The notes beneath the pieces were generated by a model, which was given only the letters and a program-made list of their open reading frames with translations, made no database searches and was not told the origin of the DNA. The translations under genes and the position numbers were made by a program. From Oscillospiraceae bacterium (GTDB lineage: Bacteria; Bacillota; Clostridia; Oscillospirales; Ruminococcaceae), in assembly GCA_017533485.1 (NCBI GenBank), contig JAFXIC010000018.1, positions 1 to 44,886 on the forward strand: a stretch of DNA of 44,886 nucleotides. Direction: 5' to 3'. This document shows, one piece after another, positions 1 to 44,886 of this stretch (within the stretch, counting starts at the first letter, position 1; every line of letters starts with the position of its first letter).

Positions 1-517
1 CCGCATCATTTGCCGAAAGAATGTCATCGCCGTCGCAATTTGCGTTAATGCGTCCCTGCTCTGTAATATCCACGGAAGTATCCTCTGATGCAACACGAGC
101 GATTAGAATTACATCGGAAATATCGACCTCATCATTACAGGTCGCATCACCTCTCATCGTCATACCCTCCGGCAGCGTTTTGTCGGATGAGGTCGTTGTC
201 GTGCAAATCCAGTAATCGTATTCAGAGTCAGTGGTTTCAGTGGTTGTGGTTGTACCAATTTCGTAATAGTCATTGGTTTCAGTGGTTGCAACAGATGTAC
301 CAATTTCGTAATAGTCAGTGGTTTCAGTGGTTGACGTGGTTGTACCAATTTCGTCATAGTCATCGTATGATACACCACCGACTTCATTCACAGTGTTTGT
401 GTTGGACGATGAATCCTGTGCGCTCGCATGCGATATGCTTTTCACCAGACCATAGCCTGATGAACCCAGCGCAACAAGTGTCATCATCGAAGTGATTTGT
501 TTTGTGAATTTTCTCAT
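1..517 (-). CDS. Secreted dockerin protein with 15-residue repeats (partial, runs off window)
   Basis: Reading leftward from the ATG at 517 there is an open frame of 172 codons with no stop before the window edge. It starts with a signal peptide (MRKFTKQITSMMTLVALGSS, cleavage likely after SHASA near residue 33). A repeat region of roughly residues 48-105 follows, built of 15-residue units around DYYEIGT and TTET. After a short linker there is a dockerin type I domain: the first calcium loop lies in GDATCNDEVDISDVILIAR and the second in INANCDGDDILSANDA. Dockerins dock enzymes or surface proteins onto cohesin-bearing scaffoldins outside the cell. The start overlaps the stop of the upstream radical SAM gene by ATGA and has its own GGAGGG site 8 bases upstream, so the two should be co-translated. 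No catalytic domain is visible in this part; the remainder lies outside the window. The repeat region is a plausible substrate for the neighbouring enzyme (inference). Confidence 0.85.
   Translation of the reverse strand, partial: MRKFTKQITSMMTLVALGSSGYGLVKSISHASAQDSSSNTNTVNEVGGVSYDDYDEIGTTTSTTETTDYYEIGTSVATTETNDYYEIGTTTTTETTDSEYDYWICTTTTSSDKTLPEGMTMRGDATCNDEVDISDVILIARVASEDTSVDITEQGRINANCDGDDILSANDA
209..365 (-). repeat. Tandem 45-bp repeat inside the dockerin gene
   Basis: On the plus strand, ACCAATTTCG recurs at 254, 299 and 344, exactly 45 bp apart, with a further degenerate unit on the left (about 209-253). In protein this is a 15-residue unit, [T/N]DYYEIGT followed by Thr-rich residues and TTET. 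The period is a multiple of three, so the reading frame is kept. It is a coding minisatellite and has no spacer structure. Confidence 0.85.
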
Positions 518-1494
518 GTGTTTTTCCCTCCATTTGAATGTGTAATCAATTCAAGTGCACATAATATCTGCACTTGTTCTTCCATACAAGCTGCTTCCGA
601 AATGTTCCGCACGGTACCGGTCGTGACCATTTTTCTGCAAGCACAGGAATTTCGGCAGTATCTTGCAATTTCACATCCCTCGCATCGTTCCGACAGCATC
701 GAATAGTCTGGGAACGCTTCTCTTGCTTTTTCGGGCTGAATGCCAACAGATAAACTTCCACACAGAAATTCCGAACGATTCTGAAACTGGACACAAGGAT
801 AAAACTGACCATCCCAGTTAATGAACAATTTGTTCTTGCAGATTTCGCAAAGACTGGATTGTTTGCCATTGATTCGATCTCGTTTCTGGACTAGCTCAAG
901 TATCCTCAGGTTCGGAATGCGTGCGATTTTCCGCCACTGTTCGTACATGATATTTCCGAATTGATCGATGTCGGCAGGATTCGCATTTGCGTCCAAAGAA
1001 GCGGATACCTTTTTCGCTCCAAGATTTTTTAGGTGTAGAATGTTATCGTATAAATTCGGGAGCGTTTCTTCGGTGTAGACAAGCTGAAACAGTGTGTTTG
1101 TCTGATGCTTGACAAGTAATTTTGCCTTTTCGTCCAGAAGCTTTGTATCAACACCGCGTTCTGCACATTTTGCTCCATCATGCGACATATTCAGAACAAT
1201 GCTTCTCTCGGCACACCACATAATGAATTCTTCATCCAGCATGGTTCCGTTTGTCGTGATGACCAGTGTTCGGGCATTCAGGTTTTCGCATAAGAACCGT
1301 ACTTTATCTTTATAAAGCAGCGGTTCGCCGCCAAACAGGAATATAGTATCTGCATCTTTGCGCTGATTGATAAAATTCACGACACGCTGCATGGTTTCGT
1401 CCGACATTGATCCATACTCTGTATTCATCTTTTTTTCGTAACAGTAACTGCAATGCAGATTGCATTGATTGGTAATACTGATCGTATATTCCAA
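514..1494 (-). CDS. Radical SAM/SPASM enzyme, probable peptide or protein maturase
   Basis: A 326-residue radical SAM enzyme. The 4Fe-4S motif CNLHCSYC (C11, C15, C18) is at the N-terminus, followed by the glycine-rich SAM-binding stretch FLFGGEPLL near residue 55. The C-terminal third has a SPASM-type auxiliary cluster region: CEICKNKLFINWDGQFYPC, then CEGCEIARYCRNSCACRK and a final AACMEEQ. SPASM enzymes commonly make post-translational changes in ribosomal peptides or in partner proteins such as sulfatases. No sulfatase or quinohemoprotein is nearby. The only visible partner is the repeat-bearing secreted dockerin protein, whose ATG overlaps this gene's TGA. I chose the TTG at 1494 because GGAGGG (1501-1506) sits 6 bases upstream; an ATG five bases further up is in another frame. 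A consensus promoter lies at 1560-1588. The family is certain; the substrate is inferred. Confidence 0.9.
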   Translation of the reverse strand: MEYTISITNQCNLHCSYCYEKKMNTEYGSMSDETMQRVVNFINQRKDADTIFLFGGEPLLYKDKVRFLCENLNARTLVITTNGTMLDEEFIMWCAERSIVLNMSHDGAKCAERGVDTKLLDEKAKLLVKHQTNTLFQLVYTEETLPNLYDNILHLKNLGAKKVSASLDANANPADIDQFGNIMYEQWRKIARIPNLRILELVQKRDRINGKQSSLCEICKNKLFINWDGQFYPCVQFQNRSEFLCGSLSVGIQPEKAREAFPDYSMLSERCEGCEIARYCRNSCACRKMVTTGTVRNISEAACMEEQVQILCALELITHSNGGKNT

Positions 1495-1559
1495 ACCATT
1501 CCCTCCTTTTTTTCAGGTAACATCAGATGGCGTGACAGGCTGTTCGATCCAATGAAGTT

Positions 1560-1588
1560 ATTATAACATAATCTTTACGGTTTTGCAA
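1560..1588 (-). promoter_or_regulatory. Sigma-A promoter for radical SAM-dockerin operon
   Basis: Read on the minus strand: -35 TTGCAA (1583-1588), 17-base spacer, -10 TATAAT (1560-1565). Transcription would start near 1553, giving a leader of about 60 bases before the TTG start at 1494. Confidence 0.75.
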
Positions 1589-1702
1589 GCAAAATTTTTC
1601 AGATTGCATTTGACGCGTACCCACCGAATCATCCAGTGTTCATTCTGTTATCATCACAGGATGATATTTTTTATATCCGCTCCATCATAAGATACAAAAG
1701 AA

Positions 1703-1742
1703 AGCTGTCGTTTTTCCGCGATGCGGGAACCAAACGACAGCT
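1703..1742 (-). terminator. Intrinsic terminator after the AraC-family gene
   Basis: An 11-bp stem, AGCTGTCGTTT (1703-1713) paired with AAACGACAGCT (1732-1742), has an inner TTCC/GGAA extension. On the minus strand it is followed by a T-rich run (TTTCTTTTG). It lies just past the AraC-family stop at 1752. Confidence 0.75.
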
Positions 1743-1751
1743 TCTTTATTT

Positions 1752-2540
1752 TTACTCCGGCTTCAGTGATTTCCGGAATGTTCCGGGCGATATCCCGCAT
1801 TCCCGCTTGAACTGCCGCGCAAAATGCTCGTAATTCCGGTATCCGCATTGCAGCCCGATATCATGAATCGAAAGGTCAGTCGTTGTAAGCAGCATCTTCG
1901 CATGGGCAATCCGGCTGGCAATCACATCCTGCATGAATGTGACACCAAACTGCTGCTTATAATGGAGATAAAACGCCGATACGCTCATCCGCGTCTGATG
2001 CGCACCCCAACCGACTGCCCAGCCGAAAAACGGATTCGCGTACACCATATTCCGTACCGTCAGCAGCATCTCATGATGGGAATTGGCGATCGGAATCGGA
2101 TGTTCCGCGATCCGCTCGCTCACCTTATTACAGATCAATCCGAAATAATGCTCGATCGAAGACTGACGATGGAGCCGTCCGGTACTGAATTCATCCGCAA
2201 TCGACTTAATACAGAAGCTATAAAATTCTGTATAATCCAGCGGTACCGGTGCTGCAAACGGAATCCCCATCGCTTCCAGCTTTTCCCGTTCCTCCTGCGT
2301 GAGCTGAAAATGCAGCCAGTCGTTCGCAAAGGAATGCTGGGGAACACAGCGGTAATACTGCGGCATTCCCTCCGGATAGAGGAAAAATGTTTTTTCCGGG
2401 ATATATACATCTTCTCCGTCCAGTGTAAAAATCGAGGCGGTTTTCAGTATCAGCAGCAGATAATCTCCCGAACCCTGCGGACGCTCAATCATAAAATCCG
2501 CGTCATGATGATGGTCATATCCGACATTGTGAAGCGTCAT
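1752..2540 (-). CDS. AraC/XylS-family transcriptional regulator
   Basis: A 262-residue regulator with a cupin-like N-terminal sensing half (about residues 10-90, containing DFMIERPQGSGDYLLLI and FFLYPEGMPQYYRC) and a C-terminal double helix-turn-helix (about 165-262). The second helix region IHDIGLQCGYRNYEHFARQF is the classic AraC signature and ends in GISPGTFRK. Such proteins usually respond to a sugar or other small ligand. The gene is divergent from the CotH/dockerin gene, and the 9-bp direct repeat 21 bp apart between them is a likely operator, so control of that gene and of itself is probable. The ATG at 2540 is preceded by GGAGGGGAGGG. The ligand cannot be told from sequence. Confidence 0.93.
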   Translation of the reverse strand: MTLHNVGYDHHHDADFMIERPQGSGDYLLLILKTASIFTLDGEDVYIPEKTFFLYPEGMPQYYRCVPQHSFANDWLHFQLTQEEREKLEAMGIPFAAPVPLDYTEFYSFCIKSIADEFSTGRLHRQSSIEHYFGLICNKVSERIAEHPIPIANSHHEMLLTVRNMVYANPFFGWAVGWGAHQTRMSVSAFYLHYKQQFGVTFMQDVIASRIAHAKMLLTTTDLSIHDIGLQCGYRNYEHFARQFKRECGISPGTFRKSLKPE

Positions 2541-2571
2541 CCTGATTTCCCTCCCCTCCGGATTTTAGAGA

Positions 2572-2601
2572 ATATATCATATATCTTATAGTATATATCA
2601 T
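2572..2601. promoter_or_regulatory. Candidate AraC-family operator (9-bp direct repeat, 21-bp period)
   Basis: ATATATCAT occurs at 2572-2580 and again at 2593-2601, exactly 21 bp or two helical turns apart. Half-sites in this arrangement are typical of AraC-family binding. The right copy overlaps the -10 of the leftward promoter and touches the -35 of the rightward one. The region is AT-rich, so chance is not excluded. Confidence 0.5.
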
Positions 2602-2618
2602 TGCGTGTCGATTGTCAA
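2590..2618 (-). promoter_or_regulatory. Promoter for the AraC-family gene
   Basis: On the minus strand: -35 TTGACA (2613-2618), 17-base spacer, -10 TATACT (2590-2595). Its -35 lies inside the spacer of the opposing promoter at 2601-2629, so the two promoters interlock and may compete. Confidence 0.7.
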
Positions 2619-2629
2619 GCAGTTATAAT
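2601..2629 (+). promoter_or_regulatory. Promoter for the CotH/dockerin gene
   Basis: A weak -35 TTGCGT (2601-2606), 17-base spacer, and consensus -10 TATAAT (2624-2629). The poor -35 abutting the direct repeat suits an activator-dependent promoter. Confidence 0.65.
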
Positions 2630-2680
2630 AGAAATAAGGGGCATTTGCAATGATATGCTCCGGATGCTGCACACGAAAAA

Positions 2681-2739
2681 GGCTTTCGTGGGAAAACGAC
2701 GGAATCGCACGGGATTTCGCATATTCCCCCAAGAAAGCC
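2681..2739 (+). other. Possible structured leader of the CotH/dockerin mRNA
   Basis: The leader of about 145 bases contains GGCTTTC (2681-2687) able to pair with GAAAGCC (2733-2739), extended by TGGG/CCCA after a G.A mismatch. It matches no riboswitch class I can recognise, and may be incidental. Confidence 0.3.
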
Positions 2740-2781
2740 CTGCTTCACCGTCTCAGCGTCTCAAAAAAGGAGGGGGAAATT

Positions 2782-5541
2782 ATGAATCCAATCAAAAAAA
2801 CGGCATCTGTTCTCTTGGCAGGTGCAATGCTCAGCGGAATGCTGCCGCTCGTCACACCCGAATATGCACTCGAAGCCAATGCGTTAATCGCCGGTGATGT
2901 CAATCTGGACAATACCATGGACGAGACTGACGCCCGTGCATTGCTGGACTATCTCTGCGGAAAAACCAAGAATATCTCGAACGCAGACTTAGACTATGAT
3001 GATCGGGTCACGGCTTCCGATCTGACACTCTTAAAACGTATGCTTCTAGGCACAGTCGGCTCCGACAGCTTTGCACACCTGAAAATCAACGAGGTCTGTT
3101 CGACAAACAAAACCTCGCTGAAAGCTGCGGACGGCACAAGTCCGGACTGGATTGAGCTGCTGAACACCGGTGATACCGCAATCGACCTCAGCGGTGTCGG
3201 TGTATCGGACGGGGAAAAGAACAGCTTTAAATTCAAGTTCCCGGATGGTGCCTCCTTACAGCCCGGCGGCTACTGTATCATCTTCTGTGACGATAAGAAT
3301 GCTGTCACACCCGAATACCATGCCGCATTCAAAATCAGTGCGGCAGGCGAAACCATCTTCCTCACCGCACCCGATGGCACACCGATTGATGCAGTCGAAC
3401 TGCCGGAGCTGGAAACCGATGTCACCTACGGCAGATACACCGATGGTTCTTCCAATTTCGCACTCCTCAAGCCGACACCTGCCAATTCCAATGACGCGGC
3501 AGAAGTCATATACCGCGTCGAGAAGCCTGTCTTCTCCACGGAAGGCGGATTCTATGATGCGGCATTCTCGCTCACCCTTTCGGATGCCGCCGGAAATACC
3601 ATCCTCTATACCCTTGACGGCTCCGATCCGCGCACATCTTCTACCGCACAGCAATATACTTCCGCCATCAATATCCGCGACAACACCAATGATCCCAATA
3701 AGCTTTCGGCGATTCGGGATATTTCGCTTCGCGGATACACCGTCCCCGATTATCAGGTGGACAAGGGCATGGTTGTACGTGCCGTCGCAAAGGACAAGAA
3801 CGGAAAGTTCAGCGAGGTGGCTACCAATAACTACTTCATCGGCAAAACCGCTTCCTACTATACCGACATGAAGGTACTCTCGATTTCGACCGACAGCGCA
3901 AACTTCTTTGATGAAAACACCGGTATCTACATGATCGGAAATCAATACTACCAGTGGAAAAACAGCGGTGCGTTCGATCCCAATCTGGATGTCGGAAGCA
4001 ACGAAAACCCCACCAACTATAACAGCGAAGGCAGAGAATGGGAACGCCCCTGCAATATTCAGGTCTTTGAACAGGGCGAGCTGAAATACACCGAGGATGT
4101 CGGCGTCCGGATCTCCGGAAACTGGACCGCTGCGTTCCCCCAGAAGAGCCTGACATTCTATGCACGCTCCGATTACGGCGCAAATAAGATGCAGTACGAT
4201 TTCTTTGAGGGCGGCGCAGTCGATCTCAATGGCGAGAAAATCAAGGAATATAAAAAGGTTACCCTCCGAAACGGCGGAAACGGCTATGACAATATGCGCT
4301 TCCGCGATGACCTCAACCAGTCTCTTGCGGCGGGTCTCCAGCTCGGCACACAGGCAAAATATGACTATGCCGTATTCCTCGACGGTGAATTCTGGGGCTG
4401 CTATTCGATGCAGGAAAAACTCGACGAGAACTATGTCGAAGCGCACTACGGCATCGACGCCGATAACGTCACAACCATCAAAAACGGCAGGGAATATGAA
4501 GGACTTGACGCAACCTACCAGAGCTTTGAACAGTTCTGGAATTGGGCAATGTATGCCGATATGTCGAACGTCTCCAATTACCAGCGCGTTTGTGACACCA
4601 TCGACATTCAGGGCTTTATGGACTTTATCGCATTCGAAAGCTATATCGTCAACTGGGACTGCCTCATCAATCCCAATAACTGGATGATCTGGCGTGCGGA
4701 TGAAACGGACGCGTCTAACCCCTATGCAGACGGAAAATGGCGCTTCCTCCTCTTTGACACCGAATATTCCTCCGGCTATGACGGCCAGTGTCCGCTGTCA
4801 CGCGACTGCTTCAAGGCGATGGATAATTCTAAGTATATAACCAGCATCAGCTCCCTGTTCTTAAAGCTGATGGACAACCAGACATTCCGCCAGACATTCT
4901 ATGATGTATTCCAAAATGTTGCGAAAACCAATTTCGACGCCAACATGGTTTCTCAGAAAATTGACGAATACGCACAGAAAACAAAAGCCGGCGCAGAAGC
5001 AACCTACCGCAGATTTGCCATCGGCGCAAACTTCGACAGCAATGTAAAGATTATCCGCAACTTCTATAACAAGCGTGCGGCATACGCCATCCACCACCTC
5101 AATGTCCTCTACGGCATCAACGATAACTGGGTCGATGACCCCAATATGATCGACCAGTTCGGCTGGAGCATCTGGATGAATGACGGCGCAGGCTCGATTT
5201 CCTATGAGGATGACGGCAGCATCACGGTCGTCGTGACCCGCACCGGTCAGTATGCTCAGGTCACCAGCAGCACCGTTGCGCTTCAGGCCGGAAAAACCTA
5301 CCGTATGACCTATACCATCAGCGCAAGCCAGAACATCAACTCCTATACCATGTTCCAGGAAGCGCAGGACGACTACTCCAGCTACTACTATCAGGATCAT
5401 ACCTTCACGCCTACGCCCCAGACAATCACCGATACGGTAACCATGACGCAGACGGATGAAAACGTAAAGTTCCTCATCGGTCTTGACAAGGGTACGGGTA
5501 CCTACCGGATCTCCAACTTCTCGCTCATCTGTCTGAACTAA
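2782..5541 (+). CDS. Secreted CotH-kinase protein with dockerin and lamin-tail domains
   Basis: A 919-residue secreted protein. In order it has: a signal peptide (to about residue 34); an N-terminal dockerin (about 38-90, with GDVNLDNTMDETDARALLDY and DLDYDDRVTASDLTLLKR); a lamin-tail domain (about 100-200, with INEVCS and DWIELLNTG); a chitobiase C-terminal-like domain (about 247-355, with LYTLDGSDPR); a CotH kinase domain (about 363-775, with VRISGNWTAAFPQKSLTFYA, YAVFLDGEFWGCYSMQEKLD and WRFLLFDTEYSSG); and a C-terminal carbohydrate-binding-module-like beta domain (about 792-919). CotH proteins are atypical kinases that phosphorylate secreted proteins; dockerin-CotH fusions are known from cellulosome producers. 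The start at 2782 follows AAAAGGAGGGGG and begins the signal peptide; an upstream in-frame extension would sit in the leader. It is a single gene with its own promoter and terminator, opposite an AraC-type regulator. Confidence 0.93.
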   Translation: MNPIKKTASVLLAGAMLSGMLPLVTPEYALEANALIAGDVNLDNTMDETDARALLDYLCGKTKNISNADLDYDDRVTASDLTLLKRMLLGTVGSDSFAHLKINEVCSTNKTSLKAADGTSPDWIELLNTGDTAIDLSGVGVSDGEKNSFKFKFPDGASLQPGGYCIIFCDDKNAVTPEYHAAFKISAAGETIFLTAPDGTPIDAVELPELETDVTYGRYTDGSSNFALLKPTPANSNDAAEVIYRVEKPVFSTEGGFYDAAFSLTLSDAAGNTILYTLDGSDPRTSSTAQQYTSAINIRDNTNDPNKLSAIRDISLRGYTVPDYQVDKGMVVRAVAKDKNGKFSEVATNNYFIGKTASYYTDMKVLSISTDSANFFDENTGIYMIGNQYYQWKNSGAFDPNLDVGSNENPTNYNSEGREWERPCNIQVFEQGELKYTEDVGVRISGNWTAAFPQKSLTFYARSDYGANKMQYDFFEGGAVDLNGEKIKEYKKVTLRNGGNGYDNMRFRDDLNQSLAAGLQLGTQAKYDYAVFLDGEFWGCYSMQEKLDENYVEAHYGIDADNVTTIKNGREYEGLDATYQSFEQFWNWAMYADMSNVSNYQRVCDTIDIQGFMDFIAFESYIVNWDCLINPNNWMIWRADETDASNPYADGKWRFLLFDTEYSSGYDGQCPLSRDCFKAMDNSKYITSISSLFLKLMDNQTFRQTFYDVFQNVAKTNFDANMVSQKIDEYAQKTKAGAEATYRRFAIGANFDSNVKIIRNFYNKRAAYAIHHLNVLYGINDNWVDDPNMIDQFGWSIWMNDGAGSISYEDDGSITVVVTRTGQYAQVTSSTVALQAGKTYRMTYTISASQNINSYTMFQEAQDDYSSYYYQDHTFTPTPQTITDTVTMTQTDENVKFLIGLDKGTGTYRISNFSLICLN

Positions 5542-5595
5542 GGCGGAAACCAGGCAACATCTCCTGATGACAGAAAATAACAGATCAGAAAATCA

Positions 5596-5656
5596 CCGCA
5601 GCCCCATACAGAGCATTCCGCTCCGATGGGGCTGCGGCCCTTTTTTCTTTCGCATC
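5596..5656 (+). terminator. Intrinsic terminator after the CotH/dockerin gene
   Basis: A 12-bp GC-rich stem, CCGCAGCCCCAT (5596-5607) with ATGGGGCTGCGG (5636-5647), is followed by CCCTTTTTT. It closes the transcript about 50 bases after the stop. Confidence 0.92.
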
Positions 5657-5753
5657 CGAACGCGCGGACACGTTTCAGGCAGATTTCGGGAGAATAACAC
5701 CCGTTTTCTGCATTTTTACTAAAAAATCCGGTTCTCGGAAGGAAATCCTCGAA

Positions 5754-5782
5754 TTGACATCCTTTCCAAAATCAGTTATAAT
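5754..5782 (+). promoter_or_regulatory. Perfect consensus promoter for the giant surface-protein operon
   Basis: TTGACA (5754-5759), 17-base spacer, TATAAT (5777-5782). Both hexamers match the sigma-A consensus exactly, which suggests strong expression. A TTG start in the same frame at 5754 is this -35 box, so translation must begin downstream. Confidence 0.88.
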
Positions 5783-5828
5783 AAAAAATGGCTTTTTTCA
5801 CAAAAATACGCGCGAAAGGATACTACCA

Positions 5829-8800
5829 ATGACAAAATTTTTCTTGAAATTCCTAAGTGGAATGACGTCAGCTTCCCTCCTGCTCGGTGCGCTTACGCCA
5901 ACGCTTGCGTATGCTGTCGATCCCGATGCCCCGACGTTCGATGCCGATGTCAATCAGGATGGTAAAGTCGATCAGAACGATGTACAGAAAATTCTGGACA
6001 TCATCGCCGGATTCACCAAAACCATTTCTGCGGAAGACGGCTACGAAGTCTATGACGCAAACCATAACGGCTTCGTCGATCCTGCCGATGCACTCGCTGT
6101 CAGCCAATATGTTGACGGCTCCCGAAAATCACTCCCCGCACCCTATGGAACATTTCTCGATAACTCCATCGGTCTTTCCTGTACGGACGCATCCTGTTTC
6201 ATAGACGAAACTGCTTCAGTTCAGTTCAGTATTGTGGACTGGAACAAGGATATCGCTGCATATGATTTTATTTTTCATGCCGATCCGGGTCTGGAGATCG
6301 AATCCGTCAACTGTAACGGAAACGCCCGCTCCGTCATCAAAAATAATACCGTCCGCATCTTTGGTCTCGGCACCGATCTGGAGCTGAACCGCGGAAAAAT
6401 CGCTTCGATCCAGCTCTCTCCTCCAGCAGAGGGTGATTTCCGGCTCTCTCTTGACGCATCCAACATCTATGCCTCCAATCTCGACTACTACCCCTCCAAG
6501 AATCCACAGGCAATCGTCAGCTGTTACGCCGTATTCGCACCGGTTGCGCTGGAAGCGGCAGGCGTTTCTTCGAAATCTGCCTGTATTTCCTGGGAGATGC
6601 CGTTTTCGGATTCTCCTGTCACAGGCTTTGCTGTTTACCGGAATCAGGAATACCTTGCCGATACCGTCGAAACAATATTCTATGATACCGATCTCGATCC
6701 CGATACCGAATATACCTATACCGTTTGTGCCTATAACCAAAACGGCAATCAGACCGACTTCTCCGAACCGCTGACTATAAAGACCGCGGCTCCGGTGATT
6801 ACAGGCGCAAGCTTTCCCGCAGAAGCTGTTTCCTATACCAACAGCCGGCTGAGCATAGAATTCGAACGCGAAGCCCTCCTTTCCGCACTGCAATTCGATT
6901 TCAGTACCGATGGAAAGATCGTGCATTCTGAAAAACTGGAGCTGGATGGAAAGGGAATGAAATCCCTGACGCAGCAGATCAACACCGCACCGCTTTCCTC
7001 CGGCGACTATCTGCTCACGATCACCGCGACCGATATCGATGGTCAGTCCGATACCCACACAATGAACGTCAGCATCCGGAACGACCGACCTGCCGCACTG
7101 ACACTCACCGCACACCCCGGCAGCGAATCGGTAACACTTACCTGGAATATCGCACCCGAACCGGATGTTGTCGCGTATCATGTCTACCGTCAGGCACCTG
7201 ATGAGAAAGAACCAACCCTCCTTCAGGTCATTTCGGATCGTGAAAAGCTCGATTTCACTGACACAATGCTGGACGCCAACGCAAAATATACCTATGGCGT
7301 TACAGCCGTCAACAGCTATGGCGCAGAAAGTGAACGCAGCAATCTCGAAACCGTTCAGCCGGATCCCGATACCACTGCACCCCAGATCACACTCCTATTC
7401 CCGAAAACCGGCTCGACTGCCCATCAGACCCAGAATATCCGTGTAGAAGCGACCGATAACAGCCGCATGGGCCGTGTCGAATGCCATATTTCCGCCGATG
7501 AGGGAAAAACATGGGAGCTGCTCTTTGCCGAAGAAGGCGGAAGCGGAATCTGGGCACTCGATACCACAAAGTATCCCGATGGCATCTATCATCTCAAAGC
7601 CGCTGCATATGACGCTTCCGGAAACGAATGTCCGGATACTTATATCAATATCGTAAAATTTGACAACACTGCACCCGAAACCATCGAAAATATCCATCTT
7701 GTCGAGCTTTATCCCACAACCGCAACCATCGGATGGGACAATGTTGCGGCGCAGGATTTCAGTAAGTTCCTCTTTACACTTTCCTATGGAAATACCACCA
7801 AAACCTATACCGTCAACAATAAACTCGGCATTACACTCGAAAACCTGAAACCCGGTCAGCTCTATTCCGCTACGGTTGCAGCGATCGACCAATGCGGCAA
7901 CGTCGGTCAGACATCCGAACCGTTTTGTTTCGAAACGCCTGCCGATATTACCGCGCCTGTTATTACAGAGCTGCGCATACCGGGAACTGTCCGCAACGGC
8001 GGCGAGTTCCAGCTCCGGATTGCGGCATCGGATGTTTCAAAAATCAAAACCTATTACTTCGAATATTCCCAGGATCTGGTCGAATGGAAACCGCTCTTAC
8101 GCTACAGCGAAGAATTTATATGGAAACCAAGCGGTCTGACCGAAGGTATTCTCTATGTCCGTGCCTACGCGGAAGATATTTATCACAATATCGGCAACCC
8201 GGAGACTGCAAAGATCACCGAAATCATCGTCGATAATACTGCACCGCAGACGCTCCCGACACTTTCGGCACAGTCCGCAGATAATGGCATTGAACTCAGT
8301 TGGAACTATATCGAGGATGAACCGGGGCAAAGCTTCATTCTCCAGCGTTCTACGTTCAAAAACTTCACCTCCTATAAAACCATTTTAGAGTATTATACCC
8401 GTAACAACTGTACGGATACCGACACGACTTCGGGAAAAACCTATTATTATCGGATTGCTGTTGCGGACGAAGTCGGGAATATCAGCAGTTTTTCCGATCC
8501 GATTGCAGTACAGCGCGAAAAGGACAAGATTTGTCCGGAAATCACAGACTTCTATTTCTCAAATTCGAAATATGTCCTGTGCAGCGACTTCCGTACCGTC
8601 CAGTTCATGGCGAAAGATAATGAATATCTCGAACGCATCGAGGTCAGCTATGCACTCGATGGCTCGGATAGCTGGACAAAGCTGAGCGGTGAAATCCAAA
8701 CCTCCTCCGACTCCCGTCAGCTCCTTATCCGGATTGAGCTGCCCGAATCGGTGCTGGAAGCAGATACCGTTACCCTCCGCGCCATTGCTTATGACCATGA

Positions 8801-11800
8801 ATCCAATCCTTCCGAAACTTATGAAGCAGTCTTTACGGTTGACCACAATCCGATCTTTGTCGAAAACCTGACAGTCACACAGGTAAACGGTGAAGTCATC
8901 GTCAGCTGGGACTGTTCCGATTTGGAAGAAATCCGTTCCTTCTCCGTGGAGCGTTCCATCAATGACGGTCATTACTACTCCATCCAGAGCAATATCAAAC
9001 CGGATCCCACACAGACCTCCTACTCCATTTCAGATAACAGACTCGAATACAGCGGTTCTTATGTATACCGCGTCCTCGTCAATAAAACCAATCTGATCGT
9101 CAATGAAACCACCGCAGAGCCGGTCGAAATCCAGGGAATCCCAAGACCCAGTCTCGTTTGTGATACTGCCCAGACGCTCGGTGCCGCATATTATTTCGAT
9201 GCAACCGGCTCTGCGTATGCCGACGAGATCACTTCCCTGATCCTCGATTACGGCGACGGCACAACCGATACCGCTTCCGAGGTATCTGCCGCAAAATTCC
9301 AGCATACCTATGCGGAAGCCGGAACCTATACCGCCACGCTGACCTGTACCAATGCCGCCGGTATCTCCCGGAGCACAACCGCAAAAATTACCGTAGAAGA
9401 TGCCTCCCAGCTCGCGAAAGTCCAGCTTCAGGTCAAAACATCCGATGGCGCGAAAGCAGCGAATATTTCTGTATATATGGATGTCGGCACCGACCAGCAG
9501 ATGCAGTACGAAACCGATCAAAACGGTACCGTATCCTTCTATGCCTCCGAGGGCAATCATGAAATCGGTGTGTTCGGAAACAACTATCTTCCTGCTACGA
9601 AGACGGTCTCCCTCATCGCGGGTGCAGAAAATAAGGTTGAATTTACGGTCGTCCGCGATCAGCTGGTTGACGCGAAATTCGAAATTACCCGCATGACCCT
9701 CGAAGAAATCAAAGCCGCCGGTATTGATGTCGAAGATCCCGAAAACATCAATATCGTAAAAGTCGATATCCGCCTCAAGTATGAACAGAATATCGAAGAT
9801 TCGCCTTCCCGGAACCTCAGCTTTCTCTATGACAACAATTCCGGCACTTACCATCTCCCCGCAGCGATGACAAGTCAAGGCTATTCAATTCAGGCTGTGA
9901 AAACAAATTCATATACCCACCAGATCGAAACCATCGCCCTGCTGCACATTCCGCCCGAAGTCCATTCGCTCAAAGAATTCTTTAACGTCAAGATGATCGT
10001 CATCAACAACGCAGATACTTCCTTTACGCTCGAAGACTGTACGGCTACAATCCATACGCCGAAAGGATTGACGTTGATGGAGGAGAATGCTTCGCCGCGC
10101 ACCGTTTCCCTCGGCAATATCGCAGGTCAGAGTTCTGCAGAAGTCAACTGGATTCTCCGCGGCGATGTCGAAGGCGAGTACCATATTTCCGCAGGCTTTC
10201 AGGCGGTACTCTCGAAATTCAATCAGCCGGTCTCCTATATCTTTGATGCCGAACAGACAATCGAAGTCCTCGGCAAAAAAGCCCTCGATATTACCATCAG
10301 CATCCATCCTGTTGTCAAAAATAACTGTACATATGCAGAAATCCTGATGAAAAACATTGCCGATTTCCCGATTTATCAGGTCGGCGCAAAAATCGAAGAC
10401 GGTACGCTCGTCATCGTACATGGCGACAACAATACTTCAAAAGCAGTCATCTGTGAATCCGCCCATTATGATACCAGAAAAGTCTGGACAAAGCTGGACG
10501 GAAATCCTGAGATGATTGAAACGCTCCTTCCCGGCGAAATTTTCAGCCTCGTCTTCCGAATCTCAAACAAATCGGAAAACTTTAAGAAGGAATCGTTTGA
10601 ACGGATCAAAGGCTCCCTCGAAGCAATCATGCCCGACGGCGCCCAGATTACAACAAAAGTCTCTTCGGTCGGCTTCCTGGATGTCGATTCGATTTTCTAC
10701 GGCATCCCCTTTGACGCAGAAACACAGTACCTCTTTGCGATCCGCAATAAGGCACACAAAGAGCTTGCCGATGCGGCAGTTACGGTCTATACCGTAACCG
10801 AAGACAACGAAAAGATTGTCTACGCGGCCGGTCTTACAGATGAACGCGGAAGATTTATCGTCCCCCGCGGCATAAAGGAACAAAAATACTATATCGAAGT
10901 CACCGCAGAAGGATACAGAAAATATTACGAACCCCATTTCTTCTTCTCCCCGAACCAGTATTCCAGTACATTCACACTCACCGGCGATTTCTTAGAGTAT
11001 GATTATAAGCTCCAGAGTGCCTCTATTGCGACCGTTAAGACGTGCTATGCCGATATTCTCAGAAAACAGTATGCAATCCTTGACGACGTAGAGGATGAAT
11101 TCAAGATTTCCGTCGTAGGCGTCGAAGGCATCACAAAATTCGAGCTTCGACAACCCGATAGGTTTATCGCCAGCTGTAAGGCGAATTCGTATTATGGCGG
11201 TACGTTCGAATCTCTGCACGCTGCATATTTTGATGTCGGACAGCCGATTTACGTAGAGGCTTATCTGGAAACCGGAGACTACATCAAAACAATGCTCGGT
11301 CTGAAAATTATGGAAAATCCGAAGCGTCAGACCAATTATCTCAAAAAACAAATGGAAGATCTTCTGGACAACGAACCCAACGTCAGCTTCAAAGTGCCTA
11401 AAGAAACGCCGATGGTTGGTGGTGTCGATATGACAATCGACCTTGAAAAGCTCTGTGATCTTCCGATAGAAGTTGAATTCAGCTTCGGTGACGCCCAATA
11501 TATTGATGACAACTACGAAATAATCTATGATAAATCAGTTGATGTCTCAATTGCTGTCAACCTCAAAGACCTGAAAGACGATAAAGAAGAAGAATCAAAG
11601 AAATTCAATGCCGACGAATGGAGACGTCAGATCGACGAAGCGAAAAAAAATGTGAAAGCTCTCCGAAAACATCCGATCCCCCGGTTCAGCCTCAAAAGCG
11701 ATTCCGATGACGGCAAGTCCACGAATGCGAAAAGCGAATTATGTTTTGCGATGCTGTTCTCCGGATCATACGACTTGAAAGAGAAGAGTCTTTCCGGCGA

Positions 11801-14387
11801 TATTGATTTCGCCCTGATGTATGAACTCAGCGGCGAAATCGCTTCATTCAATACGTACGTTGGACCGATTCCGGTATATGGCGCATTCGAAGGTTCGATC
11901 GGCGCTCAGATAGGCACCAACATCAGCTACAACACGGAAAAAGGGTTCGATTTTACTCTCTTTAAACTTGGCGCTTTTTTTGAATTGAGTGGCAAAGCCT
12001 GTGTAGGTCTCAGTTACGGCGATTTCAGTGCTGGTCTCGGCGGAAAAGTAATCGCCGGCGGTGAAGTCTCCACATCACTCTTGCCCCTGGAACTCTTGGA
12101 AGTCACCGCACACTTTGAAGGCGGATTAGTTGCTGATTTCATCATTGGAGAATATTATGTTGAACTGGGCGGCGGAGACTTAATACTATATTCATCAGAT
12201 CCACCCGAACACGTACGACCCGAATCTAGCGGAGGAGGAGGCGGTCACAGCCGCGCGCTCACACGAAGTCAGCTCCTTGCGCTCGGATTCTCGGAAAAAG
12301 ACATTGACGCGGGAATCAAACAGGTTTCTGTCTCATCTCCCTCCAGCGTGTGGAACGGAAACTGGACGGATACACAGCCGCTCAATCAGCTTGCATCGCA
12401 TACCGCCGCGACCCTCCCGCAAAAGCTCGTTTCCTTTGGCGATACCGCAATGCTCATCTGGAACGCCCGCGACAATGAACGCGGAGGCTATAATTCCAAA
12501 TACCTCGTATATGCAATCTATGATAAGGAAAACGGATGCTGGAGCGAACCGAAACCCATCGACAGCAACCAACAGTCTGAAATCATTTCGTCCGTCATCG
12601 AAACACCGCAGGGCATCTATCTTGCATATCTGGAAGCGGATCGTGTATATGAAGCGGACGAAGCCATCGACATCCCCGACTATTTCAACCGCCTCACCCT
12701 CAAAACTGCACGCTATGATGCACAAACCGATTCCTTTACCGACCATACCGCAATTCCGCTGCAATCAGACAGCCATTCGTTCTCAAATGCACAGTTTGTG
12801 ACGGATGCAAACGGCACAACCTACCTCTTCTGGAACGAATCAAACGATGAACAGCTCAGCAGCCTTTGCTATGCGACACGTACCGAAACCGGCTGGTCCG
12901 AGCCGACCGTTCTCCTCGATGAGATCCCCGGACTCAGCGCACTCGCCTGCACCACAAGTACAAGCGGAAAGCCTGTCGCAGCTTATCTCTCCAATCCCGA
13001 TGCGGATACGGTCAAATTCGATTATGCACAGCTCACCATCTGTGATATGGACGGTACGACATCCGTACTGGATGAAGGTTCGATCGGCGGTCTGACCACA
13101 GGCGCTCTCCCACAGGGCGGAACCGGTGTCATGTGGGTACGGGAAGGAAAGCTTTTTGCTTCCGCCGACCTCAGCACTCCCGTGCTGCTCTATCAGCATA
13201 CCGAACCGCTCATGTCCGATGATTATACCGTCAGCGGCGATCAGGTCTTCTTTACTGCACTCTCCTCTGAATCCGCACAAATCCTTTCTGCAAGCTATAA
13301 TCCCGAGACCAAGACGCTCAATGCACCGGTTGTCATTTCGGAGGCGGACGATTCCTCGTTCTATTCTCCGCAGGCCATTACACTCGACAATCAGACAATC
13401 TATACCCTCGAAAGCTTACAGCAGAATGATACCGAACATGAATTCCCCGTTACCAATCTGCTGCTTGGCGGAACCATCCCCGAACGAACCGATCTTACCC
13501 TCAGCAATCTCTCCTATGAAATCGCAGACGCCGCAGCCGGAAAGCCGCTGAAGATCGGACTGGATATCCAGAACAACGGTACCACCTCCATCTCCGGCCT
13601 CAAGGCAGCACTTGTGGACGCGGCAGGCAATGAATATGCCGCCATCGAATACTCCGAAACACTCCTTCCGGGTGAAGCCAAGACGCTGGAATATGTACCG
13701 CAGCTGCCCGACGACTGCATGACAAACAGCTATCAGGTTCGTATCAGCACGGTTTCCGAGGACGCAAATCCAGATGACAATCTCATTTCCATTCCGATTG
13801 CCGCAACCGATTTCTCGATCGAAAGCACGGTGGAATATCTGGATGATCTTACGACCGTTTCGATTCTTGTGAAAAATAACGGCCAGCTCCCCTCACAGGC
13901 AATGGTTCTCGCTTCCAATTCTTCCGGCGAAACACTCCGTATGCTGACGGATATGATTGACCCGGGTGCGTCCATATTCTATACCTTCGACGGAAAAGAG
14001 CTTCTGGGTGATGCTTACCGTGATTTCGTCACACTGACCGTTCAGCCGGAAATGCAGGATTACGACACCTATAACAATAAGACAACCGTGATCCTCTCCC
14101 AGCTTGGTATGAACGATGAGGTCATGGGTGATATCGACTTCAACGGCGTGATCGACAGCGATGACTCGAACCTGATTCTCAAGCAGTATCTGAGCGATCT
14201 TGTCGGCACGGATGCACTTCTCTCACAGACGCAGATCTACCTTTCCGATATCAACAACGACAAGACCATCAACGCCGACGATGCAAATCTCGTTCTGCTC
14301 TACTATCTTGAGACAATGCTCGACAACACCTATGACTCTATTTCCGACTTTTATGAATCCTTACAAAAAGGAGGTTCCGGCGAATGA
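5829..14387 (+). CDS. Giant secreted multi-domain protein with N- and C-terminal dockerins
   Basis: A 2852-residue exported protein starting at the ATG after GAAAGGA, with signal peptide MTKFFLKFLSGMTSASLLLG. An N-terminal dockerin (about 37-95, DADVNQDGKVDQNDVQKILD) is followed by a beta domain that may be cohesin-like (about 103-237). Next come several fibronectin type III and Ig-like domains (about 237-1130), one PKD domain (about 1135-1195, LDYGDGTTDT) and a carboxypeptidase-regulatory-like domain. A long central region I cannot name follows, with a Lys/Glu-rich helical stretch near 1920-1950 and a Gly-rich beta region near 1980-2125. A Gly linker (near 2135) leads to propeller-like repeats (about 2158-2555, WNARDN, LFWNESND), two CARDB-like domains (about 2555-2760) and a C-terminal dockerin (about 2766-2834, GDIDFNGVIDSDDSNLILKQ). 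There is no obvious enzyme domain and no LPXTG. A structural or adaptor role on the cell surface is likely. Its stop overlaps the next start. Confidence 0.88.
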   Translation: MTKFFLKFLSGMTSASLLLGALTPTLAYAVDPDAPTFDADVNQDGKVDQNDVQKILDIIAGFTKTISAEDGYEVYDANHNGFVDPADALAVSQYVDGSRKSLPAPYGTFLDNSIGLSCTDASCFIDETASVQFSIVDWNKDIAAYDFIFHADPGLEIESVNCNGNARSVIKNNTVRIFGLGTDLELNRGKIASIQLSPPAEGDFRLSLDASNIYASNLDYYPSKNPQAIVSCYAVFAPVALEAAGVSSKSACISWEMPFSDSPVTGFAVYRNQEYLADTVETIFYDTDLDPDTEYTYTVCAYNQNGNQTDFSEPLTIKTAAPVITGASFPAEAVSYTNSRLSIEFEREALLSALQFDFSTDGKIVHSEKLELDGKGMKSLTQQINTAPLSSGDYLLTITATDIDGQSDTHTMNVSIRNDRPAALTLTAHPGSESVTLTWNIAPEPDVVAYHVYRQAPDEKEPTLLQVISDREKLDFTDTMLDANAKYTYGVTAVNSYGAESERSNLETVQPDPDTTAPQITLLFPKTGSTAHQTQNIRVEATDNSRMGRVECHISADEGKTWELLFAEEGGSGIWALDTTKYPDGIYHLKAAAYDASGNECPDTYINIVKFDNTAPETIENIHLVELYPTTATIGWDNVAAQDFSKFLFTLSYGNTTKTYTVNNKLGITLENLKPGQLYSATVAAIDQCGNVGQTSEPFCFETPADITAPVITELRIPGTVRNGGEFQLRIAASDVSKIKTYYFEYSQDLVEWKPLLRYSEEFIWKPSGLTEGILYVRAYAEDIYHNIGNPETAKITEIIVDNTAPQTLPTLSAQSADNGIELSWNYIEDEPGQSFILQRSTFKNFTSYKTILEYYTRNNCTDTDTTSGKTYYYRIAVADEVGNISSFSDPIAVQREKDKICPEITDFYFSNSKYVLCSDFRTVQFMAKDNEYLERIEVSYALDGSDSWTKLSGEIQTSSDSRQLLIRIELPESVLEADTVTLRAIAYDHESNPSETYEAVFTVDHNPIFVENLTVTQVNGEVIVSWDCSDLEEIRSFSVERSINDGHYYSIQSNIKPDPTQTSYSISDNRLEYSGSYVYRVLVNKTNLIVNETTAEPVEIQGIPRPSLVCDTAQTLGAAYYFDATGSAYADEITSLILDYGDGTTDTASEVSAAKFQHTYAEAGTYTATLTCTNAAGISRSTTAKITVEDASQLAKVQLQVKTSDGAKAANISVYMDVGTDQQMQYETDQNGTVSFYASEGNHEIGVFGNNYLPATKTVSLIAGAENKVEFTVVRDQLVDAKFEITRMTLEEIKAAGIDVEDPENINIVKVDIRLKYEQNIEDSPSRNLSFLYDNNSGTYHLPAAMTSQGYSIQAVKTNSYTHQIETIALLHIPPEVHSLKEFFNVKMIVINNADTSFTLEDCTATIHTPKGLTLMEENASPRTVSLGNIAGQSSAEVNWILRGDVEGEYHISAGFQAVLSKFNQPVSYIFDAEQTIEVLGKKALDITISIHPVVKNNCTYAEILMKNIADFPIYQVGAKIEDGTLVIVHGDNNTSKAVICESAHYDTRKVWTKLDGNPEMIETLLPGEIFSLVFRISNKSENFKKESFERIKGSLEAIMPDGAQITTKVSSVGFLDVDSIFYGIPFDAETQYLFAIRNKAHKELADAAVTVYTVTEDNEKIVYAAGLTDERGRFIVPRGIKEQKYYIEVTAEGYRKYYEPHFFFSPNQYSSTFTLTGDFLEYDYKLQSASIATVKTCYADILRKQYAILDDVEDEFKISVVGVEGITKFELRQPDRFIASCKANSYYGGTFESLHAAYFDVGQPIYVEAYLETGDYIKTMLGLKIMENPKRQTNYLKKQMEDLLDNEPNVSFKVPKETPMVGGVDMTIDLEKLCDLPIEVEFSFGDAQYIDDNYEIIYDKSVDVSIAVNLKDLKDDKEEESKKFNADEWRRQIDEAKKNVKALRKHPIPRFSLKSDSDDGKSTNAKSELCFAMLFSGSYDLKEKSLSGDIDFALMYELSGEIASFNTYVGPIPVYGAFEGSIGAQIGTNISYNTEKGFDFTLFKLGAFFELSGKACVGLSYGDFSAGLGGKVIAGGEVSTSLLPLELLEVTAHFEGGLVADFIIGEYYVELGGGDLILYSSDPPEHVRPESSGGGGGHSRALTRSQLLALGFSEKDIDAGIKQVSVSSPSSVWNGNWTDTQPLNQLASHTAATLPQKLVSFGDTAMLIWNARDNERGGYNSKYLVYAIYDKENGCWSEPKPIDSNQQSEIISSVIETPQGIYLAYLEADRVYEADEAIDIPDYFNRLTLKTARYDAQTDSFTDHTAIPLQSDSHSFSNAQFVTDANGTTYLFWNESNDEQLSSLCYATRTETGWSEPTVLLDEIPGLSALACTTSTSGKPVAAYLSNPDADTVKFDYAQLTICDMDGTTSVLDEGSIGGLTTGALPQGGTGVMWVREGKLFASADLSTPVLLYQHTEPLMSDDYTVSGDQVFFTALSSESAQILSASYNPETKTLNAPVVISEADDSSFYSPQAITLDNQTIYTLESLQQNDTEHEFPVTNLLLGGTIPERTDLTLSNLSYEIADAAAGKPLKIGLDIQNNGTTSISGLKAALVDAAGNEYAAIEYSETLLPGEAKTLEYVPQLPDDCMTNSYQVRISTVSEDANPDDNLISIPIAATDFSIESTVEYLDDLTTVSILVKNNGQLPSQAMVLASNSSGETLRMLTDMIDPGASIFYTFDGKELLGDAYRDFVTLTVQPEMQDYDTYNNKTTVILSQLGMNDEVMGDIDFNGVIDSDDSNLILKQYLSDLVGTDALLSQTQIYLSDINNDKTINADDANLVLLYYLETMLDNTYDSISDFYESLQKGGSGE

Positions 14388-17300
14388 AACCATTCTCCTC
14401 TTTCCGATCCGGAAAGCATTATTTCATGCAGCTTGCGGCTTCGGTTACGGCCTTCGCAGTCCTTTCCCAGACCGCACCGGACAGTCTTGCTGCATTCTTC
14501 CCAAGTCCCCGGCAATCCGGCCATCCCCTCGTTTCTCAGTCCGACTTCCAGCATCCCCTGATACGGGATGCTGGGACGGCGGCGGATACCACCTACCCTC
14601 CCCCTGCACAGACAACGGCTGTTGCTACCACGGCACCAACCACTACGGCACCCACAACTGCATCCACCACCCGGATTACTTCTACCCGGATTGATGATGA
14701 CGAACTCGGCTTCTCGTATATCCGCTATTCCGATCATATTAAGATTACGGATCACCGGAAAACCGAACGTCATGTTGAAATTCCGGAAACCATCGAGAAT
14801 CTGCCGGTCACGAAAATTGACGAAGATGCTTTTAGTGGAGAATATTCACTCGAAAGCGTCACGATTCCGGATACGGTTACGGAAATCGGAGATTACGCAT
14901 TCAGCTCCTGTTATAATCTCAGAACGGTCAAACTCCCGACACAGCTCAAAGTACTGAACCAAGGTGTTTTTACATACTGCTATGCACTCGAAAATATTGT
15001 CGTACCGGAGAACTGCACCTCAATTCTGCAGAGTGCATTCAATGAGTGTCGTTCGCTCAAAGAAATCAAACTTCCCGAAACACTGACCTTTATCGGATCC
15101 AATGCATTCCAAAAATGCAGTTCCCTGGAACAGATTGTCATTCCCGATTCGGTTTTAGATATCGCAGAATATGCATTTTCGGAATGCCGTATGCTGACCG
15201 ATATTACACTCTCCCAACAACTTCAGGTTCTCAGCCCGTATCTGTTCGAAAAGTGCACCGCATTAAAATCGATTACGATTCCCGAAAACTGTACCGTCGT
15301 TCTCGACCACGCGTTCTATGAATGTGCGAACCTGAGCGAAGTAAACCTTTCCGAAAAGACCGTCTTTATGGATGATTACGCCTTTGCGGACTGTATATCG
15401 CTGGAATCCATTGAGCTCCATCAGTCACTCGCAGCCATCAGCTCCAATACGTTCCATCACTGTACCGCACTCAAGGAAATTACGCTTCCGGATTCGCTGA
15501 CAAATCTGGAGCCGGCTGCATTCTCCGAATGTACCGCGCTCAAAACAGTAAAGCTTTCGGCAAATCTGCAGTCGCTTCCGGAAAAATGCTTCTACGGCTG
15601 TACCGCGCTGACAGATGTTACGTTCCCAAGTGTGCTGACCGCCATCGGCGACAGTGCATTCGGACAATGCCGGAGGCTTACGGCGGCTGCACTTCCGGAT
15701 ACGGTCGAAACCATCGGACTCTATGCGTTCAGCGACTGTACCGCGCTGCGGGATGTCACATTCCCTGCCGCACTCCAAACGCTCGGAACCAGTGCATTCC
15801 AAAACTGTGAATCGCTCAAATCAGCACACCTTTCCGATTCACTCGAATCAATCGGATATCATGTATTTTCCGGCTGTTCAGAATTAGAGAGCGCTTCGCT
15901 TCCCGACACGATTACCATCATTCCGAAAGGACTATTTGAAAACTGTGGCGCGCTGAAAGATTTCGAGATGCCGCCGCAGGTGACTGTGATTTCTCAATCT
16001 GCATTCTACCAGTGCGGCGAGCTGTTCTTCCCCGTACTTCCCGATTCCCTGACGGAAATCCAGTCCAATGCATTTTACCGCACAAAGGGTGTCCGCACAC
16101 TCAAACTCTCAAACAGCTGTACCTATGAACCGTATGCGCTCTATGGTATGGGAAGCTGTCGGAAGCTCGTTCTTCAGCCCGATGTTCCGCTGACAGAAGG
16201 TATGTTCTCCCAATTCTCCGATCTCGAATCGGTATGGTTCACGGGTGATATCTCCGAGTACGATCTTCCTGACGCATTGTTTGCGGACTGTCTAAAGCTC
16301 AGACGCATCGACTACCGCGGTACGCTGACAGCCATACCTGCACGTATGTTCCAAAACTGTGAATCGCTGGTCATAAATCCCGAAACAATCGGACAGATCA
16401 CTGCCTTCCGGGAAAGCTGCTTTGAAAACTGCAAGCGGATTTCGGGCACGGTCACCATCGCGGAATCTGCGAGAATCGAAACAGCTGCATTCAAAGGATG
16501 TACCGGTATCACAGAACTGGTGCTTCCTGCGACCATGACAGCATTTTCCCCTTACAGCTTCTCCGATACCGGAATTACTGCCATCGAGCTGCCGAAGGGA
16601 ATGACATCCGTTCCGGAAGGTGCATTCGCAGACTGTAAACAGCTGACTTCCGTGAAATTCCCGATTTCGGTTCTGTCGATTGCAAAAGAAGCCTTTTCCG
16701 GCTGTACCGCGCTTTCCGATCTTACGCTCCCCCCGAATCTGACGGGCATTTTTGCAGGCGCTTTTCAGGACTGTCCGATTTCCGGCACACTCCGGATTCC
16801 GGCTTCTGTGACAGCAATCGAAGAATCCGCATTCGCAAATACTTCGGTGAAAAACGTCATGCTCCCGTATGATCTGACAGAACTCGGCAAATCTGTCTTT
16901 TCCGGCTGTAAACAGCTCGAAACCGTTTCCTTCCCGCCCTCCCTCAATTATATTCCGAACGCTGCATTCTCCGGCTGTACCGCACTCCGATCCATTTCTA
17001 TTCCGAATATGATCCATCAGATCGGACTTTATGCATTTCAGGGCTGTACCGCGCTCGAAACAGTCGAACTCCCGGCTTCCGTCAGCAGCATCGGATATCA
17101 ATGCTTCGACAACTGCACAGCCTTAAAGACGATTACGATCCCATCGTCTGTTTCCACCATTCCGGCAGAAGCATTTTCCCACTGTCAGGCACTCGAAGAA
17201 GTCATCCTTCCCGATACGCTCCGCGAAATCGGAGAGAAGGCATTTGCATCCTGTCCCAGACTTTCTTCCCTTTCGATTCCGAAAAATACGGTGAAAATCT

Positions 17301-19519
17301 CGGCTTCTGCATTCGATTCTTCGATCAGTCTCTTGGTTTACCGCAGTTCTGCCGCACAGACCTATGCCGTCGAAAATCAGCTCGCATATACGCTGATCGA
17401 CGCCGACAGCACAACAACCGTTCCGGATACCACGGAAATCACGGAAACCACTGAAACAACCACAACATCTGGCGAAACCAAGGAAATCCGATTCGATGAA
17501 GAACACGGCTTATACTACACAGTCAGCCAATACTCCCTTTCCATTGTCGGATGTGACAAAACAAGAACAGAGCTGATTGTACCCGATACGATTGACAATG
17601 TTCGGGTTGGCGGGATCGGAGAGTCGGCATTCGAGGATTCGATGGCGGAAACAATCAGCCTCCCGAATCATATCACCTCTCTTCCGATCAAGATGTGCCG
17701 CAATGCCGTTAAGCTCAGATCCATCCAATTCAGCGCCGCTGTTAGATATATTTACAGCAGTTGTTTCGAGGGCTGTTCCTCGCTCGAATCACTCCCGACC
17801 GCTTCCATTTATCACATTGGCAGCGCCGCATTTAAAAACTGTTCCTCGCTGAATCTCCAGAGCTGGCCCAGCTTATGCTATCTGTACGATGAGGCGTTCG
17901 AGGGATGCAGTTCGCTGACAGCCATGAAAAACCTGGGGGAAATCTGGTGTATTAAGCAACGAGTTTTTAAGGACTGTACGGCCTTAACCGAAATCGTACT
18001 CCCTTATGGTATGACCTATATGGATAACGAAGCTTTTTCGGGCTGTTCCTCGCTCGTTTCACTCAATATCCCTGACACCGTTTCCAGCATCTATACGGCA
18101 GCTTTCAAAGACTGTACTTCGCTCCGCGAAATCAAGCTTCCAAACGAGCTCAGCTTTATTTATTATCAACTCTTTGAAGGCTGTTCGTCGCTGACCGAAA
18201 TTACAATCCCTGAAACTGCCTCTGGAATCTATGCGGATGCGTTCAATGGATGCACTTCGCTCAAGACCATACATTTCAGCGAGAATATTACAGTGATTTA
18301 TGCGAGAGCATTCAAAGACTGTACCGCGCTCGAAGAAATTGTAATGCCGGATCACGTACGCTATCCCCAAGAGGATATCTTCGAAAACTGCACTTCCCTT
18401 CGTTCCGTTACTCTTTCCGCAGATATGTATTTGATTCCGACCGGAATGTTCCGGAACTGTACCGCGCTCGAAGAAATCATAATTCCTTCCAAAGTCAGTC
18501 AGATTTCCGAAGAAGCGTTTGCAGGCTGTACCTCGCTCGAACACGTCATCATCTCCAAGCCGTCCAAGGTTGCAATCGAAAACACCGCTTTTCTTGACTG
18601 TCCGGAGCTTACGAAAATTACTTCCAAATCCTTCGACCTCTCCATCAGCCCCAATGCAATCGGATATCTTTCCGGAGCAGCCGGTACTGCGCCCCAGCCG
18701 ACAACAGAGACAATCTCGATTTATACACCGCCTTCTGCGACACTGGAAGCATTCTTAGAACAGCATCCGGAGCTTCCGATTCAGTGTATTCTGTCGGATA
18801 CCGTCTACCATCTCAATGAAAGCGGCGACGGCATCATCCTCGATTCTATCACTTCCTATGGCGAAGGTTCGTTCTCGATCGTGCTCCCGAATCAGATCGA
18901 CGGCATCGACATCGTAGCAATCGGAAACGGAAAGAACTGTCTGAATCTGCCGAACGCGGCATCCGTATCGCTGACGCTTCCCGAAACCGTCCGGAAACTC
19001 GGTGATTATGCATTCTTTGACTGTCAGCCGCTCTGTACGATTGACGGGCTCGACAGCAGCCTTCTGACCGAAATCGGTCTGGAAGTCTTCTACGGTACCG
19101 CATTCCAGGATACCCACCGCCGCAACGGCACAAATATCCTGATTCATCAGACGCTCCTCTACCGCTCCTTCACTGCACAGCCGGATTATACGCTTCCTTC
19201 GGGAATTACGCATATCGCAGCGGACGCATTCCGTGATAACCGGACACTTCGGACTGTCGTACTGCCCGATACGCTCGAATCCATCGGGGACGGCGCATTC
19301 TTTGATTGTACCGCACTGGAAACGATTGTACTGCCCGAATCCGTGACCGCCCTCGGCAATACGGTGTTTGCCGGCTGTCAATCGCTCACTTCTGTTGTTC
19401 TGAACGCCGCACTCTCTCATTTCGGTCGGGAAATCTTCTATTGCTGTGACGCACTCGAATCCGTTACTGCACCGGAAGGCTCTCCTGCTGCCGAATGGAT
19501 TGCCGCAAATTTCTCCTAA
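14384..19519 (+). CDS. Secreted BspA-like leucine-rich repeat surface protein
   Basis: A 1711-residue exported protein (signal peptide in MQLAASVTAFAVLSQTAPDS) with a Thr/Pro-rich linker, then several dozen LRR_5 repeats of about 23 residues with the pattern AFxxCxxLxxIxLPxxLxxI. Three repeat blocks (about 130-1000, 1055-1430, 1520-1705) are each preceded by a similar non-repeat header; a Thr-rich linker (about 1010-1033) separates the first two. BspA-type repeats mediate binding to host proteins, other bacteria or polysaccharides. There is no dockerin, sortase signal or membrane anchor at the C-terminus (ends WIAANFS), so attachment may depend on the co-made double-dockerin protein (inference). 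The ATG overlaps the upstream TGA (ATGA), with AAAAAGGAGG about 9 bases before it. A terminator follows the stop. Confidence 0.92.
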   Translation: MKPFSSFRSGKHYFMQLAASVTAFAVLSQTAPDSLAAFFPSPRQSGHPLVSQSDFQHPLIRDAGTAADTTYPPPAQTTAVATTAPTTTAPTTASTTRITSTRIDDDELGFSYIRYSDHIKITDHRKTERHVEIPETIENLPVTKIDEDAFSGEYSLESVTIPDTVTEIGDYAFSSCYNLRTVKLPTQLKVLNQGVFTYCYALENIVVPENCTSILQSAFNECRSLKEIKLPETLTFIGSNAFQKCSSLEQIVIPDSVLDIAEYAFSECRMLTDITLSQQLQVLSPYLFEKCTALKSITIPENCTVVLDHAFYECANLSEVNLSEKTVFMDDYAFADCISLESIELHQSLAAISSNTFHHCTALKEITLPDSLTNLEPAAFSECTALKTVKLSANLQSLPEKCFYGCTALTDVTFPSVLTAIGDSAFGQCRRLTAAALPDTVETIGLYAFSDCTALRDVTFPAALQTLGTSAFQNCESLKSAHLSDSLESIGYHVFSGCSELESASLPDTITIIPKGLFENCGALKDFEMPPQVTVISQSAFYQCGELFFPVLPDSLTEIQSNAFYRTKGVRTLKLSNSCTYEPYALYGMGSCRKLVLQPDVPLTEGMFSQFSDLESVWFTGDISEYDLPDALFADCLKLRRIDYRGTLTAIPARMFQNCESLVINPETIGQITAFRESCFENCKRISGTVTIAESARIETAAFKGCTGITELVLPATMTAFSPYSFSDTGITAIELPKGMTSVPEGAFADCKQLTSVKFPISVLSIAKEAFSGCTALSDLTLPPNLTGIFAGAFQDCPISGTLRIPASVTAIEESAFANTSVKNVMLPYDLTELGKSVFSGCKQLETVSFPPSLNYIPNAAFSGCTALRSISIPNMIHQIGLYAFQGCTALETVELPASVSSIGYQCFDNCTALKTITIPSSVSTIPAEAFSHCQALEEVILPDTLREIGEKAFASCPRLSSLSIPKNTVKISASAFDSSISLLVYRSSAAQTYAVENQLAYTLIDADSTTTVPDTTEITETTETTTTSGETKEIRFDEEHGLYYTVSQYSLSIVGCDKTRTELIVPDTIDNVRVGGIGESAFEDSMAETISLPNHITSLPIKMCRNAVKLRSIQFSAAVRYIYSSCFEGCSSLESLPTASIYHIGSAAFKNCSSLNLQSWPSLCYLYDEAFEGCSSLTAMKNLGEIWCIKQRVFKDCTALTEIVLPYGMTYMDNEAFSGCSSLVSLNIPDTVSSIYTAAFKDCTSLREIKLPNELSFIYYQLFEGCSSLTEITIPETASGIYADAFNGCTSLKTIHFSENITVIYARAFKDCTALEEIVMPDHVRYPQEDIFENCTSLRSVTLSADMYLIPTGMFRNCTALEEIIIPSKVSQISEEAFAGCTSLEHVIISKPSKVAIENTAFLDCPELTKITSKSFDLSISPNAIGYLSGAAGTAPQPTTETISIYTPPSATLEAFLEQHPELPIQCILSDTVYHLNESGDGIILDSITSYGEGSFSIVLPNQIDGIDIVAIGNGKNCLNLPNAASVSLTLPETVRKLGDYAFFDCQPLCTIDGLDSSLLTEIGLEVFYGTAFQDTHRRNGTNILIHQTLLYRSFTAQPDYTLPSGITHIAADAFRDNRTLRTVVLPDTLESIGDGAFFDCTALETIVLPESVTALGNTVFAGCQSLTSVVLNAALSHFGREIFYCCDALESVTAPEGSPAAEWIAANFS

Positions 19520-19550
19520 CCCACCGTGCATACCAATCCGCAAATGCCAA

Positions 19551-19586
19551 AACAGACCTGTCATACACACTGACAGGTCTGTTTTT
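19551..19586 (+). terminator. Intrinsic terminator ending the giant surface-protein operon
   Basis: A perfect 13-bp stem, AACAGACCTGTCA (19551-19563) with TGACAGGTCTGTT (19571-19583), has a 7-base loop and a T run. Confidence 0.93.
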
Positions 19587-19597
19587 CTATGTGAAAC

Positions 19598-19626
19598 TTG
19601 ACATTTCAGTTCCGCCGTGCTATAAT
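19598..19626 (+). promoter_or_regulatory. Perfect consensus promoter for the PH-like paralogue cluster
   Basis: TTGACA (19598-19603), 17-base spacer, TATAAT (19621-19626), 42 bases before the first start codon. Confidence 0.88.
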
Positions 19627-19667
19627 TTCATTACTTCTTATAACATTTTTCAGAGGAGGAATCAGAA

Positions 19668-20276
19668 ATGGAATTTCAAATCGAACATCGCTCCAGAATC
19701 TTTGCCCGCGGTATGCAGATTCCGGGCTTAGCATTTATGGGCGCACTGCTCCTGATGGTAATCATCGGCGTTACCCTCCAGAACGACACCGTGCTCATGA
19801 TCTTCTGCGGATTCTCGGCAATCCTTGCTGTGATTGAGGTCATCTTTATGATCCTATCGCTCATCGAAATATTCTACGGCGCGAAAGTAATCGTCAACAG
19901 CGATCATCTCGATATCCGGATGGTACTCCGCCGCAAGCGGATTCCCTTCGATCAGATCGAAGAAACAAAATATTTTCATTACGAAGGCACCAAGTATCCC
20001 CGCTATCGGAGTGATGACTTTTTCGGCGACTATACAATCGTCAAAAAACTCTACGGGCGGAAGTATTTCCGCACGCAGCTCGATATTTTCCTTTCCTCCG
20101 GAAAGCATATCAGTCTCACCGATAACGCAAAGGGCTATTCGAAAAAGCGTAAGCAAGCACAGGTAAACCCTGCCATCAACCCTGACGAAGATATCCGCCT
20201 CTATCAGGCATATCAGTGCTACCGTTCCGCCGTCGATCAGTATGCGCGTGAACACGGCTTACAGATTCCGCGGTGA
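19668..20276 (+). CDS. Membrane protein with PH-like domain, paralogue 1 of 3
   Basis: A 202-residue protein: a short cytoplasmic start (MEFQIEH), two hydrophobic helices (about 20-40 and 44-66), then a PH-like beta domain whose VIVNSDHLDIRMVLRRKRIP and FDQIEETKYF resemble bacterial PH domains of the YdbT/DUF304 kind. It ends in a conserved tail LYQAYQCYRSAVDQYAREHG. GAGGAGG lies 8 bases before the ATG. It is the first of three homologues in tandem behind a strong promoter. PH-like domains in bacteria often occur in membrane-associated stress or envelope proteins, but I do not know this function. The two-helix hairpin plus PH-like call is from sequence pattern only. Confidence 0.8.
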   Translation: MEFQIEHRSRIFARGMQIPGLAFMGALLLMVIIGVTLQNDTVLMIFCGFSAILAVIEVIFMILSLIEIFYGAKVIVNSDHLDIRMVLRRKRIPFDQIEETKYFHYEGTKYPRYRSDDFFGDYTIVKKLYGRKYFRTQLDIFLSSGKHISLTDNAKGYSKKRKQAQVNPAINPDEDIRLYQAYQCYRSAVDQYAREHGLQIPR

Positions 20277-20324
20277 GCCGGAATCACAGTGCTCTACATT
20301 CTCAGATTTCAGGAGGAATCCAGA

Positions 20325-20921
20325 ATGGAATTTAAAATCAAGCATGATACAAAATGGATTCATTACGGAATTGCTGTACCTTGGATTGTGCTCATCGCCG
20401 CATTCGTGATCTCCATGATTTTTTTCAGATATGATATGTCAAACGAGTCCAAAGCGATACTCTTTCTGAATATTCTGGTATGCTGCGCTCCCTTTGAAAT
20501 TCTATCCATCCTGTTATTTGCAGCAGAAAAAATATATGGTGCACGTATCATCATCAGACAAGATCATGTGGAGATACGGATGGTACTCCGGCACAAGCGA
20601 ATCTCCTTTGATGAGATTGAAACCGCAAAATATTCGCACTATTATACCCGAAAAAAAGATGCGCCGAGTCTGCTCGCAACGCCGGATTATAATATCACGC
20701 TGGAACCGGAACTGCGTTCACAGCTCATATTTTATCTGAATTCCGGTAAGATCTTTCGTCTCAACGATAAAGCAGCAGGATATGAAGAAAGACAAAAACG
20801 TGCACAGGTAGACATGAAATTCAACCCTGATGAGACAATCCGCCTCTATCAGGCATATCAGTGCTACCGTTCCGCCGCCGATCAGTATGCGCGTGAACAT
20901 GGCTTACAGATTCCGCGGTGA
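20325..20921 (+). CDS. Membrane protein with PH-like domain, paralogue 2 of 3
   Basis: A 198-residue protein built like paralogue 1: MEFKIKH start, two membrane helices (about 18-38 and 45-68), a PH-like segment (IIIRQDHVEIRMVLRHKRIS, FDEIETAKY) and the same tail LYQAYQCYRSAADQYAREHG. The ATG at 20325 is chosen because AGGAGG lies 8 bases upstream and MEFKI matches the start of paralogue 3; an in-frame start at 20289 would only add leader sequence. It lacks a stretch present in the middle of paralogues 1 and 3. Function unknown; it is probably co-transcribed with its neighbours. Confidence 0.8.
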   Translation: MEFKIKHDTKWIHYGIAVPWIVLIAAFVISMIFFRYDMSNESKAILFLNILVCCAPFEILSILLFAAEKIYGARIIIRQDHVEIRMVLRHKRISFDEIETAKYSHYYTRKKDAPSLLATPDYNITLEPELRSQLIFYLNSGKIFRLNDKAAGYEERQKRAQVDMKFNPDETIRLYQAYQCYRSAADQYAREHGLQIPR

Positions 20922-20967
20922 TCCGGAATCACAGTGCTCTGTCCCCAGATTTCAGGAGGAATCCAGA

Positions 20968-21570
20968 ATGGAATTTAAAATCAGGCATCATACCGTATGG
21001 ATCCAACAAGGCATCGTCATCAACTGGTTTATTCCGGTTGCTATCTTTTTACTCTATGTCGCTCTAGGATTCAATATCCATCATAAACCTGCAACCACTA
21101 TATTTCTCGGAATGCTTCTGATCTCTTTCGCGGCTGAATTTCTATTCGTTGTCTTATTTTTCATCGAACTGTTATACGGCGCAAGAATTATGATCGAACA
21201 TGATCATATTGATATCCGGATGTTGCTCCGGCGCAAGCGGATTTCATTCGATCAGATTGAAAAAGCCACATATTACCATGAAGGCGACAGACTATCGGAT
21301 CTAAGAAGATCCAATAAAGGCGATACCCCCACCACACGCCTTATCTTTGGACGCAGACATTTCCGCGCGCTCCTCAGCTTTCGGCTTTCATCGGGTAAAA
21401 TCATCTGTCTGAACGATGTGACTCCAAAATATGAAGACAGGGTGAAGCGTGCAATGGTCGATCCCAATACAATCACCGACGAGGATGTCAGACTCTATCA
21501 GGCATATCAGTGCTACCGTTCCGCCGCCGATCAGTATGCGCGTGAACACGGCTTACAGATTCCGCGGTGA
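20968..21570 (+). CDS. Membrane protein with PH-like domain, paralogue 3 of 3
   Basis: A 200-residue protein with MEFKIRH start, two membrane helices (about 15-36 and 43-68), a PH-like segment (IMIEHDHIDIRMLLRRKRIS, FDQIEKATYYH) and the shared tail LYQAYQCYRSAADQYAREHG. The start at 20968 is set by AGGAGG and by alignment to paralogue 2; in-frame codons further up fall inside paralogue 2's 3' end. Function unknown. The three copies may form a hetero-oligomer or be independently regulated variants; neither can be told here. Confidence 0.8.
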   Translation: MEFKIRHHTVWIQQGIVINWFIPVAIFLLYVALGFNIHHKPATTIFLGMLLISFAAEFLFVVLFFIELLYGARIMIEHDHIDIRMLLRRKRISFDQIEKATYYHEGDRLSDLRRSNKGDTPTTRLIFGRRHFRALLSFRLSSGKIICLNDVTPKYEDRVKRAMVDPNTITDEDVRLYQAYQCYRSAADQYAREHGLQIPR

Positions 21571-21635
21571 TCGAACACAGGAAAAGATTATGGTGTTTTG
21601 CTGCGACAAATCAAAATTCGGAAAGGAAATTGAAT

Positions 21636-21827
21636 ATGGATAAAAAAGAACGAAATATGATAATTAACATTGTATGGAAACCCTTCTTTGCGGCATTCAC
21701 GACCGCATTATTATCAATGAGCACAGAATTACCGCCGGCTCTTATCGGGATAATTCTTGGTATCGCAGCATCTGCCGCTTGTTATCTTGACTTGAAAAAG
21801 TATATCAAAACCAAAGATAAATTCTGA
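21636..21827 (+). CDS. Small two-helix membrane protein, unknown
   Basis: A 63-residue protein, MDKKERNMI start, with two hydrophobic stretches (about 12-28 and 32-50) separated by a short turn, and a Lys-rich end (LKKYIKTKDKF). AAAGGAA precedes the ATG at 21636. It lies 65 bases after the third PH-like paralogue without a terminator between, so it is probably in the same transcript. It resembles small holin-like or accessory membrane proteins only in shape. No family recognised. Confidence 0.6.
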   Translation: MDKKERNMIINIVWKPFFAAFTTALLSMSTELPPALIGIILGIAASAACYLDLKKYIKTKDKF

Positions 21828-21870
21828 CTTGTCACAGCAACGCATTGTCCGATGAATACTACTCCTACCT

Positions 21871-21976
21871 CCTTAGTAGTAAAACGCCCTGTGTTTACTA
21901 CCATTTTTACTACGAACGATGTCCTTAGAATGCTAAGATTTGCCGCAATTTGCTTTCGTTACCCCGAATTTTGACA
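21871..21976 (+). repeat. Intergenic repeat, copy 1
   Basis: Begins CCTTAGTAGTAAAACGCCC and ends near CGTTACCCCGAATTTTGACAG. It matches 23490-23592 over about 105 bases: shared CTTAGTAGTAAAAC, TTTTACTAC, CGTCC / TGTCC, TTGCCGC and TTTCG[T/C].CCCC in the same order. TTAGTAGTAAAA and a later TTTTTACTACGAA form an imperfect inverted repeat. Its right end supplies the -35 of the following promoter. It does not look coding. Confidence 0.6.
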
Positions 21977-21999
21977 GAATCAATACACCCCCATATACA
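21971..21999 (+). promoter_or_regulatory. Promoter for the PAP2 phosphatase gene
   Basis: TTGACA (21971-21976), 17-base spacer, TATACA (21994-21999), 24 bases before the ATG at 22024. TACAAT with a 19-base spacer is an alternative reading. Confidence 0.6.
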
Positions 22000-22023
22000 A
22001 TGGGAAAGAAAGGAGTATCTGCA

Positions 22024-22918
22024 ATGCGTCTTGCCGTGAAACGAAATGTCTATCTTGTGATCGCAGCACTGTCTGTCATTTTGTTCACCATCGGCAGCTT
22101 CTGTGATCAGACGATTGCAGCGGCTGTCTACCGACCGAATCAGCCTGCCGCACTGGTTTTTACAATTTTAGGGTATGTCCTTTTCTTCGGGACATTTCAG
22201 CTTCTTACCGGTGCGCTTTTCCGGCAGCTGCTGCTTCTCTCACAGACACGCATCAAGCGCATCCTGTGCACCTTCATTTGCTGCTATACCAGTATTTCAA
22301 CGGCTGTCTTAGGCGGCGCCGGTTTGATAAGCGATTCCGTCATCGGACTGCTGTTTCCGAATACGGCATTCGGTTTCCGGCATACAGTCTGCATTGGATT
22401 ATTGCTGTTTCTTCCGCCGGTGATTCTTGGTATGTTTATGAACGGAAAACAAGCGAAAAAGCACCTTGCCTACAGCATTCTGATCCTCCTCGTCATCATG
22501 GCGGTGAGTTTCTTCGGTCAGGTTATCTTCTCATCTCTCTACAGCCGCCCGCGCTTCCGCATTACGCAGAGCGGCTTGGAAGGTCTGGAATTCACACCGT
22601 GGTATGAACCGATTGACAATGCGGCTTTTTTCAGCGAAACCTATCACCTGAAAAGCGATGCGCTTCGTTCCTTTTTCAGCGGTCATGCGCTCGATGCTGT
22701 CCTCAATCTCGCCATTTTCCCCGCACTCGCACAGACATTTCCAATATGGAAAGAGAAAAGAACGCTTCCTGCAGATCACAGCCTTCGTTCTGATTCCGCC
22801 GATCGCGTTCTCAAGAATGGTGCTTGGTGCACATTACCTGAGCGACATATCCGCTGGAATGCTGTGCGGTCTGGGTTTTGTTATCCTGTATGAAATTCTC
22901 GTTCATAATAAGAAATGA
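22024..22918 (+). pseudogene. PAP2-family membrane phosphatase broken by a frameshift
   Basis: The ATG at 22024 (AAAGGAG upstream) opens a polytopic membrane protein with at least five hydrophobic segments. It has the PAP2 pieces SRPRFR and FFSGHALDAVLN (catalytic SGH), then leaves frame after FPALAQTFP near 22735-22765. In the next frame the rest of the family continues: ITAFVLIPPIAF and the third motif SRMVLGAHYLSDISAG (SRxxxxxHxxxD), ending at 22918. The shift equals one extra base and falls in a purine-rich stretch (GGAAAGAGAAAAGAACG). Repaired, it would be about 297 residues, a normal PAP2 size, and would act on undecaprenyl-PP or a lipid phosphate in the membrane. Either a recent pseudogene or a sequencing error. 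In the first frame the protein would end at 22893 and lack the third motif. Confidence 0.8.
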
Positions 22919-22955
22919 CGCAGTTCTTACCGGCTGCGGCTCACCCCAAGTGAAC

Positions 22956-23012
22956 CGCACGTTTTGCTTTGCAAAACTGCGCAGTTTGCCGCAGGCAAAC
23001 GTGCGTTATTTT
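22956..23012 (+). terminator. Intrinsic terminator after the PAP2 gene
   Basis: CGCACGTTT (22956-22964) pairs with AAACGTGCG (22997-23005). An inner hairpin GCAAAACTGC / GCAGTTTGC lies within it, and TTATTTTTTT follows. A two-tier stem. Confidence 0.8.
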
Positions 23013-23027
23013 TTTGCCCGTTTTGAC

Positions 23028-23056
23028 TTGATGAAATGGAAAGATTATGGTATAAT
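23028..23056 (+). promoter_or_regulatory. Promoter for the unknown 124-residue protein
   Basis: TTGATG (23028-23033), 17-base spacer, TATAAT (23051-23056), 47 bases before the start codon. Confidence 0.65.
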
Positions 23057-23103
23057 GAAAAGATAGGAAAAAGAGTTCGGATGAGATCGCGGAGGGAAAA
23101 CTG

Positions 23104-23478
23104 ATGACAAAGAAGCTTTTATTGATTGCGTTATACCGTGCTCTCGATGTTTTATATGATGAAATGAAAGATGGAAAGCACGACGATACAAACATTAGAG
23201 GACTGGAAGATTATCTTGCTGAAGCAAATCCGTATTTGTTCGTCGGAAGGGAGTCTGCTGATCCAGCTATCTCTGCTGAACTAAATAAGTTCTTTGATCA
23301 GTTTTACAGCGAGGACAATATCACACCGGAAGAAAGCTATCAGTTTATCAGAAAATATCTTTCTTCTGAATATACCGACTATTATGGAGACCTGCTCTCG
23401 CTTTTTGATGATATCAGTCTGGACGAGTGGGTTGCTCTGTGTCAGCTCATTGAAAAAGAGGAAGCAGGGACGGAATAA
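23104..23478 (+). CDS. Unknown acidic, helical cytoplasmic protein
   Basis: A 124-residue protein, MTKKLLLIALYRALDVLYDE start, very acidic and predicted mostly helical, with no signal peptide or clear membrane segment. Repeated Leu/Phe-Asp-Glu patches (FFDQFYSEDN, LLSLFDDISLDEW) give it the look of a small immunity-type or adaptor protein, but I recognise no family. GGAGGG lies 6 bases before the ATG. It has its own promoter and is followed by the second intergenic repeat. Confidence 0.65.
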   Translation: MTKKLLLIALYRALDVLYDEMKDGKHDDTNIRGLEDYLAEANPYLFVGRESADPAISAELNKFFDQFYSEDNITPEESYQFIRKYLSSEYTDYYGDLLSLFDDISLDEWVALCQLIEKEEAGTE

Positions 23479-23489
23479 TGTTCCAAAAT

Positions 23490-23592
23490 CCTTAGTAGTA
23501 AAACACCCCGATTTCTACTACTATTTTACTACTAACGGCGTCCGCAGTTTGCAAAGTCTTGCCGCGTTTTGTCGTTTTCGCCCCATTCTGGC
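23490..23592 (+). repeat. Intergenic repeat, copy 2
   Basis: Begins CCTTAGTAGTAAAACACCCC and ends near TTTTCGCCCCATTCTGG. It is the partner of 21871-21976. TTAGTAGTAAAA (about 23491-23502) and TTTTACTACTAA (about 23524-23535) form a perfect 12-bp inverted repeat, and a further GGTAGTAAAAAAA follows at about 23598. It lies directly after a stop codon, like copy 1. Confidence 0.6.
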
Positions 23593-23670
23593 AAATTGGT
23601 AGTAAAAAAATTATGCCGATAAGCCTTGCAAAACAGGGCAAAATCGGGTAAATCAGAGAGGAAAATGCGT

Positions 23671-24147
23671 ATGTATCGTATCATGTTCGTCTGCCACGGC
23701 AATATCTGTCGTTCCCCGATGGCAGAAATGATATTCGTAGAGCTTCTGCGCCAGCGAAATCTCTTACATCAATTTCATATCGCGTCTTCTGCGACGAGCA
23801 CCGAGGAAATCATCCGTGGTGTCGGAAATCCGATCTATCCGCCTGCCAGGGCGGAACTGGAGAAGCATCATATCCCCTGTCACCCGCACGCTGCCACGCA
23901 GCTCCGGAAATCTGATTACCAAAGCTATGATCTGCTGATCGGAATGGATGACGCCAATCTCCGCAACATGAAGCGGATACTCGGAAGCGATCCCGAAGGA
24001 AAAATCCAATCCTTCCGTCATGCCGACGGTACCCCGATCCGCGTCGCAGACCCCTGGTACAGCGGTAATTTCTCTGCCGCATTCCGCGATATCTATGAGG
24101 GCTGTACCGTCCTTCTCGAATCCCTGCTCCACGCTTCCGATGCCTGA
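23671..24147 (+). CDS. Low-molecular-weight protein tyrosine phosphatase
   Basis: A 158-residue enzyme. The P-loop CHGNICRS (C8 nucleophile, R14) is at the N-terminus in the pattern CX5R-S, and the general-acid loop DPWYSG is near residue 126. It is cytoplasmic and hydrolyses phosphotyrosine; in Gram-positives such enzymes often act on envelope or stress regulators. I prefer the ATG at 23671 over one at 23665, because AGAGAGGA ends 8 bases before the former and only 2 before the latter. It stands alone, and converges on ychF with a shared terminator. Confidence 0.93.
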   Translation: MYRIMFVCHGNICRSPMAEMIFVELLRQRNLLHQFHIASSATSTEEIIRGVGNPIYPPARAELEKHHIPCHPHAATQLRKSDYQSYDLLIGMDDANLRNMKRILGSDPEGKIQSFRHADGTPIRVADPWYSGNFSAAFRDIYEGCTVLLESLLHASDA

Positions 24148-24154
24148 ACAATCA

Positions 24155-24206
24155 AAAATGCGCCCCGTACAGATTCTCCTGTACAGGACGCATTTTTCTT
24201 TTTTTT
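24155..24206. terminator. Bidirectional terminator between the phosphatase gene and ychF
   Basis: AAAATGCG (24155-24162) pairs with CGCATTTT (24189-24196), with an inner GTACAG/CTGTAC stem. T runs follow on both strands (TTTTTCTTTTTTTT on plus, TTTTTGATTG on minus). Confidence 0.9.
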
Positions 24207-24225
24207 GACAGATCCGGAATCCGAT

Positions 24226-25323
24226 TCAGGAAGTGAAGTGGAACAGCACGATATCGCCATCCGCAACCTCATAGGTCTTACCCTCCATACGGACAAGTCC
24301 CTTTTCCTTTGCTGCCGCCATCGAGCCGTCACAGGCTATAAAATCGTCATAGGATACAACTTCTGCACGAATAAAGCCTTTTTCGAAATCCGAATGGATT
24401 TTTCCGGCAGCCTGCGGTGCTTTTGTGCCCTTGGTGATCGTCCATGCACGACATTCATCCGAGCCGGCGGTGAGATAGGAAATCAGCCCCAGCAGCGAAT
24501 ATCCGGCATGGATAATTCTCGTCAGTCCCGATTCATGCAATCCAAGCTCCTCTAAGAACATGGACTGGTCTTCTTCGCTCATACCCGAAATCTCCGCTTC
24601 GATCTGTGCGCAGATCGGGAAGACCGCCGCACCCTCTTTTGCTGCAATCTCTGCGACTGCCTGATAATGTACATGAGAGGAGAGATCGCCTGCAAAATCC
24701 GCTTCCGAGAGATTTGCCGCATAAATCACAGGCTTTGCACTCAGCAGCGGCGATTCTCCGATCACTGCGCGCTCTTCTTCCGTACAGTCAAAGCTTCTTG
24801 CCGGCTGACCGTCAGCGAGGTGTGCGAGCAGGCGTTCGAGCAGCTCCACATCCGCATTATATTTCTTATCGCCCTTTGCGAGCTTTTTGGTCTTATCAAT
24901 CCGGCGCTCGATAATTTCAATATCAGAGAAAATCAACTCCAGACCAATCACCTCAACATCGCGTGCCGGATGAATCGAGCCGTCTACGTGCACGATATTA
25001 TCATCCTCGAAACAGCGTACAACGTGTACAATCGCATCCATCTCACGGATATCCGCAAGGAATCTGTTGCCCAGTCCTTCGCCCTTGGATGCACCCTTTA
25101 CGAGACCTGCGATATCGACGAACATCAGCGTCGCAGGGGTGAATTTCTTCGGCTGATAGATTTCCGCAAGCTTTTCGAGTCTTGTATCCGGTACCGATAC
25201 GATACCAACATTCTTTTCGATGGTGCAGAACGGATAATTCGCGGATTCTGCGCCTGCATTGGTCAATGCGTTAAACAGTGTGCTCTTACCGACATTCGGC
25301 AGACCAACCATACCAAGCTTCAT
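24226..25323 (-). CDS. ychF: Ribosome-binding ATPase YchF
   Basis: A 365-residue P-loop protein of the Obg/YchF group, the usual length for this family (about 363). G1 is GLPNVGKS at residues 7-14, and [17 protein letters not shown] covers G3 and the following loop. The G4 position reads NLSE, as in YchF proteins, which prefer ATP. The C-terminal TGS domain (about 280-365) ends in [12 protein letters not shown]. It binds ribosomes and is linked to translation and stress responses. The ATG at 25323 is chosen because AAGGAGGA (25334-25341) is 10 bases upstream and MKLGMVGLP is the conserved start; longer in-frame starts would include the ribosome site. Confidence 0.97.
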
Positions 25324-25384
25324 TTCAGAGAAGTCCTCCTTCATTTCATTCCGTTTTCCTGTTTTCAGCAAACGATAACATCTT

Positions 25385-25414
25385 ATTGTATCACATCTTC
25401 CGGTAAAATGTCAA
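25385..25414 (-). promoter_or_regulatory. Promoter for ychF
   Basis: On the minus strand: TTGACA (25409-25414), 18-base spacer, TACAAT (25385-25390). Confidence 0.75.
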
Positions 25415-25580
25415 GCTGTTTTGCATCGGTATTGTTCTTCCGCAAAGCGTTTTTGATGACAGACGAAATATCCGTAAAATTTCAAGGCTTTTTCTGCATA
25501 TTTTCGAAAGAAGCGGTCAAACTACCCTATGAAAGCCGCATTCGGGCTTTGAATTTCTCCGAGAAAGAAAGGCGAAACTT

Positions 25581-26339
25581 ATGAAAAATTCCAATCGCGC
25601 CGGGCTCTCCGGCAAAAGCTTCTATGTGGCATTGTCGTTATGTGTGGCAATGGTTGGAGCGGCGTGCTTCTACGCCTATAACCGCACCGGAAAGCCGCGT
25701 ATCTCCTCTGATTCTGCGGCAGAGTACACGATGACGCTCACCTCTGCTTCCACATCTTCCGTCACCACACATACCACAGCCGCACCGATGACTGCGCCTG
25801 TCACCGCCCCGACCGCTTCCACTGCTGCCAAACCGGATGATGCAGAAGAAGCTGCTGCCATCTTACGCCATACGACAGAGGCCACAACCGCATCCGAACC
25901 GCCGGTTTCTACGCCTGCTCCCGTAGAACAGGCTGTCATGCCGACAGACGGTGAAATTATCCAGCCATTCAGCTGCGGAGAGCTGGTCAAATCCCCGACC
26001 ACCGGCGTCTGGCAGACCCATAACGGTATGGATATTGCCGCACCCTTAGGCACAGAGGTTGTCGCCGTGCTCGACGGCACAGTTTCAGCAGTCGATGCGG
26101 ATGCCCTGCTGGGCGTTTGTGTGTCAATCCTCCATGCCGATGGTACTGTCACACGCTACTGTAATCTCAACGAGAATCTCAATGTATTTGCCGGTCAGAT
26201 TCTCGAACGCGGGACTGTCATCGGAACGGTCGGTGCGACTGCCGAATCCGAAAGTCGGATGGATGACCATCTCCATTTCGAGGTGCGAAAGAACGACCGC
26301 TATATCGACCCCGCCGCATTTTTACGCGGCGAAGCATAA
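25581..26339 (+). CDS. Membrane-anchored M23 (LytM) peptidase-like protein
   Basis: A 252-residue protein with one N-terminal membrane helix (about 13-34), a long Ser/Thr/Pro/Ala linker (about 45-115), and a C-terminal LytM domain (about 130-250). The metal and catalytic motifs HNGMDIA (H...D) and DDHLHFEV (HxH) are both present, so it could be an active D,D-endopeptidase on peptidoglycan outside the membrane. Size and single-helix layout recall SpoIIQ of sporulating Firmicutes, but no sporulation gene is adjacent, so I keep the general name. AAAGGCGA precedes the ATG. The gene stands alone and ends at a bidirectional terminator shared with folD. Confidence 0.88.
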   Translation: MKNSNRAGLSGKSFYVALSLCVAMVGAACFYAYNRTGKPRISSDSAAEYTMTLTSASTSSVTTHTTAAPMTAPVTAPTASTAAKPDDAEEAAAILRHTTEATTASEPPVSTPAPVEQAVMPTDGEIIQPFSCGELVKSPTTGVWQTHNGMDIAAPLGTEVVAVLDGTVSAVDADALLGVCVSILHADGTVTRYCNLNENLNVFAGQILERGTVIGTVGATAESESRMDDHLHFEVRKNDRYIDPAAFLRGEA

Positions 26340-26371
26340 TCCCCTCACGTACTCCGACCATCCTCTTTCAA

Positions 26372-26411
26372 AAAAAGCCTGAGAACCGCGATCTGGATTC
26401 TCAGGCTTTTT
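26372..26411. terminator. Bidirectional terminator between the M23 gene and folD
   Basis: A perfect 14-bp stem, AAAAAGCCTGAGAA (26372-26385) with TTCTCAGGCTTTTT (26398-26411), is flanked by A and T runs so that it works for both converging genes. Confidence 0.93.
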
Positions 26412-26447
26412 CATCTATCGTTCATCTATGGGAACAGTATGTAAGGA

Positions 26448-27296
26448 TTACGGGTTCTGCATCTTTGCGGCAGTCAGCGTATTCCGCATCAGAATCGCTC
26501 TCGTCATCGGGCCGACACCGCCCGGAACCGGAGTGATTGCGGAAGCAACCTTCTCTACCTCGTCATAACAGACATCTCCGACCAGCTTTCCTTCCGCATT
26601 GCGGTTCATACCAACGTCAATGACAACAGCACCCGGTTTTACCATGTCTGCGGTCACAAAATCTGCTTTTCCGACTGCGGCAATCAGAATATCTGCCTGA
26701 CGGGTCTGTTCCGCAAGATCCTTTGTGCGGGAATGACAGATCGTTACAGTACCGTTGCGGTGGAGCAGCAGCATTCCCATCGGTTTTCCGACAATATTGC
26801 TTCTTCCGATGACAACACAATGCTTTCCGTTGATATCCACACCCGCCGCGTCCAGCATCTCGATCACACCCGCCGGCGTACAGGGCAGGAAGGAATAATC
26901 ACCAATCATGATTCTTCCGACATTTTCCGGATGGAACGCGTCTACATCCTTGGACGGAGAAATGGCATGAAGGATTGTCTGTTCACAAATCTGTTTCGGG
27001 AGCGGAAGCTGCACAAGAATTCCGTTGATCTTCGGGTCAGCATTGAGCTTCGCGACCAGCTCCAGCAGTTCTTCTTCGGTTGTCTCCTCCGGAAGTGCAT
27101 ACTCATAGGACGCAAATCCTACTTCCGCACAGTCCTTTTCCTTGTTGCTGACATAAACTCTGGACGCAGGATTGTTGCCGACGAGTACGACTGCCAGTCC
27201 GGGATTTGCACCCTTTGCTTTGAGTGCTTCCACCTCTGCGCGTACCTCTGCCTTGACATTTGCCGCAATTTCCTTACCGTTAATGATTGCTGCCAT
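26448..27296 (-). CDS. folD: Bifunctional methylenetetrahydrofolate dehydrogenase/cyclohydrolase
   Basis: A 282-residue FolD. The catalytic Tyr and Lys are in YVSNK, and [21 protein letters not shown] and the NADP-binding [14 protein letters not shown] are all intact, with [12 protein letters not shown] at the end. It interconverts methylene-, methenyl- and formyl-THF in the cytoplasm. I take the ATG at 27296 (MAAIINGK), 10 bases after AGGAGG; a TTG two codons earlier would be only 4 bases from it. It is the last gene of the yfmF-yfmH-lgt-folD operon; its ribosome site lies inside the end of lgt, so translation is probably coupled. Confidence 0.97.
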
Positions 27297-27298
27297 TT

Positions 27299-28462
27299 TC
27301 AATTTTCCTCCTGATTTTCATCATTTTGATTTCCATTGGATGCTTCTTCCGGTTCCGTCGGTTCGATCTCGCTCAGTATTTCTTCGAGCACTTCTTCCAC
27401 TTCTTTTTCCGGATGTTCTGCTTCGGACGCTCCGGCATCCCGGCTGTCTTCCGGTTCGGAAGCTTCGGATTCCCCGGCGTTTCTCTCAGTATTCTGACGC
27501 TTCGATTTCTTTTCTTCCTTCTTCCGGAGATATTCCGCTTCTCTCTGATCCGCTTCCTCCAGAAGCTTCTTCGATTCCTCGGTATTGCAATAGAGCACAT
27601 AATCCGTACCCATACGCTTGACATGGCTCAGGCTGATAAAGAACAGAATCAGACCGGCAACAACCGAAACTGCCGCGACGAGCTGTGATACACGAATCGT
27701 TCCGAGATAGAGGCTGTCGGTACGAAGCCCCTCGATCCAGAATCTTCCGAAGCCGTACCATGTGATATAGAGCAGGAAGATCTGGCCGTCGAATTTCCGC
27801 CATTTACGGGAGATCAGATGGAGCAGGATAAATCCCGTCAGACACCAGAGCGATTCGTACAGGAAGCAGGGATGTACCGGACGGTCTGTGACCACAGAAC
27901 CATCCGTAAAATGCTTTGCGATATAGGCTTGAATCTGACCGCTGCTCATGCCGAACAGTCCGTCCGTATTCGAACCGAACGCTTCATGATTGAAGAAATT
28001 GCCCCAGCGGCCGATACATTGTCCGATCAGGAAGCCGAGGGATGCGATATCCAGCATCGGCAGCAGCCGTACCTTCCGGATTTTACAGACAATCCCTCCC
28101 ACCAGCAATGCACCGATCACACCGCCGTAAATTGCCAGTCCGCCGCCGCGGATATTGAGAATCTCCTTGATATTTCCGGCGTAGCTGTCCCAATGGAATG
28201 CAACATAGTAGAGTCTTGCACCGACAATACCGCCGATGACGCCGCCGATCACACCGTCAATCGCTCGATCCGGATCAATTCCGTAACGGCGCATATTCGA
28301 AAATCCATAGCACATCGCAAGCAGCATACCGAGTGTAATCAGCAGTCCGTACCAGGTAATGCTGATTCCGGCAATCGTAAACGCGGTGCTCTCGATATTC
28401 AGCTCCAAGCCCAGCCGCGGAAATACCAGCTCGGTGGCTTGAAGACCCTGTAATTCAGTCAT
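27299..28462 (-). CDS. lgt: Prolipoprotein diacylglyceryl transferase with acidic C-terminal tail
   Basis: A 387-residue protein. Residues 1 to about 275 are a polytopic Lgt with the signature [13 protein letters not shown], plus [11 protein letters not shown] and [14 protein letters not shown]. It transfers diacylglyceryl from phosphatidylglycerol to the lipobox Cys of lipoproteins such as the PstS in this window. The last ~110 residues are unusual: a charged coiled-coil-like stretch ([20 protein letters not shown]) and a Glu-rich disordered tail that typical Lgt proteins lack. The ATG at 28462 follows AGGAGGAGAG; an in-frame extension to 28510 would run back into yfmH. It starts 22 bases after yfmH ends. 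Confidence 0.95.
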
Positions 28463-28484
28463 TCTATCTCTCCTCCTTCTTTCC

Positions 28485-29780
28485 TCAGCCCTCTGTACCG
28501 TCAGGCGCAATCACCGATAAGCAGACTCTGTCCGCACGAAACCGCTCACGCAGACATTCCTGTGCGTCCGCAAGCGTCAGCTTCGAAAGCACTTCTCCGC
28601 GTGCAAAGGGAGAGATACGGTCTGTCATAAACGAATCGACCAATGTCGAAACCGCACCCTCGGGCGAATAATTCGCGGTTATCGCTTCGCCGTATGCTGC
28701 ACGCTTCAATGTTTCAAAGAGTGCCGCGTCCAGTCCTTCTGTTTTCGCACGCTCGATTTCTGCGAGCAGTGCATCCTCGACCGCCTGCGGATCATCCGAT
28801 TCGCCGCCGGCAAGCAGACAGAAAAATCCATCGCCGCTGAAATAGTCGGTTGTGAACGTATCGTTAATCAGTTCCTCTGCCATCAGCTTCTGATAGAGCG
28901 GGGATGCCGGACCGGCAATCGCCGCAAAGGTCAGCATCGAGATCAATGCCGCACGAAGTTCTTCTTCCCCGCGCTCCGGTCTGCTCTTGAAACCGAGCAT
29001 AAACATCGTCTTTCCGACCGCCATCTTCGTTGCAGCATACGGCGTCACAATCGTTTCGGGTTCGGGGAGAAATGCCGACTCCAAGCCCTCGTTTTCTGCC
29101 GGAATCAGCAGTCTGTCCGCGACTTCCAGCACCCGCTGAGCGGTGATATTGCCCGTACAGCAAAGCACCATATTATGCAGGTTATAGAATGTGCGGTAGC
29201 AGGTATACAGCAGCTCCGGCGTAATCTGTGCGATACTTTCCACCGAGCCTGCGATATCAATCGTAACCGGATGATTATGATAAAGTCCGCGGAGCAGCTG
29301 GTAAAATACACGATCGCCCGCGTCATCGAGATACATCTTGATTTCCTGTGCGATAATGCCCTGTTCCTTCGCAACCGTCTGTTCGGTAAAATAGGGCTTC
29401 TGGACAAAATCCAGCAGTATCTCCAGTCCCTTTTCAAACCGGTCGGAACAGGAGAACAGGTATACTGTCCGGTCAAACGACGTATAGGCATTCGCATTTG
29501 CACCGATCTGATTGAAGAGCGAGAAGGTATCACAGTCCTCGTTCTCAAACAGCTTATGCTCAAGGAAGTGGGCGATTCCGGCAGGTACTTCCGTGAATTC
29601 CGTATCCTTTGCCTTCCGGAACCGGACATTGATCGAGCCGTATTTCGTACCGAACTGTGCGTGTGCGGTAGAAAAATCGGGCTGCTCCATCACCCGTATT
29701 TCCAGACCGCTCGGATGGTGGATACAGGTACAGGTATCACCGGTTCGTGAATCCGTAAACACTGTCGTTTCGTATTTCAT
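28485..29780 (-). CDS. yfmH: M16-family zinc peptidase, YfmH-like (active subunit)
   Basis: A 431-residue M16 peptidase. HFLEHKLFE (near residue 71) gives the inverted zinc motif HxxEH, with the further Glu expected about 75 residues later, so this half is catalytically competent. It pairs with the upstream motif-less M16 homologue (ATGA overlap at 29777-29780), the arrangement of Bacillus YmfF/YmfH, annotated as associated with EF-P 5-aminopentanol modification. The two M16 subunits likely form a clam-shell heterodimer that degrades or processes peptides. EF-P and its other modification genes are not in this window, so the link is by homology only. Confidence 0.88.
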   Translation of the reverse strand: MKYETTVFTDSRTGDTCTCIHHPSGLEIRVMEQPDFSTAHAQFGTKYGSINVRFRKAKDTEFTEVPAGIAHFLEHKLFENEDCDTFSLFNQIGANANAYTSFDRTVYLFSCSDRFEKGLEILLDFVQKPYFTEQTVAKEQGIIAQEIKMYLDDAGDRVFYQLLRGLYHNHPVTIDIAGSVESIAQITPELLYTCYRTFYNLHNMVLCCTGNITAQRVLEVADRLLIPAENEGLESAFLPEPETIVTPYAATKMAVGKTMFMLGFKSRPERGEEELRAALISMLTFAAIAGPASPLYQKLMAEELINDTFTTDYFSGDGFFCLLAGGESDDPQAVEDALLAEIERAKTEGLDAALFETLKRAAYGEAITANYSPEGAVSTLVDSFMTDRISPFARGEVLSKLTLADAQECLRERFRADRVCLSVIAPDGTEG

Positions 29781-31072
29781 TGCGCAGCCCCCTCTCCATC
29801 TTCATTCAGCGTTGCCAGAAGTACATAAACCGTATCGAGCTGCAAGCTCTGTGCCGCCTGCATGACCTGTTCACGCGTCACAGCCTTCAGTGCGGCAAGC
29901 GATTCTTCTATCGTGCGGTCGGAGCCGGTAATCTTCTGATTGAAAATCCATGCCGCATAACCGCTGTGGGATTCGGTTGCCGACGCATACGCGTGCGCCT
30001 GGAACAGCACCGCTTCTTCCATCTGTGCGTCGGTAAATTCGCCTTTTTTCATCATCTCTACCTGTTCGAGAATCGCAGCCTTCGCTTCCTCCAGCTTATC
30101 TTTCCGCACACCGCAGTCAATCATCAGCGTATGCTTTGTACGCTGGTACCGCGCCGCACAGTAATAACAGAGACTCAGCTTTTCCCGGACATTGGCAAAA
30201 AGCAGCGCGCCGGTTGTGCCGCCCAGTACAAGATGCAGCATCCGCATCACATCATGGTCAAGCGGTTCCTCCGCGGCGGATTTCAGCACCATTACCATCT
30301 TGCACTGTGTCACAGGCATCGGTTCTTCTGCAAATTCTGTTACAGCCTTACAAGGGCTTTTCGTATCAAATACAATCTTCTGCGGATTCCGGTTCGCAAT
30401 GCCTGCAAATGCCGTCGTAAGCTTTTCACGGATCTGCGGCTTTTCCGAGGGTGTTACCGCAACAATTTCAATCTGTGCGGTTTCAAGCATCTCCTGCCAT
30501 GCCGCATAGGCGTCCTCCGCAGTCAGCTGTTCCGCGGTTTCTCTCGTGCCATACGGCGGACACGCCGCCGGTTCTCCCGCATACGCAAGCTCTGCACCCT
30601 TCATCAGCGCATAGCTTCGCTTCTGGTTAATCTCACAGTCAATCGTGTCCAGCAAATTCTGTTTTGCAAACCGGAACGCTGCTTCCTCGAACGCACCATT
30701 TTCCGCGTTCGGAAAAAGCAGACATCCAAGCGTCAGGTCAAGTGCTGCGTCTGTCACAGATTCTCCGTCAAGCGCAAACCGATCATCCAGCCAGTTGGCG
30801 GAAATCGTAAGCTCCTGCACATCGCCCACACCACCGCGTCTTGCGGCAAGCGACGCACCGTAGAGCCATTGTTTCCGCATGGAAAGTGCGGCAAGCGTCG
30901 GATAATCCGCGGAACAGTTCGTCAGCAGGTCTGCCACCAGGGCTCTGACCGCAGATTTCTCAGGATCCCGCGTCAGGAACATCCGGATGAATAATCCGCA
31001 GGTTTTAAATTTCGGGTCCAGTATTTCTGTATAGGCGATACCGTCGCCCAGACAAACAGACGGATTTTGCAT
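29777..31072 (-). CDS. yfmF: M16-family peptidase homologue, YfmF-like (non-catalytic subunit)
   Basis: A 431-residue M16 fold protein in which the HxxEH zinc motif is absent: the equivalent N-terminal region reads ALVADLLTNCSADYPTLAAL. The second-half signature GTTGALLFANVREKLSLCYY is well kept. It is the expected inactive partner of the following HxxEH subunit, with which it overlaps by four bases. The ATG at 31072 follows GGAGGTATGAT. It is first in the operon with yfmH, lgt and folD. Confidence 0.87.
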   Translation of the reverse strand: MQNPSVCLGDGIAYTEILDPKFKTCGLFIRMFLTRDPEKSAVRALVADLLTNCSADYPTLAALSMRKQWLYGASLAARRGGVGDVQELTISANWLDDRFALDGESVTDAALDLTLGCLLFPNAENGAFEEAAFRFAKQNLLDTIDCEINQKRSYALMKGAELAYAGEPAACPPYGTRETAEQLTAEDAYAAWQEMLETAQIEIVAVTPSEKPQIREKLTTAFAGIANRNPQKIVFDTKSPCKAVTEFAEEPMPVTQCKMVMVLKSAAEEPLDHDVMRMLHLVLGGTTGALLFANVREKLSLCYYCAARYQRTKHTLMIDCGVRKDKLEEAKAAILEQVEMMKKGEFTDAQMEEAVLFQAHAYASATESHSGYAAWIFNQKITGSDRTIEESLAALKAVTREQVMQAAQSLQLDTVYVLLATLNEDGEGAAQ

Positions 31073-31145
31073 ATCATACCTCCGTTTTTCAGATGGGTTT
31101 CATCAGCATTGCGCCCCGAAACCCTTAGGTTACACAGATAAATTT

Positions 31146-31154
31146 ATTATACCA
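31146..31154 (-). promoter_or_regulatory. Extended -10 promoter for yfmF-yfmH-lgt-folD
   Basis: On the minus strand TGGTATAAT (extended -10 with TGN) lies 74 bases before the yfmF start. No good -35 is visible at the usual spacing, consistent with an extended -10 element. Confidence 0.55.
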
Positions 31155-31275
31155 CATTCTTTTCAAAAAAGCGAGTACTTTTCAGAATTTTTCAAACTTT
31201 TTCACCGCCTTCCCTTTTTATGCAGGAATTTTTGAAATCGTGCACGATTTGACAATAAAATTGCGCCAAAATCTA

Positions 31276-31304
31276 TTGACATTGCTCTAAAATTATGCTA
31301 AAAT
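31276..31304 (+). promoter_or_regulatory. Promoter for the c-di-GMP protein and plsY
   Basis: TTGACA (31276-31281), 17-base spacer, TAAAAT (31299-31304). The leader is about 105 bases. Confidence 0.8.
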
Positions 31305-31417
31305 GAAAATAATCATATTCTCGGTATCTATGCCCTTTTTACGGCAAAAACCGACAGCGGCAGGCTGCCGCATATTATTACCAGCCATTTCCGGCTCTGA
31401 TTGGGGGGATTTCCACA

Positions 31418-34400
31418 ATGCTGCAAGGACAAAAGGTGATCGCGCTCTGTACCGCACACCTCCACAATCCCGAAACATTAGAAAGCGTCCAGGCATTTTT
31501 AACGGAAGCAAAACTGCGCGGATATGCCGTTTTAATCTTCCATTCCGATGTTGACGCCGCCGACAGCTCCGCTTGTGACATGAACAGTTACAGCTCCTAC
31601 GACCTCATTCCGTATGCAATCGTGGATGCCGTTGTGATTATGGCGGAAACTATCCATAATCAGGTTGTCGCAGATGCAATCTGTACGGCTGCCCGCGCAT
31701 TGCGGATTCCGGTCCTCTCCTATGACGGTGTGCTGCGCGATGTCCATTCCGTGTACTGCTATCCGTCACAATCCTTCTCCGCACTCCTCGACCATATCTT
31801 TACGGTTCATGGCTGTCAGAAAGTAGACCTCATAACCGGCGTTCACGGCAATTATCCCTCTGAATGCATGGTCGTTTCCTATCAGGAATCCCTCCGCAAC
31901 CATGGACTCCGCTTCGACCCGTCACGCGTCGAATATGGTGAATACCGCGAAAAAGCTGCCGAAGCCGCTGCCGAACGTCTCCTCGCAAAGGATGTGCCCG
32001 ATGCAATCGTCTGTGCGGATGATACGATGGCAATTGCCTGCTGCAGCGTGCTCCGCCGCCACGGACTCCATGTTCCGGATGATGTCATCGTAACGGGACT
32101 GGGCGGTATTGTCCGCGAACAGTTCCATTCTCCGCGCCTTACAACCTGCGTCAAGGACTACGAACGCATGACCGCCGCATTATTCGATACTGCCGAGCTG
32201 CTGATGGCGGATGAAACGGATGTCGCACTTTCCTGTGAGATTCCCGCAATCGTCAAAAATACGGAATCCTGCGGCTGCGAAATCACAGAACTCCGTGACC
32301 GGAACGAGCCCATCAACTTCCTCTATAACCGCATCCAGCTCTCCTCCGCCATGGAAGCAACCCAGTCCAGACTCCTCGGAAAACTGATGTGCCGCGAATT
32401 TCCGACAGTTGTCGATTTCCTCGATGTCTGCGCGGACTTCCTCCCCAACCACGCTTTCCTTTGTCTGCGCGACTGTATCGCACATGACGCGTCCGAAACC
32501 ATCCTCGCGAATTTTGCCGATTCGGGCGAGCTGATGAATGCCGTTACAGTATCAAAAAAAGAAAAACGCTACTCGATTTCTGCACGCTCCCAGCTCATTC
32601 AGGAATTAGAACCGGCGCTCGCCCGCAATGGCTACATCCTCATCTCCTCCGTATTCTTCCATCAGGAAACCTATGGTTACTACCTCTACTACGGAAGCCG
32701 GCTGAGCGATAACTGCTTTATCCTCCCGAAGCTCCTCCATACCATTGGCTTTGCCATCGGTACAAGCCTCAATGCAGCACGGCTGCTCCATATGAATCAG
32801 CGGATTCTGACCGTCAGCATCCATGACTCGCTGACCGGTATGCTGAACCTCAACGGCGGTATGCGGATGCTGAACGAACAAATCCAGAACGGCGCGGACA
32901 TCGAACGCCGCCTCATCATGATTGTCATCGGTCTTCGCAACCTCCGCCAGATTAACAGCATCTTCGGCCATCTGGAGGGCGATCAGGCACTCCTCGGCCT
33001 TTCCAATGCCATCAACGACTGTATCGACAGCGATGTGATCGCGTCCCGTATCGGCGGAGATGAATTTATGCTCGCCTATTTCAGCACCAATTTCCATGCC
33101 GATAACTCCGATGCCCTCACCAGCGTTCTCATGAACCGCCTCCACAGCTATAATCAGGTCTCCGGAAAGAGCTATAGTCTGGATGTCACAATCGGAAAGG
33201 TCTCCTCTCTCGTAACGCCGGATCTTTCCCTTGAGGGTATGCTCAACGAAGCCACCGAGCTGAAAGACGCTACACGCGCACAGCGCCGTGACGACGACCA
33301 CCTCCCCCACGCGTCGCTCCATGATGATCTCGCAAAGAAAGTCGAGCATATTCTCGATAAAAACCTCTTTACCTACTACTTCCAGCCGATCGTCAGCGGC
33401 AGAACCGGAAAAATCTATGCCTACGAAGCGCTTATGCGCACCACCGGCGAGTACGAAATCTCTCCCCTCACAGTCTTACAGTACGCGACGATTATGGGAC
33501 GGCTGTATGAGATTGAATGGCTGACCTACTGCAACGTCCTCCGCCATATCCGTGAGAACGAAGCCAAATTCCGCAATACCAAAATCTTTATCAACAGCAT
33601 CCCCGGCCATTTCATTACCGATACCGATTTCGGCAGACTGCGCGACCTGTACAGCGACCTGCTTCCTATGCTCGTTGTCGAATTCACCGAACAGGCGGAA
33701 TCCGATGGCGAAGAACTGAAACAGATGCAGAACCGCTGTGCCGTCAATGGCATGGAAATCGCTGTCGATGACTACGGCACCGGCTATTCGAATATCACAA
33801 ACCTCCTGCGGTATTCCCCGAACTATGTCAAAATCGACCGCAACCTCATTTCCAATATCCATGAGGAACCCAAAAAACAACACTTCGTCACCAATATCAT
33901 CGAATTTGCACACGCAAACGGCTTCCGGGCACTCGCGGAAGGCGTTGAAACACTCGAAGAAATGCGTGCCGCAATCCGCTTCGGCGTAGACCTCATTCAG
34001 GGTAATTATACTGCGGAGCCTTCTGCGGATCCGCCCGGCGAAATTCCTGCCGGCACAATCGCCGTCATCCAGAAAATCAGCAGCGAGGCGGCAAAACAAT
34101 TTACCCGGAAAACCTATATGCCCAATCAGCGGCAGACCGTGAAACTCTCAAAACTCTCAGCGGAAAATTATACCGATATCTTTATCGCACATTCCTATGT
34201 CGAGCTGATCGGTGATTTCGACGTCACCGCCGGCATCGCCATCAAGTTCAAAGAAAATATCAATGCCCATCTCGTCCTTCAGGATATCCACCTCTGTGCA
34301 ACCCATCCCGGACCCTGTATCGTACTCGGAAAGAATTCCAATATCACACTCGAGTTCCGCGGCGATAACCGGATGGATCACGGCGGAATCTGGGTTCCCG

Positions 34401-35137
34401 AAAGCGCGAACCTCCATATCATCGGCAGAGGCAACCTCTCCATCAGCGTCAGTGAAGCCCGCAGCAGTGCCATCGGCTGTGACGTCGATTCCTGCTTCGG
34501 CAATATCTCGGTTGACCTGCTGGGCTGTCTCCAGATTACCTCCAACGGCGATCAGTGTATCGGCATCGGCGGCGGTACTGCCCGCGGTCAGAAGCTCTCT
34601 GTCTGCGGCACGAAGCTCTTCTTCCAGAACAGCGGCTTCGAAAGTATCGGCATCGGTGCGGAATGCGGTGACTGTGATATCACGCTCACCGGCTGTTCCC
34701 TCAATCTCGAATGCCGCATCGCAAGCGGTCTCGGTATCGGTATCGCACATGGTACCCCCAATATCAAGCTCAATACCGTAGACCTCGAAATGAACGGTTC
34801 CGGACGCAGTATCGCTGTCGTCGGCTCACTCCATGGCGGCGCGTTCATCTCTGCAAAGGACTGTGACGTAAAAACCGATATCAAGGCGCAGAATCTTACG
34901 GTCATCGGCTCGGATGACGGTGCGCCGACTATCACCATCAAGCAGAGCAATATTGACATCACCGGCGAAGGAAGCCGTGTACTCGACGTCGGAAGCGTTA
35001 CGAAGGACGCTGACCTCACACTCGCAGATACCTCCATTAAACTCCATGTCTGCTGTGATAATATGCTCCATCTCGCCGCACCCGATGAAAAACGCTTCTG
35101 CACAGGTCTCAAAGAGGAATTAAACGTAAATACATGA
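31418..35137 (+). CDS. Cytoplasmic LacI-sensor / GGDEF / EAL protein with beta-helix tail
   Basis: A 1239-residue protein with no signal peptide and no membrane helix. Residues about 5-275 form a LacI/GalR-type sugar-binding domain (PDAIVCADDTMAIACCSVLR, VPDDVIVTGLGG) without its usual DNA-binding headpiece. A linker domain (about 290-460) leads to GGDEF (about 465-610; RIGGDEF intact, no RxxD inhibitory site) and EAL (about 645-880; YEAL, INSIP, VEFTEQ, VDDYGTGYS, KIDRNLI, AEGVET, QG), so synthesis and hydrolysis of c-di-GMP are both possible on paper. The last ~320 residues are a Gly/Asn/Ile-rich repeat pattern typical of a right-handed parallel beta-helix (IGIGGGTA, IGIGAECGD, LGIGIAHG). 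This looks like a soluble receptor that adjusts c-di-GMP to a ligand. GGGGGG lies about 8 bases before the ATG. The stop overlaps plsY (ATGA). Confidence 0.9.
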   Translation: MLQGQKVIALCTAHLHNPETLESVQAFLTEAKLRGYAVLIFHSDVDAADSSACDMNSYSSYDLIPYAIVDAVVIMAETIHNQVVADAICTAARALRIPVLSYDGVLRDVHSVYCYPSQSFSALLDHIFTVHGCQKVDLITGVHGNYPSECMVVSYQESLRNHGLRFDPSRVEYGEYREKAAEAAAERLLAKDVPDAIVCADDTMAIACCSVLRRHGLHVPDDVIVTGLGGIVREQFHSPRLTTCVKDYERMTAALFDTAELLMADETDVALSCEIPAIVKNTESCGCEITELRDRNEPINFLYNRIQLSSAMEATQSRLLGKLMCREFPTVVDFLDVCADFLPNHAFLCLRDCIAHDASETILANFADSGELMNAVTVSKKEKRYSISARSQLIQELEPALARNGYILISSVFFHQETYGYYLYYGSRLSDNCFILPKLLHTIGFAIGTSLNAARLLHMNQRILTVSIHDSLTGMLNLNGGMRMLNEQIQNGADIERRLIMIVIGLRNLRQINSIFGHLEGDQALLGLSNAINDCIDSDVIASRIGGDEFMLAYFSTNFHADNSDALTSVLMNRLHSYNQVSGKSYSLDVTIGKVSSLVTPDLSLEGMLNEATELKDATRAQRRDDDHLPHASLHDDLAKKVEHILDKNLFTYYFQPIVSGRTGKIYAYEALMRTTGEYEISPLTVLQYATIMGRLYEIEWLTYCNVLRHIRENEAKFRNTKIFINSIPGHFITDTDFGRLRDLYSDLLPMLVVEFTEQAESDGEELKQMQNRCAVNGMEIAVDDYGTGYSNITNLLRYSPNYVKIDRNLISNIHEEPKKQHFVTNIIEFAHANGFRALAEGVETLEEMRAAIRFGVDLIQGNYTAEPSADPPGEIPAGTIAVIQKISSEAAKQFTRKTYMPNQRQTVKLSKLSAENYTDIFIAHSYVELIGDFDVTAGIAIKFKENINAHLVLQDIHLCATHPGPCIVLGKNSNITLEFRGDNRMDHGGIWVPESANLHIIGRGNLSISVSEARSSAIGCDVDSCFGNISVDLLGCLQITSNGDQCIGIGGGTARGQKLSVCGTKLFFQNSGFESIGIGAECGDCDITLTGCSLNLECRIASGLGIGIAHGTPNIKLNTVDLEMNGSGRSIAVVGSLHGGAFISAKDCDVKTDIKAQNLTVIGSDDGAPTITIKQSNIDITGEGSRVLDVGSVTKDADLTLADTSIKLHVCCDNMLHLAAPDEKRFCTGLKEELNVNT

Positions 35138-35754
35138 AACTGATTTTCTGGTATCTCACCGCAGCCGTCATCAGCTATCTCCTCGGCTGCATCAACACCG
35201 CTGCCATCATCGGCAGACGCAAAGGCTTCGATATCCGTGAAAAAGGCTCCGGAAACGCCGGCGCATCCAATGCCCTGATGACCATGGGAAAGGGTGCGGC
35301 GGTCTGTACCACTATCGTAGATATGCTAAAAGCCTTCCTCCCGGTATTCGCTGTACGCGTACTCATCCCCCAAGCCGCTTCCGTGCCTGCACTCGCGGTC
35401 TTTGTCGGCTGTATGGTTATGGTCGGTCATATCTTTCCGTTCTGGATGCAGTTCCGCGGCGGAAAAGGATTCGCTTCGATGCTCGGCTTTACGCTCGCAC
35501 TCGACTGGAAGCTGCTCATCGCATTCCTCCTGATTACCGGCGTACTCCTCCTCACAACAAAATTTATCGCGCTCGCTACCATTACCTGTGGGGCGATATT
35601 CCCGATTTACCGCGTGATCCTGACGCATTCGCTCCCCGAATTTATCCTCCTGCTCCTGATGTTCATCCTCATTCTCGTCAAGCATCTCCCCAATCTCAGG
35701 CGCATGAAAAATGGCAGCGAGTACAGTCTGGATGATGTCAAACACAAACCGTAA
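35134..35754 (+). CDS. plsY: Glycerol-3-phosphate acyltransferase PlsY
   Basis: A 206-residue polytopic membrane enzyme that uses acyl phosphate to acylate glycerol-3-phosphate, the first step of phospholipid synthesis. The conserved loops are present: GSGNAGASNALMTMGK (family usually GSGNPGATN), DMLKAFLPV, and GHIFPFWMQFRGGKGFAS. The ATG overlaps the stop of the c-di-GMP protein in ATGA, so expression of the two is tied. No partner plsX is in the window. A 15-bp terminator stem follows 100 bases downstream. Confidence 0.95.
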   Translation: MKLIFWYLTAAVISYLLGCINTAAIIGRRKGFDIREKGSGNAGASNALMTMGKGAAVCTTIVDMLKAFLPVFAVRVLIPQAASVPALAVFVGCMVMVGHIFPFWMQFRGGKGFASMLGFTLALDWKLLIAFLLITGVLLLTTKFIALATITCGAIFPIYRVILTHSLPEFILLLLMFILILVKHLPNLRRMKNGSEYSLDDVKHKP

Positions 35755-35854
35755 TCTTCGGTACAGCAAAAATAACACCCTGCCGTTTTTAGGTCGGTAC
35801 TCATAAAGAAGTTTTTCGAGAACTAATATGAAAGACCTATACAGCGGGCTATGA

Positions 35855-35897
35855 ACAGAACAGGCAGAGTCGAAAGCGGCTCTGCCTGTTCTGTGTT
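35855..35897 (+). terminator. Intrinsic terminator after plsY
   Basis: A perfect 15-bp stem, ACAGAACAGGCAGAG (35855-35869) with CTCTGCCTGTTCTGT (35880-35894), is followed by GTTTATT. Confidence 0.85.
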
Positions 35898-36021
35898 TAT
35901 TAGTAGACTTTTACTTGTTGATTTTCTTGACTATGATTCTATAAAAATCATGATTATTCTTTTTGAGATTGATTTTCAATATGTCTTGATGTAATAACTG
36001 CGGTTATATACTGTTCAGTGC

Positions 36022-36050
36022 TTGAACTATCGTTGTATCTGTGCTATAAT
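36022..36050 (+). promoter_or_regulatory. Promoter for the truncated response regulator
   Basis: TTGAAC (36022-36027), 17-base spacer, TATAAT (36045-36050). Confidence 0.7.
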
Positions 36051-36086
36051 AACAACAGCTTATATTTAGCAGAAAGGAAATGCTAT

Positions 36087-36296
36087 ATGTATAAGATCAT
36101 GATCGTGGAAGATGATGCATCACTTGCAAAAGCACTTCAAAAAACGATCTCAAGCTGGGATTATGATGTGCGGTGCGTAAAACGATTCGATGCTGTAACG
36201 GATGAGTGTCGGGAGATCGAACCGCATCTTGTTATCATGGACATTATGCTGCCGTTTTATAATGCCAAAGAGCCACTAAGTAACCCCACGCAATAG
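36087..36296 (+). pseudogene. Truncated response regulator receiver domain
   Basis: The ATG at 36087 (GAAAGGAA upstream) begins a receiver domain of the BceR/GraR/VraR type: MYKIMIVEDDASLAKALQKT, then the phospho-acceptor strand LVIMDIMLPFYN. After the acceptor Asp the homology stops and an unrelated tail AKEPLSNPTQ ends at 36296. A full regulator has about 220 residues; only 69 remain, with no second half of the receiver, no DNA-binding domain and no kinase partner. A deletion or insertion junction near 36262 is the likely cause. The promoter, ribosome site and a terminator at 36337 are intact, so a short product may still be made. Confidence 0.8.
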
Positions 36297-36336
36297 GCAG
36301 AATCAAATTCGATTACAACATATCAATTCATTGAAG

Positions 36337-36372
36337 AGAGCAGCGTTTTATTCAGAAACGTTGCTCTTTTTG
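36337..36372 (+). terminator. Intrinsic terminator after the truncated regulator
   Basis: AGAGCAGCGTTT (36337-36348) pairs with AAACGTTGCTCT (36356-36367, one G.T wobble), followed by TTTTTG. Confidence 0.85.
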
Positions 36373-36394
36373 AATTATTTGCAAATTTGAATAT

Positions 36395-36450
36395 TTTACT
36401 TGGAATTAACATAGAGGTGATTGCAGATTTAATTTGAGCATCATTATAAT
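36395..36450 (+). promoter_or_regulatory. Pho-box promoter P1 of the pst operon
   Basis: TTTACT (36395-36400) and TTAACA (36406-36411) are 11 bases apart, the half-site period of PhoP boxes in Firmicutes. A TATAAT -10 starts at 36445, 39 bases after the TTAACA start; a second overlapping TATAAT begins at 36450. The box is flanked by AATTAACATAGA, shared with P2. There is no good -35, as expected for an activated promoter. Confidence 0.6.
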
Positions 36451-36510
36451 ATAATGTTACTGTATCAGGCTTAAACTGCACATTTACACTCCTTCCGAAA
36501 AAATGCTTGC

Positions 36511-36566
36511 TTTACCTACAATTAACATAGAAAAGGTATCGGAATTTACATTGAAAATGTTATACT
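36511..36566 (+). promoter_or_regulatory. Pho-box promoter P2 of the pst operon
   Basis: TTTACC (36511-36516) and TTAACA (36522-36527) are 11 bases apart, with a further TTTACA at 36545-36550. The -10 TATACT starts at 36561, again 39 bases after the TTAACA start. 17 of 20 bases of the box match P1. The 309 bases between the truncated regulator and pstS hold only the terminator and these two promoters. Confidence 0.65.
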
Positions 36567-36605
36567 TATATCACCGAAAGGAAATATTCAACAGGAGTGA
36601 TTATT

Positions 36606-37415
36606 GTGAGTAAGAAAAAGGTTTTAGCAAGTGTATTGGTGTTGCTTATGGGAATGAATGCAACCGGATGCGGAAAGAAAAAAGATCAGACAGTCTCGAC
36701 AGACGGCTCAACATCAATGGAAAAGGTCATTGGTTATCTGAGTGAAGCTTATATGGAAGAAAACAGCAACACAAAGGTAACTTACAATCCGACAGGTTCT
36801 GGTGCTGGCATCAAAGCAGTACAGGAAGGACGCTGTGATATCGGACTTTCCAGCCGTGATCTGAAAGATGATGAAACGGCAGAACTGAATGCGGAAGTTG
36901 TAGTGATAGACGGTATCGCAGTTATCGTCAACAACTCGAATCCCGTAGAAGACCTTGATGTTGCTGAGATTGCAAAGATCTATACCGGCGAGTTTACAAA
37001 CTGGAATGAGCTTGGTGGTTCCGATTCTCCTATTGTCTGCATCGGACGAGAAGCGGCTTCAGGAACAAGAGACGGTTTTGAATCCGTTACTGGTACTGCC
37101 GATAACTGCAAATATGCACAAGAGCTGACATCTACGGGTGATGTGATCCAGACGGTATCTTCTAACCCGAATGCTATTGGCTATGCTTCTATCGCATCTG
37201 TCGGTGATTCGGTCAAAACCGTTTCCGTAGACGGAGTATTACCTACTGAGGATACCGTTCTCAATGGCAGTTATAGCATTCAGCGTAATTTCGTTCTTGT
37301 AACTAAAAAGGATAAGGAACTTTCTGAATCAGCAAAGGATTTCTATGATTTTTGTATGAGTGATAAAGCTGCTGATTATATCCGTAAAGCAGGAGCAGTT
37401 CCTGCAAAGAAATGA
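36606..37415 (+). CDS. pstS: Phosphate-binding lipoprotein PstS
   Basis: A 269-residue PBP-like lipoprotein. A signal peptide ends in the lipobox NATGC (Cys22 acylated, by Lgt). Phosphate-contacting segments are GSTSMEKVIG, TGSGAGIKA and REAASGTRDGFE, as in PstS of Gram-positives. It captures phosphate outside the membrane for PstCAB. I choose the GTG at 36606, 8 bases after AGGAG; a GTG at 36597 overlaps that site. It is the first gene of pstSCAB-phoU-phoB-phoR, 9 bases ahead of pstC and behind two Pho-box promoters. Confidence 0.95.
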   Translation: MSKKKVLASVLVLLMGMNATGCGKKKDQTVSTDGSTSMEKVIGYLSEAYMEENSNTKVTYNPTGSGAGIKAVQEGRCDIGLSSRDLKDDETAELNAEVVVIDGIAVIVNNSNPVEDLDVAEIAKIYTGEFTNWNELGGSDSPIVCIGREAASGTRDGFESVTGTADNCKYAQELTSTGDVIQTVSSNPNAIGYASIASVGDSVKTVSVDGVLPTEDTVLNGSYSIQRNFVLVTKKDKELSESAKDFYDFCMSDKAADYIRKAGAVPAKK

Positions 37416-37424
37416 GAGAGCGGC

Positions 37425-38288
37425 ATGAAAAAGAATAAGATAGTGGACATTGCAATGAGATGGCTGTTTACAGTCTGCGGATTTCTTTCGATCATATTTG
37501 TAATAGTTATCACTGCATTTCTTGTAAGTTCAGGAGTGCCTGCCATCGGAGAGATCGGTATTAGGGAATTTCTGCTCGGTACAACATGGGCATCGACCGC
37601 TAAAAATCCCGAATACGGTATCCTGCCGTTTATATTATCATCGGTATACGGAACATTCGGGGCAATACTGATCGGCGTTCCCTTTGGCGTATTGTGTGCA
37701 GTGTTCCTTGCAAAATCGTCAAGCAGAAAAGCTTCGTCTGTATTTTCTTCGGTCATTGAGCTGATGTCGGGTATACCTTCGGTCGTTTACGGACTTGTAG
37801 GAATGATCGTGATCGTACCTAACGTAAGAGAATTATTTGGTCTTCCGGACGGCGCAAATCTTTTTTCAGCGATCATCGTGCTTGCGATCATGATACTGCC
37901 CTCGGTCATCTCCATATCGCAGACGGCGATACAAGCAGTTCCGCATGAATATGAAGAAGCATCTCTTGCACTTGGTGCTACAAAGACCGAAACGATCTTC
38001 AAAGTGACGCTGCCGGCAGCAAAAAGCGGTATCCTCGCATCTATTGTACTTGGCATCGGCAGAGCATTGGGTGAAGCAATGGCGGTCATGATGGTTGCAG
38101 GAAATGTTGCGAATATGCCGTCGCTGTTCAAAAGCGTGCGTTTCCTTACAACAGCAGTCGCAAGTGAAATGTCGTATTCTTCGGGGTTACAGCGTCAGGC
38201 ACTGTTCTCGATCGCACTTGTTCTGTTCATATTCATTCTGCTGATAAATATCATACTGAACTTTGTGGTCAAGAGGGAAAGGAAGTGA
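37425..38288 (+). CDS. pstC: Phosphate ABC transporter permease PstC
   Basis: A 287-residue inner permease with six membrane helices. The cytoplasmic coupling loop EYEEASLALGATKTETIFKV is the EAA-type contact to PstB, preceded by MSGIPSVVYGLVGM, typical of PstC. It forms the phosphate channel with PstA. It starts 9 bases after pstS (GAGAGCGG before the ATG) and ends 4 bases before pstA. Confidence 0.96.
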   Translation: MKKNKIVDIAMRWLFTVCGFLSIIFVIVITAFLVSSGVPAIGEIGIREFLLGTTWASTAKNPEYGILPFILSSVYGTFGAILIGVPFGVLCAVFLAKSSSRKASSVFSSVIELMSGIPSVVYGLVGMIVIVPNVRELFGLPDGANLFSAIIVLAIMILPSVISISQTAIQAVPHEYEEASLALGATKTETIFKVTLPAAKSGILASIVLGIGRALGEAMAVMMVAGNVANMPSLFKSVRFLTTAVASEMSYSSGLQRQALFSIALVLFIFILLINIILNFVVKRERK

Positions 38289-38292
38289 GGTC

Positions 38293-39159
38293 ATGCGTGA
38301 AAAAATATCTGCAAAGCGAAGGATCATAAATGCTATCCTGAATTCGCTTGTATTTTCTGCTGCTCTCATCATTTTCGTTCTCGTTATCCTTATGGCGGGC
38401 TACATACTGTTCAGAGGGCTTCCGCATATCACGGGAGAATTTCTCACAACAAAGCCAAGTATGTTAAGAGAAACAGTCGGCATATTGCCAAATATCCTTA
38501 ATACGATTTATATCATCATCATAACAATTATGATCGTTCTTCCGCTTGGTGTAGGCGGTGCTGTCTATTTACAGGAATACGCTTCCAACAAGAAAGCTGT
38601 GAAAGTCATTGAGCTTGCAACAGAAACGCTTGCAGGCATACCGTCTATCATCTACGGACTCGTAGGTATGCTGATCTTTGTGCAGTTCTTCACATTGGGT
38701 ACGAGCCTGATTGCAGGTGCGCTGACGCTTGTTATCATGACATTACCGACCGTGATACGCACAACACAGGAAAGTCTGAAAACCGTACCTCAGAGCTACA
38801 GAGAAGGTGCATTTGCTCTCGGTGCGGGAAAATGGTATATGATACGTACCGTTGTCCTTCCTTCGGCGGTTGACGGTATCATAACAGGCTGTATACTTGC
38901 GATCGGAAGGATCACAGGCGAAAGCGCGGCATTGCTGTTCACGGCAGGAATGGCAAATGAATTGCTGTCACCGCTCGATGCGGTCCAGTCCGATAACGCA
39001 GGCTCAACGCTTACGGTTTCATTGTATATGTATGCAAAGGAACGAGGAGATTTTGAAACAGCTTTTGCTGTTGCGGCAGTCCTGCTGTTTATTTCCGTAA
39101 TCATAAATGTATCCGTAAAAATAGCAAAGAATAAATTTAAGAGAGGAGAGGAAAAATGA
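38293..39159 (+). CDS. pstA: Phosphate ABC transporter permease PstA
   Basis: A 288-residue partner of PstC with six membrane helices, the conserved [14 protein letters not shown] and the coupling loop [20 protein letters not shown]. The ATG at 38293 is preceded by GAGGTC and lies 4 bases after pstC; an earlier in-frame codon would overlap pstC with no ribosome site. Its stop overlaps the pstB start (ATGA). Confidence 0.96.
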
Positions 39160-39917
39160 GAGGTGACGGAATAAAACTTGAAGCTCATGACCTGAACCTT
39201 TGGTATGGTGAAAACCATGCGCTGAAAGGTATCAATATATCCCTGCCCGATAAGATGATTACCGCATTGATCGGACCTTCAGGGTGCGGTAAATCCACAT
39301 TTCTTCGTTCCCTCAACCGAATGAACGATCTTGTGGAAGGCTGCCGTATCGAAGGTGTGATAACGCTGGGCGGTACAGATATTTACAAGGATATGGACGT
39401 TAATATCCTTCGCAAGCGGGTAGGAATGGTTTTTCAGAAGCCCAATCCTTTTCCGATGAGTATTTATGATAATATCGCTTACGGTCCGAGGATACACGGA
39501 ATAAAGTCCAGAGTCAGGCTTGATGAGATAGTAGAAGATTCACTGAAAAAAGCTGCTCTTTGGGAGGAATGTAAGGACAGGCTCAAAAAATCGGCGCTTG
39601 GTATGAGCGGCGGACAGCAGCAGAGACTTTGTATTGCGAGAGCCCTTGCAGTTGAACCGGATATCCTTCTTATGGATGAACCCACATCGGCACTTGACCC
39701 AATTTCCACATCAAGGATAGAAGATCTTGCGGTCGAACTCAGAAAAAAATACACGATCATCATGGTCACACATAATATGCAGCAAGCAGCAAGAATATCC
39801 GATAAGACAGCCTTTTTCCTTATGGGTGAGATCGTGGAATTCAATGAGACCGATAGAGTGTTTTCAAGTCCCGATGATAAAAGGACAGAGGATTACATTT
39901 CAGGAAGGTTTGGTTAA
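39156..39917 (+). CDS. pstB: Phosphate ABC transporter ATPase PstB
   Basis: A 253-residue ATPase with Walker [11 protein letters not shown]-loop [18 protein letters not shown] (the PstB-specific form), signature [10 protein letters not shown], Walker [13 protein letters not shown] and switch His in [13 protein letters not shown]. It drives uptake through PstCA. Length is normal for the family. The start overlaps pstA by ATGA with GAGAGGAGAGG upstream; phoU begins 1 base after the stop. Confidence 0.97.
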
Positions 39918-39918
39918 T

Positions 39919-40563
39919 ATGCGTGAAAAATTTGAAACAGAGCTTGTAAAGCTGAATAATGCTCTTGTAGAAATGGGCGCTTTATGTGAAGATGCCATAA
40001 GCTGTGCTGTCAAGTATCTTCTGGACAGAGATGAACAGATGAAAGAAAGCTCGGTCAAAGCAGAGAAGCTGATAGACAATAAGGAACGTGAAATTGAATC
40101 CATGTGTATGAGATTGCTCATTCATCAGCAGCCTGTCGCTACGGATTTCCGTATGGTAACATCAGCGCTGAAAATGTTAACCGATCTGGAGCGTATCGGA
40201 GATCAGGCATCTGATATTGTTGAGATCGCCGATTATGTAACAGCAGATATGACATTCAGGACAGATATAAAAGAAATGGCAGAGAATACGGTAAGAATGG
40301 TGACAAACAGCATTGATTCATTTGTGAAGAAGGATATTTCAATTGCAGATTCGGTCATCAGGATGGACGACACCGTTGACGCTCTTTTCGATAAAGTGAA
40401 ATCTGAGATCATGAGTATCGTCAGTGCCGAAAGCAATAACGCCGAATGTCTTCTCGATCTTCTCATGATCGCAAAGTATTTTGAAAGGATAGGCGATCAT
40501 TCCGAGAATATAGCCGAATGGGTGATCTTTGCGGTAACAGGAAAGCATAATGAACGATACTGA
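39919..40563 (+). CDS. phoU: Phosphate signalling protein PhoU
   Basis: A 214-residue all-helical protein with two PhoU repeats. The metal-binding segments are DLERIGDQASDI (repeat 1) and YFERIGDHSENIAEW (repeat 2), and MRLLIHQQPVATDFR is conserved. It links PstSCAB activity to the PhoR kinase and limits signalling when phosphate is ample. The ATG at 39919 begins 1 base after pstB; long in-frame upstream codons lie inside pstB. Confidence 0.95.
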   Translation: MREKFETELVKLNNALVEMGALCEDAISCAVKYLLDRDEQMKESSVKAEKLIDNKEREIESMCMRLLIHQQPVATDFRMVTSALKMLTDLERIGDQASDIVEIADYVTADMTFRTDIKEMAENTVRMVTNSIDSFVKKDISIADSVIRMDDTVDALFDKVKSEIMSIVSAESNNAECLLDLLMIAKYFERIGDHSENIAEWVIFAVTGKHNERY

Positions 40564-40576
40564 TGAGGCGAAAAAG

Positions 40577-41260
40577 ATGGATAAAATATATATAGTAGAA
40601 GATGATGACAATATAAGAAAGCTTGTCTGCTATGCCCTTAAAAAAGAAGGCTACTCTGTTAAGGATTTCTCACGTCCGAGTGAACTGCGCAAGGCTTTAC
40701 CAACTGAACAGCCCGATCTTATTCTTTTGGACATCATGCTGCCCGAGGAAGACGGTCTGTCAATTCTGAAAAGTTTGCGGAAAACAAATGAAATGCTCCC
40801 CATAATCATGCTGACTGCGAAAGACAGTGAGTATGACAAAGTCACTGGACTTGATATGGGAGCAGATGATTACATTTCAAAACCGTTCGGTATGACTGAA
40901 CTTATATCAAGAATTAAAGCTGTACTGAGAAGAACCCGACAAATGAATTTTCAAGACAAAGAAGAATTCAATATAGGCTGTTTATCGGTCAGCATAAAAA
41001 AACATACTGTTTTTGTTGACGGCAGTGAGGTCACGCTTTCCTTCAAGGAGTTTTCCATACTTTCCATTCTGCTAAGTGCCAATGGAAATGTAGTCAGCCG
41101 TGAAGAATTATTTGCAAAGGTATGGCAGGATTACTACGGTGAATCCAGAACTCTTGATGTGCATATCCGAAATCTCAGGGCAAAGCTCGCAGAGGCGGGA
41201 CAGTATATCCGGACCGTAAAAAATGTTGGATATAAAATTGGAGGTGACAATATTGGTTAA
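40577..41260 (+). CDS. phoB: OmpR-family phosphate response regulator PhoB/PhoP
   Basis: A 227-residue regulator: receiver (about 1-120; EDD near 8-10, phospho-acceptor D52 in LLDIMLP, Lys in YISKPF) and a winged-helix DNA-binding domain (about 130-225; LSFKEFSILSILL, DVHIRNLRAKL, VKNVGYKIG). It should bind the boxes upstream of pstS and so control its own operon. I start at the ATG at 40577 (MDKIYIVEDD) with GAGG 8 bases upstream; an in-frame ATG at 40550 overlaps phoU. phoR overlaps its end. Confidence 0.93.
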   Translation: MDKIYIVEDDDNIRKLVCYALKKEGYSVKDFSRPSELRKALPTEQPDLILLDIMLPEEDGLSILKSLRKTNEMLPIIMLTAKDSEYDKVTGLDMGADDYISKPFGMTELISRIKAVLRRTRQMNFQDKEEFNIGCLSVSIKKHTVFVDGSEVTLSFKEFSILSILLSANGNVVSREELFAKVWQDYYGESRTLDVHIRNLRAKLAEAGQYIRTVKNVGYKIGGDNIG

Positions 41261-42908
41261 AAAGATATTTCGCTCAAATATTCTAACTGCCATGATAGTA
41301 TTACTGACCTGTCTTATTATTATATTAGGGATATTACAGGAAGTGTTTACCGCACAGCTTGAGAAACAATTGAAGATGGAGGCATCTTTTGTTGCTGCTG
41401 CGGTAGAAAAAGAAGGAATAGATTATTTTGAAAAGCTAACAAAGGACAACGATCGTGTTTCATTGATATCAGCCGACGGAACAGTACTTGCAGATACTCA
41501 GGCTGATATCAACGAATTAGAAAATCATGCTGACAGAGAGGAAATAAAAGAAGCAGCCGCATCAGGAACCGGACACAGCGTAAGATATTCTGCTACCATG
41601 ACCGAAAAAACCGTTTATTACGCTCAGAAGCTTGAAAACGGTGATATTATCAGAGTGTCAACCGAACAATATACGCTTTTAGCCATACTGCTGTTAATGA
41701 GTCATCCGATAGCTATATTGATAATTGTTACAGTAGTCCTGTCATTAGTGCTGGCATTAAGAGTTTCAAAAAGAATTGTTGATCCGATAAACAAACTTGA
41801 TCTTGATAATCCACAGGACAACGATACCTACGAAGAATTGACTCCACTTCTGAGGAGAATATCATATCAGAAAAAAACTATCGAGCAACAGTTGAAAGAA
41901 ACTCAGCAGAAACAGGAAGAGTTCAGAATCATTACAGATAATATGAGCGAAGGCTTTATAGTTATCAACGAGCAGCTAAAAATACTGACATATAATCAGT
42001 CTGCACTCAAACTTCTCGGTGCTGAAGTTGAAACTCCCGATAATATATTGAAATTAAGCCGAAGCGAAGTCTTTCGGGAAGCAATCCACAAATCTCTTGA
42101 AGGTGAACATTCTCAGGCTGAAATGGCATCCGGAGATCGTTGTTACAGTATTATTTCAAATCCTGTATATGATGCTGACGGCAATATTATTGGTGCAGTA
42201 ATCATCATAATTGATATTACTGAAATCAGCAAACGTGAGCAGTTAAGGCGTGAATTCACATCAAATGTCTCGCATGAGCTAAAGACTCCATTGACATCTA
42301 TTTCGGGATTTGCAGAGATTATGAGATCAGGCGGAACGGACGAAGCAACTGTTATAGATTTCAGTAATTCTATATATGATGAAGCACAGAGACTTATCAC
42401 GCTTGTTTCTGATATTATAAAAATATCGGAACTTGATGAAGGTACGATATCATATGAAAAAGAAGAAGTTGATCTGTATACATTATCTCTTGAGATAGCA
42501 GCAAGGCTGTCCGCACAGGCACATGAGAAGAAGATGCATTTTGCTGTAAACGGGAAAAAAGCTGAAATAATGGGCGTAAGAAAGATTCTTGATGAGATCA
42601 TATTTAATCTCTGTGACAATGCAATCAAGTATAATAAGGAAAACGGAGAGGTCACTGTTTCAGTTATAAACAATGAAAAAAGCGTGATCGTTTCTGTTAC
42701 GGATACGGGTATAGGAATACCTGCTCAGCAGCAGGACAGAGTATTTGAAAGGTTCTACCGTGTAGATAAGGCAAGGTCAAAATCTATTGGCGGAACGGGA
42801 CTTGGATTATCCATCGTAAAGCACGGTGCTATGTATCATAAAGCACAGATCACACTTGAAAGCAAAGAAAACATCGGAACTACGATCACGGTATGTTTCC
42901 CAAAATAA
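41253..42908 (+). CDS. phoR: Phosphate sensor histidine kinase PhoR
   Basis: A 551-residue membrane kinase: helix 1 (about 10-30), an extracytoplasmic sensor (about 31-140), helix 2 (about 145-170), HAMP (about 170-220), PAS (about 225-320), HisKA with H341 in SHELKTPLTSISG, and an HATPase domain with N-box NLCDNAIKYN, DTGIGIP, and GGTGLGLSIVKH. It phosphorylates PhoB under phosphate limitation. I take the TTG at 41253 because GGAGGTGA (41240-41247) lies 5 bases before it; an ATG at 41223 would place that site inside the gene. It overlaps phoB by 8 bases and is followed by a terminator. Confidence 0.93.
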   Translation: MVKKIFRSNILTAMIVLLTCLIIILGILQEVFTAQLEKQLKMEASFVAAAVEKEGIDYFEKLTKDNDRVSLISADGTVLADTQADINELENHADREEIKEAAASGTGHSVRYSATMTEKTVYYAQKLENGDIIRVSTEQYTLLAILLLMSHPIAILIIVTVVLSLVLALRVSKRIVDPINKLDLDNPQDNDTYEELTPLLRRISYQKKTIEQQLKETQQKQEEFRIITDNMSEGFIVINEQLKILTYNQSALKLLGAEVETPDNILKLSRSEVFREAIHKSLEGEHSQAEMASGDRCYSIISNPVYDADGNIIGAVIIIIDITEISKREQLRREFTSNVSHELKTPLTSISGFAEIMRSGGTDEATVIDFSNSIYDEAQRLITLVSDIIKISELDEGTISYEKEEVDLYTLSLEIAARLSAQAHEKKMHFAVNGKKAEIMGVRKILDEIIFNLCDNAIKYNKENGEVTVSVINNEKSVIVSVTDTGIGIPAQQQDRVFERFYRVDKARSKSIGGTGLGLSIVKHGAMYHKAQITLESKENIGTTITVCFPK

Positions 42909-42910
42909 AG

Positions 42911-42945
42911 AAAACTCCGCAGTTTTTCATATACTGCGGAGTTTT
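42911..42945. terminator. Terminator after phoR
   Basis: A 13-bp stem, AAAACTCCGCAGT (42911-42923) with ACTGCGGAGTTTT (42933-42945), is A/T-flanked on both strands. It probably serves phoR and the converging small gene at 42997. Confidence 0.88.
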
Positions 42946-42996
42946 GGCTTATTTACTTTTCTGCCAGCCTGTACTTCTGCCCATAAGACGTATTGC

Positions 42997-43209
42997 TTAT
43001 TCATCCTCATCACTGCACTCGTCAAGCCCATGAAGTAGCTGAATGTATACGCACTCTGCTCGGTCACGCTCCTCACCCTCAGTAGTCATCATAAGTTCAA
43101 GGAAATATGCCTTTGCCTGTTCGTAGTCCGTCCAGACCTCACGTTTGCCGTTGCAGACAGTCGTGACCTTGCGTGTTCTCGGCATTGCCAGCTCAGGAAT
43201 TTTCAACAT
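42997..43209 (-). CDS. Small acidic protein, mobile-element type, unknown
   Basis: A 70-residue protein (MLKIPELAMPRTRKVTTVCN...) with a strongly acidic end (DECSDEDE). The pattern of a short basic start, WTDYEQAKAYFLELM, and a C-terminal Asp/Glu run is one I associate with small proteins carried by Firmicute conjugative elements, from memory only. GGAGGTG lies 5 bases before the ATG, and a promoter is at 43241-43270. Nothing indicates its activity. Confidence 0.65.
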   Translation of the reverse strand: MLKIPELAMPRTRKVTTVCNGKREVWTDYEQAKAYFLELMMTTEGEERDRAECVYIQLLHGLDECSDEDE

Positions 43210-43240
43210 AACAGCACCTCCGAAAATGTATTGTAGCTAT

Positions 43241-43270
43241 ATTATACTCCGCAACATTTCCGTAGTCCAA
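43241..43270 (-). promoter_or_regulatory. Promoter for the small acidic protein
   Basis: On the minus strand: TTGGAC (43265-43270), 18-base spacer, TATAAT (43241-43246). Confidence 0.65.
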
Positions 43271-43366
43271 CATATCGGAATTATTGTAATAATTCTTGTG
43301 CAGTGCGCAGCATAAATGTTTTTCCCTCAGTGCATAGCGCTTATAGCATAACAATGAATTATGCAA

Positions 43367-44134
43367 CTATTTATCATCCGATTCGTTCATCGTTTGAAAT
43401 AATCTTGAAAGTAGTATCTGAGAGTGATAACCTCTGTTTGCTCCAGTACCCTTAACTACTATGTAGTTCTTTTTAAGTATGTCAAATAAATTCGTCATTT
43501 CAAAGCAAGGATGCTTGGGGAAATTCAATAGATTATAAATGAACTTATCATCTGATAATTCATATACAACACCCTCTTCAAAAACAGCTTTACCAGTACC
43601 TATATCTTTTAAGCCCAAAATATCAGATGAAAAATCTCGTGTGACAAAGTAGATGTTCCAAATGCCAGTATATTCAGTTTGTTCTTCATCTTTTACAAAA
43701 TTGACGAAATCAAAATCTTCTTCCAGTGCTTCAGGGATAGATAAAAATTTCCCAAAAATAGATTTGATTATTTGGAGTTTTGTTATAGGCTGAAAACCTT
43801 TTATGCTTCGAGGATCACCATCTGAATTAAAAAATTTCAAATACGCTTCATCATATTTTCCTAAGAAAGTATTACAATTCCTGCAAAGAGTTCTCGCCGT
43901 TCTACCTCTGGGATACAGCGTTTCAGAAAGCTGATTATCAAAAACATCATCTATAACATTTTCAAGTTTTTCACCACTTTTTACTCTGTTGCTTATTTCG
44001 CTCGACTTTATACTATCTATCATTTTAACAAGATCAAGTTTTACTATATCGTCATTACCTACACTATGAGCAGGATAGTGTTCTTCACTCATTTCTGATA
44101 TTAGGAAACTTTTCCCACACAATCTGCAAATCAT
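43367..44134 (-). CDS. HNH-endonuclease-like zinc protein
   Basis: A 255-residue protein. Two CxxC knuckles, MICRLCGKSF at the N-terminus and TLCRNCNTFLGKYDEA near residue 85, bracket SEEHYPAHSVG, where an HNH-type catalytic His would sit. This is the layout of HNH nucleases with structural zinc. The remaining ~160 residues match nothing I know and contain no membrane segment. It is AT-rich, has its own promoter, and lies beside a MobC gene. It could be a defence or mobile-element nuclease (inference). The ATG at 44134 follows GGAGGAATT; an in-frame codon at 44164 has no ribosome site. Confidence 0.65.
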   Translation of the reverse strand: MICRLCGKSFLISEMSEEHYPAHSVGNDDIVKLDLVKMIDSIKSSEISNRVKSGEKLENVIDDVFDNQLSETLYPRGRTARTLCRNCNTFLGKYDEAYLKFFNSDGDPRSIKGFQPITKLQIIKSIFGKFLSIPEALEEDFDFVNFVKDEEQTEYTGIWNIYFVTRDFSSDILGLKDIGTGKAVFEEGVVYELSDDKFIYNLLNFPKHPCFEMTNLFDILKKNYIVVKGTGANRGYHSQILLSRLFQTMNESDDK

Positions 44135-44172
44135 TATAATTCCTCCACACTGAAATACTATCATACAAAGGT

Positions 44173-44201
44173 ATTATACCATAATTCTGATAATAATTCA
44201 A
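44173..44201 (-). promoter_or_regulatory. Promoter for the HNH-like gene
   Basis: On the minus strand: TTGAAT (44196-44201), 17-base spacer, TATAAT (44173-44178), followed by about 40 bases to the start codon. Confidence 0.7.
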
Positions 44202-44237
44202 TCATTGCAATTACTGGATAAGACGAATAGCATTTTT

Positions 44238-44582
44238 TCAATGCTTCAACTGCAAGACCTTCGTTTGCAGAAAAAGCAGAGGGTCGATGATCTGACCGGC
44301 AAGACTCTCGACTTCCTCGATGTCTTCCTTGTAAACCTTGTTCGTGACATTGGCACGGTGAGCAATCTGGTTGATATTGTTCGCAACGTTATTGGCAATA
44401 CGGTGAATTTCTTTCAGTTCATTTTCGTTGATCTGCACGATGTATCCCTCAACGATCATAGCTCTCACAAATTCGCTGAGATTGCTCATGCCGCTGTTCT
44501 CAAACTTCTTCTTGATAGCCGTCATTTCTTCTGGGCTGACACGGACTTTCAGGTACAGGGTACGCTTCTTTTCATCTTTCAT
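44238..44582 (-). CDS. mobC: MobC-like relaxosome accessory protein
   Basis: A 114-residue protein with an N-terminal ribbon-helix-helix region (LYLKVRVSPEEMTAIKKKFE, NLSEFVRAMIVEG) and a helical C-terminal half with the MobC pattern IANNVANNINQIAHRANV. MobC binds oriT and helps the relaxase nick DNA of mobilizable elements. The ATG at 44582 follows AAGGAGAT; the same frame stays open a further 92 codons upstream, but that stretch is low in credible protein features and holds the oriT-like repeat. A relaxase gene normally follows or overlaps mobC; here the next gene is the HNH-like one. Confidence 0.85.
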   Translation of the reverse strand: MKDEKKRTLYLKVRVSPEEMTAIKKKFENSGMSNLSEFVRAMIVEGYIVQINENELKEIHRIANNVANNINQIAHRANVTNKVYKEDIEEVESLAGQIIDPLLFLQTKVLQLKH

Positions 44583-44886
44583 TCTGTAAATATCTCCTTT
44601 TCTATTTTTCTCAATTCGGGGTCGTAGGGGTGTCCCTCTGCCAAGCTTTGTATTATGTGGGTTCGCTCTCGGCGCGCCCACATGATACCGTGCTTGCTGG
44701 TAGAGTTTCGTCCCTGTGGGGCGAATGTCATTTCCGAGCATTTCAGCTCGGTCTTTTTTCTCGATTCCGAGAATTGGAGCTGTGCGACTTTCTATGTTTC
44801 GTCGCTCCCCATAATCAATATAGCGCGCAATTCGGTTTACGTCAATAACTATTTTCAAATTTATCAGAATCGCAGAAATTTGATTC
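44583..44886. other. Non-coding region upstream of mobC, candidate oriT
   Basis: About 300 bases with no credible gene. ATGTGGG (44655-44661) and CCCACAT (44677-44683) form a 7-bp perfect inverted repeat with a 15-base loop, extended outward by TAT/ATA after one mismatch, and are followed by TACC-GTGCTTGCT-GGTA. An inverted repeat next to mobC is the usual position of oriT. A second hairpin, CCGAGC (44734-44739) with GCTCGG (44746-44751), is followed by TCTTTTTT and may be a terminator on the plus strand. Confidence 0.4.

Follow-up and report, generated by a model that had tools for sequence, protein, structure and literature searches.

A radical SAM/SPASM enzyme of fibre-degrading gut bacteria probably modifies glycine-centred repeats in an exported dockerin-bearing partner

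In fibre-degrading gut bacteria, a radical SAM/SPASM enzyme probably alters the glycine-centred repeats of a partner protein before this is exported, as judged from comparison of the gene pair across genomes. The pair lies at one end of the window, by which we mean the whole stretch of DNA that was analysed (44,886 nucleotides, the entire contig C1 of its assembly). The explanation that we favour joins a maturase, a leader within the signal peptide, cores centred on Gly, export and docking outside the cell, and we give it, taken as a whole, a probability of about one half.

The enzyme gene occupies 514..1494 on the minus strand (326 aa, TTG start) and is followed by the gene for the exported partner, the probable substrate (2..517, minus strand, ATG start). 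Because the window is an entire contig, the partner runs off the sequence: 172 aa can be read, the frame is open at the contig end and the second dockerin repeat is incomplete. The initial annotation described an ATGA stop/start overlap between the two genes, and this was found at 514..517 on the same strand. Within the enzyme gene a Shine-Dalgarno-like GGAGGG for the partner was identified by eye (526..531, minus strand), with similar sequences in orthologues. The same annotation placed both genes under a single consensus promoter. The promoter-like sequence TTGCAA-17-TATAAT is indeed present (1560..1588, minus strand), with a TG before the −10 (extended −10), but a scan found two such sites against 1.3 ± 1.2 in shuffled sequences. 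As this count is not above chance, we rejected the promoter as evidence. No gene for an exporter or a peptidase adjoins the pair in the window.

Conservation of the arrangement was analyzed in GTDB contigs carrying the enzyme, where a scan gave 19 relatives. Eighteen of these are orthologues (L027-L044, 63-89% identity), and the match of the nineteenth (L045) spans 65 residues only. The hosts are strains of Ruminococcus flavefaciens (Y1, YRD2003, YAD2003 and MC2020 are among the matches) and gut MAGs, some of them named for horse, yak, roe deer or rabbit samples. An exported protein of the M[RK]KFT type is encoded directly downstream of the enzyme in 18 of 18 orthologous loci, in two of which (L032 and L037) it is incomplete at a contig end; the proposal that the two genes co-occur across genomes is thereby borne out. 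We also looked for homologues lying mostly beside an unrelated known substrate, and this is not how they are distributed. When whole genomes were searched, the A-type enzyme, as we call the window enzyme and its orthologues, was found in 5 of 30 genomes of the genus and, at family level, in 12 of 396; these are 15 distinct genomes, and the partner adjoins it in all 15. Five of these (G001, G010, G020, G233 and G403) are the same assemblies as scanned orthologous loci, which leaves 28 distinct loci, the window included, and every one of the 28 that were read holds the pair. An ATGA overlap joins the two genes in 14 of these loci; in eight the start of the partner lies 2-3 bases past the last base of the stop codon, and in six it lies 17-95 bases past it. 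The enzyme is under purifying selection, with dN/dS values of 0.06-0.21 in four pairs (0.09 for the window against its sister L027). The recurrence of the pair together with this selection shows that the arrangement exceeds chance. Neither of two further A-type paralogues, L059 and L060, has a partner of this kind within about 1.5 kb, which speaks against the explanation that we favour.

The partners have in common an N-terminus, M[RK]KFT[KRN][EQD]I, that is nearly restricted to enzyme loci. In 33 partner rows, 28 of them distinct, K3, F4, T5 and I8 are invariant, and the signature is retained where the genes do not overlap (partner starts of 17-95 bases after the stop). A search of 40 genomes with a degenerate DNA pattern gave 16 matches, 14 of which adjoin the enzyme; the other two are a broken second copy in G020 (L095) and a chance match in G318 (L106). 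The pattern missed the partner of G001 because its N-terminus reads MKKFTKDI. No match was obtained in the 25 genomes of the genus without the enzyme, a set that includes incomplete genomes, and the signature is absent from the control dockerin proteins of these genomes. In the window the signature reads MRKFTKQI and forms the n-region of a signal peptide assigned by eye (419..517, minus strand). Its conservation suggests that this n-region may act as the leader. A dedicated enzyme adjoining a precursor with a conserved N-terminus and a variable repeated core is what characterises RiPP-like pairs, and the present pair has this form.

Downstream of the signal peptide the window partner carries three DY[DY]EIGT units, DYDEIGTTTSTTETT (317..361), DYYEIGTSVATTETN (272..316) and DYYEIGTTTTTETT (230..271), all on the minus strand. 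The three units given in the initial annotation are thus all present, and it left unlisted a degenerate fourth, DSEYDYWICTTTTS (188..229, minus strand), which we recognised by eye as YDYWICTTTT, with Cys in the place of Gly. The start of a dockerin-type domain follows (GDATCNDEVDIS...NANCDGDD, 2..151, minus strand), also assigned by eye; the domain is cut by the contig end, and the window protein, incomplete as it is, has no Pfam dockerin match. Of four orthologous partners that were scanned, those of L040 and L044 pass the PF00404 cut-off and those of L027 and L030 have no match; the genome search adds two partners above the cut-off, in G022 and G318. The window's own genome has 11 cohesin matches, four of them within one frame of 1,386 aa on contig C27. 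Fifteen of 27 partners are complete, and each of these, at no more than 273 aa, consists of signal peptide, linker and dockerin only. The description of the partner as an exported repeat protein with a dockerin is supported by the signal peptide read by eye, the repeated cores, the Pfam dockerins of some orthologues and the genomic cohesins. Between 2 and 10 units were counted per partner.

To define the core we used the linkers of 24 partners (27 minus three near-copies). Without masking, motif discovery in the dockerin partners found nothing but poly-Thr, and Thr runs of at least three residues were masked for this reason; a five-position search blended two registers. Motif discovery without a Gly anchor yielded P-[TL]-[AIEV]-G-[TVDE]-[MA]-[MVTI], or about P-[LT]-[AIEV]-G-[TVDE]-x-[MVTI], at 132 sites in the 24 linkers, with a gain of 409 against 92-104 in shuffled sequences and a Gly frequency of 0.96. 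The 210 Gly contexts in these linkers show a residue bias at each position from −6 to +6. In L052 the Gly is retained in 8 of 8 tandem units while the surroundings vary, as seen by eye.

The initial annotation took the Tyr and Asp of DYYEIGT for the conserved target. This did not hold up outside the window's lineage, as it is the Gly that is nearly invariant: Tyr lies within five residues of only 28 of 131 core sites, and Y[EA]IG[TV] units are limited to the window and its sister L027 among the 24 partners. We therefore rejected Tyr/Asp as the conserved core. An aromatic crosslink of the cyclophane or Tyr-Asp type, which the focus on DYYEIGT implied, is very unlikely. Tyr occurs in units of L027 and in all three intact units of the window, and an aromatic residue or His is found within five residues of 50 of the 131 sites; the remaining 81 have neither, and the cores of L036 and L043 were seen by eye to lack aromatics. 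Cysteine is not conserved in the linkers. There are 29 Cys in the 24 linkers, nine of them in a single protein, and one occurs within five residues of only 3 of the 131 core sites, which makes thioether chemistry unlikely.

It could also be that the enzyme targets the partner elsewhere, in the dockerin or the signal region, or acts on other proteins, and that the Gly motifs are spacers, perhaps in a glycosylated Thr-rich linker. Modification of the partner is something that we infer, some of the other dockerin proteins that these genomes encode have Thr-rich linkers as well, and the paralogues L059 and L060 manage without an adjacent partner. Against this, the motif was searched for in a control set drawn from three of these genomes, the Thr-rich stretches of further dockerin proteins (15 segments with 1,092 residues in all; 29 loci, two without a protein), and gave 11 matches against 15.9 ± 2.8 in shuffled sequences, not beyond chance, whereas the partners gave 157 against 87.3 ± 7.4. 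Furthermore, the unrelated lipoproteins that accompany a related enzyme bear a similar motif. We consider this alternative distinctly unlikely and glycine-centred modification the better reading of the linkers.

These related enzymes (B-type, 26-31% identity) are present in 17 of 30 genomes of the genus (L008-L024). In all 17 a lipoprotein gene ends at the start of the enzyme gene, by ATGA in 16 and by a longer overlap in L012; the lipoprotein gene of L013 is incomplete at a contig end. In the genus g78 three related enzymes begin 12 bases after a lipoprotein gene, and a family-wide search with this branch gave matches in 11 of 396 genomes. The lipoproteins bear LAGDVA, MLEGDVA, RLEGEAT and similar sequences, and motif discovery in 28 of them from 18 loci gave [LV]-x-L-[DEA]-G-[DE]-V, in which two registers are blended, with a gain of 478 against 101-108 in shuffled sequences. 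A matrix trained on the dockerin partners ranked the 127 Gly contexts of the lipoprotein linkers above the 144 C-terminal ones with an AUC of 0.75, or 0.73 when Thr and Pro were ignored. Shuffling of the register lowered the mean score of the linkers from −2.48 to −3.43 ± 0.22, and 31% of the 127 contexts exceed a score of 2 with this model. The likeness between the two motifs is real but partial; that they are similar and not identical also counts against the favoured explanation.

An order-level search added six more relatives (L108-L113, 301-380 bits). Beside L108 the lipoprotein bears the motif. Its counterparts at L109-L111 contain an HGxGxGxxGC stretch, and at L112 and L175 the lipoproteins have a Gly-rich stretch without the Cys of HGxGxGxxGC; that L109-L112 and L175, which are more distant relatives, go with other Gly-rich stretches weighs against the explanation that we favour. 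The lipoprotein adjoining L174, of the genus g28, is almost entirely Thr-rich linker with such motifs and in this respect bridges the two forms.

The enzyme itself has a radical SAM domain that passes the Pfam cut-off (PF04055, 58.9 bits vs. 29.5). The CxxxCxxC of residues 11-18 (C11, C15 and C18) is found in 53 of 53 aligned enzymes, and seven SPASM cysteines are found in 27 of 27 A-type enzymes; the SPASM model PF13186 stays below its cut-off (15.8 vs. 21.5). The radical SAM core begins at residue 11, with no N-terminal extension. C286, which forms a CxC, occurs in 27 of 27 A-type and 8 of 8 B-type enzymes, in 3 of 3 of the group B2 and in 4 of 5 order-level relatives, and in none of two PapB and eight SCIFF enzymes. 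C219 and C245 are specific to the A-type among the enzymes compared. A tree of 53 proteins recovers A, B, B2, PapB and SCIFF as one group each, and PapB plus SCIFF are split from the other enzymes with a support of 100/99, in a tree confined to these groups of SPASM enzymes. The placement of the A-type and its kinship with the B-type are uncertain, as A sits on a long branch and the long branches meet. An AlphaFold model of the enzyme has a pTM of 0.79, with pLDDT below 50 at residues 10-26, 235-240 and 283-293, the surroundings of the active site and the clusters. This poor modelling of the active site and the uncertain place of the A-type both count against the favoured explanation.

A maturase of the ranthipeptide or sactipeptide sort, forming thioethers as PapB or SCIFF maturases would, is suggested at first sight by the model scores, since PapB (NF047865) is the best NCBIfam model for the window enzyme and 5wgg, which we take to be the SCIFF maturase CteB, is the closest solved structure by sequence for A-type and B-type alike, followed by the anSME structures 4k36-4k39. 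The PapB score is 109 bits against a cut-off of 340, and a score with this model is not evidence of PapB membership, because three verified SCIFF maturases reach 301-305 bits with it; among the relatives, one B-type enzyme reaches 181 and L108 reaches 218. The SCIFF maturase model TIGR03974 gave 69 bits against a cut-off of 425, while all eight SCIFF comparison rows pass it (685-761 bits), and the anaerobic sulfatase maturase model TIGR03942 gave 63.8 against 349.45. With 109 against 340 bits and no conserved Cys in the partners, we rejected the thioether or ranthipeptide assignment, and such chemistry is highly improbable. In CteB the substrate thiol is believed to bind at the open site of an auxiliary cluster, according to PMC8326336. 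An extra Cys ligand would close the auxiliary cluster, which would fit substrates free of Cys.

Epimerisation would convert L- to D-residues next to the Gly, where Ala, Ile, Val or Glu often stands at −1, and would render the linker protease-resistant. The −1 position is enriched in A, I and V, in keeping with an epimerase, and many side chains occur there; the presence of E, M, Q, D, T and S among them speaks against one. Known radical SAM epimerases act on Val and Ile among others, use a critical Cys and are seemingly leader-independent (PMC8326336). Three cysteines conserved in the A-type, C94 (26 of 27), C245 (27 of 27) and C286 (27 of 27), could donate the H atom. Yet C286, the only one of these in common with the B-type, adjoins the SPASM ligands, and the full SPASM set would rather suggest an oxidative reaction. 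Epimerisation is thus possible though unlikely. For the reaction of the proposed maturase, oxidation at the Gly or the +1 residue is the most likely choice and epimerisation the second.

Taken together, our results suggest the following course of events, in which the enzyme would be a maturase dedicated to the partner as its substrate. It would find its leader in the signal peptide, namely the invariant n-region (KFT..I), and would then work its way along the Thr-rich linker while this is unfolded in the cytoplasm, before export. A radical-initiated modification would be introduced at each Gly-centred core, most likely oxidative, at the Gly α-carbon or the adjoining +1 residue and without a cysteine partner, and the electrons would exit through the SPASM clusters. 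Sec would then export the partner, and binding of the dockerin to a cohesin would display several modified cores outside the cell. We infer the modification, the recognition of the n-region, the timing and the chemistry from this combination of features. Protease resistance, adhesion and binding of metal or fibre are candidate roles for the displayed cores.

It is chiefly from small peptides that radical SAM maturases are known. In the present pair the partner of the dedicated maturase is a long protein, exported by Sec and able to attach to a cellulosome, and lipoproteins accompany a related enzyme. At about even odds, these enzymes would form a family without a leader-binding domain that carries out Cys-independent radical modification of Gly-centred cores on the linkers of Sec-exported surface proteins, with the n-region as leader and with a dockerin branch at the cellulosome and a lipoprotein branch at the membrane. 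If so, they would add a new class to the modifications of bacterial surface proteins, and no earlier radical SAM system in the literature searched is linked to the cellulosome. The pair is of a known kind, maturase and precursor (RiPP-like radical SAM), and there is a fair chance that the class of modification itself is new. Should the cores be modified, cellulosome biology would include a post-translational step that has so far gone unrecognised, and for radical SAM chemistry there would be a class of Cys-free, Gly-centred targets with up to about ten units per protein. As the pair is present in R. flavefaciens strains, ordinary proteomics could test for the modification. By title or abstract, no paper in the open-access literature searched joins radical SAM enzymes with dockerin partners or with this motif; PMC4573289 proved unrelated.

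Several known systems resemble the pair in part. Type I dockerin proteins of Ruminococcus cellulosomes have a duplicated dockerin, as some partners do (by Pfam, those of L040, L044, G022 and G318); the partners differ from the control dockerin proteins by their n-region signature and by the Gly-centred linker. PapB and SCIFF maturases have a precursor encoded nearby and, like the window enzyme, combine a radical SAM core with a SPASM domain and the same ten cysteines (C11, 15, 18, 216, 234, 271, 274, 280, 284 and 303 in window numbering). An N-terminal extension (RRE) ahead of the radical SAM core is characteristic of these maturases: in L137 and L138, both PapB members, the core begins only at residues 121 and 93, against residue 11 in the window enzyme, and the SCIFF model covers 451 positions against 326 aa here. 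The window enzyme falls in a separate clade and has the extra C286, C219 and C245, and its precursor is long, exported, Cys-poor and built of Gly-centred cores, without the Cys-Xn-Asp/Glu motif of PapB precursors. PapB joins Cys with Asp or Glu, according to PMC9413430.

In the window enzyme C216, C219, C234, C280, C284 and C286 align with anSME cysteines, which suggests a closed Aux I cluster. anSME is likewise a SPASM enzyme that lacks a leader-binding domain, and its target is a short motif within a larger protein, whereas the window enzyme has no adjacent sulfatase, many cores per protein and a dedicated partner in the same operon. The epimerase EpeE/YydG also belongs to the radical SAM enzymes; it has a single auxiliary cluster, and its substrate is an exported peptide (PMC8326336), unlike the long docked protein considered here. 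No epipeptide epimerase model was among the best 25 of the 86 model matches. Sec signal peptides are rare among bacterial RiPP precursors according to PMC12452194, and the same source describes them, as in the partner, in the bufferins and other MNIO precursors, some of which are lipoproteins and some long proteins. There, preliminary results make the signal peptide part of the recognition sequence, as we propose for the n-region, in a system that differs from the present pair by its enzyme class (MNIO) and its mostly Cys-based chemistry.

Two further genes in the window encode dockerin proteins, both on the forward strand. The first (2782-5541, +) is a CotH kinase protein that carries, by Pfam, a dockerin together with lamin-tail and Fn3-associated domains (CotH, 116.9 bits; Dockerin_1, 30.4 bits). 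The second (5754-14387, +), a protein of 2,877 aa, combines fibronectin III and PKD domains with a dockerin that lies close to its N-terminus, and by eye a second dockerin-like pair was seen at its C-terminus.

At locus L055 the linker of the exported partner of the radical SAM/SPASM enzyme holds nine cysteines, the highest count among the partners, and these lie mostly within CxxC-type inserts between the Gly-centred cores. The partners at the orthologous loci L037 and L044 have long C-terminal extensions past the dockerin, which by eye resemble each other; that of L044 gave weak SH3-like matches. A frame-broken second copy of the partner, located apart from the enzyme, was observed in the sister species (locus L095, G020:C30:19034-19056), with a YEVGT unit in a different frame. 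Second A-type enzymes were found in two g97 genomes (L059 and L060) with no adjoining M[RK]KFT partner, and these may act in trans.

Elsewhere in the order, PapB-like SPASM enzymes at five loci (L109-L112 and L175) have lipoproteins encoded upstream; the L112 enzyme is missing several of the SPASM cysteines. One of these lipoproteins, that of L110, was searched against NCBIfam and gave no match. The N-terminus of the lipoproteins is extended (...LPxRWxKN...), and they also contain Gly-rich stretches, which in L109-L111 read HGxGxGxxGC.
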